DNA of 64,000 bases from an uncultured Bradyrhizobium sp. (GTDB taxonomy: Bacteria > Pseudomonadota > Alphaproteobacteria > Rhizobiales > Xanthobacteraceae). This document shows positions 1-64,000 of the stretch, one piece after another. The stretch spans positions 124,001 to 188,000 of the forward strand of contig NZ_CANSMR010000016.1 in assembly GCF_947648125.1 (NCBI RefSeq), written 5' to 3'. Made by a program: the position numbers and the translations under genes. The notes beneath the pieces are model-generated. The model was given only the letters and a program-made list of their open reading frames with translations. It was not told the DNA's origin and did not search any database. Position 1 is the first letter of the stretch. Each line of letters starts with the position of its first letter.

Positions 1-298
1 CGGGACCGGCGCTGCCGGTGTCGACCGAGGTGGTGACGCCGGAGTTGCGGCAGAATTCCTCCGCGTCGATGCCGAGCGAAGTGCCACCCCAATAAACATG
101 GGTGTGCAGGTCGATGATCCCCGGCGAGACGATCAGCCCCGAGACGTCGCGGACCTCGGTCGCGGGATCGGCCTTCAGCTCCTGGCCGACCGCGGCGACC
201 TTGCCGCCGGCAAAGGCGACGTCAGTCACCGCATCGAGCTTTTGCGACGGGTCGACCACCCGTCCGCCGCGCAGAATCAAATCGAAAGGCATCGTCAT
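1..298 (-). CDS. Amidohydrolase family protein, N-terminal part (runs off the left edge)
   Basis: The reverse strand is open from ATG at 298 to the window edge, giving 99 residues of a dihydroorotase/amidohydrolase-type enzyme. The start of the protein has the family pattern DLILRGGRVVDP near residues 6-17, the small N-terminal beta domain, and the metal-binding HxH (H65 and H67 in DLHTHVYWG) that opens the TIM barrel. A second ATG two codons downstream (292) is equally possible. The rest of the barrel lies outside the window, so the substrate cannot be judged. The gene lies on the same strand as the downstream patatin gene, 53 bp beyond its stop codon, so it could be the next gene of one transcript. 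Confidence 0.85.
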   Translation of the reverse strand, partial: MTMPFDLILRGGRVVDPSQKLDAVTDVAFAGGKVAAVGQELKADPATEVRDVSGLIVSPGIIDLHTHVYWGGTSLGIDAEEFCRNSGVTTSVDTGSAGP

Positions 299-351
299 CT
301 CCGGATTTCCGTCCGGCACGATGGTCGAGTTCGGCGCCGCCTGCAAGGCGT

Positions 352-2298
352 TCAACCGACGCGGGCCTGATGGGAGACGGGCGCGGTCATTGTCGTCGTC
401 TGATCCGCGCTGTTGTCTGTACCTGTGTCCGCAGCCTTGTCCGTCGCCTCGGCCGACGCGACGATGGCCGCAATGGCCGGATGATGCGCCGCCTCCGAGG
501 CCGCAATGGTTTCTTGCGCCCAGCGGTATGAGGATTCGAAGATTTCCTGATGGCGGTCGAAATCGGTTACGTCGACGCCATCCGGCGTCGGCGGGCGCAT
601 CACCAGGTCGAGCGGCGTGGTCGGCAGCGTATCGTAACGCTGATGCGCGACGAGGCTCCGCCACAGCACGTTGACGGCGCTCGGCGCCGCCGGAAGCGCT
701 TTCCTCCGGAACGGCGTCAGCAGCGACGCGAGCAGCTCCAGCCGCCCCGGCAGCGCGGCATAGTCGACGTCGAACATCTCGGTTGCCGGCTCGCCGAAAT
801 GGACCACCAGATTCGGCCCGCTCTTCAGCTGATGCATCTGCGCCAGCGGGACGTTGTCGACGAGGCATCCATCGACCAGCATCAGGCCGTCCCGCGTGTA
901 GAACGGCGGCAGCAGGCCGGGGATGGCGCTCGATGCCCGCACCGCCTGCCAGAGCAGGCCGGTGCGGATCAATTCGAGACTGTGCGTCGAAAGGTTGGTC
1001 GCGACCGCCGCGAACGGCCGCCAGCAATCCTCGATCCGGCAGTTGTGGCCGTACTGATCGGCAAGCGCCCGATCGAAGGCCTTGTGGTCCAGCAGCGCGT
1101 AGCGCGGCCAGGTCGGGCGGCGGAAGCTGCGGCTGGAGACGAAGATCTCGTGCGTACCGCGCTCGAGATGCTCGGCGTCGTAATTCTTGGCAAAGCCCGC
1201 CGCCATCGCCGAACCGACGCTGGTGCCGACAAAGATGTCGAACATGGCGCCGCGCTCGCGAAACGCCTTGTAGACGCCGACATGCGCGGTGCCGAGACTG
1301 CCGCCGCCCCCCGCGACAAACCCGACGGCGCGGCCGCACAGGAAGCGCACCAGGCTCTCGATATCGATCTGGTCCTCGAGCGCGACATGGTGATGCATGA
1401 AGCAAGGCAGCCGCGCCAGCCAGGCCGCGGTGCCGCTGACCTCGTGTTGCCTGAAATCATGAACGCGAACCAGGCGTCGCGCCGACGCCGGATGCACGGC
1501 GCAGGCGAAGCTCTCGATCTCGGTGAGAACCGGCGGCGGGACATCGCCGCGGCAGGCGAACACGACGAGGTCGGCCTGGCGAATGGCCTTGCGCGCCCAG
1601 TCGGATGCTTCAGCACCACCGAAATAAGCCACCAGCGGCGCGTCGTACTCGATCCGGTTCAGCCAGTCGGCGACCTCCGATGAATCCAGCGCGCGGCCGG
1701 GAAACATCGCTTGAATGCGCGCGAGATCGACGATCTCGGCACCTGCGCCAGCAAGGCCTTCGCGCAACCGCTGTTCAAAGGCAGGCGGCACCGGCTCCCG
1801 TCCGCCCGCAATCAGCGCAACGGTGCGCGCCTTCGGTGACGCCCGGACGGGCAGCAGGCGTGCGGTCTGGACAGCAAACCGCTGCGCGAGCGCGGCAAGC
1901 AGTGCCTCGACGATGCCGGGCGCTTCCTGGACCAGCCTCGCATAGGCTGCGCGCGTCAGCACCAGCACGCTGGTATCGCGGATCGCGATCACGTTGGCCG
2001 TGCGCGGGATGTTGGCGAAGAAACCGATCTCGCCGACCAGCTCGCCGGCGCGAAGCTCCGCAATCGGCTCGGGATGATCGGTCCGGTGCACGGCGAGCGC
2101 GCCGTGCAGCACCAGGAACAATGCGTCCGAGGCGCCGCCCTGCTCGACCAGGAGCTCGCCACGGACGAGATCGCGCCGGGTCATCGCGCCAAAGGCGATC
2201 AGCCGCTGCTCGGCGCTGAGCGTTCGGAACAGCGCGAAGTCCTCGGACAGGTTTCCCCACGCAAACGTTGCGCTCGGCGGCACACGGTTCGATTGCAT
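352..2298 (-). CDS. Cyclic-nucleotide-binding-domain patatin-like phospholipase (NTE type)
   Basis: A 648-residue cytoplasmic protein with a cNMP-binding domain at about residues 20-145 (phosphate-binding cassette GEIGFFANIPRTA at 89-101), a linker, and a patatin lipase domain from about 325. The lipase shows the glycine-rich oxyanion loop GGGGSLG (330-336), nucleophile motif GTSVG with Ser360, and the dyad aspartate in VDGC (Asp476). The usual DGG/DGA is DGC here, which keeps the aspartate. This is the architecture of bacterial neuropathy-target-esterase-like lysophospholipases such as those of the YchK/RssA group with an added regulatory domain. Known family chemistry is hydrolysis of (lyso)phospholipids; gating by cAMP or cGMP is an inference from the domain order. 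No membrane segment is seen. Confidence 0.93.
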   Translation of the reverse strand: MQSNRVPPSATFAWGNLSEDFALFRTLSAEQRLIAFGAMTRRDLVRGELLVEQGGASDALFLVLHGALAVHRTDHPEPIAELRAGELVGEIGFFANIPRTANVIAIRDTSVLVLTRAAYARLVQEAPGIVEALLAALAQRFAVQTARLLPVRASPKARTVALIAGGREPVPPAFEQRLREGLAGAGAEIVDLARIQAMFPGRALDSSEVADWLNRIEYDAPLVAYFGGAEASDWARKAIRQADLVVFACRGDVPPPVLTEIESFACAVHPASARRLVRVHDFRQHEVSGTAAWLARLPCFMHHHVALEDQIDIESLVRFLCGRAVGFVAGGGGSLGTAHVGVYKAFRERGAMFDIFVGTSVGSAMAAGFAKNYDAEHLERGTHEIFVSSRSFRRPTWPRYALLDHKAFDRALADQYGHNCRIEDCWRPFAAVATNLSTHSLELIRTGLLWQAVRASSAIPGLLPPFYTRDGLMLVDGCLVDNVPLAQMHQLKSGPNLVVHFGEPATEMFDVDYAALPGRLELLASLLTPFRRKALPAAPSAVNVLWRSLVAHQRYDTLPTTPLDLVMRPPTPDGVDVTDFDRHQEIFESSYRWAQETIAASEAAHHPAIAAIVASAEATDKAADTGTDNSADQTTTMTAPVSHQARVG

Positions 2299-2419
2299 GG
2301 GCCGATGTTAGCGCCGCACCGCCGTCCCGGCGAGCGATATCACGGCGATCCCCGCGGCGCCCCGGCCGGCATTCCTTGGGAGCACTGCAACAGGAATAGC
2401 GATGCTTCCATTTCCTGCA

Positions 2420-3571
2420 TCACCCGACCAGCTCCGGCCACGGCACGATGGTCGACTTCACCGTCTTCATCGCCATCGCGTCCGCGACCGCCTGCGCGAC
2501 GCCGTCCTCGCTAAACGGATAGATCGTCTGCATGTCGAGCCACGGATATTTGTTGCGCGTGCGGTAGAGCATGTCGACGCCGAGCGGCAGGTCGTTGCCG
2601 GTAAAGCCCCAGGAGCCAAGCACATTGAGGTCCTTGGTGCAGATCCGGTGCCATGACGTATTGATCGAGCCGGCATCGGTGAACTGCCCCATCTCGACAT
2701 AGGTGCCGCCGTCGCGCAGCATCTCGATGCCTTCGGGGCCGGCGGTCGGATGGCCGGAGCAATCCATCACGAGATCGGCGCCGAAACCGCCGACGATGTC
2801 GCGGACCGCCTTGATGCGCTCCTCCGGCGTCTTCAGCTGCTCGATATCGACCGTCGCCTCGGCGCCGAACTTGCGCGCCAGCGCCAGCCGCGGCACCTCC
2901 GGCGCGCCGACGCAGATCACGCGCCCTGCTCCCATCTCCTGCGCGGCCGCGACCGCGAGGATGCCGATCGGCCCGGAGCCCTGGATCACCACCGAGTCGC
3001 CCCAGCTGAAGCCGCCGGCGCGGGTGGCGCGGTTGAAGGCGCGAATGCAGGAGGTCAACGGCTCCGAGAGCGCACCCAGCCGCAGCGACATATCGTCAGG
3101 CAATTTGTAGATCTTGGTGCCGGGCAGCATGTCGAGATCGACATAGACATATTCGGCCCAGCCGCCCCACATGTGCGGCGCCTTGTCGAAGCCGAGATAG
3201 CGGCCGTAATACACCGGCGTCAGGCACTTGTTGGCACTCTCCGGATAATGGATGCAGTAATAGCAGCGGCCGCACGGCATCAAGGGCGGGATCATCACCT
3301 TCGATCCAACCTGCAGCGGCTTGCTCATGAAGTCTTCGGTGAACGCCTCGCCGCATTCGACGATCACGCCGCCGAGCTCGTGGCCGAGCGTGAACGGCCA
3401 TGGCAGCGGCTTCGGCCAGTGTCCCTTCAGGATGTGCAGGTCGGTTCCGCAAACGCCGCAGGCGCCGACCTTGATCAAGGCCGCCTTTTTGCCGACATCC
3501 GGCCATGGCACGGTCCGGATTACAGGCTTGGCTCCAGGTCCGTCATGCGTGCAGACGCGGATCTGCTCCAT
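2420..3571 (-). CDS. Zinc-dependent medium-chain alcohol dehydrogenase
   Basis: A 383-residue MDR-family dehydrogenase. The catalytic zinc ligands are Cys41 (GVCGTD) and His64-Glu65 (GHE). A structural zinc lobe is formed by Cys100, Cys103, Cys106 and Cys116, with a longer last spacing (nine residues) than the usual seven. The Rossmann fingerprint GSGPIG is at about 198-203. It oxidises an alcohol or polyol using NAD(P); the true substrate is not readable from sequence. It looks monocistronic, with about 120 bp separating it from the patatin gene start and a divergent neighbour at 3784. Confidence 0.92.
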   Translation of the reverse strand: MEQIRVCTHDGPGAKPVIRTVPWPDVGKKAALIKVGACGVCGTDLHILKGHWPKPLPWPFTLGHELGGVIVECGEAFTEDFMSKPLQVGSKVMIPPLMPCGRCYYCIHYPESANKCLTPVYYGRYLGFDKAPHMWGGWAEYVYVDLDMLPGTKIYKLPDDMSLRLGALSEPLTSCIRAFNRATRAGGFSWGDSVVIQGSGPIGILAVAAAQEMGAGRVICVGAPEVPRLALARKFGAEATVDIEQLKTPEERIKAVRDIVGGFGADLVMDCSGHPTAGPEGIEMLRDGGTYVEMGQFTDAGSINTSWHRICTKDLNVLGSWGFTGNDLPLGVDMLYRTRNKYPWLDMQTIYPFSEDGVAQAVADAMAMKTVKSTIVPWPELVG

Positions 3572-3783
3572 CGGTTCGCTCTCCCTGTCCTTGTCATTGG
3601 GCCGGGTTCGGCCGCACCGACTTTAGGTCAGGACGATCGGGATGTCATGAACGCCTGTCATGTACAGACCTTGGCGGGACGACGCGCTTCAAGTCTTGAC
3701 GGGAGTATTTTTCCGCAACGAAGCATCGATTTGTGAACGCCACTGAGGGCAAACAGGCTTGTAGCATTGCGGGGAACGACACC

Positions 3784-4311
3784 ATGAATCCTGGTATCGA
3801 AGGTATCGTCGGCATGTACGTCAAGCTGGGCGAACTGGACACGCTGCAACGAATGAAGGAGCATCGGCAGAACCTGCTCGACCAATGTGTCGATACCGCG
3901 CATTTCAGCTTCGACGTGACCCGATCGATCTACAAGAGCGACCTCGAGGTGATCGAGGCCGGCATCGAGAGCCTCTCAGGCGAGGTCACCGGCCATGTCG
4001 ACGTCTTCAACGAGAACCGGATCGCCGGCTGGGCCCTGTACGACCAGCACCCCGACAAACGGGTCACGATCGATATCTATTTCAACGGCGATCACGTCGC
4101 CGAAGTCGTCGCCGATCAGTTCCGCAAGGATCTTCTCAAGCTCAACAAGGGCGATGGGCACCACGCCTTCATGTTCGAGCCGCCAGCCGGGTCCTATCAG
4201 CCGCCTTTGCAGCTCGAGATCCGCGCGGCGAAACGTAAAGTGCTAAAGGCCGTGACTGTTGAACCGCCGGCGGTGACGGCCGAACCGGCCATGGACGCCG
4301 AAGCCGAGTAG
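3784..4311 (+). CDS. Orphan protein with a GWA-type beta domain
   Basis: About 175 residues from ATG 3784 (an in-frame GTG exists at 3733, but 3784 has a purine-rich GGGGAA upstream). The N-terminal third is helical and charged. The central part carries the pattern GHVDVFNENRIAGWALYD, then a predicted beta strand, then ADQFRKDLLKLNKGDGHHAF. This G-x-VD ... GWA ... R-x-DL ... GdGxHaF pattern recurs in alphaproteobacterial proteins as an accessory beta-sandwich, often fused to glycosyl- or sulfotransferases. Here it stands alone with an Ala/Glu/Pro-rich tail. No catalytic motif is visible, so no function is proposed. Confidence 0.75.
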   Translation: MNPGIEGIVGMYVKLGELDTLQRMKEHRQNLLDQCVDTAHFSFDVTRSIYKSDLEVIEAGIESLSGEVTGHVDVFNENRIAGWALYDQHPDKRVTIDIYFNGDHVAEVVADQFRKDLLKLNKGDGHHAFMFEPPAGSYQPPLQLEIRAAKRKVLKAVTVEPPAVTAEPAMDAEAE

Positions 4312-4337
4312 CCCGCCGCGCGGCTTCGCACGGATCG

Positions 4338-5300
4338 TCATTTCATCGCGGTGCCGTCGGGCGCAAAGCCCTCGACCTTGTCCGAGATCACGAACGACAT
4401 CAGGTCGTGCCCGATCACCAGCGGTCCCTGATAGGTCGTGCGCGTCCGCTTCAGCAGCACGTCTTCCGGCACGTCCTGCGTCGGCGGCTGGCTCGCGAAC
4501 ACGATGTGCGAGTAGACCGCAAGCTTCGGCCTGGCCTGCGCGAAGATCCTACCGGCCTCTTCCGGCGAGGTGTGATGGTTCTCGATCGCCCGATAATTCG
4601 GATAGGCCTTGAACAGGTCGGGATCGATGACCGCGACCTCGTGGATCAGGAGATCGGCGCCCTCGGCCGCCTTCGCCACCCGCTCGTCCGGCTTGGTGTC
4701 GCCCGACAGCACCACCTTCTTGCCATCATACTCGACGACGTATCCGAACGACGGCTTGATCTTCTCGCCGTGATTGACCTCGATCGCGGTGACCTTGACG
4801 CCGTTGCTCTCGTAGACCGGGCCCGGCACGATGTCCTTTGCCGCGAACGCGACGCCGGACGGCGGATAGTTCTCATCATCGATCCGGATGCGGATGTCCT
4901 CGGCGAACGCCTTGGTGAGATTCTCGGTCATCGCCACCGTGCCCTTCGGGCCGAAGATCACCATCGGCGTCTTGCGCGATCCGAACGGCGTGCCGATCCA
5001 TCCGGTCAGCCACATGTCGGGAAGGCCCACGACATGGTCGGAATGCAGATGGGTGATGAAGTGCGCGGTGATCGCGCCGATCGGGATCTTCTTCTGGAAC
5101 AGGCGGATGGTCGAGCCGCGCCCGAAATCGAACATCAGCTTCTCGGGCCCCGCTTCCACCAGCGTCGCGGCGCTGAAGCTCGAGAGCCGCGGCGTCGGCG
5201 TGCCCGTGCCGAGCAAGGTGACCCGCATCTCGGCGGCGCGTGCCATGCCGCCGCCGGCGAGGATTGCCGCAACGAGAGCAAACCAGAATTTCAGTCGCAT
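4338..5300 (-). CDS. Secreted MBL-fold metallo-hydrolase
   Basis: ATG 5300 is preferred over the upstream in-frame GTG at 5321 because it gives a clean signal peptide: MRLKFW, a hydrophobic core and cleavage after ARA near residue 23. The mature protein is a ribonuclease-Z/arylsulfatase-like metallo-beta-lactamase fold with HLHSDH (His84, His86, Asp88, His89), a later SGDTKPDE segment and an ENHHTSPEEAG segment that supply further metal ligands. It should hydrolyse an ester or phosphodiester in the periplasm. The gene converges with the upstream orphan gene (26 bp between stops). Confidence 0.9.
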   Translation of the reverse strand: MRLKFWFALVAAILAGGGMARAAEMRVTLLGTGTPTPRLSSFSAATLVEAGPEKLMFDFGRGSTIRLFQKKIPIGAITAHFITHLHSDHVVGLPDMWLTGWIGTPFGSRKTPMVIFGPKGTVAMTENLTKAFAEDIRIRIDDENYPPSGVAFAAKDIVPGPVYESNGVKVTAIEVNHGEKIKPSFGYVVEYDGKKVVLSGDTKPDERVAKAAEGADLLIHEVAVIDPDLFKAYPNYRAIENHHTSPEEAGRIFAQARPKLAVYSHIVFASQPPTQDVPEDVLLKRTRTTYQGPLVIGHDLMSFVISDKVEGFAPDGTAMK

Positions 5301-5473
5301 GATCGAACGTCTCCGCCCCAAGCGCGTACTAAGCCGATGAGCTTGTTAAACCACGACAGGCTAGGTGAAGTGGCCGGAGATGCCAATGTCGGCTGCGACA
5401 TGACGGACGCGCGCGGCGGATTGACAGCAACGGCCGCTCCATCCAAACCTGCGGCACAATTTCAGGTTATGGA

Positions 5474-6409
5474 ATGAAGCTGCAACCCGGGTCCGAACGC
5501 ATCTTCGCGGACGACAGCACCGACCCGCTCGACGGGCGCGTGCGATGGGCGCCGGCAAAGTCGCTGTGGCTCGGCAGCATGACCGCGGTTGCGATCGTGT
5601 TCGGGCCACTGCTGTTCTCGTGGAGCGCATTCGCGCTGTTCATCGTGACCAGCGCGATCACGCTGTGCTTCGGCCATTCGGTCGGCATGCACCGCCGCCT
5701 GATCCATACGAGCTTCGACTGCCCGTCGTGGCTCGAACGCTTCTGCGTCTATCTCGGCACGCTGGTCGGAATGGCCGGCCCCTACGGCATGGTGCGGTTG
5801 CACGATTTCCGCGACTGGGCGCAACGCCAGGCGGCGTGCCACGCCTACTCCCGCCACGCCGCCGGCTTCTGGCGCGATGCCTGGTGGCAACTGCATTGCA
5901 CGCTCGTGCTGAAACACCCGCCGGTCTTCCACCTCGAACCGCGGCTTGCAAACGACCGCTTCTATGCCTTCGTCGAGCGAACCTGGATGTGGCAGCAATT
6001 GCCCTGGGCCTTGCTGTTTTTTGCGATCGGTTCGTGGAGCTGGCTGGTCTGGGGCATCTGCGTCCGGGTCGCCGTCTGCGTCACCGGTCATTGGCTGATC
6101 GGTCACTACTCGCATCGCAAGGGCGGACAGACCTGGATCATCGAAGGCGTTGCCGCCCAGGGCTACAACGTCGGCATCGCCGGGCTGATCAGTATGGGCG
6201 AGAGCTGGCACAACAATCACCACGCCTATCCCGGCTCCGCCAAGCTCGGGCTGTTGCCGGGTCAGATCGATCTCGGCTGGTGGCTGATCAAGGCCTTCGA
6301 GGTAACCGGGCTCGCGAGCAACATCAAGACGCCGGACAAGCTTGCGCCCCGCCCGGGCTCGCGCCGCGTCGACAACGCGGGTAACGCTGATGCGGTCGCC
6401 GGGACATAG
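5474..6409 (+). CDS. Acyl-CoA / fatty acid desaturase family protein
   Basis: 311 residues with four hydrophobic stretches and the three histidine boxes of membrane di-iron desaturases: GHSVGMHR (67-74), a degenerate middle region around RLHDFRDWAQ and CHAYSRHAAGFW (109-133), and ESWHNNHH (243-250), plus HWLIGHYSH at 206-214. This layout resembles delta-9 acyl-lipid/acyl-CoA desaturases, though the middle box HDxRDWAQ differs from the common HRxHH form. The product would introduce a double bond into membrane fatty acids. It is divergent from the MBL hydrolase gene, with 173 bp between starts. Confidence 0.88.
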   Translation: MKLQPGSERIFADDSTDPLDGRVRWAPAKSLWLGSMTAVAIVFGPLLFSWSAFALFIVTSAITLCFGHSVGMHRRLIHTSFDCPSWLERFCVYLGTLVGMAGPYGMVRLHDFRDWAQRQAACHAYSRHAAGFWRDAWWQLHCTLVLKHPPVFHLEPRLANDRFYAFVERTWMWQQLPWALLFFAIGSWSWLVWGICVRVAVCVTGHWLIGHYSHRKGGQTWIIEGVAAQGYNVGIAGLISMGESWHNNHHAYPGSAKLGLLPGQIDLGWWLIKAFEVTGLASNIKTPDKLAPRPGSRRVDNAGNADAVAGT

Positions 6410-6663
6410 CGACGGTGGGTTTGTGGGTTGGGCCACAGACATCGAACCGGATCTGGAGGAGACTATCCAAGCCGCAGCGCGATGGTTCGGAGAACCTCAT
6501 GCGGCATCTGAATGAGCCTAACACCCCTGGCCACGGCGCACGCGAACTTCACTTGTCACTCTCGCTCCGTGTCCGGGTTCCCCTTCACAACCGTAACGCC
6601 CTGTTAACCCTATCAGCCTTACGGTCGTCGGGGCTCCGAATGGACGGTGGCCGGGTTGTTGTG

Positions 6664-7281
6664 ATGTCGTTTGCACAAAAGAAAACTACCGTCGTCCCCG
6701 TAGCCGAGGAGCGGCGGCGCTTCCAGCGCGTCAAGGTGCACCTGCTCGGCCGCTACATGCTGCCCGACCGGCGCGAGTTTCCCTGCCAGATTATCAACAT
6801 GTCCCCGGGCGGCCTCGCCTTGCTGGCGCCCGGCATCGGCAATGTCGGCGACCGCGTGATCGCCTATCTCGACCATATCGGCCGGGTCGAGGGCCGCATC
6901 ACCCGCATCATCGACAACGGCTTTGCGATGACGATCGGCGCCACCGCGCGCAAGCGCGACAAGCTCGCCGCCCAGCTCACCTGGCTCGCCAACCGCGACA
7001 TCCTCAATCTGCCCGAGGATCGCCGCCACGACCGTATCGTGCCGCGCAACCCGATCGCCCTGCTCACCCAGGAAGACGGCACGCGGATGACCTGCCGCAT
7101 CATCGACCTCTCGCTGTCCGGTGCTGCCATTGCGGCGGAGAACCGCCCGCCGCTGAAGTCGCTCGTGATGCTCGGCCGGGTGCAGGCCCGCGTGGTGCGA
7201 AATCTCGAGGAAGGCTTCGCGCTCGAGTTCGTCCACGAGCAGTCGGCGGAAACGCTCGAAGAGAGCGTTACCGCGAGGTAA
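6664..7281 (+). CDS. Double PilZ-domain protein (c-di-GMP binding)
   Basis: 205 residues from ATG 6664 (an upstream in-frame ATG at 6640 would add eight residues). Two PilZ domains follow each other. The first has RRFQR (R18, R22) and NMSPGG (N45, S47, G50). The second has RRHDR (R120, R124) and DLSLSG (D148, S150, G153). Both therefore keep the RxxxR and [DN]xSxxG elements used by PilZ domains to bind cyclic di-GMP. No output domain is attached. The next gene on the strand codes for a LapG-like protease, the type of enzyme that c-di-GMP pathways control in Pseudomonas. A perfect hairpin separates the two genes. Confidence 0.9.
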   Translation: MSFAQKKTTVVPVAEERRRFQRVKVHLLGRYMLPDRREFPCQIINMSPGGLALLAPGIGNVGDRVIAYLDHIGRVEGRITRIIDNGFAMTIGATARKRDKLAAQLTWLANRDILNLPEDRRHDRIVPRNPIALLTQEDGTRMTCRIIDLSLSGAAIAAENRPPLKSLVMLGRVQARVVRNLEEGFALEFVHEQSAETLEESVTAR

Positions 7282-7613
7282 AGCGAAAAACCGCTCAAGA
7301 CCCCGTTTTCAGCCTGCGAAGGCGGCCTCCGGTGCACCGGTGGCCGCCTTCGACGCGTTCGGCCCGGCGAAATCGGCGGTTAACGGCGCGAACGTTTCGC
7401 GCAACAAACCGCGCTGGCACAACGCTCGCCGAGTTAATGCATAAAATTTGAATCAATTGCAGTTGTTTCAAATTTTACGCGAATTCGATTCAAGTAAAGA
7501 TCGAATTTTCCGCAGCTTTTACCAGTATTCGCGTCAAATCTACTTTGCGTACTTAGCGGCGGCGCAAAAGCTTTGTGCGAAACGTGGTCCCAACAAGAAG
7601 AACGGGGGCCACG
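7282..7613 (+). promoter_or_regulatory. 332-bp intergenic region with a hairpin and an AT-rich promoter-like stretch
   Basis: The first part holds a perfect hairpin (7317-7352, listed separately). From about 7438 to 7575 the sequence becomes markedly AT-rich compared with its surroundings, with runs such as AAAATTTGAATCAATTG and TCAAATTTTACG. This is the likely promoter region and 5' leader of the LapG-like gene. An open frame crosses it (7448-7720) but shows no coding bias, and it shares its downstream half with the protease gene in another frame. Confidence 0.5.
7317..7352. terminator. Perfect hairpin downstream of the double PilZ gene
   Basis: Arms CGAAGGCGGCC (7317-7327) and GGCCGCCTTCG (7342-7352) pair perfectly, with a second perfect inner stem CCGGT/ACCGG around a GC centre. 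It starts 36 bp after the PilZ stop codon. There is no T-run after it, so it may be a Rho-assisted or RNA-stabilising hairpin rather than a classical intrinsic terminator. Confidence 0.6.
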
Positions 7614-8228
7614 ATGTTTGGGTTCAGGGGACAGGGGAAAGGTTTGGCGGTTGCCGCCATTCTGTTAGCGACGTGCGTGTCGGCCAAGGCCGGCGACGTG
7701 GTCTACGCCAGCCTGGGTGACGTTGCGCGTTCGCCGATCGGCTGGGTCGAATTCTGCGCCGACAATCCCGCCGAGTGCCGCGGCGGCAAGACGCAACCAC
7801 GCGACATCGTGTTGTCGCAGACCGCCTGGCGCGACCTCGTGCGGGTCAACAAGTGGGTCAACGAATCCATCAAGCCGATGACCGACATGGATCATTGGGG
7901 CGTGATCGAGAAATGGTCGTTGCCATCAGACGGCTACGGCGACTGCGAGGACTACGTGCTCCTGAAGCGCAAGATGCTGATGGACGCCGGCTGGCCGCGC
8001 GAGGCGCTGTTGATCACGGTCGTCCGCGACAAGAAGGGCGAAGGCCACGCGGTGCTGACGGTGAAGACCGACAAGGGCGAGTTCGTGCTCGATAATCAGA
8101 ACGAGAGCATCGTCGCCTGGACGGAGACCGGCTACCGCTTCGTCAAGCGGCAATCGCAGAGCGATCCCAATGTGTGGGTCTCGCTCGGCGACAACCGCCC
8201 GGCAGTTTCAACCGCAAGCTCGCGCTGA
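7614..8228 (+). CDS. LapG-like transglutaminase-fold cysteine peptidase (BTLCP family), secreted
   Basis: 204 residues from ATG 7614, giving a signal peptide (hydrophobic residues 10-22, cleavage after AKA near 26). The mature enzyme has the bacterial transglutaminase-like cysteine protease triad: Cys111 in GDCEDY, His145 in EGHAVL, and Asp160 in VLDNQ. In Pseudomonas the homologue LapG cuts a surface adhesin in the periplasm when c-di-GMP falls. No adhesin or LapD-like receptor is encoded in this window, so the substrate is unknown. An upstream extension to 7575 is possible but would precede the signal peptide. A shared hairpin lies downstream. Confidence 0.9.
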   Translation: MFGFRGQGKGLAVAAILLATCVSAKAGDVVYASLGDVARSPIGWVEFCADNPAECRGGKTQPRDIVLSQTAWRDLVRVNKWVNESIKPMTDMDHWGVIEKWSLPSDGYGDCEDYVLLKRKMLMDAGWPREALLITVVRDKKGEGHAVLTVKTDKGEFVLDNQNESIVAWTETGYRFVKRQSQSDPNVWVSLGDNRPAVSTASSR

Positions 8229-8298
8229 GCGGCAACAAGGAATCGAGTTCGCGACCCGGTCACATCCCCACCCCTCCCCGTCCCAGACCGGTTCGCGC

Positions 8299-8328
8299 GC
8301 GGCCAGGCTTCCCCCAAAGCCTGGCCGC
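8299..8328. terminator. Bidirectional hairpin between convergent genes
   Basis: Arms GCGGCCAGGCT (8299-8309) and AGCCTGGCCGC (8318-8328) pair perfectly across a CCCCCAA-type loop. It is followed by AACCTTTT in the + direction. It lies between the LapG-like gene and the convergent gene ending at 8358, so it probably stops both transcripts. Confidence 0.7.
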
Positions 8329-8357
8329 AACCTTTTGCGGGGTACGGCGGCGGCCGA

Positions 8358-8768
8358 TCAGAAGAAGCGATCGAGGAACGCCGCCGTCTTGTCCGTGATG
8401 CCGACGATCTTGTTGGTAGCCTGGCGATAGAATTTGAAATTGAGCTCGGTCTCGGGCCGGCCGTCGTCCCAATCCTTGAAGCGCCTGAGCGCGTCGCGTC
8501 CGAGCGGCCGCTTCGCCAACGCCACACGCCTGACCGCGATGCTGACCCGCGGCGTCTGCCTGGCGATGCGAGGCTTGCGCGGCACCGGTTCGGCTGAGGT
8601 CACGACCGCGCGGGCGATCAGGCCCGTGCCGCCCTCGTTCTCGCTCGCGAACACGAACACGATGTCGTCGGCCGCGATGTGCTTGCCGCCATGCATGGTC
8701 TTCTGCGCAGTGAAGACGAACGCCTTCGCACGCGGTTCGGAGATCTCGGTCTTGATCGCAAACGCCAT
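8358..8768 (-). CDS. Conserved hypothetical protein, possibly PUA/EVE-like fold
   Basis: 136 residues from ATG 8768 (MAFAIKTEIS); an upstream in-frame start at 8798 would add ten residues but would move into the operator region. The segment HIAADDIVFVFASENEGGTGLIARAVV resembles the beta-barrel core of EVE/ASCH-type PUA proteins, and the C-terminus is basic and aromatic (RFKDWDDGRPETELNFKFYRQ). That resemblance is by eye only. It is divergent from the TetR gene, and the perfect palindrome at 8835-8854 lies between the two starts, so the TetR protein may control it. Confidence 0.65.
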   Translation of the reverse strand: MAFAIKTEISEPRAKAFVFTAQKTMHGGKHIAADDIVFVFASENEGGTGLIARAVVTSAEPVPRKPRIARQTPRVSIAVRRVALAKRPLGRDALRRFKDWDDGRPETELNFKFYRQATNKIVGITDKTAAFLDRFF

Positions 8769-8834
8769 CGCATGCCCTGCACCGGCACGCTCGGCCATCC
8801 GGCGCCCAGGCTTGACATCCTAGCATCCGCCCGA

Positions 8835-8854
8835 TTGAATTGAATTCAATTCAA
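8835..8854. promoter_or_regulatory. Perfect 20-bp palindrome, probable TetR operator
   Basis: TTGAATTGAATTCAATTCAA is its own reverse complement. It lies 66 bp upstream of the 8358-8768 gene start and 18 bp upstream of the TetR gene start, so it is well placed to control both directions. TetR-family regulators commonly bind such palindromes and regulate the divergent gene and themselves. That this TetR binds this site is an inference. Confidence 0.75.
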
Positions 8855-8872
8855 CTAGCGGACGAACTGACG

Positions 8873-9502
8873 ATGAGTGCAACGAGCCAGGGGACACGCG
8901 AGCGGCTGCTATCGGCAGCCCAAGAGGAGCTGATCGAAGGCCAAGGGCATCTCGAGATGCAGGCCGTCGCGCGACGGGCGCAGGTCTCGGTCGGGCTCGC
9001 CTATCACCATTTCGGATCGAAGGCCGGCCTGATCGCCGCCGTGGTCGAGGACTTCTATGAACATCTGGATGAGGCCGCATTCGGCGGCGCCAAGCTGTCC
9101 GCCAGCAACTGGGCGGACAGGGAGAAGGCGCGGATCGGCGCCTATGTCGCGTTTCACTATGAGCACCCGTTTGCGCCGCTGGTGATCGGACCGCTGAGCC
9201 GGGCGCCCGAAGTGCTTGATGTCGAGACCGGCTTCACCAGCCGCCAGCTAGCAGGCGGTGCGCGCATGCTGGAGGCCGCGCAGCGCGACGGGATCGTACC
9301 CGGCAACCTCGACCCTCACCTCACCATCGCGCTGATGATCGGCGGCATCCGCCAGGCGTTGATCGGTGCGCTTACGGCCGACCGGCGACCGGATCCGGCA
9401 AGGCTGACCGGCGACATCTGGGCCTTCATGGCCGCGGCGCTGCGCCTGACTGCCAAGTCCCCGCCGGTGAAGTCAAAAGCCACGCGGCGCGGCCGCTTCT
9501 AA
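8873..9502 (+). CDS. TetR/AcrR-family transcriptional regulator
   Basis: 209 residues from ATG 8873. An upstream TTG (8840) would start inside the palindromic operator, so ATG is preferred. The N-terminal helix-turn-helix spans about residues 25-52 (MQAVARRAQVSVGLAYHHF, then GSKAGLIAAV), typical of TetR. The C-terminal ligand domain is not diagnostic. The fabA-type gene follows 24 bp after the stop, so the regulator is probably linked to unsaturated or hydroxy fatty acid supply, in the way E. coli FabR (also TetR) controls fabA and fabB. Confidence 0.92.
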   Translation: MSATSQGTRERLLSAAQEELIEGQGHLEMQAVARRAQVSVGLAYHHFGSKAGLIAAVVEDFYEHLDEAAFGGAKLSASNWADREKARIGAYVAFHYEHPFAPLVIGPLSRAPEVLDVETGFTSRQLAGGARMLEAAQRDGIVPGNLDPHLTIALMIGGIRQALIGALTADRRPDPARLTGDIWAFMAAALRLTAKSPPVKSKATRRGRF

Positions 9503-9526
9503 TGTTCAACTATAACCCCAAGGTCG

Positions 9527-10066
9527 GTGGCCATCTTGTTCAACCCGCATGATTTTCACACGCCGCAATCATCCTACAGCAAGCCGGATCTGCTGCGCTC
9601 GAGCACGGGCGGCTATTTCGGCCCCGGCAATGCGCAGCTGCCGGCGCCACCGATGCTGATGATGGACCGCATCACCGACATCGGCATCGACGGTGGCGCC
9701 TTCGGCAAGGGCCATGTCGCCGCCGAGCTGGACATTGCACCGGACCATTGGTTCTTCGCCTGTCACTTTGCCGGCGACCCCGTGATGCCCGGCTGCCTCG
9801 GTCTCGACGCGATGTGGCAGATCATCGGCTTCTGGCTCGGCTGGTCGGGCTCGCCGGGCAAAGGCCGCGCGCTTGGGGTCGGCGAGGTCAAGTTCAGGGG
9901 CCACATCACGCCGGACGTCAGGCTCGTGCGCTATGAGGTCGACATGCGTCAGGTCAGGCGCGGCCGGCTGGTGCTGGGCATCGCCGACGGCCGTGTGCTC
10001 GCCGACGGCGCCTGCGTCTATCTGGCGAAGGACATGAGGGTCGGCCTGATCGCGCCGACGGGCTGA
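9527..10066 (+). CDS. fabA: FabA-type 3-hydroxyacyl-ACP dehydratase
   Basis: 179 residues. The catalytic signature [19 protein letters not shown] contains the active-site His80 and Asp94 of the FabA hot-dog-fold dehydratase/isomerase. FabA converts 3-hydroxydecanoyl-ACP to trans-2-decenoyl-ACP and isomerises it to cis-3, the branch to unsaturated fatty acids. The start is uncertain: GTG 9527 has AAGG just upstream, and TTG 9536 is also in frame. No fabB lies next to it, unlike the standard fabA-fabB operon, so this may be a second copy. It follows the TetR gene as a two-gene unit. Confidence 0.9.
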
Positions 10067-10208
10067 GCCACGGACGCGTGCCGGACAGTCCCGTTTTGAG
10101 GCAGAAGCCCCGGAGTTTGCGGCGAGTTTTGCACTCCCCCCGCCACCTGCTTGAATCCCCGGGGGTTTTGCCCGCATCGCGGTTGTGCTATTCGAAACCT
10201 TTCAATTG

Positions 10209-10718
10209 ATGTCCGGTTCTGGTCGCATGGTCGAACTTGCCCCCCGGAATGCACAAGCCAGCAGCCTGATCGGCGTGCAGCCGATCGCGATCGGCGCCGT
10301 GGCGCTGGTGCTCGTGCTGTTCGGGATCGGCTCGATCGCGCTGTGGCGCGCCTTCAGCGGCAACGTGCCGGAGACCGACCGGATGGTCGCCGTCCGTCAA
10401 TTGCAGGCGCGGACCGCACAGGTCTCCGAGGCCCTGGTGGAAAAGACCAAGGGCATGGAGGCGACCCAGCAGGAATCCATCGACCAGTTGCAGGAGGTGC
10501 AGGACCAGCTGCTGGCCATGCGTAAGCAGTTCGCCGCACAGCAGGCCGACGCCAAGAAGCTCTCTGACCAGGTCGCCGCGCTGACCGAACAGGTCGAGGG
10601 CCTGCGCCAATCGCTCGCGAGCGCGCAGGCTAATGAGCCGGCCGCCGAGCCCGAGCCGCGCAAGCGGTCGAAGGCCGCCCGGAGCGCCAACCGGAAGCGC
10701 CGCGGATCGCGCGGTTGA
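10209..10718 (+). CDS. Membrane-anchored coiled-coil protein
   Basis: 169 residues from ATG 10209 (a GTG at 10185 is also possible). A single transmembrane helix (IAIGAVALVLVLFGIGSIAL, about residues 27-46) is followed by a coiled coil of about 90 residues rich in Gln, Glu and Lys (VSEALVEKTKG through EQVEGLRQSLAS) and a strongly basic tail (RKRSKAARSANRKRRG). No enzyme motif is present. The basic tail could contact nucleic acid or lipid head groups, which is speculation. Function unknown. Confidence 0.75.
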   Translation: MSGSGRMVELAPRNAQASSLIGVQPIAIGAVALVLVLFGIGSIALWRAFSGNVPETDRMVAVRQLQARTAQVSEALVEKTKGMEATQQESIDQLQEVQDQLLAMRKQFAAQQADAKKLSDQVAALTEQVEGLRQSLASAQANEPAAEPEPRKRSKAARSANRKRRGSRG

Positions 10719-10871
10719 GGACCGATGACAGCCGAGCGCCCCGTCACCGGCCCGGCCATCAAAAAGCGCCAAATCCCGAACAACATCAGGACCTAAGGTG
10801 GAACTTCCAGCTCCAGGCCTGCCGATGGCAGCCTCGCATGAGTGCCCGTTACCGTGAATTAATCCGGACTT

Positions 10872-10887
10872 TGTGAACTGGTTCACA
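10872..10887. promoter_or_regulatory. Perfect inverted repeat, operator-like
   Basis: TGTGAAC and GTTCACA are perfect inverted 7-bp arms around TG. The symmetry suits a dimeric regulator. No regulator gene is adjacent, so the binding protein is unknown. Confidence 0.4.
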
Positions 10888-10958
10888 TATCCGACTTCGA
10901 ATCCGAGTCATCTTTAATCACCGGATGGCGTGAGCCGATTTCAATATCCGGGGCTGGC

Positions 10959-10999
10959 AAGGTCGTTGACGGTATACTACGTCGACGGCCTTGTTTTTT
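10959..10999 (+). terminator. Rho-independent terminator with U-tract
   Basis: The RNA arms AAGGUCGUUGACG (10959-10971) and CGUCGACGGCCUU (10980-10992) pair over 13 positions (two G-U pairs) with an eight-base loop, followed by G and six T. It points in the + direction but lies 240 bp after the nearest + strand stop codon. Confidence 0.8.
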
Positions 11000-11114
11000 G
11001 TGACCGTGAATTCCCGATCTCTGGATTGCTGACCCCGAAAACGCGCCGTGCTGAGCCACAGCTCCGCACGCGCAATGTCGCTGCGGCTGAAGCCGCAGCG
11101 ATCCGCGTTGCCGC

Positions 11115-11264
11115 CTACTTGGTGCGGTCGCGCAGGACGCGATCGCTTCGCTGCCGCAGCCGTGCAAGCTTCGGCTCGAGCTCGTGGAGCATGTAGACGA
11201 ATGCGACTGCGAGGCCCGAAACAACAACCATGAACAGCAATGTCAGATCAGGAATGGTCAGCAT
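11115..11264 (-). CDS. Small single-pass membrane protein
   Basis: 49 residues from ATG 11264, which has AGAGGA about ten bases upstream. A transmembrane helix (LTLLFMVVVSGLAVAFVYML, residues 6-25) is followed by a charged, arginine-rich cytoplasmic or periplasmic tail. The short length, hydrophobic N-terminus and good ribosome site support a real gene. Function unknown. Confidence 0.6.
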   Translation of the reverse strand: MLTIPDLTLLFMVVVSGLAVAFVYMLHELEPKLARLRQRSDRVLRDRTK

Positions 11265-11466
11265 CTCTGATATCCTCTGAGGCCCGGCTCCAATCGTAGC
11301 CGGACCGTTTGTTTTCGCGACGCGTTCACACACAGACTGCTGCAATGCGCTGCAAGCCGCGTACCAATGCGCGACGGCCCCGACATCAAGACGCCGAGGC
11401 CGTGCCGATCATTCCAACACCATCAGCATGGCGATCCGATGGACCGGCCATGCATCAGCAGATGTC

Positions 11467-11967
11467 TCAGTTGCAAACCTGCACCGGTCGCACCTGCCAG
11501 CCATACGGCGTCAGCATGCGACGACGCACGACATAACAGCCGCCGTCACCGTAACCATCGCCGTAGCCATACCCGTCGTCGTAGCCGTAACCGGCGTAGT
11601 ACGGGTTGCCGTAGTAGCCGTCATAGTAATCGTAGGCGCCGTAGCCCAGGCCGAAGCCGATCGCGGCCGCGGCGAACGGATAGCCCCAGCCGCGCCGATG
11701 CCAGCCTCCGCCGTGCCAGCCTCCACCATGCCAGCCGCCGCCGTGCCAACCGCCACCGATCGCGGCCGACCGGAAGCCACCGCCCGCGCCCATGGCGCGG
11801 AAGGCGCCGCCGCCACCGTGGAAGCCGCCAAAGCCGCCACCACCGTGGAAGCCACCACCGCCGTGGAAACCGCCACCACCAAAACCACCTCGAGCCGACG
11901 CGGCATCGACCGTGAACAGGCCGACCGTGGCCGTCGCCAGCAAGGCAATCATCGTTTTACGCAACAT
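11467..11967 (-). CDS. Secreted Gly/His/Tyr-rich repeat protein
   Basis: 166 residues from ATG 11967 (a GTG immediately upstream is less likely). A signal peptide (hydrophobic 5-20, cleavage near ASA-RGG) leads into tandem GGGFHGG units (about residues 25-55), then four GGWHGG units, then a hydrophobic stretch (PFAAAAIGFGLGYG), then a Tyr/Gly/Asp-rich segment, and a C-terminal globular piece with two cysteines (CYVVRRRMLTPYGWQ ... CN). The C-terminal motif is common in small exported alphaproteobacterial proteins. The His-Gly repeats could bind metals; that is inference. Confidence 0.8.
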   Translation of the reverse strand: MLRKTMIALLATATVGLFTVDAASARGGFGGGGFHGGGGFHGGGGFGGFHGGGGAFRAMGAGGGFRSAAIGGGWHGGGWHGGGWHGGGWHRRGWGYPFAAAAIGFGLGYGAYDYYDGYYGNPYYAGYGYDDGYGYGDGYGDGGCYVVRRRMLTPYGWQVRPVQVCN

Positions 11968-12122
11968 CACCCGTCACTCCTCTTTCCAAGGCTTTTCCTT
12001 GCAAGCCTCCTCCGCCGCGTCCCGCGCATGCTAACTCAATGTAGGACCGTGGCTTCGACCGCGCGCTCATGTCGCGCTCACTTCTGCGCGACCCGCGTTC
12101 ATCAAGGCGCAGCCGTCAAAAG

Positions 12123-12413
12123 TTAGCAGCCGCGGCAGATGCCGTTGACCCGGCGATCGACCGTCCTGTTCTCGTCGGCGATCGCCTTGTCGAAGCTTTC
12201 GCTCGACGCCGAGCCGGTGGTGACGCCCTCACCGGAGTTCAGCCGGCTGGACGGTTGAGCGGTGCTGGGCGGCGGTGATGCGAGTTGCGGCGACGTCGGG
12301 CCGGCTGACGAAGGGCTGCCGCTCCTGGTGCCGGTGCCTTGAGCAACGGTAATGGTGGGTGCCAGCAGAATCGCGATTGTCGCTGACGCGACGGTGACGG
12401 ATAATTTGCGCAT
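12123..12413 (-). CDS. Small secreted Ser/Pro-rich protein
   Basis: 96 residues. A signal peptide (MRKLSVTVASATIAILLAPTI, cleavage after VAQ) is followed by a Ser/Pro/Gly-rich low-complexity region and a short conserved-looking end, SFDKAIADENRTVDRRVNGICRGC, with two cysteines two residues apart. It faces the gene at 12501 divergently. Function unknown. Confidence 0.7.
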   Translation of the reverse strand: MRKLSVTVASATIAILLAPTITVAQGTGTRSGSPSSAGPTSPQLASPPPSTAQPSSRLNSGEGVTTGSASSESFDKAIADENRTVDRRVNGICRGC

Positions 12414-12500
12414 GGCAATTCTCCCTTGCGGATATCAACGGGTCCGCAAAACGCCGGTTCCCACAGGCGTTGGGGCAATACAGTTTGGGAGCAATGCAAT

Positions 12501-12755
12501 TTGCGCAAGCTGATCGAGTTTGACGACGATACTGCCGACAAGCTGAAGCAGCTTGGGCGCGACCGGATGGCGACGTTGCAGGAGCTCGCGGACGAGGCCT
12601 TCGCCGACCTGCTCAAGAAGCACGGTATTCCGATCGACCTGAAGGATGCGCTGCGCAAGAGCGCAAGACTTCAGGAAGCAGCGAAACCGCGGGAGGCGGC
12701 AAGGCAAGCCCCCGCGACAGCGAAGGGCGCACGCAGCCAGGGCCGGAAGCGATGA
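12501..12755 (+). CDS. Small helical basic protein, ribbon-helix-helix-like
   Basis: 84 residues if translation begins at TTG 12501, which has GGGAG upstream; no in-frame ATG lies close by. The sequence begins LIEFDDDTADKLKQLGRDRMATLQELADEAFADLL, a strand followed by two helices as in CopG/Arc-type DNA-binding proteins. The tail is rich in Lys, Ala and Arg. No toxin partner is adjacent. The fold call is by pattern only, and the start is uncertain. Confidence 0.6.
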   Translation: MRKLIEFDDDTADKLKQLGRDRMATLQELADEAFADLLKKHGIPIDLKDALRKSARLQEAAKPREAARQAPATAKGARSQGRKR

Positions 12756-12759
12756 GCCT

Positions 12760-13290
12760 TCAGCCGATCTTCTTCAGCCCGGCTTTGTACTGCGGGCCTC
12801 TGATCGCGTAGGACTTCGCCGGCCGCGACAACGCCTCCGCCTGTGCGGCGTCCAGCGTGCGCACCACGCGTGCGGGCGCGCCGATGATCAGGGAATTTTC
12901 CGGAAACTCCTTGCCCTCGGTGATGACGGAGCCGGCGCCGACGACACTGCCGCGCCTGATGCGCGCACCGTTCATCACGATCGATCCCATCCCGATCAGC
13001 ACGCCGTCTTCCAGCGTGCAGCCGTGCACGATCGCATTGTGGCCGATCGTGACGTTGTTGCCGATGGTCAGGGGAAAGCCGGGATCGACATGCAGGGTCG
13101 AATTGTCCTGGACGTTGGAGCCTTCGCCGATCTCGATCCACTCATTGTCGCCGCGCAGCACGGCGCCGAACCAGACGCTCGCCGCGGATTTGAGGCGCAC
13201 CTTGCCGATCACGACGGCATTGTCGGCGATGAAGTAGCTGCCGTCGGCGGGAAGATCGGGCCCCTGCCCGTCGAGTTCGTAGATCGCCAT
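12760..13290 (-). CDS. Gamma-class carbonic anhydrase family protein
   Basis: 176 residues of left-handed parallel beta helix (hexapeptide repeats such as VVIGKV, VQDNST, VTIGHN, VVGAGS). The three zinc-binding histidines are at about 67, 84 and 89 (LHVDP; TIGHNAIVHG). Family members (Cam/CamH/CaiE-like, YrdA-like) hydrate CO2 or act as metal-dependent acyltransferase-like proteins. The gene converges almost directly with the small helical protein gene (4 bp between stops). Confidence 0.92.
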   Translation of the reverse strand: MAIYELDGQGPDLPADGSYFIADNAVVIGKVRLKSAASVWFGAVLRGDNEWIEIGEGSNVQDNSTLHVDPGFPLTIGNNVTIGHNAIVHGCTLEDGVLIGMGSIVMNGARIRRGSVVGAGSVITEGKEFPENSLIIGAPARVVRTLDAAQAEALSRPAKSYAIRGPQYKAGLKKIG

Positions 13291-13303
13291 GGAGGTCTCC
13301 CTG

Positions 13304-13351
13304 GAGCGTTTTCGAGCGAAGTGGACACCGGTTCGCGTGAAGAAAACGCGT
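13304..13351. repeat. Bradyrhizobium-type intergenic palindromic repeat
   Basis: GAGCGTTTTCGAGCGAAGTGG ... GGTTCGCGTGAAGAAAACGCGTC. The outer GCGTTTTC and GAAAACGC are inverted, as are the inner CGAGCGAA/TTCGCG elements. This sequence family is abundant between genes of Bradyrhizobium and relatives. Confidence 0.75.
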
Positions 13352-13444
13352 CGAAGCTCAGATCAGGGTGACCTTGGCACAGCGGACGATACCGTTTCAA
13401 GCAAGCACGCCATGATCCGGACACGGATCAGGATCCGGCGCGGA

Positions 13445-13774
13445 TCACCCGATCACGCCCGCAGCGCGCAGCGTCATCACGAAGAAGGTGCCGGACATCA
13501 GGCTCCAGAAGCCGGAAATGACGGTTGCCATCATCACGAACTCGAAACGGCGGCGCTCGATGCGCGCACCACGCAGCGTGTTGCGCATGATGATGAACGG
13601 TGCGGCGAAGACGAGAAACGGGACCGCGGCGAAGGTCCTCGGCGCCACGCCCTCCTGCAGCAGGCCGAAGCCGGCCGGACGCTCCGCCATCGCCTGATAA
13701 CCGCTGGCCAGCGCGCCGGCGAGCGCGAAGCCGATGAAGAGCGAGAACAGGGAATTCAAGGTATCGGGCGACAT
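13445..13774 (-). CDS. Small integral membrane protein
   Basis: 109 residues from ATG 13774 (MSPDTLNSLF; an upstream in-frame start at 13801 adds nine). Three hydrophobic helices are visible: LNSLFSLFIGFALAGALASGY, FAAVPFLVFAAPFIIM and FVMMATVISGFWSLMSGTFF. A short basic loop (RGARIERRRFE) sits between helices 2 and 3. No known motif. Function unknown. Confidence 0.75.
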   Translation of the reverse strand: MSPDTLNSLFSLFIGFALAGALASGYQAMAERPAGFGLLQEGVAPRTFAAVPFLVFAAPFIIMRNTLRGARIERRRFEFVMMATVISGFWSLMSGTFFVMTLRAAGVIG

Positions 13775-13993
13775 CGGGACTTCCGCTACGCAACAGGCCA
13801 CTCACCCTGCTTCGCAGAATTGGCGGCGGGCCGCCACATCATCCTTAAGGAAAGGTTAACCGGGGGCGCCCGGCGCGGCGTTTGCGCATGGCCATTCGCT
13901 GCGGGATTCCATTGGAATCGTACGGAAATTCCGCGTCACGTGGCATATTCGGCAGGTGATTCGGCCACTCCCGACCTGCTCTTTGCCTCGCTC

Positions 13994-14704
13994 ATGACGC
14001 TACTCTCGACCGCCCAGCATCTCGCCCGCGACACCCGCCGCAATCCGCGCGCGCATCTCGCTCCGATCATCGCCTCGGCAGTCATCGCGGCCGGTGCGAT
14101 TGCGCTCGTCGCCTATCTGCTGTGGCCGACCTATACGACCGTCCCGCCGAGCGATCCGTCGCGGCTGCCGGTGAGCGTCGGCGGCACGCTGTTCAACGTG
14201 CCGACCATGGCGGTGCGCATGAAGATCCAGCGCCACTCCGGGCCGCAGGAGCGCGTCGATCTGAGCTTCCTCTATCCGTCACTGGAGGCGCCTGCCGCGC
14301 CGAAGCACTACAGCGCCGATACGGTCGAGGACAAGGTGCAGCCGATCGACAGGATCTTCGTGTCGATCGCGGCACATCACGATTCACTGGCGCCGGACAT
14401 GCGGCTGCGCACGATCTATCCGCGCTATCTCGACGAGCGTACGAACACCGATGACGGCCTGACGGCGCGCGCGTTCCGCGACGGCACGCCCTATGGCGGC
14501 GAGGACCTGTTCACCGCGACCGAGCCGCAGCTGATCGCGCGCTGTACGCGCGATACCTCGACGCCCGGCATGTGCCTGAGTGAGCAGCGCATCGAGGGCG
14601 CCGACCTGACCTTCCGCTTTCCACGCAGCTGGTTGGCGCAATGGCGCGACATCGCCACCGCGATGAACCGCCTCTCCGCGCAGATGCACAGCGCGAAGGG
14701 GTAA
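13994..14704 (+). CDS. Membrane-anchored hypothetical protein
   Basis: 236 residues from ATG 13994. A single transmembrane helix (APIIASAVIAAGAIALVAYLL, about residues 23-43) anchors a periplasmic domain of about 190 residues. The domain has beta-strand patterns (VSVGGTLFNVPTMAVRMKI) and two cysteines late in the chain (ARCTRDTSTPGMCLSE). An open frame extends upstream but lacks coding bias there. Conserved hypothetical; no motif assigned. Confidence 0.75.
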   Translation: MTLLSTAQHLARDTRRNPRAHLAPIIASAVIAAGAIALVAYLLWPTYTTVPPSDPSRLPVSVGGTLFNVPTMAVRMKIQRHSGPQERVDLSFLYPSLEAPAAPKHYSADTVEDKVQPIDRIFVSIAAHHDSLAPDMRLRTIYPRYLDERTNTDDGLTARAFRDGTPYGGEDLFTATEPQLIARCTRDTSTPGMCLSEQRIEGADLTFRFPRSWLAQWRDIATAMNRLSAQMHSAKG

Positions 14705-14705
14705 C

Positions 14706-14758
14706 GCCGTCATTGCGCCGGAGCGACGCGCGCTCCGCGGGTTCCTCGCAATGACGGC
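14706..14758. terminator. Large hairpin (repeat-derived) between convergent genes
   Basis: Outer arms GCCGTCATTGCG (14706-14717) and CGCAATGACGGC (14747-14758) pair perfectly, with a second stem GGAGCG/CGCTCC inside. The CGTCATTGCG core is the end of a repeat common in Bradyrhizobium. It probably serves as terminator for both neighbours. Confidence 0.65.
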
Positions 14759-14768
14759 CTTAAGCCGT

Positions 14769-14999
14769 TCAGCCCTGCTCGCCCAGATCTTCTTCCAGGA
14801 TGGCCATCTGGAACTGGAACGAGCGATCATCGTCCTCGTCGTCGACGAACAGCACGCCGATGAACTCCTCACCGATATAAACCTCGGCCGAGTCGTCCTT
14901 CTTGGGCCGCGGCACCACGCGGATCTTGGGATTGCTGAACACGCGTTTGAGATACGCGTCGAGCTTCCTGACTTCCTGAACGTCCACAGCCGTCTCCAA
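14769..14999 (-). CDS. DUF3126 family protein
   Basis: 76 residues, METAVDVQEVRKLDAYLKRV then KIRVVPRPKKDDSAEVYIGEE and an acidic loop FVDDEDDDRSFQFQMAIL. This matches the short DUF3126 family of alphaproteobacteria, whose role is unknown. It is upstream of cysE in coordinates and on the same strand, so it may be translated from the same message (126 bp between them). Confidence 0.88.
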   Translation of the reverse strand: METAVDVQEVRKLDAYLKRVFSNPKIRVVPRPKKDDSAEVYIGEEFIGVLFVDDEDDDRSFQFQMAILEEDLGEQG

Positions 15000-15125
15000 T
15001 CGGGTCGATGATTTTCGGGGGAGTTTTAGGACGAGACGGCAAAGATCGCCAGAGCCTTTTCAGGCTTTGGCGACGTGATGTTGCGCACACGCTAAAGCGC
15101 GGTACCGATCAGAAAGCGAGTGAAA

Positions 15126-15953
15126 TCAAAGCCCGATCGCGTTGAGCATCTGATCCATGGTGCGCGACGGCTCGGCACAGCCGGCCTCGCCGACGATTTT
15201 CGCCGGCACGCCCGCGACCGTGACGTTGTGCGGCACGGGCTTGACCACGACGGAGCCCGCCGCGATCCGCGCGCAATGACCGATCTCGATATTGCCGAGG
15301 ATCTTGGCGCCGGCGCCGATCAGCACGCCGTGGCGGATCTTCGGATGGCGATCCTCATTCTCCTTGCCGGTGCCGCCGAGCGTGACGCCATGCAGGATCG
15401 AGACATCGTCGTCGATGACAGCGGTCTCGCCGCAGACGAAACCGGTGGCGTGATCGAGGAAGATGCCGCGGCCGATCCTCGCCGCCGGATTGATGTCGGT
15501 CTGGAACACCGCCGACGAGCGGCTCTGCAGGTAGAAGGCAAAATCCTTGCGGCCCTTCTGATAGAGCCAATGCGCGAGACGATGGGTCTGCAGCGCGTGG
15601 AAGCCCTTGAAGTAGAGCAAGGGATCGATGAAGCGCGAGGTCGCCGGATCACGGTCATAGACGGCGACGAGATCGGCGCGGAAGGCGTTGCCGATATCGG
15701 GCTCATCGCGCAATGCCTCGCCATAGGTCTGGCGGATCAGGTCGCCCGACAGCGCGGCGTGGTCGAGCCGATCGGCAATGCGATGGACCACGGAATCTTC
15801 CAGGCGCTCATGATGCAACACGGTCGCATAGATGAAGGATGCGAGCTCCGGCTCGCGGCGCAGGATGTCTTCCGCCTCGCCGCGGATTCGATCCCAGATC
15901 GGATCGAGTGCCGCGAGCTTGCTCCCCTGCGGATTGACCTGATGAACTGCCAT
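15126..15953 (-). CDS. cysE: Serine O-acetyltransferase
   Basis: 275 residues, the usual CysE length. The N-terminal helical domain (about 1-160) is followed by a left-handed beta helix with hexapeptide repeats (IGRGIFLDHATGFVCGETAVIDDDVSILHGVTLGGTG). The catalytic His is in the DHATG segment and a second His is in LHGVTLGG. It makes O-acetylserine from serine and acetyl-CoA, the first step of cysteine synthesis, in the cytoplasm. The C-terminus (VPAKIVGEAG) has the end seen in feedback-inhibited forms. Confidence 0.95.
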   Translation of the reverse strand: MAVHQVNPQGSKLAALDPIWDRIRGEAEDILRREPELASFIYATVLHHERLEDSVVHRIADRLDHAALSGDLIRQTYGEALRDEPDIGNAFRADLVAVYDRDPATSRFIDPLLYFKGFHALQTHRLAHWLYQKGRKDFAFYLQSRSSAVFQTDINPAARIGRGIFLDHATGFVCGETAVIDDDVSILHGVTLGGTGKENEDRHPKIRHGVLIGAGAKILGNIEIGHCARIAAGSVVVKPVPHNVTVAGVPAKIVGEAGCAEPSRTMDQMLNAIGL

Positions 15954-16135
15954 AGCTGCTCTCGCAATTCGGTTGTTCTGATGTGCGTTATAGCACGGTG
16001 ACCCCAGCGCGTCCCGGGACGGCTCGGTACGGTAAACCCCAGCCGAACGCCCCCGCGCCGATGTCTAGGGGAATTGGTCGGGATTTTGCCGAAATCAAGC
16101 CGCGCTTCTGCAACTATTGGCGGATTTCGTCCCGA

Positions 16136-17668
16136 GTGTGGTTTTGGGCATGGTCGGCCCCAATAAAAGGGGGAAATACCATCAATACCCGGACGTTACG
16201 TGGGCGCCTGACCGATGCACGGTCGGTCTGGATCGCCACCATTGCCATTCCCCTCCTGCTGCTCGCGCCTGCCTTCTGGAACGGCTATCCGCTGCTCCAA
16301 TGGGATACCGGCGGCTATCTGGCGCGCTGGTACGAGGGCTATCTGGTGCCGAGCCGGTCGACGGTATTCGGCATCTACCTGCATATCGGCGAGACATCGG
16401 GCTTCTGGCTCAACCTCGGCATCCAGACCCTGGCAACGCTGTGGATCCTACAGCTGACCCTTCGCATGCTCGAGCTCGCCCGGCCGGTCCGGCTGATCGC
16501 GATCAGCCTCGCACTGATCGCCACCACCGCCCTGCCCTGGCTCGCCAGCATGCTGCTGACGGACATCTTTGCCGGCCTTGCGGTGCTCGCGCTCTACATC
16601 CTCGTCCTGCACGGCGAGCGGATTTCGACGCTCGAGAAGGCGGTGCTGTTCGGGTTCATCGCGTTTTCCGCCGCCACGCACAGCGCGACGCTCGCGGTGC
16701 TGCTCGGTCTATGCTGCGCCGGCTGGATGCTGCGTCCGTGGCTCGGCCGCCGCGTCCCGGTCGCGGGGCTCATGCAAGGCAGCCTGACCATCGTCACCGC
16801 CGCCGTGATGCTGCTGGCGGCCAACTTCGCGCTGTCGGGACAACTTGCCTGGACACCCGGCGGCTATGGCGTCGCCTTCGGCCGCATGCTGCAGGATGGC
16901 ATCGTCGCGCAATATCTGCGCGATCATTGCGCCAAGGAGAACCTGAAGCTCTGCCCTTATCGCGACGAGTTGCCGCCGACCGCCGACGACTTCCTGTGGG
17001 GTCACAGCATGTTCAACACGCTCGGCCGCTTTCAGGGACTGAATGACGAGATGGGCCGCATCGTGGTGCGCTCGCTCGCCGAATATCCGACATGGCAGGC
17101 CAGGGCGGCGCTGAAAGCGACCGCCGACCAGCTGATGGATGTCGCGACCGGCGAAGGCTCATCGGGCTGGATCCCGCATACCTACGGCATCATCGAGCGC
17201 TATATTCCCAAGCAGGTCGCGCCGATGCGCGCCGCGCGGCAACAACAATGGGCCCTCGACTTCACCGCGATCAATCGCATCCACGTGCCGGTCGCGCTGG
17301 CCTCGATGCTGCTGGTCGTGATCCTGTTCGGCCGCGGACTGTGGCAGCGGCGGCTCGACGATTTGACGCTGCTGGCGGGCACGGTGACTCTCGCTCTGCT
17401 CGGCAATGCCGCCGTCTGTGGCGTGATCTCGGGACCGCACGACCGCTATGGCGCACGCATGGTGTGGGTCGCGACCTTCGTGGTGTTGATCGCGGCGGCG
17501 CGCGCCTTCGCCAAGGACGATGCCGATGATGATGCCGACGAGCTATTGTCGTTGCGACAGGAAGTCGATGACGCCGGTCTTGTAGACCTTGTCACCGACC
17601 GCCCGCATGTGGTCGCGGTTCGGAATGTCGAGCACCTGCGAACCCGGAATGATCCGGCCGAGCGCTGA
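16136..17668 (+). CDS. Polytopic membrane protein, possible glycosyltransferase-like
   Basis: About 510 residues with roughly ten hydrophobic helices (for example IATIAIPLLLLAPAFW, LIAISLALIATTALPWLASM, VALASMLLVVILFG). An early periplasmic loop reads NGYPLLQWDTGGYLARWYEGY, which recalls the acidic loop of lipid-dependent glycosyltransferases, but the family cannot be fixed. The start is uncertain: GTG 16136 or ATG 16061. The last 126 bp overlap the convergent hydrolase gene, and the hydrophilic tail after FAKDDADDDADEL lies in the overlap. Confidence 0.75.
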   Translation: MWFWAWSAPIKGGNTINTRTLRGRLTDARSVWIATIAIPLLLLAPAFWNGYPLLQWDTGGYLARWYEGYLVPSRSTVFGIYLHIGETSGFWLNLGIQTLATLWILQLTLRMLELARPVRLIAISLALIATTALPWLASMLLTDIFAGLAVLALYILVLHGERISTLEKAVLFGFIAFSAATHSATLAVLLGLCCAGWMLRPWLGRRVPVAGLMQGSLTIVTAAVMLLAANFALSGQLAWTPGGYGVAFGRMLQDGIVAQYLRDHCAKENLKLCPYRDELPPTADDFLWGHSMFNTLGRFQGLNDEMGRIVVRSLAEYPTWQARAALKATADQLMDVATGEGSSGWIPHTYGIIERYIPKQVAPMRAARQQQWALDFTAINRIHVPVALASMLLVVILFGRGLWQRRLDDLTLLAGTVTLALLGNAAVCGVISGPHDRYGARMVWVATFVVLIAAARAFAKDDADDDADELLSLRQEVDDAGLVDLVTDRPHVVAVRNVEHLRTRNDPAER

Positions 17669-18295
17669 CGCCGAGCCTGCGATCTCATCGTTGGTGCCGA
17701 CCGCGATCAGGACCGGCACACCGATGCCGGCGGCCTCCTCGCGCGTCATCAGGCGGCGCGAGCCACGCAGGCAGGCGGCGAGCGCGCGGCGGTCGGAACG
17801 GGTCTGATCGGCGAAGGCGCGGAAGGTGCGGCCGACCGGATCGGTGACATCGTCGAGCGACGGCGCCTCCAGCGCCAGGGCGACGGCCTCGCCGGGGCCG
17901 CCGCCCTCGATCAGCCCGATGCCGATGCCACCGAGGATCGCCGAACGCACCCGCTCGGAATTCTCACGCGCCAGGATCGCCGTCATCCGCGAGCCCAGCG
18001 AATAGCCCATGATGTCGGCGCGCGCGATTCCGAGATGATCCATCAGCGCGATCACGTCGCTTGCCATGGTCGCGATCTCGTACTGCGCGGCATCGTAGAG
18101 CTTGGCGGATTCACCGTGGCCGCGATTGTCGAGCGCGATGACGCGCCGGCCGGCCTTGACGAGCTCCGACACCCAGGTCGGATAGATCCAGTTGACGTTC
18201 TTGCTCGACGCGAAGCCGTGCACGAGCACGATCGGCTCGCCCGCGCCTTCGTCGATATAGGCAATCTCAACATCGCCGTGGTGGAAACTCGGCAT
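17543..18295 (-). CDS. Alpha/beta-fold hydrolase
   Basis: 250 residues from ATG 18295. It has the oxyanion HGFASS (26-31), NRGHGES, nucleophile Ser99 in GYSLGS, and a C-terminal acid/base region ending IPNRDHMRAVGDKVY with the catalytic His. This is the typical layout of small esterases or lactonases. The open frame continues upstream of 18295 but that part has no hydrolase pattern. It overlaps the membrane protein gene tail to tail. Confidence 0.88.
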   Translation of the reverse strand: MPSFHHGDVEIAYIDEGAGEPIVLVHGFASSKNVNWIYPTWVSELVKAGRRVIALDNRGHGESAKLYDAAQYEIATMASDVIALMDHLGIARADIMGYSLGSRMTAILARENSERVRSAILGGIGIGLIEGGGPGEAVALALEAPSLDDVTDPVGRTFRAFADQTRSDRRALAACLRGSRRLMTREEAAGIGVPVLIAVGTNDEIAGSASALGRIIPGSQVLDIPNRDHMRAVGDKVYKTGVIDFLSQRQ

Positions 18296-18366
18296 CTTCG
18301 ATTCCGTTTTTTGGATTTGGATTTGGGATTTGCGATCGACCGGCGACCGCAAGCTTAGCGTGAAAC

Positions 18367-19500
18367 CTAGCCTTGGGCGGGCATACTCGCCAGCGCGGCC
18401 TGCGCGGTCATCTGCCGCTTCAGGCGCAGCGCCTTGCTGCGTCTGAGCCACCATGCCGTGGCTCGCTCGGTGGTGGCCTTGATCGACGACAGGAAGCCGA
18501 ACAGCGCGAGCAGCGCGCCGAACAGCCACATCGTGAGATTGAATGTGCCGGCCACGAGCAGCAGCGCGCCGCGGCCGAGCAGCTTGATGATCGCGCGGGT
18601 CTGGCCGCCCTTCACCTCGGCGATGCGGGCCGCGCGCGCGATCTCCTGCGGGTTCTCCGCGACCTTCAGCGTGTCCCGCGCGGCACGAACCCCGGCCGCC
18701 TCGCCGATGCGCCCGACGTCCTTGGCGACGCGCACCAGCGCACCGGCCTTCTCGGCGCGGAACGCCGCGCGGATCGCGGTTGCGGTTTCCGCCGGCCGCA
18801 GCACCGAGCCGGATGCGACCGCATCACGGAGCGCCGGCTGATCGACCACCTCGCGGGTCGAGCGCCCGGCCCATTCGATCATCCCCTCGCTCAGCCGTCC
18901 GGCCTTGCGCGTATCCTTGACCAGCGTCAGTCCGGCGCGCAGCGGCGCGGCGCCGCCGACCGACACATAGGTGGCCGCAGTCACGGCGAGCCCGGCGGCG
19001 GCAAGGCCAAGCACCAGTCGGTCAGTGTCCTCGCCCATCACGAGGTGCTTACCCTCGCGCACGACGTCCCTGACGTCACCGAACACGAACAGATCGCCCG
19101 CGACGGTGCCGGACAGGCTCGCGACATCGTCGGCATTGCCGGTCACGAGGCCGGTGGCAAATCCCTTGGCGAAATGCGTGGTGGACGACTGCTCGGCACG
19201 CGCATCGTCGACACGCTTTGTGAGTTCATCACCGAGCGCGATGTTCTTCTCGCTTGCGAGCGCGACAAAGCTGGTCGCAAGATCGGCATCGCCGGAGGCG
19301 AGTGCCGCCTCGATATTGTCCGATATCAACGCCGGGTTGTTGCGCAGGACGGAATTGAGCCTGAGGTCGGCGAGTGCAGCCGGATCGTTCCGCGCTGACA
19401 GCACCGTTCCGGCGTCCCGGGCGTGTGGCCAAATGGCCGCGCCCACGGCAGCGCTCGCTGCCAGGCCGGCCACCGCAAAACTGAGGCGCACCCCGTTCAT
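18367..19500 (-). CDS. Large membrane-associated hypothetical protein
   Basis: 377 residues. A hydrophobic N-terminal segment (LSFAVAGLAASAAVGAAIW, 5-23) could be a signal anchor. Further hydrophobic stretches occur at about 160-190 (LVLGLAAAGLAVTAATYVSVGGAAPL) and near the C-terminus (GALLLVAGTFNLTMWLFGALLALFGFL, about 310-337), followed by a basic tail. The charged middle is alanine-rich and helical. No recognised domain. It is 71 bp upstream of the hydrolase gene start on the same strand, and may be cotranscribed with it. Confidence 0.78.
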   Translation of the reverse strand: MNGVRLSFAVAGLAASAAVGAAIWPHARDAGTVLSARNDPAALADLRLNSVLRNNPALISDNIEAALASGDADLATSFVALASEKNIALGDELTKRVDDARAEQSSTTHFAKGFATGLVTGNADDVASLSGTVAGDLFVFGDVRDVVREGKHLVMGEDTDRLVLGLAAAGLAVTAATYVSVGGAAPLRAGLTLVKDTRKAGRLSEGMIEWAGRSTREVVDQPALRDAVASGSVLRPAETATAIRAAFRAEKAGALVRVAKDVGRIGEAAGVRAARDTLKVAENPQEIARAARIAEVKGGQTRAIIKLLGRGALLLVAGTFNLTMWLFGALLALFGFLSSIKATTERATAWWLRRSKALRLKRQMTAQAALASMPAQG

Positions 19501-19683
19501 TCCGCTAAAAACCTCTAGTTTTATTCGCCTTGTTCAGTTCGCTTGGAAATGGTGTGCCGTTTTTGCGACACAACGGCTCCGACCAAAGAAGGGCTTCTCT
19601 GGGACGACAAGATTGTGTCGAATTTGCATGAGCAAATGAGCCATCGGGGCTCTAGGAATCAACTGTTCCCGCCAGTATGGTGC

Positions 19684-19703
19684 GCGGCATTTCGCGATGC
19701 CGC
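19684..19703 (+). promoter_or_regulatory. Hairpin in the leader of the zinc-finger gene
   Basis: GCGGCAT (19684-19690) and ATGCCGC (19697-19703) form a perfect seven-pair stem around TTCGCG, about 45 bp ahead of the start at 19749. It may be a leader RNA structure or chance in GC-rich DNA. Confidence 0.3.
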
Positions 19704-19748
19704 ATGCTGTTGATTGCGTCTGCCCATCGTTGCCACCAAGGTGAGAAT

Positions 19749-19994
19749 ATGTCCGACCACGTCGTCCCGCACTTCCATAACGATGCCGGTGTCACGGTGA
19801 TCGAGATCGGGTCGCAGGAGTTCATGTGCGTGGGCGCCAACCCTCCGTTCGACCATCCGCACGTGTTCCTCGACCTCGGCAACGACAGCGAGATCATCTG
19901 CCCGTATTGCTCGACGCTCTATCGCTTCGCGTCCGACCTCGCTGCCGGCGAAGCGCGGCCGCCGGAATGCGTGCTGAAAGACAAGGTCGCCTGA
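19749..19994 (+). CDS. Zinc-finger domain (zf-CHCC) protein
   Basis: 81 residues from ATG 19749; a longer in-frame reading from 19677 has a non-coding look. Candidate zinc ligands are Cys27 (MCVGANPPFDHPHVFLDLG), His36 or His38, and Cys51 and Cys54 in IICPYCSTLYRF. This is the zf-CHCC family related to the NDUFS6 complex I accessory subunit and found as a small conserved protein in alphaproteobacteria. It lies seven bases upstream of the monooxygenase gene, so they form an operon. Confidence 0.88.
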   Translation: MSDHVVPHFHNDAGVTVIEIGSQEFMCVGANPPFDHPHVFLDLGNDSEIICPYCSTLYRFASDLAAGEARPPECVLKDKVA

Positions 19995-20001
19995 CCGCTC
20001 C

Positions 20002-21204
20002 GTGGCGCTGACGCGAACCGTCATCGTTGCCGGCGCCGGGATCGGAGGACTGACGGCGTCGCTGACCCTGGCGGCACAGGGCTTTCGCGTCGTCGTGCTG
20101 GAAAAGGCCGAGCGGCTCGAGGAAGCCGGCGCCGGCATCCAGCTCTCTCCCAATGCCAGCCGCATCCTGGTCGGACTCGGACTCAAGGAACCGCTGGCGC
20201 GGCGTGCGGTCACGCCGGAATCCGTCAACATCCTGAGCGCGCGGGCCGGTGGCGAGATCGCGCGGATGCCGCTCGGGCAGGCCGCCGAGTTCCGCGCCGG
20301 TGCCCCCTATTGGGTGATCCACCGCGCCGATCTGCAGGCCGCGTTGCAGGCCGCCGTCAACGACCATCCCGATATCGATCTGCGGCTCGGCTGCCAGTTC
20401 GAGGACGTGACCAAGCACGCCAAGGGGCTGACGGTGGTGCAGCGCCGCGGCAACGCACGGCAGGAGGAATTGGCGGTTGCGCTGATCGGCGCGGACGGCA
20501 TCTGGTCGTCGGTCCGCGGACATTTGTTTCCGGATGTACAACCGCAATTCTCCGGCCTGATCGCCTGGCGCGGCACGCTGGACGCGACCGCCCTGCCGCG
20601 TGAATACACCGCGCCGCGCGTACAGCTGTGGATGGGGCCGGACGCACACCTCGTGGCCTATCCGATCTCGGCCGGACGGCAGGTCAACGTGGTCGCGATC
20701 GTGTCGGGCACCTGGAACCGGCCGGGCTGGAGCGCGCCCGGCGACGTCAACGAGATCAAGGGCGCGTTCGCCACCGCGCGCTGGCCCGCCACGGCGCGGA
20801 TGCTGATCGGCGCGGTCGACGGCTGGCGCAAATGGGCGCTGTTCACCCTGCCCGACATCGGCCGCTGGAGCGAAGGCGCGGTGACGCTGCTCGGCGACGC
20901 CGCGCATGCGATGCTGCCGTTTGCCGCGCAAGGCGCCGGCATGGCGATCGAGGATGCGGCCGTGCTCGCCAAGGCCCTGGCCGACTGCACCGGCGAAAAC
21001 ACCGCAGGCATTCCCACCGCGTTGAAGCGCTACGCCAAGATGCGGCGCGGGCGCGTCCTGAAGGTGCAGCGGATGGCGCGGCAGCAGGGCCGCATCTATC
21101 ATTTGAGCGGCCCCCTGGCGATCGCGCGCGACCTCGCGATCCGCACCATCGGTCCGCAGCGCATGCTGGCGCGGCAGGACTGGATCTACGACTGGCGCGC
21201 CTGA
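20002..21204 (+). CDS. FAD-dependent aromatic-ring-type monooxygenase (salicylate hydroxylase-like)
   Basis: 400 residues from GTG 20002. GAGIGG (11-16) and VLEKAERL give the dinucleotide-binding fold, and GDAAHAMLPFAAQGAGMAIEDA near residue 300 is the class A flavoprotein hydroxylase signature (GD motif). Such enzymes use NAD(P)H and oxygen to hydroxylate aromatic or related rings. Unlike ubiquinone hydroxylases, the neighbourhood gives no pathway hint except the zinc-finger gene seven bases upstream. Confidence 0.93.
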   Translation: MALTRTVIVAGAGIGGLTASLTLAAQGFRVVVLEKAERLEEAGAGIQLSPNASRILVGLGLKEPLARRAVTPESVNILSARAGGEIARMPLGQAAEFRAGAPYWVIHRADLQAALQAAVNDHPDIDLRLGCQFEDVTKHAKGLTVVQRRGNARQEELAVALIGADGIWSSVRGHLFPDVQPQFSGLIAWRGTLDATALPREYTAPRVQLWMGPDAHLVAYPISAGRQVNVVAIVSGTWNRPGWSAPGDVNEIKGAFATARWPATARMLIGAVDGWRKWALFTLPDIGRWSEGAVTLLGDAAHAMLPFAAQGAGMAIEDAAVLAKALADCTGENTAGIPTALKRYAKMRRGRVLKVQRMARQQGRIYHLSGPLAIARDLAIRTIGPQRMLARQDWIYDWRA

Positions 21205-21256
21205 GCCGAGCGCGCCGGCGCGCGCACACAGCAACGGTTGTTCTGGAAACGTTGAC

Positions 21257-21691
21257 CTAGTGAACGAGGCCTCGCGGCGCGCGCGGGCCCTTTGCACCCG
21301 GCGCAGGCGCCGCAGGTGCGGCCGCCGCAGGAGTGTCCGGCGGGCTCTCATGGCACTTGTTGGCGCGCCAGGCCTGATCCGCCAGCCTCTGCTGGGCGTG
21401 GATCGAGATCAGCTCATTGCGATAGACCATCTCGGAGACCACGGTACCACCGACGCCGGTCTCCGCCTTGGCCATCAACTTTTCCTGATCCGTCGCGCGG
21501 GTTGCGAGATTCTTGCGCTCGGTCTCGAGCTGCTTGCAATCATACAAATCGTATTTGGCGGGATCGGCGAAGGCCGACGGCACGCTGTCGCCGATCTGCG
21601 CGCAGCCGGAAACGCCCGCAGCCGAGGCGAGCAGCGCAACGATGGCTGCCGCGCGCGACAGATTTGGGCGGCGTGGAAGACGAACAGACAT
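21257..21691 (-). CDS. Lipoprotein
   Basis: 144 residues with a signal peptide ending in the lipobox VSGC (Cys30), so it should be lipid-anchored. The mature part (YDLYDCKQLETERKNLATRA) is helical and charged, then YRNELISIHAQQRLADQAW, and a Pro/Ala-rich tail. This is a widespread small lipoprotein type in Bradyrhizobium-like genomes without a known role. It converges with the monooxygenase gene. Confidence 0.85.
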   Translation of the reverse strand: MSVRLPRRPNLSRAAAIVALLASAAGVSGCAQIGDSVPSAFADPAKYDLYDCKQLETERKNLATRATDQEKLMAKAETGVGGTVVSEMVYRNELISIHAQQRLADQAWRANKCHESPPDTPAAAAPAAPAPGAKGPRAPRGLVH

Positions 21692-21890
21692 TCAGCTTTC
21701 TTAGTCCGACAGGGTTGAGATTGCCTAAAGCAGCCGCCGGTGTCCGGATTGAGGCTCAATCGCGGCGGCGCGCCGCTTATCCCAATGCTCGGCCGCCGAA
21801 GCAAATGGAATTGAATGCCGCAGGTTAAGCCCTTGAAAAGCGCGCCTGGTAGCAGCGGATAGCGCAGCGCGGGGCTAAGCCAAGGCGCCG

Positions 21891-22133
21891 ACGAGATGGG
21901 TCGCGGAATTCTATCGCGGACGGCACACTTATCTCGGCATCGACACGATTGCGTTTTCGACGATCGAAAGCGCAGAGCTGCTGCGCAGCGTGCTGCCAGG
22001 TTTCGCCGGAGGCTTCCTGCGCCTCTATCCGATCATCCCGTCCTCGATCTACCCGCTCGCTGAGACGAAGGCGGCCTACGCCGCCGTGATCGGATCATCG
22101 CGCAACTGCGTCGTACTGCGACCGGGAGCCTGA
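21891..22133 (+). pseudogene. Remnant: C-terminal end of a quinone oxidoreductase-like MDR dehydrogenase
   Basis: Reading from 21891 gives 80 residues to TGA 22131-22133: AEFYRGRHTYLGIDT, ESAELLRSVLPGFAGG, LYPIIPSSIYPLAE and AYAAVIGSSRNCVVLRP. This is the end of a zinc-type or quinone oxidoreductase (MDR) protein, which is normally 320-340 residues long. The frame is closed by TAA at 21876, no start codon fits, and the Rossmann core is absent. It is probably a decayed copy with only its 3' end left. Confidence 0.6.
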
Positions 22134-22277
22134 TCCACGCACACGGAAAATAGCGGCTTGAGGTCGGCCAGCCATCAGGCCGGCCTCATCATTCCCGCTC
22201 GGCGTTCATCGCGGTCTTGACGCGCTGAACAGGCATCGCTTGAGCCCGATCGGGGAGCTCGATCACGGACGGCTGCG

Positions 22278-23059
22278 TTACTTCTGCTTGTCGCCGACGC
22301 CCTTGGCGGCCTGCTCGATGACCTTTGCCACGGCCTCCGGCTTCGAGACGTACACGGCGTGGCTGCCGGCCTGATCGACGGTCTTGGCACCGGCGCGCTT
22401 GGCCATCATCCGCTGCGCGTCGACCGGGATCATCTTGTCGTTGGTCGCCACCAGATACCAGCTCGGCTTGCTCTTCCAGGCCGGCACGGACGCCTCGCCA
22501 TTCAAGGCGGCGACACCCCAGGGGACCTGCGAGTCAGCCATGAATGCCGCGACATCGGGCTTCACATCGGCCGCGAACGCGGCGGCGAACTTCGCGTGAT
22601 CGAGCGACAGGAAGCCGTCCTTCGGCGGCAGGATCGGCGGCACCGGCGCGCCGGGAGCAGGATTGGCGATCAGCTTGCCGACCGATTCACCCTGGTCGGG
22701 CGCGAACGCTGTGATGTAGACCAGCCCCGCGACCTTCGGATCGGTGCCCGCTTCGGTGACGACGACGCCACCATAGGAATGACCGACCAGAATGACATTG
22801 CCGTCGGCGGCGGCGATGGCGCGCTTGGTGACGGCAACGTCGTCGGCCAGGGAGGCGGTCGGGTTCTGGACGATGCTGACCTTGTAGCCGTCCCTCTTCA
22901 GGATCTTGTAGACGCCTTCCCATCCCGAACCGTCGACGAAACCGCCGTGGACGAGGACGATCGACTTGACCGGGACGGACTGAGCCTGGGCCGCGGGGAT
23001 CGTGGCGGTGGCGAGGCCCAGCGACGCGCGGCGGCGAGCAATTTAGTGACAACAGACAT
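22278..23059 (-). pseudogene. Secreted alpha/beta hydrolase, frameshifted in the signal peptide
   Basis: The ATG at 23059 starts MSVVTKLLAAA, but that frame soon leaves the hydrolase frame. The hydrolase frame reads LGLATATIPAAQAQS, IVLVHGGFVDGSGWEG, nucleophile GHSYGG, and later VATNDKMIPVDAQ and catalytic His in GSHAVYVS, up to stop 22278. Removing two bases (a duplicated CG in the run near 23025-23030) joins the halves into a perfect signal peptide and a hydrolase of about 259 residues. The 782-bp length is 3n+2, as expected. No ATG, GTG or TTG occurs in the hydrolase frame before 22643. Either a recent pseudogene or a sequencing error. Confidence 0.8.
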
Positions 23060-23079
23060 TGTAGTTCTCCTGGATGTTT

Positions 23080-23106
23080 ATTTCGCGATAATCTTTATCG
23101 CGATAA
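23080..23106. promoter_or_regulatory. MarR-type operator, copy 1 (with a partial third half)
   Basis: TTATCGCGATAA (23095-23106) is a perfect palindrome and is extended to TTATCGCGATAATTAT. Just before it, TTTCGCGATAA (23081-23091) is a near copy. It lies close to the start of the hydrolase gene. Confidence 0.7.
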
Positions 23107-23147
23107 TTATCGTATAGTCGACCTCGATTTGCTTGTCCAGATATTTT

Positions 23148-23163
23148 TTATCGCGATAATTAT
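23148..23163. promoter_or_regulatory. MarR-type operator, copy 2
   Basis: TTATCGCGATAATTAT repeats the 16-bp sequence of copy 1 exactly, 53 bp further on (about five helical turns, so on the same face of DNA). It is 44 bp from the MarR gene start. Likely a joint autoregulation and divergent control region. Confidence 0.72.
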
Positions 23164-23206
23164 TTTTGTGATATGTTGGGCAAATCACATCGAAAGGGCC
23201 CCTCCC

Positions 23207-23653
23207 ATGCCAGATCCGGGACCAATTCCGCTGGATAGCCAGCTTTGCTTCTCGCTTTACGGCACGACCATTGCGATCAACCGTGCCTACAAGCCCCTGC
23301 TCGACGGCCTCGGCATCACCTATCCGCAATACCTCGTTCTCAGCGTGCTCTGGGAAAAGGACGGACAGATGATTTCCGCAATCGCCGACCGGCTCGCCCT
23401 CGAACCCAGCACCATCACGCCGCTGGTCAAGCGACTCGAAAGCGCCGGCTTTGTCGTACGCCGACGCAGCGAACAGGACGAACGGCAGGTCGGAGTCCAC
23501 CTGACCGACAGCGGCAAGGCGATGCAATCGCGCACCGGCTGTCTGACCGATACCTTGCTCGAGCGGTCCGGCCTGACGGTCGACGAACTCATCTCACTCA
23601 ACAAGCGCGTCCAGGCGCTTCGCAACGCGTTGACGAATTCAGGAAGGGGCTAG
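23207..23653 (+). CDS. OhrR/MarR-family redox-type regulator
   Basis: 148 residues from ATG 23207. The N-terminal stretch DSQLCFSLYGTT carries Cys14 at the position of the peroxide-sensing cysteine of OhrR proteins (QLCFALY). A winged helix follows (ISAIADRLALEPSTITPLVKRLESAGFVVRRRSEQDERQVGVHLT). OhrR represses organic hydroperoxide defence genes until its cysteine is oxidised. Here the divergent target is the secreted hydrolase instead of an ohr gene. Duplicate operators sit between them. Confidence 0.9.
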   Translation: MPDPGPIPLDSQLCFSLYGTTIAINRAYKPLLDGLGITYPQYLVLSVLWEKDGQMISAIADRLALEPSTITPLVKRLESAGFVVRRRSEQDERQVGVHLTDSGKAMQSRTGCLTDTLLERSGLTVDELISLNKRVQALRNALTNSGRG

Positions 23654-23818
23654 CGGACAAGCCGCGCTATTATCCCGGCGTTTGCCCGGCTGACGACGAA
23701 GAGCTAGAAGATGCGCCCGCCGGGTTTTGTCCGGAACAGAACGAAACCAGATTTGGAAAACCGCCGAGGGATTTTGGAAAACTTCTCGGTCTAGATTGCG
23801 AAAATTCAATAGAATCAT

Positions 23819-23905
23819 GCGGACGTGGCGGAACTGGTAGACGCAAGGGACTTAAAATCCCTCGACGGCAACGTCATGTGGGTTCGAGTCCCACCGCCCG
23901 CACCA
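23819..23905 (+). tRNA. tRNA-Leu (anticodon TAA)
   Basis: An 87-base gene with encoded CCA (23903-23905). The anticodon loop CTTAAAA (23851-23857) has anticodon TAA. D-loop GGTAG, a long variable arm and the T-loop GGTTCGAGTCC are present. The acceptor stem GCGGACG/CGCCCGC contains an A5-C68 mismatch where the usual form in relatives has G5-C68. Confidence 0.93.
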
Positions 23906-23924
23906 AGCCTGTTGCGCACCGCTG

Positions 23925-25823
23925 CTACTTCTTGGCCTTCGCCTTCTTTGCCTTGGCCTTCTTCGTCGTCCTGGCCTTGGCTTTCTTTGCCTTTGCGGCC
24001 TTTGCCTTCTTCGCTGATTTCTTGGCTGACTTCTTGGCCGATTTCTTCGCAGCTTTCTCGGGCGCCTTCTTGACCGCTTTCTTCTTCGAAGCCCCACCAG
24101 CCGCGCTGGGCTGTTGCGCCGCGCCGCCACCGCCTCCACCGCGCGTCGGACGCGGCGGCACCGGCTCTTCCATCCAGAAATCCAGCTCCTGCTCCTTGCC
24201 GCCGCCGGGCTTCCAGCCGTCGAGCGAATAGATCTGATCCGGATTGCCGCCGCTGCCGAGATATCCGCGCCAGGAATAGTGGTCGTAGACGCCGTTGATG
24301 TGCAGCGCATAGGCCTGGGCAAGCTGCTTGTTGCCGCTGACGATCACGAGATTCTCGTCGTTCTTCTGCGAGGCGGCGACCGAGAAATTGTGCGACCCGG
24401 TGATAACGGCGCAATTGTCGGAGAACGGATCGACCACGATGGTCTTGGAGTGAACGATCGCGATCATCCCCGCGTTGCGGATCTGCTGGACGCTGAATTC
24501 GACGTCGGCCCATGAGGGCTCATTGGTCGCGCTCACGCCATGCGGCAGCTGGACGTCGTCATGAAAGGATTGCTGCGGCGCGCCCGATTTGACGACCTGC
24601 CCGCCGACCGAAACAATGTCGCCGTTCTTGCTGGGCATCATGGTCGACACCACGCCGCGGACATAGATGTCGTTCTGCTGTGCGCGGTCCAGCAGCGCAT
24701 CCAGCAGCGGCGATTGACCCGGCATGAACATCAGAAACAGCGCGCCGTCCTTGGCGTTCTTGATCAGGTCCAGCACCGGCTTGAACTCCGCCTCGCCGTT
24801 GGTCGCAGCGAAGTAGACCGAAATGTTGCTGTCGCTGGTCGGAGTGGAATTCGACGTCTTCAGCGCGGGCGGCATGGCGTTGCCCGCGGCGACCAGCTTG
24901 CCCCACTGATCGAGATAGCGCTTGGCGATCACCGCATTCTCGATGATCAGCACGTTGTTGAGCTGCGTGCACAGCCCCGTGGTGGTCCAGTTGGTGCTGC
25001 CGGTCAGCACGCGGATGGCGTTGCCATGCGCGTCGCTCTCGACAACGAACTTGTTGTGGACGCTGGGCGACGACCTGCCCGCATTCGACAGATCGCGATG
25101 CTTGACGGTCAGGCCGGCGCTGCTGAGTTCGCCCGCGATGTTCGGCTTGGTCGCACTGCCATTGCCGAGCAGGACGTTGCCGCGGCTGCCGAACGGCTTC
25201 AGCGCGCCGACCAGCTCCTCGTCATTCATCTCGTAGATCGCAGCATGGATCTGGCTGCCGCGGAGATCGGCATCGTGCAGGAAGGCCAGGATCTCGTGCA
25301 GGGCGTCGCCTGAAAGGTAGCGCCGCGCCTGGTTGGCCGGGTCGGATAGGCCCTTGACGAAATTGCGCAGCGAGTCGTCGGACGTATCCCCCTGCACGAA
25401 GCGACTGACGATCTGGGACATCAGGGTGCCGCGGTTGAAATAGGCCGACAAGCCGCCGCCCGCATCGCCCGAAGCGACGGCCGGCGTCGTCCAGGCCGAC
25501 ACCGAGGCGGCATCCGGCGTGAACGTCCCGTTCGCGCCGCTCTTCATCGCGGTGACGCGATACGAGACATTGTCGGTGTCGACGACGCTGTGATCGGTCC
25601 AGATGCAGCGCCGGAACGGCGATTGCGTCGAGGAGATGCCGGCGTCCGCCACCGGCTTCTCGCCGGGCTTCGGCGGAATGCGGTTGGACAGCACTGTCGT
25701 CTGCTGCGTGATGTTGTTGCGCCGCTCGAGCTGGAAACCGACCCAGTCGTTGGACCAGGTGTCGGGCTGCCAGGCGATCAGGATATCATCGGCGTTCGCG
25801 TAAGCCTTGACATTGATTGTCAT
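23925..25823 (-). CDS. Phospholipase D-like protein with FN3-like front and histone H1-like tail
   Basis: 632 residues from ATG 25823 (GGGGAAATTGCG upstream; an in-frame start at 25862 would add 13). The order is a fibronectin-III-like beta domain (about 1-120; IAWQPDTWSNDWVGFQLER), then two PLD halves. HKD1 is HNKFVVESD with GSTNW (about residues 256-280; the D is one place later than in the strict HxKx4D). HKD2 is HSKTIVVDPFSDN with GSHNFS (about 458-480). A Gly/Pro linker and a tail of about 53 residues rich in Lys and Ala (KKSAKKSAKKSAKK type) follow. PLD proteins cut phosphodiesters of lipids or nucleic acids. The tail argues for nucleic acid binding, by analogy only. No signal peptide is seen. 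Confidence 0.9.
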   Translation of the reverse strand: MTINVKAYANADDILIAWQPDTWSNDWVGFQLERRNNITQQTTVLSNRIPPKPGEKPVADAGISSTQSPFRRCIWTDHSVVDTDNVSYRVTAMKSGANGTFTPDAASVSAWTTPAVASGDAGGGLSAYFNRGTLMSQIVSRFVQGDTSDDSLRNFVKGLSDPANQARRYLSGDALHEILAFLHDADLRGSQIHAAIYEMNDEELVGALKPFGSRGNVLLGNGSATKPNIAGELSSAGLTVKHRDLSNAGRSSPSVHNKFVVESDAHGNAIRVLTGSTNWTTTGLCTQLNNVLIIENAVIAKRYLDQWGKLVAAGNAMPPALKTSNSTPTSDSNISVYFAATNGEAEFKPVLDLIKNAKDGALFLMFMPGQSPLLDALLDRAQQNDIYVRGVVSTMMPSKNGDIVSVGGQVVKSGAPQQSFHDDVQLPHGVSATNEPSWADVEFSVQQIRNAGMIAIVHSKTIVVDPFSDNCAVITGSHNFSVAASQKNDENLVIVSGNKQLAQAYALHINGVYDHYSWRGYLGSGGNPDQIYSLDGWKPGGGKEQELDFWMEEPVPPRPTRGGGGGGAAQQPSAAGGASKKKAVKKAPEKAAKKSAKKSAKKSAKKAKAAKAKKAKARTTKKAKAKKAKAKK

Positions 25824-25947
25824 CGCAATTTCCCCGAGGCTGGGTATCGGCCCGTCGGACAATACTCCGCTAACCTTGGGTAGTTTGTGAAATAGACGAC
25901 AACTATTCCTGCAAATCGGCGCGGCGCGGCGCGCCGGGCATCGAGCC

Positions 25948-26235
25948 CTAATCGAACGCCAGTCCTAGCCGCTTCTGCTTCTTCCATACGATGCGGGACG
26001 GCCACCGCTGGCCGTCAACGCCGAGGGTGAAGCGGTCGGGAAACCACAGCGGTGAGTTGACTTCGATGCAGGCGCCCTGAGGCGAGAGATTCCGGACCGT
26101 GCAGGCGATCACTTCATTGCCGAACTCGATCGCTCCCGACTTGAGGACGCGGCGGCGTGCGCCGGAACGGCGCTTCTCGGTCGGCATTGGCTGTTGCGCG
26201 CTGGCCGGTGCGGGCCTGCTATGGTCGTCGGCCAT
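25948..26235 (-). CDS. PilZ-domain protein, single domain
   Basis: 95 residues from ATG 26235. The arginine cluster KRRSGARRRVLK contains an RxxxR, and VRNLSPQGACIEV provides NxSxxG, so c-di-GMP binding is likely. It ends VWKKQKRLGLAFD, as PilZ proteins often do. It is the second PilZ protein in the window. It has no operon partner in view. Confidence 0.85.
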   Translation of the reverse strand: MADDHSRPAPASAQQPMPTEKRRSGARRRVLKSGAIEFGNEVIACTVRNLSPQGACIEVNSPLWFPDRFTLGVDGQRWPSRIVWKKQKRLGLAFD

Positions 26236-26509
26236 GGGCCCGTCGCGGTAGGTACACAAACTGGCGGCCAGACTACGACGCAATACTAACGGGAACCTTA
26301 AGACGGCCGAATTGGTATGCCAGGGCGTGCCGACCGGCTGGTCAGGTACGCACGGTATCGCGAAGCTCGCATCACCTCATCGTGTCTTCCGGCTGTGGTG
26401 CGGTTCACAGGCCGCGATCGCCGACCGTGGTAATCTTGACCCGTTGGAAAATTCCGGCCGCACATTTCGCGGCGCTCGCATTTCGAGATTAATGAGTTGG
26501 AGATAGGCG

Positions 26510-26830
26510 ATGACGATTGCGGATCGCAATCGGATTGCCGGTCGCAATCAGATTGTCGGCAATACCGCGCCTGATCATGGCGCCTCTGTCCTCGAGCACG
26601 GCGACGACGCGGCTCATTGCAGCAACGGGCTCAATGCACAGAAATTCTTCGATGCGACGCCCGACGAGCGCGCGATCTACCGGCGATGGATTCGCAGCGC
26701 GATCGTAGCGTGCGGATTGCTGGCGTTCGCCGCGGGAGCAATGGTCTGGATCAACGGTGCCGGTGTCGGCCAGACCCAGCTCTCGAGCCTGCCCAGCACG
26801 AGCAACGCGAAATCAGGCCATGCGAACTAG
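26510..26830 (+). CDS. Small membrane protein
   Basis: 106 residues from ATG 26510 with GGAG about nine bases upstream. The N-terminal 60 residues are charged and hydrophilic (FFDATPDERAIYRRWIR). One transmembrane helix (SAIVACGLLAFAAGAMVWI, 63-81) and a short Ser/Asn-rich tail follow. No recognised family. Confidence 0.65.
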   Translation: MTIADRNRIAGRNQIVGNTAPDHGASVLEHGDDAAHCSNGLNAQKFFDATPDERAIYRRWIRSAIVACGLLAFAAGAMVWINGAGVGQTQLSSLPSTSNAKSGHAN

Positions 26831-26864
26831 CGACCGCCCTCGCGGAGCGACTGCGCGAAACGTA

Positions 26865-26890
26865 AACGGCCGGGACAAGTCCCGGCCGTT
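26865..26890. terminator. Hairpin between convergent genes
   Basis: AACGGCCGGGAC and GTCCCGGCCGTT are perfect inverted arms with AA between; the practical loop is about six bases. Read in the minus direction it is followed by TTTACG. It lies just past the stop of the solute-binding protein gene. Confidence 0.65.
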
Positions 26891-26912
26891 AGTGTCGCGT
26901 GAAGTCTAAAGC

Positions 26913-28532
26913 CTACTCGGACTTGTCGACATTCCAGAAGATCGGGGTCGCGGGACCGTCGAGCACACCGCTCAGCGACTTTCGCCAGGCGCTCGGACCC
27001 TGATACTGACCGAGAGGAATGTAGATGACCTGCTCGTAGGCTTCCTTCTGGATATCGGCCGCGATCTTCTTCTGCTCGTCGAGCGACGGCGCGCGGACGA
27101 AGGCATCCTTCAGCTGTTCGATCTTCGGATCGTCGGCCCAACCGAACCATCCGCCATTCTTGCCCTGGCCGCCAATCGAGAGGTTGGAGATCGGGTTGGA
27201 GACGTCGGCACTGACCCAGTTGGTGAAGAACATGTTCCAGCCGCCATCCTTCGGCGCCTTCTGGCTGGCGCGGCGGGTCACCACGGTCTGCCAGTCGGTG
27301 GCCTGCAGGTCGACCTTGAAGCCGGCGTCGCGCAGTTGCTGGGCGACAACAACCGGCTGCGCCTTGAGCGTCGTGACGTCGCCGGGCGCCATGATGACGA
27401 CGGGCGTGCCGTCATAACCCGACTCGGCAAGCGCCTTCTTGGCCGCCGCCATGTCGCCACCCTTCAACAAGGTCTCACCGCCGACCTCGGACGCGAACGG
27501 CGTGTCGCAGATGAAGAAGGCGACGCAGGTCTTGTAATACTTGGGATTGCCGACCAGCGCGTCGAGCACCTGCTTCTGGTTGATCGCCATCAGCGCCGCT
27601 TGGCGAACCTTGATGTTGTCGAACGGCGGATAGAGGAAGTTCATGCGGCCGAGCGTCTGGAAGCCGAACTTGTTCAGCGTCTCGACCTTCAGGTCCTTGT
27701 CGCCTTCCAGGATCGACAACGTGTCGAACGACGGGTTCTCCAGGAAATCGATGTCGCCGGACTGCAGTGCATTCATCGCAGTCTGCGCGTCGGCCATCGT
27801 GACCCACTCGACGCGGTCAACCTTCACGACCTTGCCGCCCGCGGTCCAGCTCGCCGGCTCCTTGCGCGGCACGTAGTCCGTGTTCTTGACATAGACCGCC
27901 TTCACGCCAGGCTGGAATTCGGCCTGAACGAATTTGAACGGGCCCGAGCCGATCTGCTCCGGGATCGGCTTGTCCGGCGGCGTCTCGGCCAGCCGCTTCG
28001 GCATCATGAAGGCAACGCGCGACGACGGCTTGCCGATCGAATCCAGCACCAGGCCGTAGGGCTCCTTCAGCTTCAGCGTGATCGTCTTCGCATCGGTCGC
28101 CTCTAGGCTCGCCGTAAAGTCCATCAGCTTCTGGCCCATGCCGTCGACCTTGGCCCAGCGCTTCAGCGAAGCGACGCAATCTTCGGCGGTCACCGGCGTT
28201 CCATCATGCCACTTCAAGCCGTCGCGCAGCGTGAACGTGTAAGTGAGCTTGTCGTCGGACACCTTCCAGTCCGCCATCTGCGGCTGGATCTTGAAGTTGG
28301 AGTCGGTCGCCACCAGCGTGTCGTAGACCATGTAGCCATGATCTCGCGTGATATAGGCGGTGGTCAGGATCGGATCGATGACGCGCAGATCCGAATGCAT
28401 CACCGCGGTGATGGTTTTGCCCGCGGCCATGGCCGGCGGCGCAAAGGACAATTCCTGCGGCGCGAACGACAGCGCGAGCGCCGTCAACGCAGCCGCTAGC
28501 GTGCGGTGCTTCCAACGCGAGATAGGGAACAT
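26913..28532 (-). CDS. Peptide/substrate-binding protein of an ABC importer
   Basis: 539 residues. A signal peptide (hydrophobic 10-32, cleavage AMAA near 35) leads the mature SBP_bac_5 fold: VMHSDLRVIDPILTTAY, LRDGLKWHDGTPVTAEDC, LKLKEPYGLVLD and IGSGPFKFVQ are the recurring segments. It binds peptides or similar ligands in the periplasm. It is divergent from the M20 peptidase gene (270 bp between starts) and probably supplies the permeases at 33330-35162, for which no other binding protein is adjacent. Confidence 0.93.
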   Translation of the reverse strand: MFPISRWKHRTLAAALTALALSFAPQELSFAPPAMAAGKTITAVMHSDLRVIDPILTTAYITRDHGYMVYDTLVATDSNFKIQPQMADWKVSDDKLTYTFTLRDGLKWHDGTPVTAEDCVASLKRWAKVDGMGQKLMDFTASLEATDAKTITLKLKEPYGLVLDSIGKPSSRVAFMMPKRLAETPPDKPIPEQIGSGPFKFVQAEFQPGVKAVYVKNTDYVPRKEPASWTAGGKVVKVDRVEWVTMADAQTAMNALQSGDIDFLENPSFDTLSILEGDKDLKVETLNKFGFQTLGRMNFLYPPFDNIKVRQAALMAINQKQVLDALVGNPKYYKTCVAFFICDTPFASEVGGETLLKGGDMAAAKKALAESGYDGTPVVIMAPGDVTTLKAQPVVVAQQLRDAGFKVDLQATDWQTVVTRRASQKAPKDGGWNMFFTNWVSADVSNPISNLSIGGQGKNGGWFGWADDPKIEQLKDAFVRAPSLDEQKKIAADIQKEAYEQVIYIPLGQYQGPSAWRKSLSGVLDGPATPIFWNVDKSE

Positions 28533-28801
28533 GCAATCTCTCCTGACGTGTAACTGGTCAAAGCCGGCTTATTCGTTATGCATGCGGTTCGTTATTTAGG
28601 CGAACTAACATGCTGTATGGCTTGTGAAATCGAGACTTGCATCAAGCGCAATGCGCGTCAATCGGTTTCCGGCAGGATCGAACGTATACGAACGAATGAG
28701 CGGCAGGTTCAGCGCATTTGACTTTACAAACTCGTCTTCCGAGCTTTTCGTACGGCACGCGAACGCGTATCGGCGCGAACAAACAACAAGAGAGAAAAGA
28801 C

Positions 28802-29932
28802 ATGAACCCCGCCAATCTTCCTTTTGATTCCGAAGCGATGCTGCAGGGGCTGCGCAGCTGGGTGGAATGCGAGAGCCCGACCTGGGATGCGGCCGCGGTG
28901 GAGCGCATGCTCGACCTCGCCGCGCGCGAGATGGCGATCATGGGCGCGACGATCGAACGCATCGCGGGACGCCAGGGCTTTGCCGGCTGCGTCCGCGCCC
29001 GTTTTCCCCATCCGAAACAGGGCCAGCCCGGCATCCTCATCGCCGGCCATCTGGACACCGTGCACCCGGTCGGCACCATCGAAAAGCTGGCGTGGCGGCG
29101 CGAAGGCAACAAGTGCTTCGGGCCCGGCATCTTCGACATGAAGGGCGGAAACTATCTGTCGATCGAGGCGATCCGTCAGTTGGCGCGCGCCTCCTTCACG
29201 ACACCGCTGCCGATCACCGTGCTGTTCACGCCCGATGAAGAGGTCGGCACGCCGTCGACGCGCGACATCATCGAGGCCGAAGCCGCACGCAACAAATACG
29301 TGCTGGTGCCGGAGCCCGGCCGGCCGAACAACGGCGTCGTCACCGGCCGCTACGCGATCGCGCGCTTCAATCTGGAAGCTGTCGGCAAGCCGAGCCATGC
29401 AGGTGCGACGCTGTCCTCCGGCCGTTCCGCGATCCGCGAAATGGCCCGGCAAATCATTGCCATCGACGGCATGACCACCGAGGACTGCACCTTCTCGGTC
29501 GGCATCGTGCATGGCGGCCAATGGGTCAATTGCGTCGCAACGACCTGCACCGGCGAAGCGCTCAGCATGGCCAAGCGGCAGGCCGATCTCGACCGCGGCG
29601 TCGAGCGCATGCTGGCGCTGTCGGGCACCGCCAACGACGTCACCTTCAAGGTGACGCGCGGCGTCACGCGCCCGGTGTGGGAGCCGGATGCCGGCACGAT
29701 GGCCCTCTATGAAAAGGCCAAGGGCCTCGCTGCTGCGATGGGCCTCGATCTGCCGCATGGCAGCGCCGGCGGCGGATCGGACGGCAACTTCACCGGTGCA
29801 ATGGGCATCCCGACCCTCGACGGCCTCGGCGTTCGCGGCGCCGATGCGCATACGCTCAACGAACATATCGAAGTCGAGAGCCTCGCCGAGCGCGGCCGCC
29901 TGATGGCCGCACTGCTGGCGACGCTCGATTAA
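28802..29932 (+). CDS. M20 metallopeptidase, glutamate carboxypeptidase (CPG2)-like
   Basis: 376 residues from ATG 28802 (GAGAGAAAAGAC upstream). It has the M20 metal ligands GHLDTVHP and GPGIFDMKGG, the catalytic glutamate in FTPDEEVGTPST, and the late histidine ligand region GVRGADAHTLNEHIEVES. CPG2-like enzymes remove a C-terminal amino acid from acylated or peptidyl substrates. It stands first in the rightward cluster, just before the riboswitch, and was probably transcribed from its own promoter. Confidence 0.93.
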   Translation: MNPANLPFDSEAMLQGLRSWVECESPTWDAAAVERMLDLAAREMAIMGATIERIAGRQGFAGCVRARFPHPKQGQPGILIAGHLDTVHPVGTIEKLAWRREGNKCFGPGIFDMKGGNYLSIEAIRQLARASFTTPLPITVLFTPDEEVGTPSTRDIIEAEAARNKYVLVPEPGRPNNGVVTGRYAIARFNLEAVGKPSHAGATLSSGRSAIREMARQIIAIDGMTTEDCTFSVGIVHGGQWVNCVATTCTGEALSMAKRQADLDRGVERMLALSGTANDVTFKVTRGVTRPVWEPDAGTMALYEKAKGLAAAMGLDLPHGSAGGGSDGNFTGAMGIPTLDGLGVRGADAHTLNEHIEVESLAERGRLMAALLATLD

Positions 29933-30029
29933 CTCGATTTGCACTGCACAACACGTTGGCACTGCCGGATCGAAATTTAGCCTTGTCCAATTTTTTGGCT
30001 TCGCCTACGGTCCGGCCGTCCAACGCGAC

Positions 30030-30258
30030 GATGCGGGAGAGATCGAAGCGACAACATTGGTGTTGTTGCTTCGGCGCCGACGGAGCAACCGCCCCGGAAA
30101 CTCTCAGGCAAAAGGACTGTATCGTCAGGACGATCTGGAGAGAGACGGCATGGCCAAATGGAAACGGCCATGACGTCCACCGAAGGGGATAGTCTGCTTT
30201 TGGGCCGAGGCCCGATGCGGATCAAGCTCTCAGGTACCGTGACAGATGGGGCGTCGAA
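30030..30258 (+). promoter_or_regulatory. Tandem glycine riboswitch
   Basis: Aptamer 1: GCGGGAGAGATC (from 30033), GCCGACGGAGCAACCGCCCC, GGAAACTCTCAGGCAAAAGGAC (to 30117). Linker of about 17 bases. Aptamer 2: CTGGAGAGAGACGG (from 30135), CACCGAAGGGG (to 30188), AGCTCTCAGG and TACCGTGACAGATGGGG (to 30251). These are the conserved blocks of the two cooperative glycine aptamers. A G-C-rich hairpin around CCGGTTTCACCGG (30269-30281) follows and may be the switch. It precedes the D-amino-acid dehydrogenase gene, so that gene and those behind it probably rise or fall with glycine. Confidence 0.92.
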
Positions 30259-30315
30259 GCTGCCGGTTTCACCGGTGGTTCGGCGACTCTAACCCACGGG
30301 AGCCTGAAGACCACC

Positions 30316-31623
30316 ATGCCTCACATCGCAATCATTGGCGCCGGCATCACCGGCGTGACGACGGCCTATGCCCTGCTCGAACGCGGCTACCGGGTGACTG
30401 TCCTCGACAGACATCGCTACGCCGCGATGGAAACCTCATTCGCCAACGGCGGACAGCTTTCCGCCAGCAACGCGGAGGTGTGGAACAGCGCGGCGACCAT
30501 TCTCAAGGGACTGCGCTGGATGCTCAGAAGCGACGCGCCGCTGCTGATGAATCCGAAGCCGAGCTGGCACAAATACTCTTGGATCGGCGAGTTCGTCGGC
30601 CACATCGGCCGCTATAGCACCAACACCATCGAGACCACGCGGCTCGCAATCGAAGCGCGCAAGCATCTGTTCTCGATCGCCCAGCGCGAGAACATCGCCT
30701 TCGATCTCGAACGCCGCGGCATTCTGCACGTCTATCACGACAAGGCCGGCTTCGAGGCGGGCCTGCGCGTCAACACGCTGCTGCAGCAAGGCGGGCTCGA
30801 CCGCCGGCCGGTGACGGCGGACGAAATCCGCAGCATCGAACCCGCGCTGCAGACGGCCTGCTATGGCGGATTCTTCACGCCGTCGGACGCGACCGGCGAT
30901 ATCCATAAGTTCACGCGCGGCCTCGCCGACGCCTGCGTCCGTCGCGGCGCGAGCTTCGTCCACGAAGCCGACGTCGACGCGATCGCGCGCGGCGATGACG
31001 GTTTCCGCATCACCTGGAACCAAGCCGCTTCGCACGATGCTGAGGTCGCGACGCGACATGAGTTGCAGGCGGACGGCATCGTGATTTGCGCAGGCGTCGC
31101 GAGCCGCCACTTCGCAGGCCTGCTCAACGACCGCGTCAACGTCTATCCGGTGAAGGGCTATTCGATCACCGTGCAGCTCGATGCGCCGCAAAGTCGGGAC
31201 GCTGCGCCAACCGTCAGCCTGCTCGATGAAGCCGCGAAGATCGTCACCAGCCGGCTCGGCGCCGACCGCTTCCGCGTCGCCGGCACGGCCGAGTTCAACG
31301 GCTTCAACCGCGACATTCGCGCCGACCGCATCCAGCCGCTGGTGGATTGGGTGCGGCAGCATTTCCCCGGCGTCGACACGTCGAAAGTCGTGCCATGGGC
31401 GGGCCTGCGCCCGATGATGCCGAACATGATGCCGGTGGTGCGCGCCGGACGGATTCCGGGCGTGTTCTACAACACCGGCCACGGTCATCTCGGCTGGACG
31501 TTGTCGGCCGCGACGGCGCAGATGGTCGCAGGGGCGATCGATGACTGGCGCGACCTCGACACGCCTTCAATGGTGCCGTCGCAGGTCGATGCGACCGAGA
31601 CCGCCCGCGCAGCTTTCCCCTAA
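30316..31623 (+). CDS. dadA: D-amino-acid dehydrogenase (DadA-type FAD oxidoreductase)
   Basis: 435 residues. GAGITG (8-13) and VLDRHRYAAMETSFANGGQLSA give the FAD-binding start with the DadA-type loop. A later FYNTGHGHLGWTLSAATAQ is the C-terminal flavin motif. It deaminates D-amino acids to 2-oxoacids and passes electrons to the respiratory chain at the inner membrane. It sits directly behind the glycine riboswitch, about 60 bp from it. GGGAG about 13 bases upstream is the probable ribosome site. Confidence 0.92.
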   Translation: MPHIAIIGAGITGVTTAYALLERGYRVTVLDRHRYAAMETSFANGGQLSASNAEVWNSAATILKGLRWMLRSDAPLLMNPKPSWHKYSWIGEFVGHIGRYSTNTIETTRLAIEARKHLFSIAQRENIAFDLERRGILHVYHDKAGFEAGLRVNTLLQQGGLDRRPVTADEIRSIEPALQTACYGGFFTPSDATGDIHKFTRGLADACVRRGASFVHEADVDAIARGDDGFRITWNQAASHDAEVATRHELQADGIVICAGVASRHFAGLLNDRVNVYPVKGYSITVQLDAPQSRDAAPTVSLLDEAAKIVTSRLGADRFRVAGTAEFNGFNRDIRADRIQPLVDWVRQHFPGVDTSKVVPWAGLRPMMPNMMPVVRAGRIPGVFYNTGHGHLGWTLSAATAQMVAGAIDDWRDLDTPSMVPSQVDATETARAAFP

Positions 31624-31749
31624 TTATCCGGCCGAAGAGGAAGAATATGTGCGTATTTGCGTGCGGCCAAGTTGGAATTCGCTGAGAAACACCGCATGAC
31701 AAAGACTAGCGTCACGATGGGGAAAAGCGCTTCAGCGCGGGAGGGGACA

Positions 31750-33066
31750 ATGCGCATTGGGGTAGCGGGCACGCGCGAGACGCTGACCAAGCCGGATCAG
31801 GTTGCTGCAGAGCTGTGCGCGGCCGTCGATCGAAACTTCGACGATCAGGTCGCGTTCCTGTCGCGCATGGTGCAGTTCCGCAGCTTACGCGGACAGGAAG
31901 CGCCGCAACAACATTGGCTGGCCGAGCAATTCGCAAAGCGCCGCTACGACGTCGATACGTTCAGCCTTGCCGACGTCAACCTGATGAGCCATCCGAAGGC
32001 TGCACCAATGGACGGCATCGATCTTGCTGGATCGCAACAGGTCGTTGCGACGCTCAACAGCAAAGGCAGCGGACGCAGCCTGATCCTGCAAGGTCATATC
32101 GACGTGGTGCCGGAGGGGCCCGCTGATCTTTGGGACCAACCGCCGTTCTCGGGCGCCGTGCACGACGGCTGGATGTTCGGGCGTGGCGCGCAGGACATGA
32201 AGGCCGGTGTCTCGGCAATGATCTTCGCGCTCGATGCGATCCGCGATGCCGGCTATGCCCCGGGCGGCCGCGTCCATCTGCAGACCGTGACCGAGGAAGA
32301 GAGCACCGGCAACGGCGCACTGTCGACTTTGATGCGCGGCTATCGCGCCGACGCTTGCCTCATTCCCGAGCCGACCGGACACACGCTCACGCGCGCCCAG
32401 GTCGGCGCCGTCTGGTTTCGCCTGCGCGTCCGCGGCACGCCGGTGCATGTCGCCTATTCCGAGGCCGGTACCAGCGCCATCCTGTCGGCGATGCACCTGG
32501 TGCGCGCCTTTCAGGATTATACCAAGGCGCTCAATGCCCGGGCGCTCGACAACAGCTGGTTCCGCAGCGTCAAGAATCCGATCAAGTTCAACGTCGGGAT
32601 CATCAAGGGCGGCGATTGGGCCAGTTCGACCGCGGCCTGGTGCGAGCTGGATTGCCGGCTTGGTCTCTTGCCGGGCGAAACACCGCAGCAGGCGATGCGC
32701 GGCATCGAGGAATGCCTGACCGAAGCGCACAAGGCCGACGACTTCCTGTCCGACAATCCGGCCGAGCTGGTGTGGAGTGGTTTTCAGGCAGACGCGGCGG
32801 TGTGCGAGCCCGGCAGCGAAGCGGAAGCAGCTTTGTCGGCCGCCCATCATTCCATCTTCCAGGCGCCAATGCAGGAGCGCCTGTCTACGGCCGTCAACGA
32901 CACCCGCTATTATTGCGTCGACTACGGCATCCCTGCCCTTTGCTATGGTCCGTACGGTATCGGCCCGCATGCGTTCAACGAACGTGTCGAGCTCGACAGC
33001 CTTCGCAGGACCACGCAGAGCATCGCATTGTTCGTCGCCAACTGGTGCGGCGTGATGAAAGCGTGA
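31750..33066 (+). CDS. M20 deacylase (ArgE/DapE family)
   Basis: 438 residues from ATG 31750, chosen for the strong GGGAGGGGACA just upstream; longer starts at 31657, 31696 and 31717 exist. Metal motifs are LQGHIDVVPEG and GRGAQDMKAG, the acid/base EE is in TVTEEESTGNG, and the final ligand is GPHAFNERVEL. ArgE/DapE enzymes remove N-acyl groups from amino acids. It stands 126 bp after dadA, so it is likely in the same riboswitch-controlled message. Confidence 0.92.
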   Translation: MRIGVAGTRETLTKPDQVAAELCAAVDRNFDDQVAFLSRMVQFRSLRGQEAPQQHWLAEQFAKRRYDVDTFSLADVNLMSHPKAAPMDGIDLAGSQQVVATLNSKGSGRSLILQGHIDVVPEGPADLWDQPPFSGAVHDGWMFGRGAQDMKAGVSAMIFALDAIRDAGYAPGGRVHLQTVTEEESTGNGALSTLMRGYRADACLIPEPTGHTLTRAQVGAVWFRLRVRGTPVHVAYSEAGTSAILSAMHLVRAFQDYTKALNARALDNSWFRSVKNPIKFNVGIIKGGDWASSTAAWCELDCRLGLLPGETPQQAMRGIEECLTEAHKADDFLSDNPAELVWSGFQADAAVCEPGSEAEAALSAAHHSIFQAPMQERLSTAVNDTRYYCVDYGIPALCYGPYGIGPHAFNERVELDSLRRTTQSIALFVANWCGVMKA

Positions 33067-33329
33067 ATGGACTTGTCGTTTCAGGTCGGTGGCACATGGC
33101 AACATGTGCAATTCGAAATAGCAGCTTCAGACCAAGGGAGGCGTCCAACGGCCTGAACCGCGCCTTGATATACCGTCGCCATTGGCACAGTATTTGCCTG
33201 CAAATTCATCACGTTCGCTCTGGCTTTGAGACAAGACGCAGAAGCGCATGAGACACATCACGGGGACACCATGAGTATGATGCGGCCCAGCCTTCGCTTC
33301 ACACCATCTGGCGGCAGGAGATAGCAACG

Positions 33330-34271
33330 ATGATCGGCTATCTCCTCCGCCGCATCCTCGCCGCCGTTCCCGTGATGGGCGTGGTGGCCCTGTTCGTGTT
33401 CCTGTTGCTGCGGCTGACGCCGGGCGACCCGGCCGCAATCCTCGCCGGCGACAATGCGACGCCCGAGCAGCTCGATCGCATCCGCACTTCGCTTGGTCTC
33501 AACGAGCCGATCTACATCCAGTTCTATACCTGGGTCGCCAAGCTGCTGCACGGCGACCTCGGCGTCTCCCTGATCTCGAACAAGCCGATCCTCGAGATGA
33601 TCGGCCCGCGCCTGGAGCCGTCGATTTCGGTCGCGCTGGCCACCATCGTCCTCTCGATCCTGGTGGCGGTGCCGCTCGGCGTGATCGCGGCGTGGAAGCA
33701 CGGCACCTGGATCGACCGCTGCGTGATGGGGCTTTCGGTGCTCGGCTTCTCGGTGCCGGTGTTCGTGATCGGCTATGTGCTGATCCAGGTGTTTGCGATC
33801 GATCTGCGCTGGGTGCCGGTACAGGGCTTCAAGAGCATCTCGGCCGGCTTCGGTCCTTTCTTCGAACGCATCATCCTGCCGACCTGCACGCTCTCTTTCA
33901 TCTATGTCGCGCTGATCGCGCGCATGACGCGGGCCTCGATGCTCGACGTGCTGGGTGAGGATTACGTGCGCACGGCGCGTGCCAAGGGCATCGGAGAGAC
34001 CGGCGTGCTGCTGCGCCATGCGCTGCGCAATGCCGCGGTTCCGGTCATCACCGTGATCGGTTCCGGTTTCGCGCTGCTGATCTCGGGCGTCGTCGTCACC
34101 GAGAGCGTGTTCAACCTGCCCGGCATCGGCCGCCTCACCGTCGATGCGGTGCTGGCGCGCGATTATCCGGTGATCCAGGCCATGATCCTTTTGACATCGG
34201 GTATCTATGTCGCGGTCAATCTCTTGATCGACCTCGCCTACACCCTGCTCGATCCTCGTATCCGGTACTGA
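33330..34271 (+). CDS. ABC importer permease (DppB-type)
   Basis: 313 residues, six transmembrane helices. Early TM LAAVPVMGVVALFVFLLL, LTPGDPA periplasmic signature of DppB/OppB permeases, and the cytoplasmic EAA-type loop DYVRTARAKGIGETGVLLRHALRN. It is the first permease of a peptide importer, with GGAG a few bases ahead of ATG. The partner permease starts three bases after its stop. Confidence 0.94.
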   Translation: MIGYLLRRILAAVPVMGVVALFVFLLLRLTPGDPAAILAGDNATPEQLDRIRTSLGLNEPIYIQFYTWVAKLLHGDLGVSLISNKPILEMIGPRLEPSISVALATIVLSILVAVPLGVIAAWKHGTWIDRCVMGLSVLGFSVPVFVIGYVLIQVFAIDLRWVPVQGFKSISAGFGPFFERIILPTCTLSFIYVALIARMTRASMLDVLGEDYVRTARAKGIGETGVLLRHALRNAAVPVITVIGSGFALLISGVVVTESVFNLPGIGRLTVDAVLARDYPVIQAMILLTSGIYVAVNLLIDLAYTLLDPRIRY

Positions 34272-34274
34272 GCA

Positions 34275-35162
34275 ATGGCGATCGAAACCCTTCCCGAATC
34301 CACTATCCCCGTCACCCGGCCGTTCCGCGTCAAGTTCGGCTTCCTCACCTCGACGCCGATCATCGCGGTCGCGACGATCTGCCTCGTCCTGATCATCCTG
34401 ATGGCGATCTTCGCGCCGTTGCTGGCGCCGCACGATCCGCTGCTGCTGACGCCGTCGCAGCGGCTGAAGCCGTCAAGCGCGCAATGCCTGCTCGGCACCG
34501 ACGCCTATGGACGCGACTTGCTGTCGCGCGTCATCTATGGCGCACGGATCTCGCTGCTGATCGGGCTTGGCGCTGCCGTCTGCTCGATCGCCATCGGGCT
34601 CTTGATCGGCCTCGTCGCCGGCTTCTTCCGCTGGGTCGATGCGGTGATGATGCGCGTGATGGACGGCTTGATGGCGATCCCCGCCATCCTGCTCGCAATC
34701 GCCGTGGTGTCGCTGTCGGGCGCCAGCATCTGGACCGTGATGATCGCAATCACCATCCCCGAGATCCCGCGCGTGGCGCGGCTGGTGCGCTCGGTCGTGC
34801 TGACCGCGCGCGAGGAGCCCTATGTCGAGGCCGCGATCTCGCTCGGCTCCAGCCTGCCGAAGATCATGTGGCGGCATCTGATGCCGAACACGATCGCGCC
34901 GCTGATCGTGCAAGGTACTTACGTCTGCGCGTCCGCGATCCTGACCGAGGCGATCCTGTCGTTCCTCGGCGCCGGCATCTCGCCGGAAACCCCGACCTGG
35001 GGCAACATCATGGCCGAGGGCCGCGCCTATTTCCAGGTCAAGCCGTCGCTGATCTTCTGGCCGGGGCTGCTGCTCTCGATCGCCATTCTCAGCGTCAACC
35101 TGATCGGCGACGCCGCGCGCGACGCGCTCGATCCCCGCATGAAACAGCGTGAGGGCAAGTGA
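34275..35162 (+). CDS. ABC importer permease (DppC-type)
   Basis: 295 residues. FLTSTPIIAVATICLVLIILMAIFAPL is the first helix. LGTDAYGRDLLSRVIYGARISLLIGL and the EAA loop PYVEAAISLGSSLPKIMWRHLMPN are typical DppC/OppC segments. It pairs with the DppB-type permease three bases upstream. Confidence 0.94.
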   Translation: MAIETLPESTIPVTRPFRVKFGFLTSTPIIAVATICLVLIILMAIFAPLLAPHDPLLLTPSQRLKPSSAQCLLGTDAYGRDLLSRVIYGARISLLIGLGAAVCSIAIGLLIGLVAGFFRWVDAVMMRVMDGLMAIPAILLAIAVVSLSGASIWTVMIAITIPEIPRVARLVRSVVLTAREEPYVEAAISLGSSLPKIMWRHLMPNTIAPLIVQGTYVCASAILTEAILSFLGAGISPETPTWGNIMAEGRAYFQVKPSLIFWPGLLLSIAILSVNLIGDAARDALDPRMKQREGK

Positions 35163-35256
35163 TGGCTTCGATGCAATCGAGGCCATCATCCCGGGGCGCG
35201 CAGCGAACCCGGGATCTCGAGATTCCGGGTCTGGTGCTTGCGCACCATCCCGGAAT
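35161..35256. repeat. Intergenic repeat inside the ABC operon
   Basis: Two stems: GATGGCTTCGAT/ATCGAGGCCATC (35161-35187; one G-U change) and ATTCCGGG ... CCCGGAAT (35222-35256). The latter matches a common Bradyrhizobium repeat. It separates the DppC permease stop from the ATPase start, so it may cut or attenuate the message. Confidence 0.7.
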
Positions 35257-35291
35257 GACAGTGCATAGTCTCTGCCGCGATACATCTCGCA

Positions 35292-36962
35292 ATGACGCTG
35301 AAAGACCCTGACATGACCAACGTCGTCCTCGACATCAACAATCTCGTCGTCGGTCTCGGCCGCAAGACGGACGCGCACCGCATCATCGACGACCTCTCGT
35401 TGCAGGTGCGCGAGGGCGAGACGCTCTGCCTCGTCGGCGAAAGCGGCTCCGGCAAGTCGGTGACCTCTTTGACCGTGATGGGCCTGCAGCAGAAGGGCAC
35501 GCTGGTGCCGTCCGGCGGCAGCGTCAAACTGGTCGGCGAGGAACTGCTCACCGCGACCGATCGGCGCCTGCGGCAATTGCGCGCGACGCGGATGGCGATG
35601 ATCTTCCAGGAGCCGATGACCGCGCTCAATCCGGTGGTGCCGGTCGGCCGCCAGATCGACGAGGTGCTGCGCGCCCATACCGATCTCGACTCCCGCGCGC
35701 GGCGTCAGAAGATCCTGGCGATGATGCAGCATGTGCGGCTGCCGGATGTCGAGCGCATCTTCTCCTCCTACCCGCACCGCCTCTCGGGTGGGCAGCGCCA
35801 GCGCATCATGATCGCGATGGCGCTGGTGCTGGAACCGAAGCTGTTGATCGCGGACGAGCCGACCACCGCGCTCGACGTCACCACCCAGAAGCAGATCCTT
35901 ACCCTGATCCGCGACCTGCAACGCGATCACGGCACCGCTGTCCTGTTCATCACCCACGACATGGGCGTGGTGGCCGAGATCGCCGACCGCGTCGCGGTGA
36001 TGCGGCACGGCCGCCTCGTCGAAACCGGCCCGCTGCAGGACGTGCTGCGCAAGCCGACGATGGAGTACACGCGCAACCTGCTGTCCGCGGTGCCGAGCCT
36101 CGTGCCGCGCGCGCCGCGTCCGGACACCACCGAGCCCGTGGTGCTGGAAGCCAACGAGCTCAGCAAGATCTACCGGGAGCGGTCGCTATACGGCAAAGCC
36201 CGCGAAGTCGCCGCCGCCAGCAACGTCACCCTCACCCTGCGCAAGGGCCGCACGCTCGGCATCGTCGGCGAAAGTGGCTCCGGCAAGTCGACGGTGGCAC
36301 GCTGCATCGTCCGCCTGATCGATCCGACCTCGGGCGGGGTGCGGCTCGCCGGCCGCGAGATCTCCGACCTGTCGCGCCGGCTGTTGCAGCCGCATCGCCA
36401 GAAGATCCAGATCATCTTCCAGGACCCCTACCGCTCGCTCAATCCGCGCGTCACCGTTGGCGAGAGCATCGCGGAAGGCCCGATCAATTACGGCATGCCG
36501 CGCAAGGATGCGCTGGCGCGGGCTCGCGAGCTGCTCGAGCTCGTCCATCTGCCGCCCGACGCCATCTCGCGCTATCCGCACCAGTTCTCCGGCGGTCAGC
36601 GCCAGCGTATCGCGATCGCGCGCGCGCTTGCACTCGATCCCGACGTGCTGGTAGCGGATGAGGCGGTGTCCGCGCTCGACGTCTCGGTGCAGGCGCAGGT
36701 TCTCAATCTGCTCGACGAAATCCAGCGGCGGCTGGGCATCGCGCTGTTGTTCATCACGCATGATTTGCGCGTCGCCGCACAAATCTGCGACGACGTCGCC
36801 GTGATGCAACATGGCCGCGTCGTGGAACAGGGACCGGCGGCCGAGGTGCTGACCAATCCGCAGCAGGCCTACACCCGCGCGCTGCTCGAGGCTGCGCCTG
36901 GGCGCGGCTGGGATTTTGCGAATTTCCGCCCTGTTTCGGAAGGCATTGTGGCAACGGCCTAA
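35292..36962 (+). CDS. Fused dipeptide ABC ATP-binding protein (DppD-DppF type)
   Basis: 556 residues with two complete ATPase halves. Half 1 has Walker A GESGSGKS (49-56), LSGGQ (164-168), Walker B LLIADEP (184-190). Half 2 has Walker A GESGSGKST (326-334), FSGGQ (432-436), Walker B LVADEA (453-458). Such fusions replace the separate DppD and DppF subunits and energise the permease pair. ATG 35313 is an alternative start. Confidence 0.94.
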   Translation: MTLKDPDMTNVVLDINNLVVGLGRKTDAHRIIDDLSLQVREGETLCLVGESGSGKSVTSLTVMGLQQKGTLVPSGGSVKLVGEELLTATDRRLRQLRATRMAMIFQEPMTALNPVVPVGRQIDEVLRAHTDLDSRARRQKILAMMQHVRLPDVERIFSSYPHRLSGGQRQRIMIAMALVLEPKLLIADEPTTALDVTTQKQILTLIRDLQRDHGTAVLFITHDMGVVAEIADRVAVMRHGRLVETGPLQDVLRKPTMEYTRNLLSAVPSLVPRAPRPDTTEPVVLEANELSKIYRERSLYGKAREVAAASNVTLTLRKGRTLGIVGESGSGKSTVARCIVRLIDPTSGGVRLAGREISDLSRRLLQPHRQKIQIIFQDPYRSLNPRVTVGESIAEGPINYGMPRKDALARARELLELVHLPPDAISRYPHQFSGGQRQRIAIARALALDPDVLVADEAVSALDVSVQAQVLNLLDEIQRRLGIALLFITHDLRVAAQICDDVAVMQHGRVVEQGPAAEVLTNPQQAYTRALLEAAPGRGWDFANFRPVSEGIVATA

Positions 36963-37249
36963 GCCTTTAGCCGTAGTCTCAGCCTCTGACTTGGTTATTG
37001 CCTTGGTCTCGGCCTTGATCGCAGGCTTTGGTCTGCCTTGGGCCTTTACGCCCATAGGGCATGCAAATCCGGAAGTGCTCGACGGCTTGCGCTTGGCGCG
37101 ACGACACGCTTAACGTCGCGCGCTAGAGCATGACCCGGAAGGTGGACGCCGGCCTCCCCGAAAGATCGCGCTCAAACCAACGAAACGAGATCGTGGCGCG
37201 AACCGTTCCGATCGCATCATGATCGAAGAAACGTATCGAGACCAACTTG
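36963..37249 (+). other. 287-bp gap: low-complexity run, then a diverged Bradyrhizobium repeat
   Basis: 36963-37070 is a quasi-periodic stretch (GCCTT/TCTC/GGCCTTG units) that codes on the minus strand for a Lys/Ala-rich segment with no start of its own. 37124-37177 is a diverged copy of the AGAGCATGATCCGGAAA-type repeat found between Bradyrhizobium genes. No protein gene is supported. Confidence 0.5.
37124..37177. repeat. Diverged Bradyrhizobium repeat (AGAGCATGAYCCGGAA type)
   Basis: TAGAGCATGACCCGGAAGGTGG ... CCCCGAAAGATCGCGCTCAAAC keeps the ends of the common AGAGCATGATCC ... GATCATGCTC repeat, with changes in the arms. It lies just upstream of the M81 peptidase gene. Confidence 0.5.
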
Positions 37250-38770
37250 ATGACCCGCATTGCCGTTGGCGGCTTCCTGCACGAGACCAACACCTTCGCA
37301 CCGACGAAGGCAACCTATGACGACTTCGTGCACGGCGGCGGCTGGCCGTCGATGACGCATGGCACCGAGGTGCTCAAGGTCATGCGCAGGATCAATGTCG
37401 GCCTCGCCGGGTTTGTCGAGGCCGCGGAAGCCAACGGCTGGGAGCTGGTGCCGACGATTTTCGCCGCGGCGAGCCCGTCGGCGCATGTGAGCAAGGATGC
37501 GTTCGAGCGGATCGTGACGGAAATGGTCGACGGCATTGTCGCGGCCGGCCCGATCGATGCCGTCTATCTCGACCTGCATGGCGCCATGGTCACCGAGCAT
37601 TATGACGACGGTGAAGGCGAAACCCTCGCCCGCGTGCGCAAGGCTATCGGCAGCGACGTGCCGCTGGTGGTGAGCCTCGATTTGCATGCGAACGTCTCGC
37701 CCAAGATGATCGAGCACGCCGATGCGCTGATCGCCTACCGCACCTATCCGCATGTCGACATGGCCGACACCGGTCGCGCCTGCGCCAAGCATCTGGCGCT
37801 GATGCTCAAGTCCGGGCAACGGTTTGCCAAGGCATTCCGGCAATTGCCGTTCCTGATCCCGATCAGCTGGCAATGCACCAACGACCAGCCCACCAAGGGC
37901 ATCTATCAAAAGCTCGCCGCCCTCGAGAGCGACGCCGTGCCGACGTTGTCGTTTGCACCGGGCTTTCCGGCGGCTGATTTCAGGGATTGCGGGCCGAGCG
38001 TGTTCGCCTATGGCCGGACGCAGGCCGATGCAGATGCGGCCGCCGACAAGGTCGTCGCCCTGGTCGAGAGCCATGAGGACGATTTCGACGGCCGGATCTA
38101 TGCGCCCGACGAAGGCGTGCAGCTGGCGATGCAACTGGCGAAGTCGGCGAGCAAGCCGATCATCATCGCCGACACCCAGGACAATCCCGGCGCCGGCGGC
38201 GATTCCGACACCACAGGCATGCTGCGTGCGCTGGTGCGCAACAGAGCGAGTGCCGCAACCGGCGTGATCTACGACCCGCAGGCGGCGAAGGCCGCGCATA
38301 CGGCCGGCGTCGGCGCCATCGTCACGCTCGAGCTCGGCGGCAAGTCCGGCATTCCCGGCGACGCGCCGTACCGGGAGACTTTCGTGGTCGAACAGCTCTC
38401 AGACGGCAAGTTCGTGGCACCCGGCCCGTATTTCGGCGGCCGCGACATGGATATGGGCCCCTCAGCCTGCCTGCGGGTCGGCGACGTCCGCGTCGTCGTC
38501 GGCTCCTACAAGGCCCAGCTTGCCGACCAGTCGATGTACCGCTATGTCGGCATCGAGCCGACCGCGCAGAAGATCCTGGTCAACAAGAGCTCGGTGCATT
38601 TCCGCGCCGATTTCGAGCCAATCGCCGAGAAACTGCTGATCTGCGCCGCGCCCGGCGCAATGCCGGCCGATACCGCCACACTGCCGTGGAAACATTTGCG
38701 CCCCGGCATTCGTATCAAGCCTAACGGCCCCACTTTCACCCCCTCCTCCCCATCACGCACAAACGGATAG
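37250..38770 (+). CDS. M81 family metallopeptidase (MlrC-like)
   Basis: 506 residues from ATG 37250 (TTG 37247 immediately ahead is less likely). Begins RIAVGGFLHETNTFAPTKATYDDF, with DLHGAMVTEHYDDGEGE and LDLHANVS bearing metal ligands, then RTYPHVDM and DNPGAGGDSDTTGMLRAL. MlrC homologues are zinc enzymes of the microcystin-degradation type, but most act on other peptides or amides. The aminoacylase gene starts seven bases downstream. Confidence 0.93.
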   Translation: MTRIAVGGFLHETNTFAPTKATYDDFVHGGGWPSMTHGTEVLKVMRRINVGLAGFVEAAEANGWELVPTIFAAASPSAHVSKDAFERIVTEMVDGIVAAGPIDAVYLDLHGAMVTEHYDDGEGETLARVRKAIGSDVPLVVSLDLHANVSPKMIEHADALIAYRTYPHVDMADTGRACAKHLALMLKSGQRFAKAFRQLPFLIPISWQCTNDQPTKGIYQKLAALESDAVPTLSFAPGFPAADFRDCGPSVFAYGRTQADADAAADKVVALVESHEDDFDGRIYAPDEGVQLAMQLAKSASKPIIIADTQDNPGAGGDSDTTGMLRALVRNRASAATGVIYDPQAAKAAHTAGVGAIVTLELGGKSGIPGDAPYRETFVVEQLSDGKFVAPGPYFGGRDMDMGPSACLRVGDVRVVVGSYKAQLADQSMYRYVGIEPTAQKILVNKSSVHFRADFEPIAEKLLICAAPGAMPADTATLPWKHLRPGIRIKPNGPTFTPSSPSRTNG

Positions 38771-38777
38771 AGAGACC

Positions 38778-39950
38778 ATGCCGACCATTGAGCGCATCGA
38801 CAGTTTTGCCGACGAACTCACCGCCATCAGACGGGATCTGCATGCGCATCCCGAAATCGGCTTCGAGGAGGTCCGCACGTCAGGCATCGTCGCCGACAAG
38901 CTCACGAGCTGGGGCATCGAGGTGCATCGCGGCCTCGGCGGCACCGGCGTGGTCGGCGTGCTCAAGGGCAAGGGCAACAGCACCAAGAAGATCGGCCTGC
39001 GCGCCGACATGGACGCGCTGCCGATGGAGGAGAACACCAATCTGAAGTGGCGCTCCACCATCCCCGGCCGCTTCCACGGCTGCGGCCATGACGGCCACAC
39101 CACGATGCTGCTCGGCTCGGCGCGCTATCTCGCCGAGACCCGCAATTTCGACGGCACCGTGCATTTCATCTTCCAGCCGGCCGAGGAAGGCCTCGGCGGC
39201 GCCCGCGCCATGATCAAGGACGGCTTGTTCAAGCAGTTCCCCTGCGACGAGGTCTATGGCCTGCACAACGCGCCCGACCTCAACCATGGCGAGATCGCGA
39301 TCCTGCCGGGCCCGGCAATGGCCGCAGCCGACTTCTTCGACATCAGGATCCAGGGCTACGGCGCGCATGGCGCGATGCCGGAGCGCTCCAAGGACGCGGT
39401 CGTGATCGCAATGACGCTCGGACAAGCGTTGCAGTCGATCGTCAGCCGCAATGTCGATCCGCTGCAGGCTGCGGTGCTGTCGATCACGCAGATCCATTCC
39501 GGGTCGGCGTATAACGTCATTCCCGGCGAAGCCTGGATGTGCGGTACGGTGCGCTGCTTCTCCGACGAGATCCGTGAGCTGATCCGCAAGCGCATGCGCG
39601 AAATCGCCGCCGGCTTTGCGGTGGCATATGGCGCCGAAATCTCGGTCGAGATCCGCGACGGCTTCAGCGTATTGGTGAATCAGGAAGAGCAGTCCCGCGT
39701 CGTCGAGGAAGTCGCGCGCACCGTGGTCGATCCGGCCAAGGTCATCACCCGCTCGACGCCCAAGATGGGCAGCGAAGACTTCGCCGACATGATGCAGGCC
39801 ATTCCCGGCGCGTATTTCTGGGTCGGCCATGACGGTTCGGTGCCCGTGCACAATCCCGGTTACGTTCTCGACGACAAGATCCTGCCGATCGGCGCAAGCA
39901 TGTTCGCCCGCATCATCGAGAAACGCATGCCGGCAGGTGCGCATGCATAA
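38778..39950 (+). CDS. M20 aminoacylase / hippurate hydrolase
   Basis: 390 residues. DLHAHPEIGFEEVRTSGIV is the typical start. HGCGHDGHTTMLLGSARYLAE carries metal and catalytic ligands, FQPAEEGLGGARAMI the acidic pair, and YGLHN the next ligand. It hydrolyses N-acyl amino acids such as hippurate or N-acetyl forms. The stop overlaps the start of the amidase gene (ATGCATAA). Confidence 0.94.
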   Translation: MPTIERIDSFADELTAIRRDLHAHPEIGFEEVRTSGIVADKLTSWGIEVHRGLGGTGVVGVLKGKGNSTKKIGLRADMDALPMEENTNLKWRSTIPGRFHGCGHDGHTTMLLGSARYLAETRNFDGTVHFIFQPAEEGLGGARAMIKDGLFKQFPCDEVYGLHNAPDLNHGEIAILPGPAMAAADFFDIRIQGYGAHGAMPERSKDAVVIAMTLGQALQSIVSRNVDPLQAAVLSITQIHSGSAYNVIPGEAWMCGTVRCFSDEIRELIRKRMREIAAGFAVAYGAEISVEIRDGFSVLVNQEEQSRVVEEVARTVVDPAKVITRSTPKMGSEDFADMMQAIPGAYFWVGHDGSVPVHNPGYVLDDKILPIGASMFARIIEKRMPAGAHA

Positions 39951-41361
39951 GCCGAAAGGGGACGCCATCACGTCGCTGCACGATCTCTCGGCCGTCGACC
40001 TGCTCGCCGGCTACCGTGCAAAGCAGTTCTCGCCGTCCGAGGTGCTCGAGGAAATCATCTCCCAGGTCGCGACCTGGGAGCCGCACATCAAGGCACTGTA
40101 TCTGTACGACCCCGAAGGCGCGCGAAAGGTCGCGAAGGCTGCGACCGAGCGTTGGCAGCAGAGCGAGCCGGTCGGCACGCTCGACGGCGTTCCCGTCACC
40201 ATCAAGGACAACGTCACGACCAAGGGCCAGCCGGTGCCGCTGGGTACGGCGAGCGTCAAGCTCGTGCCCGCAGAAAAGGACGCGCCGCCCGCTGCGCGGC
40301 TGCGCGAGGCCGGCTGTGTGATCTTCTCCAAGACCACGATGCCGGATTACGGCATGCTGTCGTCGGGGCTGTCGTCTTTCCATCCCCTCACCCGCAATCC
40401 CTGGGATGTCAGCAAGAACCCGGGCGGCTCGAGCGCAGGCGCGGGTGCGGCCGGTGCTGCCGGCTACGGCCCGCTGCATCTCGGCACCGACATCGGCGGC
40501 TCGGTGCGGCTGCCGGCCTCCTGGTGCGGCCTCGTCGCCCTCAAGCCAAGCCTCGGCCGCGTGCCGATCGACCCGCCCTATGTCGGCCGCGTCGCCGGTC
40601 CGATGACCCGCACCGTGGACGATGCCGCGCTGATGATGAGCGTATTGTCGCGCCCCGATCGCCGCGACGGCATGAGCCTGCCGGCGCTCGAGGTGAACTG
40701 GAAGGCGCTGGAGAAATCGCCGCGCAAGCTGCGCATCGGGCTGATGCTCGATGCCGGATCCGGCCAGAAGGTCGAGAAGGACGTTCGCGAGGTGGTCGTC
40801 AAGGCCGCGAAGGCGTTCGAGTCCGCCGGCGCCGTTATCACCGAGATCGACGGCATCCTGACGCCTGAGATGCTCGAGGGGCTCGACGATTTCTGGCGTG
40901 CGCGGACCTGGGACGAGCTGTCGAAGCTGTCGCAGGCCGACCGCGGCAAGACCCTGCCCTACATCCTCAACTGGGCCGAGGCCGGCGCGAAGCTCTCCGG
41001 CGTCGACGTGGTGCGCGGCTTCAACCAGACGATGGGCATCCGCGCGGCCGCGGCAAAGCTGTTCTGCGAGGTCGACTATGTGATCTCGCCGGTGTCGCCG
41101 GTCGTGAACTTCCCGGCGGAGTTCGCCGCACCACTCAACGACCCCGCAAAGCCGTTCGAGCACATCTGCTTTACCGTGCCGTGGAATATGTCGGAGAACC
41201 CGGCGCTGTCGATCAACGGCGGCTACGACAAGAAGGGCTTTCCGATCGGCGTCCAGATCATCGGCCGCCGCTTCGACGACATCGGCGTGCTCGGCATGGG
41301 CAAGGCGTTCGAAGGCCTGCGCGGCCCGCAGAAGCCGTGGCCCACGCCGCCGAAGAGGTAG
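39943..41361 (+). CDS. Amidase signature family amidase
   Basis: 472 residues from ATG 39943, whose first bases overlap the stop of the aminoacylase gene. Translation coupling is likely. The catalytic lysine is in VPVTIKDNVTTKG, and the Ser-cisSer motif region is NPGGSSAGAGAG with TDIGGSVRLPASWCGLVALKPS. It converts amides to acids and ammonia, a natural partner for the upstream peptidases. Confidence 0.94.
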   Translation: MHKPKGDAITSLHDLSAVDLLAGYRAKQFSPSEVLEEIISQVATWEPHIKALYLYDPEGARKVAKAATERWQQSEPVGTLDGVPVTIKDNVTTKGQPVPLGTASVKLVPAEKDAPPAARLREAGCVIFSKTTMPDYGMLSSGLSSFHPLTRNPWDVSKNPGGSSAGAGAAGAAGYGPLHLGTDIGGSVRLPASWCGLVALKPSLGRVPIDPPYVGRVAGPMTRTVDDAALMMSVLSRPDRRDGMSLPALEVNWKALEKSPRKLRIGLMLDAGSGQKVEKDVREVVVKAAKAFESAGAVITEIDGILTPEMLEGLDDFWRARTWDELSKLSQADRGKTLPYILNWAEAGAKLSGVDVVRGFNQTMGIRAAAAKLFCEVDYVISPVSPVVNFPAEFAAPLNDPAKPFEHICFTVPWNMSENPALSINGGYDKKGFPIGVQIIGRRFDDIGVLGMGKAFEGLRGPQKPWPTPPKR

Positions 41362-41496
41362 CGCCTCAACACAAGTCAGGATGCGCGGAACCAGACCGCG
41401 CATCCCTCTTCTTCACAAGGGATGATTGCCGGGTTAACTGAATGGAGACGCGCGCCAGCGCCGTTCATTCAAGAAAACCGAGAGGAAATCATCCCC

Positions 41497-42387
41497 ATGG
41501 CGTATGAGACAATCAAGTACGAGGTCGCCGAGCAGATCCTGACCATCACGCTGAACCGGCCCGACAAGCTCAACGCCTTCAACGCCACGATGCAGCAGGA
41601 GCTGATCGACGCGTTCGACAAAGCCGACAAGGACGACGACGTCAGGGCCATCATCGTGACCGGCGAAGGCCGCGGCTTCTGCGCCGGCGCCGACCTCTCC
41701 TCCGGCGCCAACACTTTCGACCGCGATGCGCGGCGCGGTCCGGTCAAGCGCAATGCCGACGGCAGCGTCGACTACAGCGATCCGCAGGTGCGCGACGGCG
41801 GCGGTCAGGTGACGCTGCGCATCTTCAAGTGCCTGAAGCCTGTGATCGCCGCGGTGAACGGTCCCGCGGTCGGCATCGGCGTCACCATGCAGCTTGCGAT
41901 GGATATCCGCATCGCCTCCGAAGCGGCGCGCTTCGGCTTCGTGTTCTCCCAGCGCGGCATCGTGCCGGAAGCCGCCTCCAGCTGGTTCCTGCCGCGCATC
42001 GTCGGCATCTCGCAGGCGCTGGAATGGTGCTACTCAGGCCGCGTCTTCCCGGCACAGGAAGCGCTCGCCGGCCGGCTCGTCAGCAAGGTGGTGCCGCCGC
42101 AGGATCTGCTGCCGACCGCGCGTGCGCTCGCCAAGGAATTCGCGGCCAAGACCGCGCCGGTGTCGGTGGCGCTGATCCGCCAGATGATGTGGCGCATGAT
42201 GGGCGCCGACGATCCGATGGAGGCGCACAAGGTCGACAGCCGCGGCATCTATGCCCGCGGCCGCTCCGAGGACGTCAAGGAAGGCGTGGTGTCGTTCCTG
42301 GAAAAGCGTCCCGCGCAGTTCAAGAACAAGGTGTCGTCGGACATGCCCGACTATTTCCCCTGGTGGCAAGAGCGCGACTATAAGTGA
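41497..42387 (+). CDS. Enoyl-CoA hydratase/isomerase (crotonase) family
   Basis: 296 residues from ATG 41497 (GAGAGGAAATC upstream; a longer frame from 41422 has no ribosome site). ITLNRPDKLNAFN and GRGFCAGADLSS are the crotonase hallmarks, with the oxyanion hole in the latter and the second catalytic region at RGIVPEAASSW. It hydrates enoyl-CoA. The next gene starts at GTG inside its stop (GTGA). Confidence 0.92.
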   Translation: MAYETIKYEVAEQILTITLNRPDKLNAFNATMQQELIDAFDKADKDDDVRAIIVTGEGRGFCAGADLSSGANTFDRDARRGPVKRNADGSVDYSDPQVRDGGGQVTLRIFKCLKPVIAAVNGPAVGIGVTMQLAMDIRIASEAARFGFVFSQRGIVPEAASSWFLPRIVGISQALEWCYSGRVFPAQEALAGRLVSKVVPPQDLLPTARALAKEFAAKTAPVSVALIRQMMWRMMGADDPMEAHKVDSRGIYARGRSEDVKEGVVSFLEKRPAQFKNKVSSDMPDYFPWWQERDYK

Positions 42388-43061
42388 GCGAACGGCGTCC
42401 CGCGGCGTCCACACCTGACGGCGTCGTCCTGCTGCATGGCATCAGCAGGACGGCGCGCTCGTTTCGCAGGATGGAGCTGGCGCTCAGGGATGCCGGTTTT
42501 ACCACGCTCAATCTCGACTATGACAGCCGGCGCAAAGGGCTCGATGCGCTGGCCGAAGACATCCACCCTTCGCTCGATCGATTCGCGCAGAGCCTCGACG
42601 GCTCCGTGCATTTCGTCTGCCATTCGATGGGCGGCCTGCTGGCCCGCGTCTACCTCGCACGACATCGCCCCGCGCGGCTCGGCCGCGTCGTGATGCTGGG
42701 CACGCCGAACGGCGGCAGCGAGATCGCCGACCGCCTGAAGCACCTCGCCGCCTATCGCGCCTTCTTCGGCCCGGCCGGCCAGCAGCTCGTCACCCGCCGC
42801 GATGCCGCGACCAGCGCGCTGCTGCCGGCGATCGACTATTGTGCCGGCATTGTCGCTGGCAACCGCTCGGTCTATCCGATCACGTCGATGGGACTGCCGC
42901 GGCCGCATGACGGCCGGGTGTCGGTTGCCAACACCAGGCTCGACGGCATGGCCGATCACATCGTGATCCGCACCTCGCATCCCTGGCTCGTGCGCAACCG
43001 GGATGCGATCGTGCAGACCATCGCATTCCTCCGCGATGGGCAATTCGCAAGGATGCGCTGA
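42384..43061 (+). CDS. Alpha/beta hydrolase, lipase-like
   Basis: 225 residues. GTG 42384 overlaps the preceding TGA by four bases. LLHGISRTARSFRRM is the oxyanion region and VCHSMGGLLARVYL holds the nucleophile. RVVMLGTPNGGSEIAD and a late NTRLDGMADHIVIRTSHPWL supply the rest. It resembles triacylglycerol lipase/PGAP1-like esterases. Its stop and the stop of the convergent chemoreceptor gene are adjacent (no gap). Confidence 0.9.
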   Translation: MSERRPAASTPDGVVLLHGISRTARSFRRMELALRDAGFTTLNLDYDSRRKGLDALAEDIHPSLDRFAQSLDGSVHFVCHSMGGLLARVYLARHRPARLGRVVMLGTPNGGSEIADRLKHLAAYRAFFGPAGQQLVTRRDAATSALLPAIDYCAGIVAGNRSVYPITSMGLPRPHDGRVSVANTRLDGMADHIVIRTSHPWLVRNRDAIVQTIAFLRDGQFARMR

Positions 43062-45107
43062 TCAGGCGGCCTTGATGCTGCCGATGAAGCTTTCGACCTG
43101 GCTGCGCATGCGTTCCGACTGGCGCGACAGCTCTTCCGAAGCGCCGAGCACCTCGCCGGCGGCCGCCCCGGATTCCTCCGCCGCCCCGGTGACCGCACCG
43201 ATATTGGCCGAGATATCGCCGGTCCCTTTTGCAGCGTGCTGGACATTGCGCGCGATCTCCTGGGTCGCCGCGCCCTGCTGCTCGACGGCGCTGGCGATCG
43301 ACGAGGCGATCTCGTTGATTTCGTCGATCGTGACGGTCATGCCGCGGATCGCGGTCACGACGTCGCCTGACGTCGCCTGGATGGCGCCGATCTGCGTCCG
43401 GATATCATCGGTCGCCTTGGCGGTCTGTTCGGCAAGCGTCTTCACCTCGGCGGCGACCACGGCAAAGCCACGGCCCGCGTCGCCGGCGCGCGCCGCCTCG
43501 ATCGTGGCATTGAGCGCCAGCAAATTGGTCTGGCTCGCGATCTCGCTGATCAGCTTGACGACATCGCCGATCTTCTCCGCGGCGGCGGAGAGCCCCTGCA
43601 CCGTCTCATTGGTGCGCCGCCCGTCGGCCGCCGCCCGCTGCGCGATCTGCGCCGACTGCGTCACCTGACGTCCGATCTCGCCGACCGAGCCCGATAATTC
43701 CTCGGTCGCGGCGGCCACCGTCTGCATGTTGCTGGACGCCGCCCGCGTCGCTTCGGCGACATTCACAGCCTGTTCGCTGGTCTTGCCGGCGCTCTTCGTC
43801 ATCAGCGCGGCCGTCGCTTCGAGCTGTGCCGATGCCAATATCACGGCCTCGATGACCGCACCGATGTCGTCGTGGAACCGGTTGGTGAGGTCGCCGACGC
43901 GCGCGGCGCGGGCAGCGCGCTGGTTGACGGCCTCGCTATCCCTCGCAGCAAGCTCGGCCGAGCGGATCATGCTTTCCTTGAAGAATTGCACCGTCCGCGC
44001 CATCACGCCGATCTCGTCGCCGCGATCGGTGGCGCCCACCTCGAGACCGAGATGTCCCTCCGCCAGCCCGGTCATGTTCGAGACCAGCGTGTTGATCGGC
44101 ATCGTGATGCTGCGCGCCATCGCCAGCACCGCAAGCGTCCCCGCGAGCAGTGCCAACAGCATGATGCCGGCGACAACACCGAGACTCACGGTCGCCTCTG
44201 CCTTCTTGTCGGCCATCAGGCGCGACAATTCAGCGGCAAGGCCGTCCTCAACCGTCTTGAGCATGTCGATCCGGACAGTCGCGGCGTCGAACCAGGACTT
44301 GCTGTCGAGCGACTTGAAGTCACCGGCGAGCCCGCCCTGCTCCACCGTCTTGCGCATGGCGTTGAAGGTATCAATGGCGCCGCCCGACATCGTGCGGGCG
44401 AACAGCTCACGTGCCTCACGCGATGCTGCCGCGCGGAACGCGCTGAAGAAGCTCTCCTGGGCGGCCGCGAGGCCCACCGCGCGGACATAGAGCTGCGGGT
44501 CGAAGCGGCCCGCCGCGATGCCGCCGGCGACGGTCGCGCGCTCCTGCCCGGCGCGCTCCTTGCCCTCGATCAAATTGGCGTAGGCGGCAATGGATTTCGA
44601 AATCTCGTCGTCGCTGCTGAGCTTCGCGATGCCAGTGATGACCGTCATCAGCCGGCCGATCGTATCGGTGAGATAGCCGACGGCCGCCGGCGGCGTGACC
44701 GCAAGCCCATCGATGTCGGCGCGGCGCTGGTCGAGCTGACCGAGACCGTCCTGGGCAGCTTGCGCGACGGCGGCGAGTTCCGCGGTTCCCGACTGCTTCA
44801 GCTCCGCGAGCGCAGACATGGCGACCGACCGCTCGGCTTCGGTGCGCTTGCGCTGCTCGCTGAGCTCGGTTCGCATCTGCGCGCCCTTGCTGCCGAGATA
44901 GGCCGACGACAGTCCGCGCTCGCGCTGCAACTCATGCACCAGCCGGCTGAGCTTTCCGACACCCTCGGCAATCGGCTGCATGCGGGCGATGTCAGAGCGA
45001 ACCGACCATTTCGTCGAGATGTCGTAGATCGCCAGCGCCGCGAACGCGATCAGCGGCAGCAAGGCGGAAAAAGCAATGCGATAAAGTATCCTGGTGTTCT
45101 TCAACAT
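43062..45107 (-). CDS. Methyl-accepting chemotaxis protein with NIT sensor
   Basis: 681 residues. TM1 (about 9-28), a nitrate/nitrite-sensing NIT domain whose signature LVHELQRERGLSSAYLGS is at 56-73, TM2 (about 307-332), HAMP (about 333-385), and the MCP hairpin with tip segment IASQTNLLALNATIEAARAGDAGRGFAVVAAEVKTLAEQT (about 523-562). No CheR pentapeptide is at the C-terminus. It should report nitrate, nitrite or a related anion to the chemotaxis kinase at the inner membrane. The ligand call is by domain. Confidence 0.93.
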   Translation of the reverse strand: MLKNTRILYRIAFSALLPLIAFAALAIYDISTKWSVRSDIARMQPIAEGVGKLSRLVHELQRERGLSSAYLGSKGAQMRTELSEQRKRTEAERSVAMSALAELKQSGTAELAAVAQAAQDGLGQLDQRRADIDGLAVTPPAAVGYLTDTIGRLMTVITGIAKLSSDDEISKSIAAYANLIEGKERAGQERATVAGGIAAGRFDPQLYVRAVGLAAAQESFFSAFRAAASREARELFARTMSGGAIDTFNAMRKTVEQGGLAGDFKSLDSKSWFDAATVRIDMLKTVEDGLAAELSRLMADKKAEATVSLGVVAGIMLLALLAGTLAVLAMARSITMPINTLVSNMTGLAEGHLGLEVGATDRGDEIGVMARTVQFFKESMIRSAELAARDSEAVNQRAARAARVGDLTNRFHDDIGAVIEAVILASAQLEATAALMTKSAGKTSEQAVNVAEATRAASSNMQTVAAATEELSGSVGEIGRQVTQSAQIAQRAAADGRRTNETVQGLSAAAEKIGDVVKLISEIASQTNLLALNATIEAARAGDAGRGFAVVAAEVKTLAEQTAKATDDIRTQIGAIQATSGDVVTAIRGMTVTIDEINEIASSIASAVEQQGAATQEIARNVQHAAKGTGDISANIGAVTGAAEESGAAAGEVLGASEELSRQSERMRSQVESFIGSIKAA

Positions 45108-45219
45108 GACTCAACCCCGGGTTGGATCATGCCTACATTCGATTGGTAAAAAAGCCCTGCGGCAGCGCCGCTGAAGTTTTGGGCAGGCGCTGCGCAGAAC
45201 AGGTGCAAAGAGCGTAGTT

Positions 45220-46194
45220 CTACCGAGTGATCAGCGCCACACGCCCGATCGCCTTGCGCTCAATCAGGAGCCGCATCGCCTTCGCGTAGTCCTCCAGCGG
45301 CAACCGGTGTGAGATGTTTGGCCGCACCCGGCCCGCCTCGGCCCATTCGCTCAGCGCCTTGAACCTGACCTCGCCGAGCGCAGGGTCCTTCCGCACCGCC
45401 TCGCCGGCGCGAACGCCGAGCACGCTCGCGCCCTTGATCATCAACAGATTGGTGCGGGCAAGACCAATGCCGCCGGTGAAGCCGACGACGAGAATGCGCG
45501 CGCCCCAGTTGATGCAGCGCATCGAGTTCTCGAACACCTCGCCGCCGACGGGATCGAACACCACATCGGCGCCGCGGCCGTCGGTGAGACGCTTCACGGC
45601 GTCGCGGAACGGCTCGCGCGCGTAGAGCACGAGATGATCCGCGCCACGTTCCTTGGCAATCGCAAGCTTCTCCTCGCTCGAGGCCGCCGCGATCACCGTA
45701 GCGCCGAGCAGCTTGCCGATCTCGACCGCAGCGAGCCCGACGCCGCCGCCGGCGCCATGCACCAGCAGCACCTCGCCCGGCTTGATCTGCCCGCGGTCGA
45801 TCAGCGCGTGATACGCGGTGCCGTGCGCGGCAAGGAAGGTCGCGCCTTCCGCATAGTCGAACGTCGACGGCACCGGCACGAGCTGCGACGGTGTCGCGAC
45901 GGTCTCGTCGCAATAGGCGCCGAAGCGCATCTTGACGATCACCTTGTCGCCGACGGCAACACCGGCGGCTCCACTGACCTCGACGACATCGCCGGCGGCT
46001 TCCGAGCCCGGCGTGAACGGCAGCGACGGCTTGAGCTGGTACTCGCCGGCGGCCATCAGGATGTCGGGGAAGTTGATCCCGGCGGCACGGATCGCAACGC
46101 GCACCTGCCCCGGCTGCAGCGGCACCGAGGCAAAATTCTCGAGATGAAGGCGCTCGGGCGGGCCGAGCTCGCGGCAGACGACGGCTTTCGGCAT
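45220..46194 (-). CDS. NADPH:quinone oxidoreductase (MDR)
   Basis: 324 residues. GINFPDILMAAGEYQLKP and TPGSEAAGDVVEV are typical. VHGAGGGVGLAAVEIGKLLGA is the nucleotide-binding loop, and no zinc cysteines are present, as in zeta-crystallin/QOR proteins. It reduces quinones or enones with NADPH. Its ATG shares one base with the stop of the preceding isomerase gene (TGATG), so the two are coupled. Confidence 0.93.
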   Translation of the reverse strand: MPKAVVCRELGPPERLHLENFASVPLQPGQVRVAIRAAGINFPDILMAAGEYQLKPSLPFTPGSEAAGDVVEVSGAAGVAVGDKVIVKMRFGAYCDETVATPSQLVPVPSTFDYAEGATFLAAHGTAYHALIDRGQIKPGEVLLVHGAGGGVGLAAVEIGKLLGATVIAAASSEEKLAIAKERGADHLVLYAREPFRDAVKRLTDGRGADVVFDPVGGEVFENSMRCINWGARILVVGFTGGIGLARTNLLMIKGASVLGVRAGEAVRKDPALGEVRFKALSEWAEAGRVRPNISHRLPLEDYAKAMRLLIERKAIGRVALITR

Positions 46195-46805
46195 CAGGCG
46201 GCTCGCGCCTTGAGACGGGCCAGCGCCTCGCGGATCAGCGGCAGCCGGTCGTTGCCGAAATACATGTCGGTCTTGTCGAGATAGATCGTGGGCGAGCCGA
46301 AGCCGCCGCGCGCCATCACCTCCTCGGTGTTGGCCTTGAGCTGGTCCTTGATCGCCTGGTCGCCGATACCGGCCAGGAATTGCGCCGGATCGATCCCGAG
46401 CTTGGTGCAGATCTCGGTCAGCACCGCATCCTGCGAGATGTCCTTGTCGTCACCCCAATAGGCCTCGAACACCGCGCGCGCGAACGGCACCATCTTCTCG
46501 TTGCCGAGAAGGATGCAGCCGCGCATCGCCTTGACGCTGTTTACCGGGAACACGGTCGGCGGCATCTTGATCGCGAGCCCAGCCGAGCGCGCCCAGTCGC
46601 CGAGATCCTTTTTCATGTAGCGCGCCTTCAGCGGCACCGGCTTCTCGCGCTGCGCGTAGACCGACGGATTGACGGTGTTGAAGATGCCGCCGACCAGGAT
46701 CGGCCGCCAGGTGATCGGCGCGTCGAACTCCTTCGCGAGCGGCTGGATGTTGTGCCAGGCGAGATAGGTCCACGGGCTGGAACAGTCGAAGAAGAATTCG
46801 ATCAT
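46194..46805 (-). CDS. DsbA-family 2-hydroxychromene-2-carboxylate isomerase-like protein
   Basis: 203 residues from ATG 46805. FFFDCSSPWTYLAWHNIQPLA is the kappa-GST/HCCA isomerase N-terminus with the CSSPW active-site serine region. GGFGSPTIYLDKTDMYFGNDRLP is the cis-Pro and C-terminal motif. Such proteins isomerise aromatic lactone-like intermediates with glutathione or act as disulfide reductases. It is coupled to the quinone reductase gene. Confidence 0.92.
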   Translation of the reverse strand: MIEFFFDCSSPWTYLAWHNIQPLAKEFDAPITWRPILVGGIFNTVNPSVYAQREKPVPLKARYMKKDLGDWARSAGLAIKMPPTVFPVNSVKAMRGCILLGNEKMVPFARAVFEAYWGDDKDISQDAVLTEICTKLGIDPAQFLAGIGDQAIKDQLKANTEEVMARGGFGSPTIYLDKTDMYFGNDRLPLIREALARLKARAA

Positions 46806-46842
46806 GGCGCTTCCCTTTGTCTTTTTCACATTCATTGTCGTC

Positions 46843-46896
46843 ATTCCGGAATGCGCCGCAAGGCGCAGAGTCCGCGACTGTGTCGCGCCACGGAAT
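46843..46896. repeat. Intergenic palindromic repeat
   Basis: ATTCCGGAATGCGCC ... CACGGAAT: outer ATTCCG/CGGAAT with inner TGCGCC-GCAA-GGCGCA and CGCGAC/GTCGCG stems. It belongs to the group of Bradyrhizobium repeats that begin GTCATTCCGG. It separates the isomerase and glutathione transferase genes. Confidence 0.6.
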
Positions 46897-46904
46897 AACG
46901 CGCA

Positions 46905-47609
46905 TCATTTCTTCTCGACCAGCTCCTTCGCACGTTGGCCGAACATGTTCTTGCGTGATTCCTCGTCGAACGGCTCCTTGACGAATTTTCCGATCGCAAG
47001 GCCCGCCTGCACCTGCGGGCGGGCGCGCAAGGTGGCGTACCAGCGCTTGATGTTCGGGTAGTCGTCGAGGGTGAAGCCCTGCGCCTTGTGGGTCATGGTC
47101 CAGGGGAAGCAGGCGATGTCGGCGATCGAATAATCGGCGCCGGCGATATAGGCGCCGGTGTTGCCGAGCTGGCGGTCGAGCACGCCATAGAGCCGCGCCG
47201 TCTCGTCGCGGTAGCGCTCGATCGCGTAGGGAATCTTCTCGGCCGCATAAAGCGCGAAATGGCCGTGCTGGCCGAGCATCGGCCCAAGGCCGCCCATTTG
47301 CCACATCACCCATTGGATGACGTTCGACCGCGCACGCAGCTCCCGCGACAGGAAACGGCCGGTCTTGTCGGCGAGATAGATCAGGATCGCACCGGTCTCG
47401 AACACCGAAAAGGGACCGCCGCCGTCGGCAGGCGCATGGTCGACAATCGCGGGGATGCGGTTGTTCGGGCTGATCGCCAGGAATTCGGGCCGGAACTGCT
47501 CGCCGGCGCGAATGTTCACCGGGATCACCTGATAGGGCAGCCCCAGCTCCTCCAGCATGATCGAGATCTTCCAGCCGTTCGGCGTCGGCGCGTAGTGCAG
47601 GTCGATCAT
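46905..47609 (-). CDS. Glutathione S-transferase (YfcG/Ure2-like)
   Basis: 234 residues from ATG 47609. The thioredoxin-like N-terminal domain begins YAPTPNGWKISIMLEELG, with SPNNRIPAIVDH before the glutathione cis-proline, then FSVFETGAILIYLADKTGRFL. The C-terminal helical domain is complete. YfcG-type enzymes act on disulfides using glutathione. It is divergent from the MetE-like gene (98 bp between starts). Confidence 0.92.
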   Translation of the reverse strand: MIDLHYAPTPNGWKISIMLEELGLPYQVIPVNIRAGEQFRPEFLAISPNNRIPAIVDHAPADGGGPFSVFETGAILIYLADKTGRFLSRELRARSNVIQWVMWQMGGLGPMLGQHGHFALYAAEKIPYAIERYRDETARLYGVLDRQLGNTGAYIAGADYSIADIACFPWTMTHKAQGFTLDDYPNIKRWYATLRARPQVQAGLAIGKFVKEPFDEESRKNMFGQRAKELVEKK

Positions 47610-47707
47610 CGGCGTCCGCTTCCCATCACAAAGACTTTTGTTGTTCTGTACCTCCACTCTAGGACATGGCACACAGGCGCTCAATCAGAACCCACCGGGA
47701 GGCACCC

Positions 47708-48730
47708 ATGCTGTTTCCAACCACGATCGCAGGCTCCCTGCCGAAGCCGGAATGGCTCGCCGAGCCGAACATGCTGTGGGCACCCTGGAAGTCGGAAGGC
47801 GCCGAGCTCGCCCGCGCCAAGCGCGACGCCACGGTGCTTGCGGTCAAGCTGCAGGAGGATGCCGGCGTCGACATCGTCACCGAAGGCGAGCAGGCGCGCC
47901 AGCACTTCGTGCACGGTTTTCTGGAGCGGATCGAGGGCATCGATTTCGCCCACAAGGTCGAGATGGGTATCCGCAAGGACCGCTATAAGGCAATGGTGCC
48001 GCAGGTGGTCGCGCCGCTGCAGCTCAAGGGTCGCGTCCATGAAAGCGAGGCGCGTGCGGCGCGCGCCCACACCAGGAATAGGCTCAAGTTCACCCTGCCC
48101 GGCCCGATGACGATCATCGACACCATCGCCGACAAGTATTACGGCGACCGCGTGAAGATGGCGTTCGCTTTCGCGGAGCTGTTGAACCAGGAAGCCAAGG
48201 CGTTGCAGGCCGACGGCGTCGACATGATCCAGTTCGACGAGCCCGCCTTCAACGTCTACATGGACGAGGTCCGCGACTGGGGCATCAAGGCGCTGGAGCG
48301 CGCCGCAGAGGGCCTCTCCTGCGCCACCGCCGTGCATATCTGCTACGGCTACGGCATCAAGGCCAACACCGACTGGAAGCAGACGCTCGGCGGCGAGTGG
48401 CGGCAATATGAAGAGACCTTCCCGGTCATCGACAAGAGCACGATCCAGCAGGTCGCGATCGAATGCCGTAATTCGAAGGTGCCGATCGAACTGCTCGCCG
48501 CGCTCCCCGGCAAGATCGTGCAGGCCGGCGTGATCGACGTCGCCAGCGACGAGATCGAGACCGCGGAGGATGTCGTCAAGGTGATCGAGGCCGTCGCAAA
48601 GCATGTCCCGAAGGGCAACATCATCGCGACCACCAATTGCGGTATGGCCCCGATGCGGCGAGACATCGCCGAGGCCAAGCTGATCGCGCTCGGCGCCGGC
48701 GCGAAACTGGCGCGGCAGCGGCTGGCCTGA
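47708..48730 (+). CDS. Cobalamin-independent methionine synthase C-terminal-like protein
   Basis: 340 residues from ATG 47708. LFPTTIAGSLPKPEWL, then DIVTEGEQARQHFVHGFL, then FTLPGPMTIIDTIADKYYG, VDMIQFDEPAFN, VHICYGYG and ATTNCGMAPMRRD are the UROD/MetE_C fold with zinc ligands (His and Cys in VHICYG, Cys in TNCG). It is half the length of full MetE, so it lacks the N-terminal domain. Such stand-alone forms often use other methyl donors or acceptors. Confidence 0.92.
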   Translation: MLFPTTIAGSLPKPEWLAEPNMLWAPWKSEGAELARAKRDATVLAVKLQEDAGVDIVTEGEQARQHFVHGFLERIEGIDFAHKVEMGIRKDRYKAMVPQVVAPLQLKGRVHESEARAARAHTRNRLKFTLPGPMTIIDTIADKYYGDRVKMAFAFAELLNQEAKALQADGVDMIQFDEPAFNVYMDEVRDWGIKALERAAEGLSCATAVHICYGYGIKANTDWKQTLGGEWRQYEETFPVIDKSTIQQVAIECRNSKVPIELLAALPGKIVQAGVIDVASDEIETAEDVVKVIEAVAKHVPKGNIIATTNCGMAPMRRDIAEAKLIALGAGAKLARQRLA

Positions 48731-48788
48731 CGGCAGCTTAGCACAACCGCAGGCAATGCCGGACACATTGGCTATTGCGCGCGGCCGC

Positions 48789-48831
48789 CGGATCAGCGTC
48801 GGCGAACGGGGCAAGCCGCTGCGCTGATCCG
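48789..48831 (+). terminator. Hairpin downstream of the MetE-like gene
   Basis: CGGATCAGCG (48789-48798) and CGCTGATCCG (48822-48831) are perfect inverted arms with a shorter CGGC/GCCG stem inside. It begins 59 bp after the stop. No T-run. Confidence 0.6.
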
Positions 48832-49028
48832 ACAGGCGCCCGCATTTTCGCACTCGACCGGAATATTCAGAGCGGGTCCAAAAGAATCTTCGTTCACTGT
48901 GGCACAATAGTGACTGCGCGACGCATCTATTTGTGGTTGCATCTCATCATTGCAATTTCTTTTTTGAGCAACGTACGGCCTGGTAAGCACGAAAACCACG
49001 CCGGAGCTGGTAGTTATTGGGGCGACAA

Positions 49029-49874
49029 ATGTTTTGGTCGAGAATGCCAACGTTGGCTTTATTGACTGCTTGTCTTGGGGGATGTGGCACGTATGTGCCT
49101 GAATTGCGCGAATGGCCGAACTATAGTCAGGCCGACACCCAGAATATGATTCAGGCGATCGTGCGCAGCGTACGCTGCGAATTGCGGAACGCCGTGACCA
49201 AAGTGGTAAACAACGACCTTGATGCGGCTCGGCAACGCCAAACCGGGAAAACCTACTCCAACTTCCTAGACAACTGGGGTGCGGAAGTTCTCCTTACTTT
49301 CACCATCGTCGAAAAAAGCACAACTAATCCCAATGTGCTGCTGACGCCTGCGTCTCCTGCCTCGTCGGTATTCACGCTCGCTGCCGGACTGGATCTTTCA
49401 GCGCAGGCAACGCGAATCGAGAAGATGAACCTCTTCTACACCGTACGGGAACTGTATCTTCCGAAAGGCGTGATCTGCGATGCGAGCGGAGAGCAGCGGT
49501 ACGATTCCTTTCTCATTCAGAACAATCTAAAGATCGCTGACCTCTTCTACGGCCGGATGGGTTCGGCCGTACTAGGGAATGCAAGCCTTCCTCAAGCTCA
49601 AGACAAGAACGTCTTATCGCACGAAATCTCGTTCCAGGTCGTTTCTAGTGGTGGAGTTAGTCCAACCTGGACCTTGACGAGGGCGGCGATCAATCCAACT
49701 GGCACGCTTCTCGGTGGAAGCCGTGATCGTACCCACGACCTTCTGATCACGTTCGGACCGCTTGATAAGCCTAGGGGTGGAAGGTCACTGATTGCCATAG
49801 CTGAACAAGCTCACTTTAGCTCGCAAATCGCCAGCGGTGTGAGCAATGGTTTCCGGTCGAGCTTGGCAAGGTGA
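49029..49874 (+). CDS. Orphan lipoprotein in a lower-GC patch
   Basis: 281 residues from ATG 49029 (MFWSRMPTLALL); an in-frame start at 49017 adds four. Lipobox LGGC (Cys18). The mature part begins GTYVPELREWPNYSQADTQNMI, then IVRSVRCELRNAVTKVV, then beta-rich segments and several Ser/Thr/Asn-rich stretches. It has no known domain. The base composition is visibly more AT-rich than the neighbours, and it is the first of two orphan genes. An arrival by transfer is likely. Confidence 0.75.
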   Translation: MFWSRMPTLALLTACLGGCGTYVPELREWPNYSQADTQNMIQAIVRSVRCELRNAVTKVVNNDLDAARQRQTGKTYSNFLDNWGAEVLLTFTIVEKSTTNPNVLLTPASPASSVFTLAAGLDLSAQATRIEKMNLFYTVRELYLPKGVICDASGEQRYDSFLIQNNLKIADLFYGRMGSAVLGNASLPQAQDKNVLSHEISFQVVSSGGVSPTWTLTRAAINPTGTLLGGSRDRTHDLLITFGPLDKPRGGRSLIAIAEQAHFSSQIASGVSNGFRSSLAR

Positions 49875-49912
49875 GTTAATTGAACGGACGTTTTCGAACT
49901 GGAGGGACCGAC

Positions 49913-50239
49913 ATGGCGAAGGGAACAAAAGGAAATAGAGCCACAGCAAAGAAAAAGACGGCAACAAAGGCCAAGGTTGCGGCGAGACCGACGTCGAAGA
50001 CTGCGTCGCAAGCGAGGCTTTCCGCTGCGACACTTGAGAAAGCGGTCGCAGATGAGCGAGTACATGGCCTCGTGTTCAGCACACTCGTTGCGAGAAGTCG
50101 TCAGTTCAATGCATCGCCTGTCTGCTATCGCGTATTCGACGACGGATCCGCACAGATATGCCGCCTCATGAGCGACGGAAGCTATGGCGAGTGCGAGACT
50201 TACTACCACCGACCGGTGCCCGGACCGCAATGTGGCTAG
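49913..50239 (+). CDS. Lys-rich small orphan protein in the same patch
   Basis: 108 residues from ATG 49913 (an upstream in-frame TTG at 49880 adds eleven). The first half is Lys/Ala/Thr-rich (MAKGTKGNRATAKKKTATKA type), then VADERVHGLVFSTLVARS, and a C-terminal half with four cysteines (SPVCYRVFDDGSAQICRL, YGECETYYH, QCG). A basic N-terminus and a Cys-containing compact end are all that can be said. It follows the lipoprotein gene by 38 bp. Confidence 0.6.
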   Translation: MAKGTKGNRATAKKKTATKAKVAARPTSKTASQARLSAATLEKAVADERVHGLVFSTLVARSRQFNASPVCYRVFDDGSAQICRLMSDGSYGECETYYHRPVPGPQCG

Positions 50240-50263
50240 AGATAGCTCGCGTCCGAGAGATCG

Positions 50264-50878
50264 TTAGCTTGCCGCGCTCGGATGCAGCACCGGGCGATAG
50301 CCGGCCTGGAAGGCACGGACGGTCGACGGCGGTGTCAGCAGCATGGCGGGAGCGGTCGCGTCGGCCCGCTCGTAGCCGGCGAACGACCAGCGCAAGGTCT
50401 TGCTACCGGCAATGAGATAACTTTCTGCTCCTGCCTGCACCATTGTCCCATCGGGCAACTGATCAATCGCCATCCGCAGCGGATGCAGCCGCTTCTTGCC
50501 GCGGTCCAGCCGCTCGGCATGCAGCACCGCATCCATCGCCTTGGCGCTGAGATCGCTCGTGCCGTTGCCCTCCTCCCAGGCGGCGCGAAACCGCTTGGCG
50601 TCGTCGCGGCGGCAGTAGAAGCAGGGCCGGTGCCCGGCTGCGAATGCGGTCGCTTCATCGAGGAAGAACAGCTCGGTCCAGCTCTGCCGGCTCATCACCT
50701 TGCGCCGCCGTCCCCTGAACTCGCAGACACAGGTGAGCCAGGCCGGGCTCGACCAGCGCTTGTTCAGCAGTGTGCGGGTCGCAGGATCGTGGATGATGCC
50801 GCGATTGCCGGTGAAGGTGCCGCGATGTTCTGACGCGACGATGTCGCCGGTGGGCGTGACGCGGTTTTGCAGGGGCAT
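50264..50878 (-). CDS. Conserved hypothetical protein with CxxC
   Basis: 204 residues. RGIIHDPATRTLLNKRWSSPAWLTCVCEFRGRRRKVM, then AGHRPCFYCRRDDAKRFRAAW with a zinc-knuckle-like CxxC, and a charged middle ERLDRGKKRLHPLRMAIDQLPDGTMV. No family is recognised with confidence. The CFYC plus WLTCVC could bind a metal. GC is back to the usual high level. Confidence 0.75.
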   Translation of the reverse strand: MPLQNRVTPTGDIVASEHRGTFTGNRGIIHDPATRTLLNKRWSSPAWLTCVCEFRGRRRKVMSRQSWTELFFLDEATAFAAGHRPCFYCRRDDAKRFRAAWEEGNGTSDLSAKAMDAVLHAERLDRGKKRLHPLRMAIDQLPDGTMVQAGAESYLIAGSKTLRWSFAGYERADATAPAMLLTPPSTVRAFQAGYRPVLHPSAAS

Positions 50879-50898
50879 GGCAAGCCTCTAGCCACTAT

Positions 50899-51014
50899 CG
50901 TCATTGCAAGGAGCTCGCGACAAAATTGCAAAGCAATTTTGCGCTGAAGCGACGAAGCAATCCATCGCACAGCATATGCGGAAATATGGATTGCTTCGCT
51001 GCGCTCGCAATGAT
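50899..51014. repeat. Long Bradyrhizobium repeat
   Basis: CGTCATTGC (50899-) to GCAATGATG. Nested perfect stems: AAAATTGC-AAA-GCAATTTT (50922-50940) and GAAGCAATCCAT/ATGGATTGCTTC (50954-50965, 50986-50997). It lies between the CxxC protein start and the gpt stop. Confidence 0.75.
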
Positions 51015-51020
51015 GGTCAA

Positions 51021-51548
51021 CTACGCCGCGCCGTCGCGGATCGGCGGCTGGAACGACAGCGCGGTGTCCCAGGGAAAGAAGATCCAGGTGTCCTGCGACA
51101 CCTCGGTGATGTAGGTGTCGACCAGCGGGCGGCCCTTCGGCTTGGCATAGACCGTTGCGAAATGCGCGTCCGGAAGCAGTTCGCGCACCAGCCTGCCGGT
51201 CTTGCCGGTATCGACGAGGTCGTCGACGATCAGAAGCCCCTTGCCGGTGCCGCCGCCGAGCTTGGCGGTCTGCTCCGAAATGCCCTTGAGCACCTTCAGG
51301 TCGCCCTGCTTGTCGTGGTCGTAGCTGGCGACGCAAACGGTATCGATCACCCGCAGGCCGAGCTCGCGCGCCACGATCGCCGCCGGCACCAGCCCGCCGC
51401 GGGTGATCGCGATCACCGCATGGAACGGGCCGACTTCGTTGAGCCGCCAGGTCAGCGCCCGGCAATCCCGGTGGAATTGATCCCACGAGACCGGGAACGG
51501 CCTGCCGGCTCGCTCCTGTGCACTCGGTTCAGAATTTCGCTCGACCAT
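51021..51548 (-). CDS. gpt: Xanthine phosphoribosyltransferase
   Basis: 175 residues. [24 protein letters not shown] is the nucleotide-entry part, [20 protein letters not shown] is the PRPP-binding loop, and [27 protein letters not shown] completes the XGPRT fold. It salvages xanthine and guanine to nucleotides. Its start lies six bases after the CinA-type gene stop, so they are one operon. Confidence 0.93.
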
Positions 51549-51554
51549 GTCGCT

Positions 51555-52307
51555 TCAACCCGCCGGCTTCTTCTGCGCGGCCTGCACCTGCTTCAGCATC
51601 TCCTTCACCGCGGTCATCGCTACGGCGAGCTTCTCCGGATCGCGCGAGCGCACCACCAGATTGGTGTTCGGCTTTTGGTTCTCGTCCTGGAACGGATAGC
51701 TGCCGATGATGGTGTCGGGATTGGCTTCCGCGATCGCCCGCAGCGGGCCGCCGATGTCGCCTTCCCTTGCGTCGGCGCGGACCGAATCCGACAGCATCCG
51801 CACGCCGGATTTCAGGGTCGGCGCTACGATGTCCATCATCGCCTGCATGATGGTGGGGATGCCGGCCATCACGATGACGTTGCCGAGCTTGAAGCCCGGC
51901 GCCAGGATGGTCGCGCTCTGGATCAGCTCGGCGCCGTCGGGCACCCGGGCCATCCGCAGCCGCGCCTCGTTGAGGTCCTGCTCGCTCCAGCGCTCCCTGA
52001 ACCGCGCCACCACGTCGGGATGATGGTGGATATCGACCCCGAACGCCTTCGCCACGCTGTCGGCGGTGATGTCGTCATGGGTCGGCCCGATACCGCCGGT
52101 GGTGAACACGTAATTGTATCTATGCCGCAACGCATCAAGGGCGGACACGATGTCGGCCTCGTCGTCGGCGACGACACGGACCTCCTTCAGGTCGATGCCG
52201 ATATTGGTCAGGTATTCGGCGATGAAGCCGATGTTCTTGTCCTTGGTCCGGCCGGACAGGATCTCGTCGCCGATCACCAATATCCCCGCCGTGACGATCT
52301 CGCTCAT
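51555..52307 (-). CDS. CinA-type molybdopterin-binding domain protein
   Basis: 250 residues. AGILVIGDEILSGRTKDKN and TTGGIGPTHDDITADSVAKAF are the MoCF_biosynth (CinA N-terminal) motifs. The C-terminal amidohydrolase half of full CinA is missing. It is in the same transcript as gpt. Confidence 0.93.
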   Translation of the reverse strand: MSEIVTAGILVIGDEILSGRTKDKNIGFIAEYLTNIGIDLKEVRVVADDEADIVSALDALRHRYNYVFTTGGIGPTHDDITADSVAKAFGVDIHHHPDVVARFRERWSEQDLNEARLRMARVPDGAELIQSATILAPGFKLGNVIVMAGIPTIMQAMMDIVAPTLKSGVRMLSDSVRADAREGDIGGPLRAIAEANPDTIIGSYPFQDENQKPNTNLVVRSRDPEKLAVAMTAVKEMLKQVQAAQKKPAG

Positions 52308-52534
52308 GGTCTCATTTCCTTAAAACTTGATCCCCTGACATTGCCGTTCCAATGCCTTGATGTCACGGGGTTTTGCCGCCGAATTAAGCAGACCTCAGCC
52401 GGTTTTTCGGGCAGGCCTTCCGCCTCCCCCTGGCAAATGCCGCAAGCCAATGCATATCGCGCTGGCCCGCCCCTTGCTACCATCCCATCAAGTCATGCAC
52501 TGTGTCACATGGCTTGGGAGGGCAGTCGGGATAT

Positions 52535-53953
52535 ATGGCAGTCGCGTTCGATGAGATGAACGGCCTCGGCGGGGATCTCCGCCCGGCCTACCAGGAGCTC
52601 TCCCGCTGGCTCAAAGAGACGCCGCCGGATGCGCTCGAATATCGACGCCAGGAAGCGGAGCTGCTGTTCCGCCGGATCGGCATCACCTTCGCGGTCTACG
52701 GGGATTCCGAGGCCCAGGAGCGGCTGATCCCCTTCGACGTCATCCCGCGCATCATGTCTGCGACCGAGTGGACGCGGCTGGAGAAGGGCCTGAAACAGCG
52801 CGTGCTCGCGCTCAACATGTTCCTCAAGGACATCTATCACGGCCGCGACATCCTGCGCGCCAACATCATCCCCGAAGACCTGATCTTCCAGAACCCGGTG
52901 TTCCGGCCGGAGATGAACGGCCAGGACGTGCCGCACGACATCTACGTCCACATCGCCGGCATCGACATCATCCGCACCGATCCGGACAACTTCATCGTGC
53001 TGGAGGACAATGCGCGCACGCCGTCCGGCGTCTCCTACATGCTGGAAAACCGCGAGATCATGATGCGGCTGTTTCCGGATCTGTTCGCGCGGCACCGCGT
53101 CGCGCCGGTCGAGCGCTATCCCGACGAGCTGTTGTCGGCGCTGCGATCGGTCGCGCCGCACAGCGCCTCCGCCGAGCCGACGGTCGCGCTGATGACACCT
53201 GGCGTCTACAACTCGGCCTATTACGAGCACTCGTTCCTGGCCGACAAGCTCGGCATCGAGCTGGTCGAGGGGCGCGACCTCATCGTCAAGAACGACGAGG
53301 TGTTCATGCGCACCACCGAGGGGCTGAAGCGGGTCGACGTCATCTACCGCCGCGTCGATGACGACTTCCTCGATCCCCTGACCTTCCGTCCGGATTCCGC
53401 GCTCGGCGTCCCCGGCCTGATGTCGGCCTACGCGGCCGGCAACATCACGCTCGCCAATGCCGTCGGTACCGGCATCGCCGATGACAAGGCGATCTATTCC
53501 TACATGCCCGACATCGTGAAGTTCTACCTCAGCGAGGAGCCGATCCTGAAGAACGTGCAGACCTGGCGCTGCCGCGAGGCGCAGGATCTGTCCTACGTGC
53601 TCGACAACCTCGCCGACCTCGTCGTCAAGGAGGTGCACGGCTCGGGCGGCTACGGCATGCTGATCGGTCCGGCCGCCACCAAGGCGACCATCGAGGCATT
53701 CCGCGACAAGCTCAAGCGCGAGCCGGAGGGCTTCATCGCCCAGCCGACGCTGGCGCTGTCGACCTGCCCGACCTGCACCGACAAGGGCCTCGCGCCGCGC
53801 CATGTCGACCTCCGCCCGTTCGTGCTGACCGGCTCGAGCCACACCACCATCGTGCCCGGCGGACTGACCCGCGTCGCGCTGAAGGAAGGCTCGCTCGTGG
53901 TCAATTCGAGCCAGGGCGGCGGCACCAAGGACACCTGGATACTGAGTGAGTAG
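52535..53953 (+). CDS. Circularly permuted type 2 ATP-grasp protein
   Basis: 472 residues from ATG 52535 (a start at 52502 adds eleven). It opens FDEMNGLGGDLRPAYQELSRWL, then FRRIGITFAVYGD, IPRIMSATEWTRLEKGLKQRVLALNMFLKDIYHGRDIL, VLEDNARTPSGVSYMLENREIMMRL, and KEVHGSGGYGMLIGP. These are the markers of the DUF404/DUF407 permuted ATP-grasp family, which ligate an acid to an amine (peptide-like bond). It is the first of a three-gene set of the Anbu type. Confidence 0.93.
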   Translation: MAVAFDEMNGLGGDLRPAYQELSRWLKETPPDALEYRRQEAELLFRRIGITFAVYGDSEAQERLIPFDVIPRIMSATEWTRLEKGLKQRVLALNMFLKDIYHGRDILRANIIPEDLIFQNPVFRPEMNGQDVPHDIYVHIAGIDIIRTDPDNFIVLEDNARTPSGVSYMLENREIMMRLFPDLFARHRVAPVERYPDELLSALRSVAPHSASAEPTVALMTPGVYNSAYYEHSFLADKLGIELVEGRDLIVKNDEVFMRTTEGLKRVDVIYRRVDDDFLDPLTFRPDSALGVPGLMSAYAAGNITLANAVGTGIADDKAIYSYMPDIVKFYLSEEPILKNVQTWRCREAQDLSYVLDNLADLVVKEVHGSGGYGMLIGPAATKATIEAFRDKLKREPEGFIAQPTLALSTCPTCTDKGLAPRHVDLRPFVLTGSSHTTIVPGGLTRVALKEGSLVVNSSQGGGTKDTWILSE

Positions 53954-53960
53954 TTGAAGC

Positions 53961-54905
53961 ATGCTGTCGCGCACCGCCGAAAACCTGTTCTGGCTGGCCC
54001 GTTATGTCGAACGCGCCGAGTATCTCGCGCGCACGATCGACGCCACGCTACGCGTCACCGCGCTGCCCGCGGCCTATGTCGGCAAGACCAATGAGTGGGA
54101 TTCCGCGCTGCTCACCGCCGGCGTAGGCGCTGCCTTCTACGACCATTACGAAGAAGCCAACGAGCGAAACGTCGTCGAGTATCTGTCCTTCGCGTCGGAA
54201 AATCCCTCCTCGATCAAGAACTGCATCGAAGCTGCGCGGCTCAATTCGCGTTCGGTGCGCACCGCGCTGACGTCGGAGATGTGGGACACCATCAACTCGG
54301 CGTGGATCGAGCTGCAGGCGGTCTGGAACAAGGGTCCCGCCAACCGCGAGGAGCTGGCCAAATTCCTGCGCTTCGTGCAGGAGACCTCGCTGCGCTTCGA
54401 CGGCTCGGCCTACCGCACCATGCTGCGCAACGACGCCTACTGGTTCTCGCGGCTCGGCGTGCATCTCGAGCGCGCCGACAACACCGCCCGCATTCTCGAC
54501 GTGAAGTATCACATGCTGCTGCCCGAGGAAGAGCACGTCGGCGGCCCGCTCGATTATTACCAGTGGACCTCGATCCTGCGTTCGGTGTCGGCGACGACCG
54601 CCTATCACTGGGTGTACCGGGAAACCCTGAAGCCCTGGCTGATCGCCGACCTCCTGATCCTCAACGACACGCTGCCGCGCTCGCTCGCCAGCTGCTACAG
54701 CAACCTGGTGCGCAATCTGGACCAGATCGGCGTCGCCTATGGCCGCCAGGGCGCCGCCCAGCGCCACGCCCGCGGCATCAGGAACCGGCTCGAGCACAGC
54801 CATATGGACGATATCTTTCAGCACGGCGTGCACGAATTCATCCAGGAGTTCATCGCGGACAATTCGCGGCTGGGTGAGATCGTCACCAAGCAGTATCTGA
54901 TCTGA
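53961..54905 (+). CDS. Alpha-E domain protein (DUF403)
   Basis: 314 residues. MLSRTAENLFWLARYVERAEYLART is the family start, WDTINSAWIELQAVW, SRLGVHLERADNTARILDVKYHML and NHLRIRHSHMDDIFQHGV-like ends follow. All-helical; found next to permuted ATP-grasp and transglutaminase genes in most cases. Role unproved, thought to assist the peptide-making step. Seven bases after the ATP-grasp stop. Confidence 0.92.
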   Translation: MLSRTAENLFWLARYVERAEYLARTIDATLRVTALPAAYVGKTNEWDSALLTAGVGAAFYDHYEEANERNVVEYLSFASENPSSIKNCIEAARLNSRSVRTALTSEMWDTINSAWIELQAVWNKGPANREELAKFLRFVQETSLRFDGSAYRTMLRNDAYWFSRLGVHLERADNTARILDVKYHMLLPEEEHVGGPLDYYQWTSILRSVSATTAYHWVYRETLKPWLIADLLILNDTLPRSLASCYSNLVRNLDQIGVAYGRQGAAQRHARGIRNRLEHSHMDDIFQHGVHEFIQEFIADNSRLGEIVTKQYLI

Positions 54906-54935
54906 CCGATACGGCCGGAAAGGTGCTCAAATTGT

Positions 54936-55030
54936 CGTCATGGCGGGCCTCACACCGGCCATCGATGTCTTGCTTTCGCGGCTGATTAGGAAGAAAGACG
55001 TGGATGCCCGGCACGAGGCCGGGCATGACG
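54936..55030. repeat. Intergenic inverted repeat between alpha-E and transglutaminase genes
   Basis: CGTCATGGCGGGCCTCACACC ... GGCACGAGGCCGGGCATGACG; arms of about 30 bases with several mismatches, and ATCGATGTCTT facing AAGACGTGGAT. It belongs to a Bradyrhizobium repeat group beginning GTCATGCCCGGCCTCG. It sits inside an otherwise tight gene set. Confidence 0.65.
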
Positions 55031-55069
55031 CTCCTGCCAAAAAAAAACCGACTGAACCCCGGTTGAGCC

Positions 55070-55912
55070 ATGCGCCTGCGGATAGCCCACACCACCACCT
55101 ATCGCTACGAGCCGGCGGCCTCGGGCGTGATCCAGATTCTGCGGATGACGCCGGGCAGCCATGACGGCCAGTATGTTGCCGACTGGCAGATCGACGTCTC
55201 GACCGATTCCCGGCTCGACATCCATGAGGACGCGTTCGGCAACGTCACCCATGTGCTGACGCATGGTTCGATCACCGACCTCACGATCCATTGCGAGGGC
55301 CTGGTCGAGACCCAGGACACCGGTGGCGTGCTGAAAGGCTCCGACGAGCGGTTTCCGCCGAGCCTCTTCTTGCGCCCCACGGCGCTGACCGACCTCAACC
55401 CGGCGATGACGAGTTTCGTGCGCGCGCTGCGCGCGGAAGCCGGCGCCGATGTGCTCGGCTTCCTGCACGCGCTGATGGTGCAGATCTACGAGCACATGAC
55501 CTTCGACGAGGACCCGACCAACAGCGCCACCTCGGCCTCCGAGGCGTTCGCGCTGAAGCGCGGGGTCTGCCAGGACTATGCACACATCCTGATCGCTTGC
55601 GCGCGCGCCGGCGGCGTTCCGGCGCGGTTCGTCTCCGGCCACTTCCTGCGCTCCGACGGCATGGTCAACCAGCAGGCCGGCCACGCTTGGGCCGAGGCCT
55701 TCGTGCCAGATTTGGGCTGGGTCGGCTTCGACGCCGCCAACGGGATCTGCACCACCGACGCCCATGCCCGCGTTGCGATCGGCCTCGACTACCTCGGCGC
55801 CGCCCCGGTCCGCGGCACCCGCTATGGCGGCGGCAATGAGACGCTGACGGTCGCGGTCAAGGTCGACCAGGCCGGCCGCCCCGGGCAGTGGCAGAGCCAG
55901 ACGCAGTCCTAG
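55070..55912 (+). CDS. Transglutaminase family protein
   Basis: 280 residues. RLRIAHTTTYRYEP is the N-terminal domain start. The catalytic Cys is in ALKRGVCQDYAHILIACAR, His in AGHAWAEAFVP, Asp in VGFDAANGICTTDAHARVAIG. Cytosolic, of the kind found with ATP-grasp and alpha-E genes; a protease or ligase acting on an unusual peptide is the usual proposal. It stands 164 bp after alpha-E because of the repeat. Confidence 0.93.
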   Translation: MRLRIAHTTTYRYEPAASGVIQILRMTPGSHDGQYVADWQIDVSTDSRLDIHEDAFGNVTHVLTHGSITDLTIHCEGLVETQDTGGVLKGSDERFPPSLFLRPTALTDLNPAMTSFVRALRAEAGADVLGFLHALMVQIYEHMTFDEDPTNSATSASEAFALKRGVCQDYAHILIACARAGGVPARFVSGHFLRSDGMVNQQAGHAWAEAFVPDLGWVGFDAANGICTTDAHARVAIGLDYLGAAPVRGTRYGGGNETLTVAVKVDQAGRPGQWQSQTQS

Positions 55913-55985
55913 CGGACACGACACCGCGCCCTCACGAGCCACCCGGTCGGCGCTATGCGCCGCCGATGACAGTCGAATGGTGGGG

Positions 55986-57086
55986 TCAGGGAATGCGCTC
56001 AAGGTCGGATTTGAGGACAACCAGGAAACGGGCCGCTTCGCCGCCCGTCACCACCCGATGGTCGAAGGTGAGCGATAGCGGCAGCGTGCGTCTGACTGCA
56101 ACCTGCCCCTGATGCGCGACCGCGCGCTCCGAAATCCGCCCGGCGCCGACGATTGCCGTCTGCGGCGGCACGATGATGAGATTGGCAAACCGGCCTCCGA
56201 TCATTCCGAAGTTCGATAGCGTGATCGTCGCACCGCGCAGCTCTTCCGGGGGTATCGCGCGCGCGATTGCGTCGGCCCGCAGGCGGTCGAGCCCAGCCCG
56301 CAGGTCCGATACGCTCCGCTCCGCGACGTTGCGCAGCACGGGAACGATCAGGCCGCCGCCGGTGTCGACAGCAATGCCGAGATCGATCCGCTCGATCAGA
56401 CGCCGCTCTTCCGAGCCGGAATGATACCAGGCATTGAGCGCGGGCTCTGATTTGCATGCGGCGGCAATCGCACGCACCAAACGGATTGTCACGTCCTCGC
56501 CCTGTCGCCAGTCGTTGATGTCGGCTTCATCGGTGACAGTCGCAGGGACGATTTCCGCATGCGCCGCCGTGATGCGCTGCGCCATCGCGCGGCGCAGGCC
56601 GCGCAGCGGCTCAGCTGGGCCGCCGTGAGACATCTGCTTCGCCGCCCTCTCGACATCGGCCCGCGTAATGGTACCGCCGGGCCCCGTCGCCTCGACGAGA
56701 TCGAGGGCGACGCCGAGCCTGCGCGCGAGCACGCGCACCGCCGGAAACACCTGAGCTCCGTGCGCGTTGGGCGCCGCCGAAGGAGTTGCCGCCGCCGGCT
56801 TTTGCTCGTCGATGCCGAGCTCGCCCACAATCGTCCCGGTGTCCTGCCTGGCGCCTTCGGCAAACTCCACGAGCGGCGCGCCCACCTTCACGATATCGCC
56901 TTTGGCACCGAACAGGCGCGCGATACGTCCGCTCGACGGCGCCGGTATCTCAACCACCGCCTTGTCGGTCTCGACCGAAACGAGCGGCTGGTCGGTCACG
57001 ACATGGTCGCCCTCGTTGACATACCAGGTGACGATCTCCGCTTCTTCAAGACCTTCACCAAGGTCCGGCAACGTGAACTGGCGCAT
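55986..57086 (-). CDS. Dihydrolipoamide acyltransferase (E2)
   Basis: 366 residues. Lipoyl domain with the lipoylated lysine in VETDKAVVEIP, E3-binding domain VRVLARRLGVALDLVEATGPGG, and catalytic domain with SLTFDHRVVTGGEAARFL. The usual form is HRxxDG; here Thr replaces the Asp. Carries acyl groups between E1 and CoA. The E1 beta start lies upstream on the same strand, 20 bp before this start. Confidence 0.93.
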   Translation of the reverse strand: MRQFTLPDLGEGLEEAEIVTWYVNEGDHVVTDQPLVSVETDKAVVEIPAPSSGRIARLFGAKGDIVKVGAPLVEFAEGARQDTGTIVGELGIDEQKPAAATPSAAPNAHGAQVFPAVRVLARRLGVALDLVEATGPGGTITRADVERAAKQMSHGGPAEPLRGLRRAMAQRITAAHAEIVPATVTDEADINDWRQGEDVTIRLVRAIAAACKSEPALNAWYHSGSEERRLIERIDLGIAVDTGGGLIVPVLRNVAERSVSDLRAGLDRLRADAIARAIPPEELRGATITLSNFGMIGGRFANLIIVPPQTAIVGAGRISERAVAHQGQVAVRRTLPLSLTFDHRVVTGGEAARFLVVLKSDLERIP

Positions 57087-57106
57087 GGGACGAGGTCCGT
57101 CGGTGT

Positions 57107-58087
57107 TCAGTTGTACTGGTACGCCTTTCGAGCTGCGGCCACGATGCGTCCGACCGACGGCATGTAGTGTTGCTCAAGGCGTGCCATCGGGACGACCGTG
57201 TCGTAGCCGGTGACGCGGGTCACGGGCGCGAGCAGCGAGGATAGCCCGCGCTCGGCGATCAGGGCTGCGATCTCCGCGCCAAATCCGCCGGTGTGCGCCG
57301 CCTCATGCACGATGACACAGCGTCCGGTCTTTGCGACCGAACCGAGCACGGTATCTTCATCATAGGGCTTGAGCGTGGCGAGGTCGACGACCTCGGCAGC
57401 GATGCCTTCATCGGCGAGCGCATCAGCCGCGGCCATCGTTTCCCTCAGCATCGCGCCCCAGCTGATCAGCGTGACGTCGCGACCTTCCCTCAGGATAAAG
57501 GCAGCATCCAGCGGCAACGCTTCGCCGTTGTCCTCCACCTCGCCTTTCGCCGCGCGGTACAGCCGCGTCGGCTCAAGAAACACCACCGGATCGGGATCGC
57601 GGATCGCGGCAAGGAGAAGTCCATAAGCGCGCTCCGGCGACGAGGGCATGACGACACGCAAGCCTGGAATGTGGGCGAGCATCGCCTCGGTACTTTCGGA
57701 ATGATGCTCGGGCGCGCGAATGCCGGCACCATGCGGCGTGCGCAGAACCATCGGACAGGTGAGCCGTCCCTGGGTACGGTTGCGCATGCGCGATGCATGG
57801 TTCACCAGCTGATCGAGACAGGGATAAATGAATCCCATGAACTGGATTTCGCCGACGGGCTTCAGTCCCTGCGCGGCCATGCCGACGCAGAGCCCGCTGA
57901 TCAGGAGTTCGGCAAGCGGCGTATCAAGGACGCGCTCCGGACCGAAGCGCTCCTGCAAGCCAACGGTGGCGCGGAAGACGCCGCCATTAACGCCGACATC
58001 TTCGCCGAGCACAACCACATCAGGATCATCCGCCATCGCGCGGCCGAGCGCCAGATTGATGGCTTCGACCAACGTGACTTCAGGCAT
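57107..58087 (-). CDS. 2-oxoacid dehydrogenase E1 beta subunit
   Basis: 326 residues from ATG 58087. VTLVEAINLALGRAMADDPDVVVLGEDVG and MPSSPERAYGLLLAAIRDPDPVVFLEPTRLYR are typical, with the transketolase C-terminal part VIVHEAAHTGGFGAEIAALIAE. Works with the E1 alpha subunit to decarboxylate a 2-oxoacid using thiamine diphosphate. Start and the E1 alpha stop overlap by eight bases. Confidence 0.94.
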   Translation of the reverse strand: MPEVTLVEAINLALGRAMADDPDVVVLGEDVGVNGGVFRATVGLQERFGPERVLDTPLAELLISGLCVGMAAQGLKPVGEIQFMGFIYPCLDQLVNHASRMRNRTQGRLTCPMVLRTPHGAGIRAPEHHSESTEAMLAHIPGLRVVMPSSPERAYGLLLAAIRDPDPVVFLEPTRLYRAAKGEVEDNGEALPLDAAFILREGRDVTLISWGAMLRETMAAADALADEGIAAEVVDLATLKPYDEDTVLGSVAKTGRCVIVHEAAHTGGFGAEIAALIAERGLSSLLAPVTRVTGYDTVVPMARLEQHYMPSVGRIVAAARKAYQYN

Positions 58088-59177
58088 CGTCCTCTCCTGC
58101 GAGTTCGCGACGTTGCGCCGCATAGGCCTCAGGAAGATCGGCATAGAGGTTGTCGAACATGGTTTCAGGCCGGCGCGGCGGCGTCGTCAGATAGCGCTGC
58201 ACCGCCGCCTCGATGCGCTGATGGCACTCGGCGGCAAGCTGCTCCTCGTCCGCCTTGGTCCACATCTTCTGACCCACAAGATGAGACCTGAGGCGCGCGA
58301 TCGGCTCCTCCTTCCAATGCGCCTGGACTTCTTCGGCCGAACGGTAGCGCAATGCATCATCTGACGTCGTGTGATCGCCGAGCCGGTAGGTGACCGCTTC
58401 GATGAAGTGAGGCCCCTTGCCGTCGCGGGCAGCGGCAATGGCCCCCTCGGCCGCGGCGCGCATCGCCACCACGTCACACCCGTCCACTTGCTCGCCGCTG
58501 AACCCGGCAGCTATCGCCTTCTGGGCCAGCGTTTCGGAAGCGGTCTGCAGCCGCAACGGCACCGATATGGCCCATTGATTGTTGGTGGCGACGAACACGA
58601 CCGGCAATTTGTGCACGCCGGCAAAATTCATCGCCTCGTAGACATCGCCTTTCGAGGTCGCGCCGTCGCCAAACAGGCATACGGCGACACGCGGCTCCCT
58701 GCGCAGCTTGAAGGCATAGGCCACACCGGCGGCATGCGGCGCCTGTGATCCGACCGGAACGCAGAACGGGAAATCGTGGACAGAACCGGAGAATTGATTG
58801 CCCCGTTCATCGCCGCCCCAAAACAGCAGGATCTCCTCCAGCTTGACGCCGCGCCAGAGCAACGCGCCATTGTCGCGATAGGAAGGCAGCAAAACGTCAT
58901 CTTCCCGCATCGCACTCGCGATACCGACCGACACCGCCTCCTGGCCGAGCGAAATGGCATAGGTTCCCAGCCGACCAGTGCGCTGCAATGCAACAGCCTT
59001 TCGGTCAAAGAGGCGCAACAACACCATCGACCGGTAAAGTTCGATAAGCATCTTGGCATCGGCGGCGAAGGCGGGAAGCGGCCGGCTCGTCGAACCATCC
59101 GGCGCGAGGTAGCTGCGGCGGCGTACCTCAAAGCGCGCAATGACGGGGAGCTCTTCGCTTGCTCTCTTGCTGGCCAC
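58080..59177 (-). CDS. 2-oxoacid dehydrogenase E1 alpha subunit
   Basis: 365 residues from GTG 59177 (GGAGCGAG just upstream); a much longer frame to 59561 is open but has no E1-like sequence. TPP motif GDGATSKGDVYEAMNFAGVHKLPVVFVATNNQWAIS, SLGQEAVSVGIASAMREDDVLLPSYRDNGALL. Pyruvate or branched-chain type cannot be told apart. No E3 gene is in the window. Confidence 0.93.
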   Translation of the reverse strand: MASKRASEELPVIARFEVRRRSYLAPDGSTSRPLPAFAADAKMLIELYRSMVLLRLFDRKAVALQRTGRLGTYAISLGQEAVSVGIASAMREDDVLLPSYRDNGALLWRGVKLEEILLFWGGDERGNQFSGSVHDFPFCVPVGSQAPHAAGVAYAFKLRREPRVAVCLFGDGATSKGDVYEAMNFAGVHKLPVVFVATNNQWAISVPLRLQTASETLAQKAIAAGFSGEQVDGCDVVAMRAAAEGAIAAARDGKGPHFIEAVTYRLGDHTTSDDALRYRSAEEVQAHWKEEPIARLRSHLVGQKMWTKADEEQLAAECHQRIEAAVQRYLTTPPRRPETMFDNLYADLPEAYAAQRRELAGEDDA

Positions 59178-59348
59178 GCTCTCGCTCCTGGAGCGGTTCT
59201 GCGTCCCACGTTCTGCTATTTGGTGTTCGAGCCGCGACGATGCAATACTGGGGCAGTTTTGCATTTGGCGCCTGCGTCGGCGGCCGGATCGCTGGGATCG
59301 ATCGACGAGATCCGTGGAAACAGCACCGCGATAGCGGTATAAGAGAAC

Positions 59349-59567
59349 ATGGCAAATGGTCAGGTTGTCCTCGTAACAACTGAGCCGTTGGACGGCGGTC
59401 CGCCTGTTCGCTCGGTCTTCTTCGTGGCTGAAGGAGATGCGGCAAAGGCCACGGCAATTGTTGCGAAAATGATGGCCCCGAATGAAAGGGTCGACGCGTG
59501 GGGGCTGCTTCCCGAAGCGGCCGTCAAAGCGCTCGGATTGAAACCGGGTGATTACACCCACACCTGA
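59349..59567 (+). CDS. Small hypothetical protein
   Basis: 72 residues from ATG 59349 with AAGAGAA just upstream. VVLVTTEPLDGGPPVRSVFFVAEGDAAKATAIVAKMM and DAWGLLPEAAVKALGLKPGDY look like a compact alpha/beta domain. Divergent from the E1 alpha gene (171 bp between starts). No known family. Confidence 0.55.
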   Translation: MANGQVVLVTTEPLDGGPPVRSVFFVAEGDAAKATAIVAKMMAPNERVDAWGLLPEAAVKALGLKPGDYTHT

Positions 59568-59945
59568 CTTGCGCCGGATGGAAGTGCGGCGCGCGAAGGC
59601 TTTCTGCGGCCCTTACCCCTTGCGACGAGCGTGCGACCTCGACGCAGCGCCTCCCTCAGGCCAACTTTGGGTGATCGCCGAGCCTTGCCACCGCGTTTGC
59701 GATCACAACGCGGGGAGCCCTCTTTCTCCAGCAAACGACATGGCGTAATCTCTACCGAACTGCCCTTTGAGACGGGACGGGCCGACGTCGCCGTCTGATG
59801 GAACAGGCAGTGGTCAGGCCGTCGGCAGGCATCGCAGTCTGAAAGCAGCGCCTGCCTTATGGGGCGCTCCCTCAACTTCAACATGAAGCACGTTGGCCTG
59901 CCGCGCGCGGCAGACAAGGGCAGTGCGTAACCCTTGGAGGACGAC
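59568..59945 (+). other. 378-bp gap without a supported gene
   Basis: The stretch contains several short runs of overlapping frames on both strands but no consistent coding bias and no family match. The end (59930-59945, TAACCCTTGGAGGACGAC) holds the ribosome site of the next gene. Confidence 0.4.
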
Positions 59946-60239
59946 ATGGCGACATTCATAGTGAGGATCGACTGGACCGACCAGGGAATTCGTAATGTCA
60001 AGGAAGCGCCCAAGCGCAGCCGAGCGGCGAAAGAACTCGCCAAGACGCTCGGTGTCGAAATCAAGGAGGTCTATCTCACCTCCGGTGAGCATGACATCCT
60101 TCTCCTCGCCGAAGCGCCTCTCGGTGACAACATCACAAAGCTCGCGCTTGCCCTCAGTTCTCAGGGAAACATACGGACCTGCACGTCACGGGCCTGGCCC
60201 GAGTCCGAGTGGACCAAGCTGATATCCGAGCTTCCGTAG
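59946..60239 (+). CDS. GYD domain protein
   Basis: 97 residues from ATG 59946, preceded by CTTGGAGGACGAC. ATFIVRIDWTDQGIRNVKEAPKR and EVYLTSGEHDILLLAEAPLGDNITKLALALSSQGNIRTCTSRAW match the GYD family, a small ferredoxin-like fold with an unknown job. It may have been inserted with the dehydrogenase genes. Confidence 0.88.
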   Translation: MATFIVRIDWTDQGIRNVKEAPKRSRAAKELAKTLGVEIKEVYLTSGEHDILLLAEAPLGDNITKLALALSSQGNIRTCTSRAWPESEWTKLISELP

Positions 60240-60375
60240 CGGCTTCGGATGTCCGGTGGATTTCTGCGCGGCCTGACCGCTACCGTCGCTATTCTGACAC
60301 CCGGCGATCGGCGCGAGCACTCCGCGTGAGCGCAGGGTGACGACACACGTCGCCGCCCGCGGGGGGCAGCACGCA

Positions 60376-61986
60376 CTATTTATCCAGCCAGACGTCCTCG
60401 AAACGCAGATTGTTGTACTGGCTGTTGTCGTGCGGACGAAAGTTCTTCACGTAGGGCTGCCAGCAATTGCCGGCCGATGAGTGCAGGATGACCGGCCGTG
60501 CAGCGTCGTCGACCAGCAGGCGCTCGATGTCGAACACGATTGTTCGGCGCTTGTCCTTGTCGACCTCGCGCGACTGCGCGGCGAGCAGCCTGTCGACCTC
60601 GGCATTGCAATACTGGGTGTAGTTGCGCTCCGAGTTGCAGGAATAGTTCTCGACCAGATTGCCGTCGGGATCGTCGACGCTGACGCCGGTGACATTGAGG
60701 CCGATCGTGTAATCCTTGCGTTGCAGCCGCGAGTACCAGCGCGGCGTATCCAGGATATCGAGCTCGGCGACGATATAGATCTTCTTGAGCTGGTCGGCGA
60801 GGATCACCGCCGGGTCGCGATAGGTCGGCAAATTGCGGGTCTGGATCTTGATCGACAGCGGCCTGGCGTCGCTGTAGCCGAGCTTCTGCATGATCGCCTG
60901 CGCGTCCGCGAGATTCTTCCCGGTATCGGAGCCGTAGCCCATCAGCGTCGACAGGATCTCCGGCGGCATGCCCCACTCGCCTTCCGGCTTGGCCTGCATC
61001 GCGCCGCCGAGCCGCCCGGTGCCTTCGAACAGGATGCTGTTGAAGGCCTGGCGATCCAGCGCCAGCGACATCGCCTTGCGGATCTCCGGATTGTCGAACG
61101 GCGGATTGACGCGGTTGACCAGCAGATTGATCTGCAGATTGGTCGAGGTCATCTCGCAGATCGCATTCGGCGCCCGCGCCTTGACGTCCTTCATCAGGGG
61201 AATGCTGACGTCGGACGGAAAGGTGATGTCATAGTCGCCGGTCGCGAATGCTAGCATGCGCGTGGCGCGGCTGTCGATCGAGCGCACCGTGATCTCGTCG
61301 AGATACGGCCGATCCTTCTTGAAGTAGTCGGGGTTGCGGACCAGACGGATCGAATCCCCGCGCCTGAACTCCACGAACTTGAACGGCCCGGTGCCGATTG
61401 GCTTGGTGCGCATTACCTGCTGCGGCACGTGGCAGGGATAGACCACCGAGAAGGCGCTCGCGAGCAGCGCCAGCAGGCCGGGTTGCGGTTCGGTCAGCTC
61501 GAAGGTCGCTTCATCGTCGCCATTGACGCTGACGTCCCTGAGCTTCGAATACCAGACCTTGCGCGGATTGCGCTTGAAGTCCTGGGTTTTGGAGTCTTGG
61601 GTCTCGCTCTTGCCGATCAGCATCCGCCAGGTGCATTGCACGTCCTTGGCCGTGAACGGCTGGCCGTCATGCCATTTCACGCCGTGATGCAGCTTGAAGG
61701 TGAGCTTCGTGTTGGTGGAATCCCACGACCAGCTCTCGGCGAGGTCGGGGATCACGGTGTCGATGCTTTCGTGCACCTTGGCCGGATCGAACACCACGAG
61801 GTTGTTGAAGACCGCCGCGAACGGCATCACCGAGGCGATGGTGGATTCCTCGAGCAGCGAGGTCGAGGGCGGATTGTCGTTGTGATAGAGCCGCAGCGTG
61901 CCGCCCTTCTTCTGGGCCGATGCAGGGCTCGCAGCCATCGCCGCGATACCCAATGCCATGATGCACGTGGCCAGTTTGAAAGACAT
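60376..61986 (-). CDS. Peptide/substrate-binding protein of an ABC importer (second)
   Basis: 536 residues from ATG 61986, with a signal peptide (hydrophobic 4-20, cleavage after ASA-QKK). Segments LKLHHGVKWHDGQPFTAKDV-like, VIPDLAESWSWD and IGTGPFKFVEFRRGDSIRLVRNPDYFK place it in SBP_bac_5. No permease or ATPase gene is adjacent, so it must work with genes elsewhere. Confidence 0.93.
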   Translation of the reverse strand: MSFKLATCIMALGIAAMAASPASAQKKGGTLRLYHNDNPPSTSLLEESTIASVMPFAAVFNNLVVFDPAKVHESIDTVIPDLAESWSWDSTNTKLTFKLHHGVKWHDGQPFTAKDVQCTWRMLIGKSETQDSKTQDFKRNPRKVWYSKLRDVSVNGDDEATFELTEPQPGLLALLASAFSVVYPCHVPQQVMRTKPIGTGPFKFVEFRRGDSIRLVRNPDYFKKDRPYLDEITVRSIDSRATRMLAFATGDYDITFPSDVSIPLMKDVKARAPNAICEMTSTNLQINLLVNRVNPPFDNPEIRKAMSLALDRQAFNSILFEGTGRLGGAMQAKPEGEWGMPPEILSTLMGYGSDTGKNLADAQAIMQKLGYSDARPLSIKIQTRNLPTYRDPAVILADQLKKIYIVAELDILDTPRWYSRLQRKDYTIGLNVTGVSVDDPDGNLVENYSCNSERNYTQYCNAEVDRLLAAQSREVDKDKRRTIVFDIERLLVDDAARPVILHSSAGNCWQPYVKNFRPHDNSQYNNLRFEDVWLDK

Positions 61987-62283
61987 TCTCGCCTCCCGGA
62001 ATTCTTGTTGTTCTTGTCGATTGCAGGCAGTCGACCACAACGCCAGGTGCCTCGCAATGACAGGGGCGCAGATCATTGCCGGTTGCGCGCAACGCAGACC
62101 GAGGTCGGGGCAAGCACGGGATTCGCAGGCGGCCAGCGGTGGAACAGGGCCTCACACGGACCGCCGCCGGCCCCCTCTTGACCGGCCATCGCATGTCCCG
62201 TCACGGGGAATTAGGGTTGGATGCGACCTCGAAATTGGCTACACGTTTGGCGCCGAGAAACTCGGACCGTTTGAGGGCTGGAA

Positions 62284-63045
62284 ATGACCTATTGCTGCGG
62301 AATTCTGGTGCGCGACGGCCTCGTCATGATCGCTGATACCCGCACCAATGCCGGCCTCGACAACGTCTCGACCTTCCGCAAGCTGCACATCTTCGAAAAG
62401 CCCGGCGACCGCATCATGGCGATCGCCAGCGCCGGCAATCTCGCGATCAGCCAGTCCGTGCTGTCGACCCTGACCGAGGGCATGGAAGATCCGCACACCG
62501 GCGAGCTCGAGACGCTGATGAACGCGCCGACCATGTTCCAGGCGGCGCAGCGGATCGGCCGCGCCATCCGGTCGGTGCACGCCACCGAGGGCGATGCGCT
62601 GCGTTCCGAAGATATCTCCTTCGACGTCTCGTTCCTGTTCGGCGGCCAGATCAAGGGCTCGCGGATGCGCCTGTTCATGGTCTACACAGCCGGCAACTTC
62701 ATCGAATGCACCACCGACACGCCCTATTTGCAGATCGGCGAGCACAAATACGGCAAGCCGGTGCTCGACCGCGCCATGCATTACGACGTCGAACTCTATG
62801 AGGCACTCAAAACGGGGCTGATCTCGATGGATTCGACGATGCGCTCCAACCTCGGCGTCGGCCTGCCGATCGACGTCCTGGTGGTGCGCACCGACGCCTG
62901 CGTGGCCGACCTCAATCACCGGATCGAGGCCGGCGAGCCCTATTTCCACGATTTGCGCTCGCGCTGGTCGGCGGCGCTGCGCGCGGCGCACCAGAACATT
63001 CCACGCCCACCCTACAAGAACGAAACCGAAGCAAAAACCAAGTAA
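62284..63045 (+). CDS. Anbu: proteasome-like peptidase (HslV relative)
   Basis: 253 residues. The N-terminus MTYCCGILVRDGLVMIADTRTNAG keeps the Ntn-hydrolase layout: Thr2 (exposed as nucleophile when Met is removed), Asp18 and Lys33 (FRKLH), the trio of proteasome subunits. The rest (FEKPGDRIMAIASAGNLAIS, GELETLMNAPTMFQAAQRIGRAIR) matches the Anbu family, the ancestral beta subunit. Anbu is normally found with ATP-grasp, alpha-E and transglutaminase genes; those lie at 52535-55912. It precedes the SDR gene by 12 bp. Confidence 0.92.
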   Translation: MTYCCGILVRDGLVMIADTRTNAGLDNVSTFRKLHIFEKPGDRIMAIASAGNLAISQSVLSTLTEGMEDPHTGELETLMNAPTMFQAAQRIGRAIRSVHATEGDALRSEDISFDVSFLFGGQIKGSRMRLFMVYTAGNFIECTTDTPYLQIGEHKYGKPVLDRAMHYDVELYEALKTGLISMDSTMRSNLGVGLPIDVLVVRTDACVADLNHRIEAGEPYFHDLRSRWSAALRAAHQNIPRPPYKNETEAKTK

Positions 63046-63057
63046 GAGGAAACTCGG

Positions 63058-63819
63058 ATGACCGAAGCAACCAGCAAGATCGCACTCGTCACCGGCGCCG
63101 GCACCGGTGTCGGACGCGCGGCATCGCTCGCTTTGATGGACAAGGGCTACACCGTGGTGCTCGTCGGGCGCCGCCTGGAGATGCTGGAAGAGACCAGCAA
63201 GCTCGGTCCCGCCGGCAAGAGCCTGTGCGTCACCGCCGACATGGCCAATCCGGCCGCGATCGCCGCGCTGTTCGACAAGGTGAAGGCGACCTACGGCCGG
63301 CTCGACGTTCTCTTCAACAATGCCGGCATGGGCGCGCCGCCGGTAAATTTCGAGGATCTGCCACTCGAGCAGTGGCAGGCCGTGGTCAACACCAACCTCA
63401 CCGCGCCGTTCCTGTGCACCCAGCACGCCTTCCGCATCATGAAGGACCAGACGCCGCGCGGCGGCCGCATCATCAACAACGGCTCGATCTCGGCGCATGC
63501 GCCGCGGCCGTTCTCGGCCGCCTACACCTCGACCAAGCACGCCATCACCGGCCTCACCAAGGCCTCCAACCTCGACGGCCGCATGTATGACATCGCGGTC
63601 GGCCAGGTCGATATCGGCAATGCCGCGACCCCGATGACCGACCGCATGGTCAACGGCCCCGGCGTGCTGCAGCCCGACGGCACCACCAAGCACGAACCGC
63701 GCATGGATGCGAAAGCGGTCGGCGACGCCGTCGCTTACATGGCCGGCCTGCCACTCGACGCCAACGTGCTGTTCATGACGGTCATGGCGACCAAGATGCC
63801 GTTCGTGGGCCGGGGCTAA
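63058..63819 (+). CDS. Short-chain dehydrogenase/reductase
   Basis: 253 residues. [31 protein letters not shown] binds the dinucleotide, NNAGMG follows, and the active Tyr-Lys is in AAYTSTKHA with a preceding Ser in NGSIS. It reduces or oxidises a carbonyl with NAD(P). Its ribosome site (AAGAGGAAA) lies 12 bp behind the Anbu stop, so it belongs to the same message. Confidence 0.93.
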
Positions 63820-63821
63820 CT

Positions 63822-64000
63822 CTCGTGCCCCGGGCGCAGCGCGGCATGCAATGACGCGCTGCTGAACCGGGGCCCGCCGGCTCGATCCGTCGTACCATGG
63901 GATGGGTCCCGGCTCTGCGGCGCACCGCTTCGCGCTGCACCGCGTCCGGGACACGAGACCGCGCGGCGGACTTGCCCCGACCATCCGGTCACAGGGGCCA
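63822..64000. repeat. Intergenic repeat at the right edge
   Basis: CCGGGCGCAGCGCGGCATGCAATG ... GGTCCCGGCTCTGCGGCGCACCGCTTCGCGCTGCACCGCGTCCGGGACACGAGACC has nested inverted arms (GGTCCCGG facing CCGGGAC). This sequence type is common between Bradyrhizobium genes. It continues to the edge. Confidence 0.6.

Follow-up and report, generated by a model that had tools for sequence, protein, structure and literature searches.

The Anbu locus of a Bradyrhizobium genome probably consists of two adjacent transcription units with a boundary that tolerates cargo

The Anbu locus of an uncultured Bradyrhizobium sp., analyzed here in a window of 64,000 nucleotides (the whole stretch of DNA studied), probably represents two transcription units that are adjacent by descent and whose boundary tolerates cargo. 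The first unit would consist of the ATP-grasp, Alpha-E and transglutaminase genes (the trio) behind a sigma54-type promoter and a likely activator site, and it would probably be turned on by nitrogen limitation. The second would consist of Anbu, accompanied in Bradyrhizobium by an SDR gene, and would be preceded by a conserved upstream element of its own that does not resemble a sigma54 site. The stretch from transglutaminase to Anbu would then be a unit boundary, where cargo (in the window, a solute-binding protein gene and a dehydrogenase/GYD block) could enter and leave at little cost, and Anbu would not be bound to the trio promoter and could outlive the trio. That either upstream site drives transcription, that Bradyrhizobium responds here to nitrogen and that the gene products are linked biochemically are predictions. 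The genes and predicted sites of the two units are as follows.

51555..52307, minus strand, divergent MoCF_biosynth gene, left edge of the locus
52373..52390, plus strand, TTGC-N11-GCA dyad, candidate activator (NtrC-like) site, 90 bp upstream of the sigma54 site
52463..52478, plus strand, predicted sigma54-type -24/-12 promoter of the trio, TGGCCCGCCCCTTGCT, 11/12 consensus positions
52535..53953, plus strand, circularly permuted ATP-grasp ligase (PF14403, CP_ATPgrasp_2, E 7e-167)
53961..54905, plus strand, Alpha-E protein (PF04168, E 9e-91)
55070..55912, plus strand, transglutaminase-like protein (PF01841 and PF08379; transglutaminase E 1e-20)
62206..62283, plus strand, conserved upstream element of Anbu (~75 bp), core GGGTTGGA...GAAATTGGCTA at 62214-62241
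62284..63045, plus strand, Anbu, proteasome-type Ntn-hydrolase (PF00227, Proteasome, 27.1 bits, E 4e-06)
63058..63819, plus strand, SDR oxidoreductase (PF00106, adh_short)

The gene order given in the original prediction was confirmed, with the trio at 52535-55912, other genes behind it, Anbu at 62284 and the SDR gene 12 bp further on. The order and common strand of the canonical Anbu operon (ATP-grasp, Alpha-E, transglutaminase, Anbu) are kept, and the contiguity needed for one four-gene transcript is absent, transglutaminase and Anbu being 6,371 bp apart with opposite-strand genes between them. Anbu proteins are proteasome beta-like, with an N-terminal Thr, a conserved Asp17 and Lys32/33. 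The PF00227 score in the window lies above the cut-off of 22.4 bits, and T1, D17 and K32 were conserved in all 158 sequences examined. We know of no proven Anbu substrate, the role having been guessed from the operon, and among the nine papers listed by a literature search none has a title or abstract opening about Anbu in Bradyrhizobium. For other Anbu proteins, passages of published work describe a dodecameric open-ring assembly.

The junction before Anbu was examined in 81 Bradyrhizobium-group loci, the fetched relatives being the best 80 of 564 by similarity. Distant genus members are under-represented in all counts from this set, some of the 80 are records under other names (L054, L063 and L074), and the loci are related by descent, so that counts are not independent. 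The distance between transglutaminase and Anbu ranged from 86 to 9,839 bp (n = 76 loci, best 80 of 564) and exceeded 1 kb in 33, and the cargo differed clade by clade; a B. diazoefficiens strain (L029), for example, has 664 bp. The split is thus not unique to the window. The earlier view of the block as foreign to the usual order is supported, and relatives vary in spacing and content. In the same set, the ATP-grasp-Alpha-E spacer was at most 227 bp (n = 71) and the Alpha-E-transglutaminase spacer at most 212 bp (n = 74). Only the gap before Anbu therefore exceeds 227 bp among the genus spacers, which supports two units. The state "gap of at least 1 kb" changed at least nine times on a tree of 71 loci (best 80 of 564). 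This was a quick tree (68 inner branches, 32 starred and 17 open), and ten of the 81 loci, including L013, are off it because their upstream genes are missing from the available stretch. Outside the genus other junctions are broken as well (Alpha-E and transglutaminase are 3.5-3.8 kb apart in L148, L152 and L156, and the locus is rearranged in L104), which weakens the two-unit reading.

In the window, the transglutaminase gene is followed after 73 bp by the first of these cargo genes.

55986..57086, minus strand, 2-oxoacid dehydrogenase E2 (PF00198)
57107..58144, minus strand, E1 beta (PF02779, PF02780)
58080..59561, minus strand, E1 alpha (PF00676; TIGR03181 above cut-off; the real start may lie further in)
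59946..60239, plus strand, GYD-domain protein (PF08734, 77.5 bits)
60376..61986, minus strand, family-5 solute-binding protein (PF00496, SBP_bac_5; a start at 61986 is more likely than one at 62076)

Of the two small proteins originally described in the block, one is the GYD-domain protein; Pfam and NCBIfam scans of the ORF at 59552-60064 gave no match. The block is composite. The solute-binding protein occupies the junction in 15 of the 71 tree loci and the dehydrogenase block in four (best 80 of 564), and the former has probably sat there longer. The dehydrogenase part is also at the junction in the fetched relatives L004, L005, L006 and L013, and 40-43 bp of E2 (window 56319-56361) are retained in L009 and L011, a remnant that looks like a deletion scar; this part is therefore older than the window strain. 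As originally stated, the block lacks a transposase or obvious ends: no integrase or transposase was matched in Pfam among the proteins scanned at the locus, and of 15 direct and 13 inverted repeats in 55800-62350 (copies of at least 14 bases) none connects both block ends. A mobile element or genomic island was rejected on these grounds.

These data bear on the idea that one operon was recently broken by an insertion in the window strain and that Anbu co-regulation was regained later. Contiguity is indeed usual, as the original prediction held, since 107 of the order's 132 Anbu genomes have ATP-grasp and Anbu on the same strand and no more than 2.6 kb apart (a count covering 150 of 153 ATP-grasp genomes, with a single Anbu place used for G219 and for G272, each of which has two). 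In addition, two of the three nearest tree loci (L003 and L002) are without the dehydrogenase block. However, the presence of this block in four relatives and its likely scar in two others speak against a recent single insertion, as do the occurrence of the Anbu element in unsplit relatives and the absence of a sigma54 site before Anbu (below), and we consider this course of events improbable; as a recent event, the break is already largely refuted. The claim of a single recent insertion that broke the operon, which was then "rejoined functionally", is not supported, because the junction state changes repeatedly and the dehydrogenase part predates the strain. On this evidence nothing needed rejoining, because the Anbu upstream element is conserved whether or not a locus is split. 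No sign was seen that selection had relaxed once the locus was split (dN/dS 0.03-0.08 between the window and three unsplit loci, against 0.08-0.11 in two unsplit pairs).

The regions upstream of the trio and of Anbu differ in kind. Sigma54 promoters carry GG and GC at -24/-12 in a TGGCACG-N4-TTGCW-like context. A site scoring at least 10 was found within 250 bp upstream of ATP-grasp in all 69 loci tested (null 1.5%; shuffles in the genus 0.6-1.5%), and in the same range before Anbu in 0/81, transglutaminase in 0/74, Alpha-E in 0/71 and SDR in 0/81 (all best 80 of 564). The 69/69 before ATP-grasp and 0/81 before Anbu support two units. The trio site had been spotted by eye prior to testing, and an attempted calibration of the motif on the P-II loci of the own genome gave no site scoring at least 10. 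Among 80 chosen loci outside the genus, the site preceded ATP-grasp in 37 of 70 (null 1.8%) and Anbu in 2 of 77 (null 1.4%), the latter about the shuffle level; one of the two, G342, is accounted for by loss of the trio from behind the old promoter. That Anbu regained a sigma54 promoter after the split was accordingly rejected. The TTGC-N11-GCA dyad, a candidate NtrC-like site, is at -89 to -91 in 67 of 68 genus loci (best 80 of 564; shuffle frequency 3.1%, the pattern having been picked after the alignment was viewed) and in 11 of 37 loci outside the genus, eight of them at the same distance.

Directly before Anbu, 30 columns within 75 bp are at least 90% conserved and none of the next 56 columns upstream is (best 80 of 564; in this analysis and in that of genus covariation G111 is represented by one of its three copies, and G089 and G070 by a single fragment apiece). 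Homology with the cargo-free loci L007 and L012 restarts at 62206, where the element starts, and this restart and the conservation of the element support two units. GAAATT[GC]GCTA precedes Anbu in 74 of 81 loci, split and unsplit (best 80 of 564). Within the own genome this exact pattern has a single occurrence, and a regulon defined by it was rejected. As a sigma70 promoter the element was likewise rejected for Bradyrhizobium, where the match was not significant (2/81, best 80 of 564), which weakens the two-unit reading; matches upstream of Anbu were found in 22 of 41 loci from other genera of the family and in 10 of 36 from other families. The missing sigma70 match, together with cargo that appears metabolically unrelated and varies by clade and with mixed induction data for Pseudomonas Anbu (passages of PMC7801951), would suit a history in which insertions before Anbu are neutral drift at a permissive spot, uninformative on transcription units, and the element is leftover conservation. 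We regard such a history as unlikely, as the other spacers of the locus stay within 227 bp (best 80 of 564), the 75 bp beside Anbu are much more conserved than the DNA directly above, and an equivalent element persists after trio loss in G399.

Among 100 family genomes, 85 have both ATP-grasp and Anbu, two Anbu alone, two ATP-grasp alone and 11 neither, and the two covary in genus, order and family, as had been suggested. From this co-occurrence we infer that Anbu probably still works with the trio products. In the two Anbu-only genomes (G399 and G342) a search found no trio gene, Anbu is intact and the divergent MoCF_biosynth gene again marks the left edge, so in two relatives Anbu seems to have persisted after its three customary partners were lost. 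G399 has no sigma54-like site scoring above 6 and retains a promoter-like element beside Anbu that resembles that of its congeners; this retention of the element, with the sigma54-like site gone, also supports two units. Its dN/dS against two congeners (0.16-0.20) is slightly higher than in three trio-bearing congener pairs (0.07-0.15), on few pairs.

The SDR gene had been proposed as an alternative partner of Anbu. In all 81 Bradyrhizobium-group loci (best 80 of 564) it follows Anbu at a distance of 7-45 bp, estimated from tblastn ends, and the pair outlasts the trio in G399, which lends the proposal some support. As a general partner the SDR fails, because no SDR match (tblastn, 1e-12) was seen in 36 Anbu loci retrieved from other families. 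With the covariation of ATP-grasp and Anbu at all three levels, and no SDR within the 18 kb fetched around Anbu in trio-less G342, it is very improbable that in Bradyrhizobium the SDR rather than the trio is the partner. A general partner beside split Anbu copies outside the genus was also considered and rejected, the flanking ORFs of 16 loci differing when compared by eye.

We take DUF404/DUF407 and DUF403 to be ATP-grasp and Alpha-E proteins. In Burkholderia cenocepacia, passages of PMC5491218 report that the DUF404/DUF407, DUF403 and transglutaminase-like genes of BCAM1233-1236 need NtrC and sigma54, and such dependence of a trio-like cluster supports two units. That cluster differs in having an extra large transglutaminase-like protein, and its description in those passages names no Anbu gene; control in the window is predicted from sequence. 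According to passages of PMC7801951, the Pseudomonas putida operon PP_2685-2688 includes a transglutaminase gene and a gene of 20S-beta-like type, thus one operon against the two units proposed here. RNA-seq of the wild type under nitrogen limitation showed the trio genes up 11-15-fold and Anbu (PP_2685) 1.12-fold, which supports two units; PP_2687 and PP_2688, called "hypothetical" there, are inferred to be trio members. The reading is weakened in that the trio was still induced 14-20-fold in an rpoN mutant and that reports on Anbu are mixed, with a 4.8-fold rise in a relA/spoT mutant and cited work in which nitrogen limitation induces all four genes or Anbu itself (same passages). The window shares with the published Anbu operon (ATP-grasp, Alpha-E, transglutaminase, Anbu; passages of PMC6376114, on Yersinia bercovieri, and of PMC5666114) the four families, their order and orientation and the Anbu catalytic residues, and differs from it by 6.4 kb of cargo before Anbu, a separate Anbu upstream element and the SDR fixed behind Anbu in Bradyrhizobium.

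In species with a short gap, transcription may continue from the trio into Anbu, which weakens the two-unit reading. Speculatively, Anbu might be constitutively available and separable from a nitrogen-starvation trio whose product is made only under nitrogen limitation, with an own promoter, the SDR in this genus and a second role that retains Anbu after trio loss, as in G399 and G342. If the trio and Anbu are indeed separate units, their co-expression should not be assumed, and lineages with Anbu but no trio would be natural tests of Anbu acting alone. Split and unsplit species within one genus offer a ready comparison for RNA-seq under nitrogen limitation.

Gene calls and family scans of the window confirmed the coordinates predicted for the Anbu locus, which is composed as follows.

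52535-53953, ATP-grasp gene
53961-54905, Alpha-E gene
55070-55912, transglutaminase gene
after the transglutaminase, minus strand, E2, E1 beta and E1 alpha of a 2-oxoacid dehydrogenase complex
between the dehydrogenase genes and the solute-binding protein, GYD-domain protein
between the GYD-domain protein and Anbu, minus strand, solute-binding protein
62284-63045, Anbu
63058-63819, SDR (oxidoreductase)

Elsewhere in the window, a selenocysteine tRNA was predicted at 44272-44350.

The trio (ATP-grasp, Alpha-E and transglutaminase) and Anbu had been described as usually adjacent, which agrees with a survey of 199 genomes of the order, each at least 90% complete (cut-offs E 1e-20 for Anbu and 1e-100 for ATP-grasp). 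Anbu was found in 132 and ATP-grasp in 153 of them; ATP-grasp accompanies Anbu in all 132, on the same strand and at most 2.6 kb away in 107, and 21 genomes have ATP-grasp without Anbu. The remaining 25 Anbu-bearing genomes, from several families, have the two genes inverted, wider-spaced, distant or on separate contigs. Among 117 genomes of the genus, 114 carry Anbu and 115 ATP-grasp; both are missing from G115 (99% complete) and G097 (75%), and the sole genome with ATP-grasp but without Anbu, G101, is 67% complete. The two genes share a strand in all 109 genus genomes having both on one contig, with 1.9 to 17.5 kb from ATP-grasp end to Anbu start, and lie on different contigs in five more. 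G115 lacks both genes in a genome of 5.0 Mb, and G111 has three copies of each, on separate contigs and with equal scores. The window's own genome also encodes a second ATP-grasp relative (G000:C9:190654-192021, 32% identical, within an 868-residue open frame), with counterparts in many of 100 genomes surveyed in the family.

Gene order was compared among Bradyrhizobium relatives, the check that the original prediction had proposed, and both gap size and cargo (the genes between transglutaminase and Anbu) vary among loci. The transglutaminase-Anbu gap ranges from 86 to 9,839 bp and exceeds 1 kb in 33 of 76 Bradyrhizobium-group loci (75 fetched and the window); the other three spacers are all at most 227 bp in the group's loci, taken from the best 80 of 564 plus the window. 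The split before Anbu is real and common in this group. On a tree of 71 loci (17 of 68 inner branches open), the cargo includes a carboxymuconolactone-decarboxylase-family protein (34 loci), a solute-binding protein (15), an acyl-CoA dehydrogenase (9) or the 2-oxoacid dehydrogenase complex (4); other cargoes are a PepSY protein with an apparent TonB receptor (judged by eye) and an FAD oxidoreductase with a glyoxalase. A gap of 1 kb or more requires at least 9 changes on the tree and the carboxymuconolactone gene at least 14, counts by which gain and loss are indistinguishable. One locus nested in this tree, from a record titled Frankia sp. RB7, is probably mislabelled or contaminated. In three loci from other genera of the family, Alpha-E and transglutaminase are 3.5-3.8 kb apart, and in a locus of a different family ATP-grasp and Alpha-E occupy one strand and transglutaminase and Anbu the other; therefore, the trio itself breaks too, outside Bradyrhizobium.

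A recent insertion in the window's strain, as had been suggested, is contradicted by the distribution of the dehydrogenase block. The three loci nearest the window by tree path are L003, L002 and L004. The solute-binding gene is present and the block absent in L003 and L002, the block is also absent from L008, and both occur together in L004, L005, L006 and, off the tree, L013. L009 and L011 retain an E2 remnant of 40-43 bp (window 56319-56361; identity 100% and 95%) directly abutting window position 59687, the pattern expected of a deletion scar. Because the block is present in relatives and a scar-like remnant is kept in L009 and L011, these comparisons indicate that it predates the window's strain. 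The whole block between transglutaminase and Anbu had been described as having no obvious ends, and the repeat listing of the region likewise contained no repeats joining its two ends. Of the 117 genus genomes, 33 contain an E1 alpha relative (E 1e-100); contig and position place five of these at the Anbu locus and 28 elsewhere. At three of five other chromosomal places fetched, the dehydrogenase complex has a GYD gene nearby (36-40% identical).

Upstream of the trio, a sigma54-type -24/-12 site (TGGCCCG-N4-TTGCT) precedes ATP-grasp. It scores at least 10/12 in 69/69 tested loci (dinucleotide shuffles, 1.5%), those with ATP-grasp and enough upstream DNA among the 81 loci comprising the window and the best 80 of 564, and a TTGC-N11-GCA dyad lies 89-91 bp farther upstream in 67/68 (shuffle, 3.1%); both motifs were spotted before testing and the loci are related, so that the counts are not independent. 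Among 80 chosen loci of other genera and families, the site was found in 37/70 (null 1.8%) and the dyad in only 11/37, 8 of them at the same distance. The dyad resembles the frame of an NtrC site. Before Anbu, the sigma54-type site was found in 0/81 of the Bradyrhizobium-group loci and 2/77 outside the genus.

Anbu has an upstream element of its own. In the 75 bp preceding Anbu, 30 columns reach at least 90% conservation, as against none among the 56 farther up. Among the same 81 loci, GAAATT[GC]GCTA occurs in 74 and a sigma70-like promoter before Anbu is significant in just 2. In other genera of the family this promoter is significant before Anbu in 22/41 loci, compared with 2/35 before each of two internal genes and 5/34 before ATP-grasp; in other families the values are 10/36 before Anbu and 12/36 before ATP-grasp. 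Homology of the cargo-free loci L007 and L012 to the window resumes at 62206, the start of the element, and the shortest gap of 86 bp is about the element's length. Judged from sequence only, the trio and Anbu appear to be separately regulated, though strongly covarying, and the split is probably tolerated because it lies where two transcription units meet.

Published work already links such genes to sigma54: a B. cenocepacia cluster is NtrC- and sigma54-dependent (PMC5491218), and predicted sigma54 regulons include the Anbu orthologous group (PMC12316311). Under nitrogen limitation, the P. putida trio (PMC7801951) rises 12.6, 11.0 and 14.7-fold and Anbu 1.12-fold in the wild type, Anbu rises 4.8-fold in a relA/spoT mutant, and the trio still rises 14-20-fold in an rpoN mutant; earlier reports cited by the same source describe induction of all four genes, or of Anbu. 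The literature searched contained no report of trio-limited sigma54 control, or of the Anbu upstream element, in Bradyrhizobium.

The proposed link between the trio and Anbu is supported by covariation in 100 genomes of the family with a completeness of 90% or more (hand tally, ATP-grasp as trio marker): both genes were found in 85, neither in 11, Anbu only in 2 and ATP-grasp only in 2 (G328 and G373, the latter a partial match in a genome 90% complete), with G313, whose only ATP-grasp relative is 32% identical, scored as lacking the gene. The Anbu-only genomes, G342 and G399, are each 99% complete, neither has a match to any trio gene, and they qualify the order survey, which contained no such genome. 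In both, Anbu adjoins the divergent MoCF gene that elsewhere flanks the trio. G342 keeps a sigma54-like box 106 bp before Anbu, and SDR was not seen in the 18 kb fetched around Anbu. In G399, no sigma54-like site scored above 6 within 700 bp before Anbu; SDR is retained, as is a GTTGCCCC...GCGTAAAAATG element similar to that of congeners. Residues T1, D17 and K32, conserved in 158/158 Anbu sequences examined, are readable in G399. In these genomes the trio and Anbu have parted naturally, with Anbu present where the trio is missing. This outcome is more useful than the split: two parts that, by sequence, look regulated apart and covary strongly are yet naturally separable.
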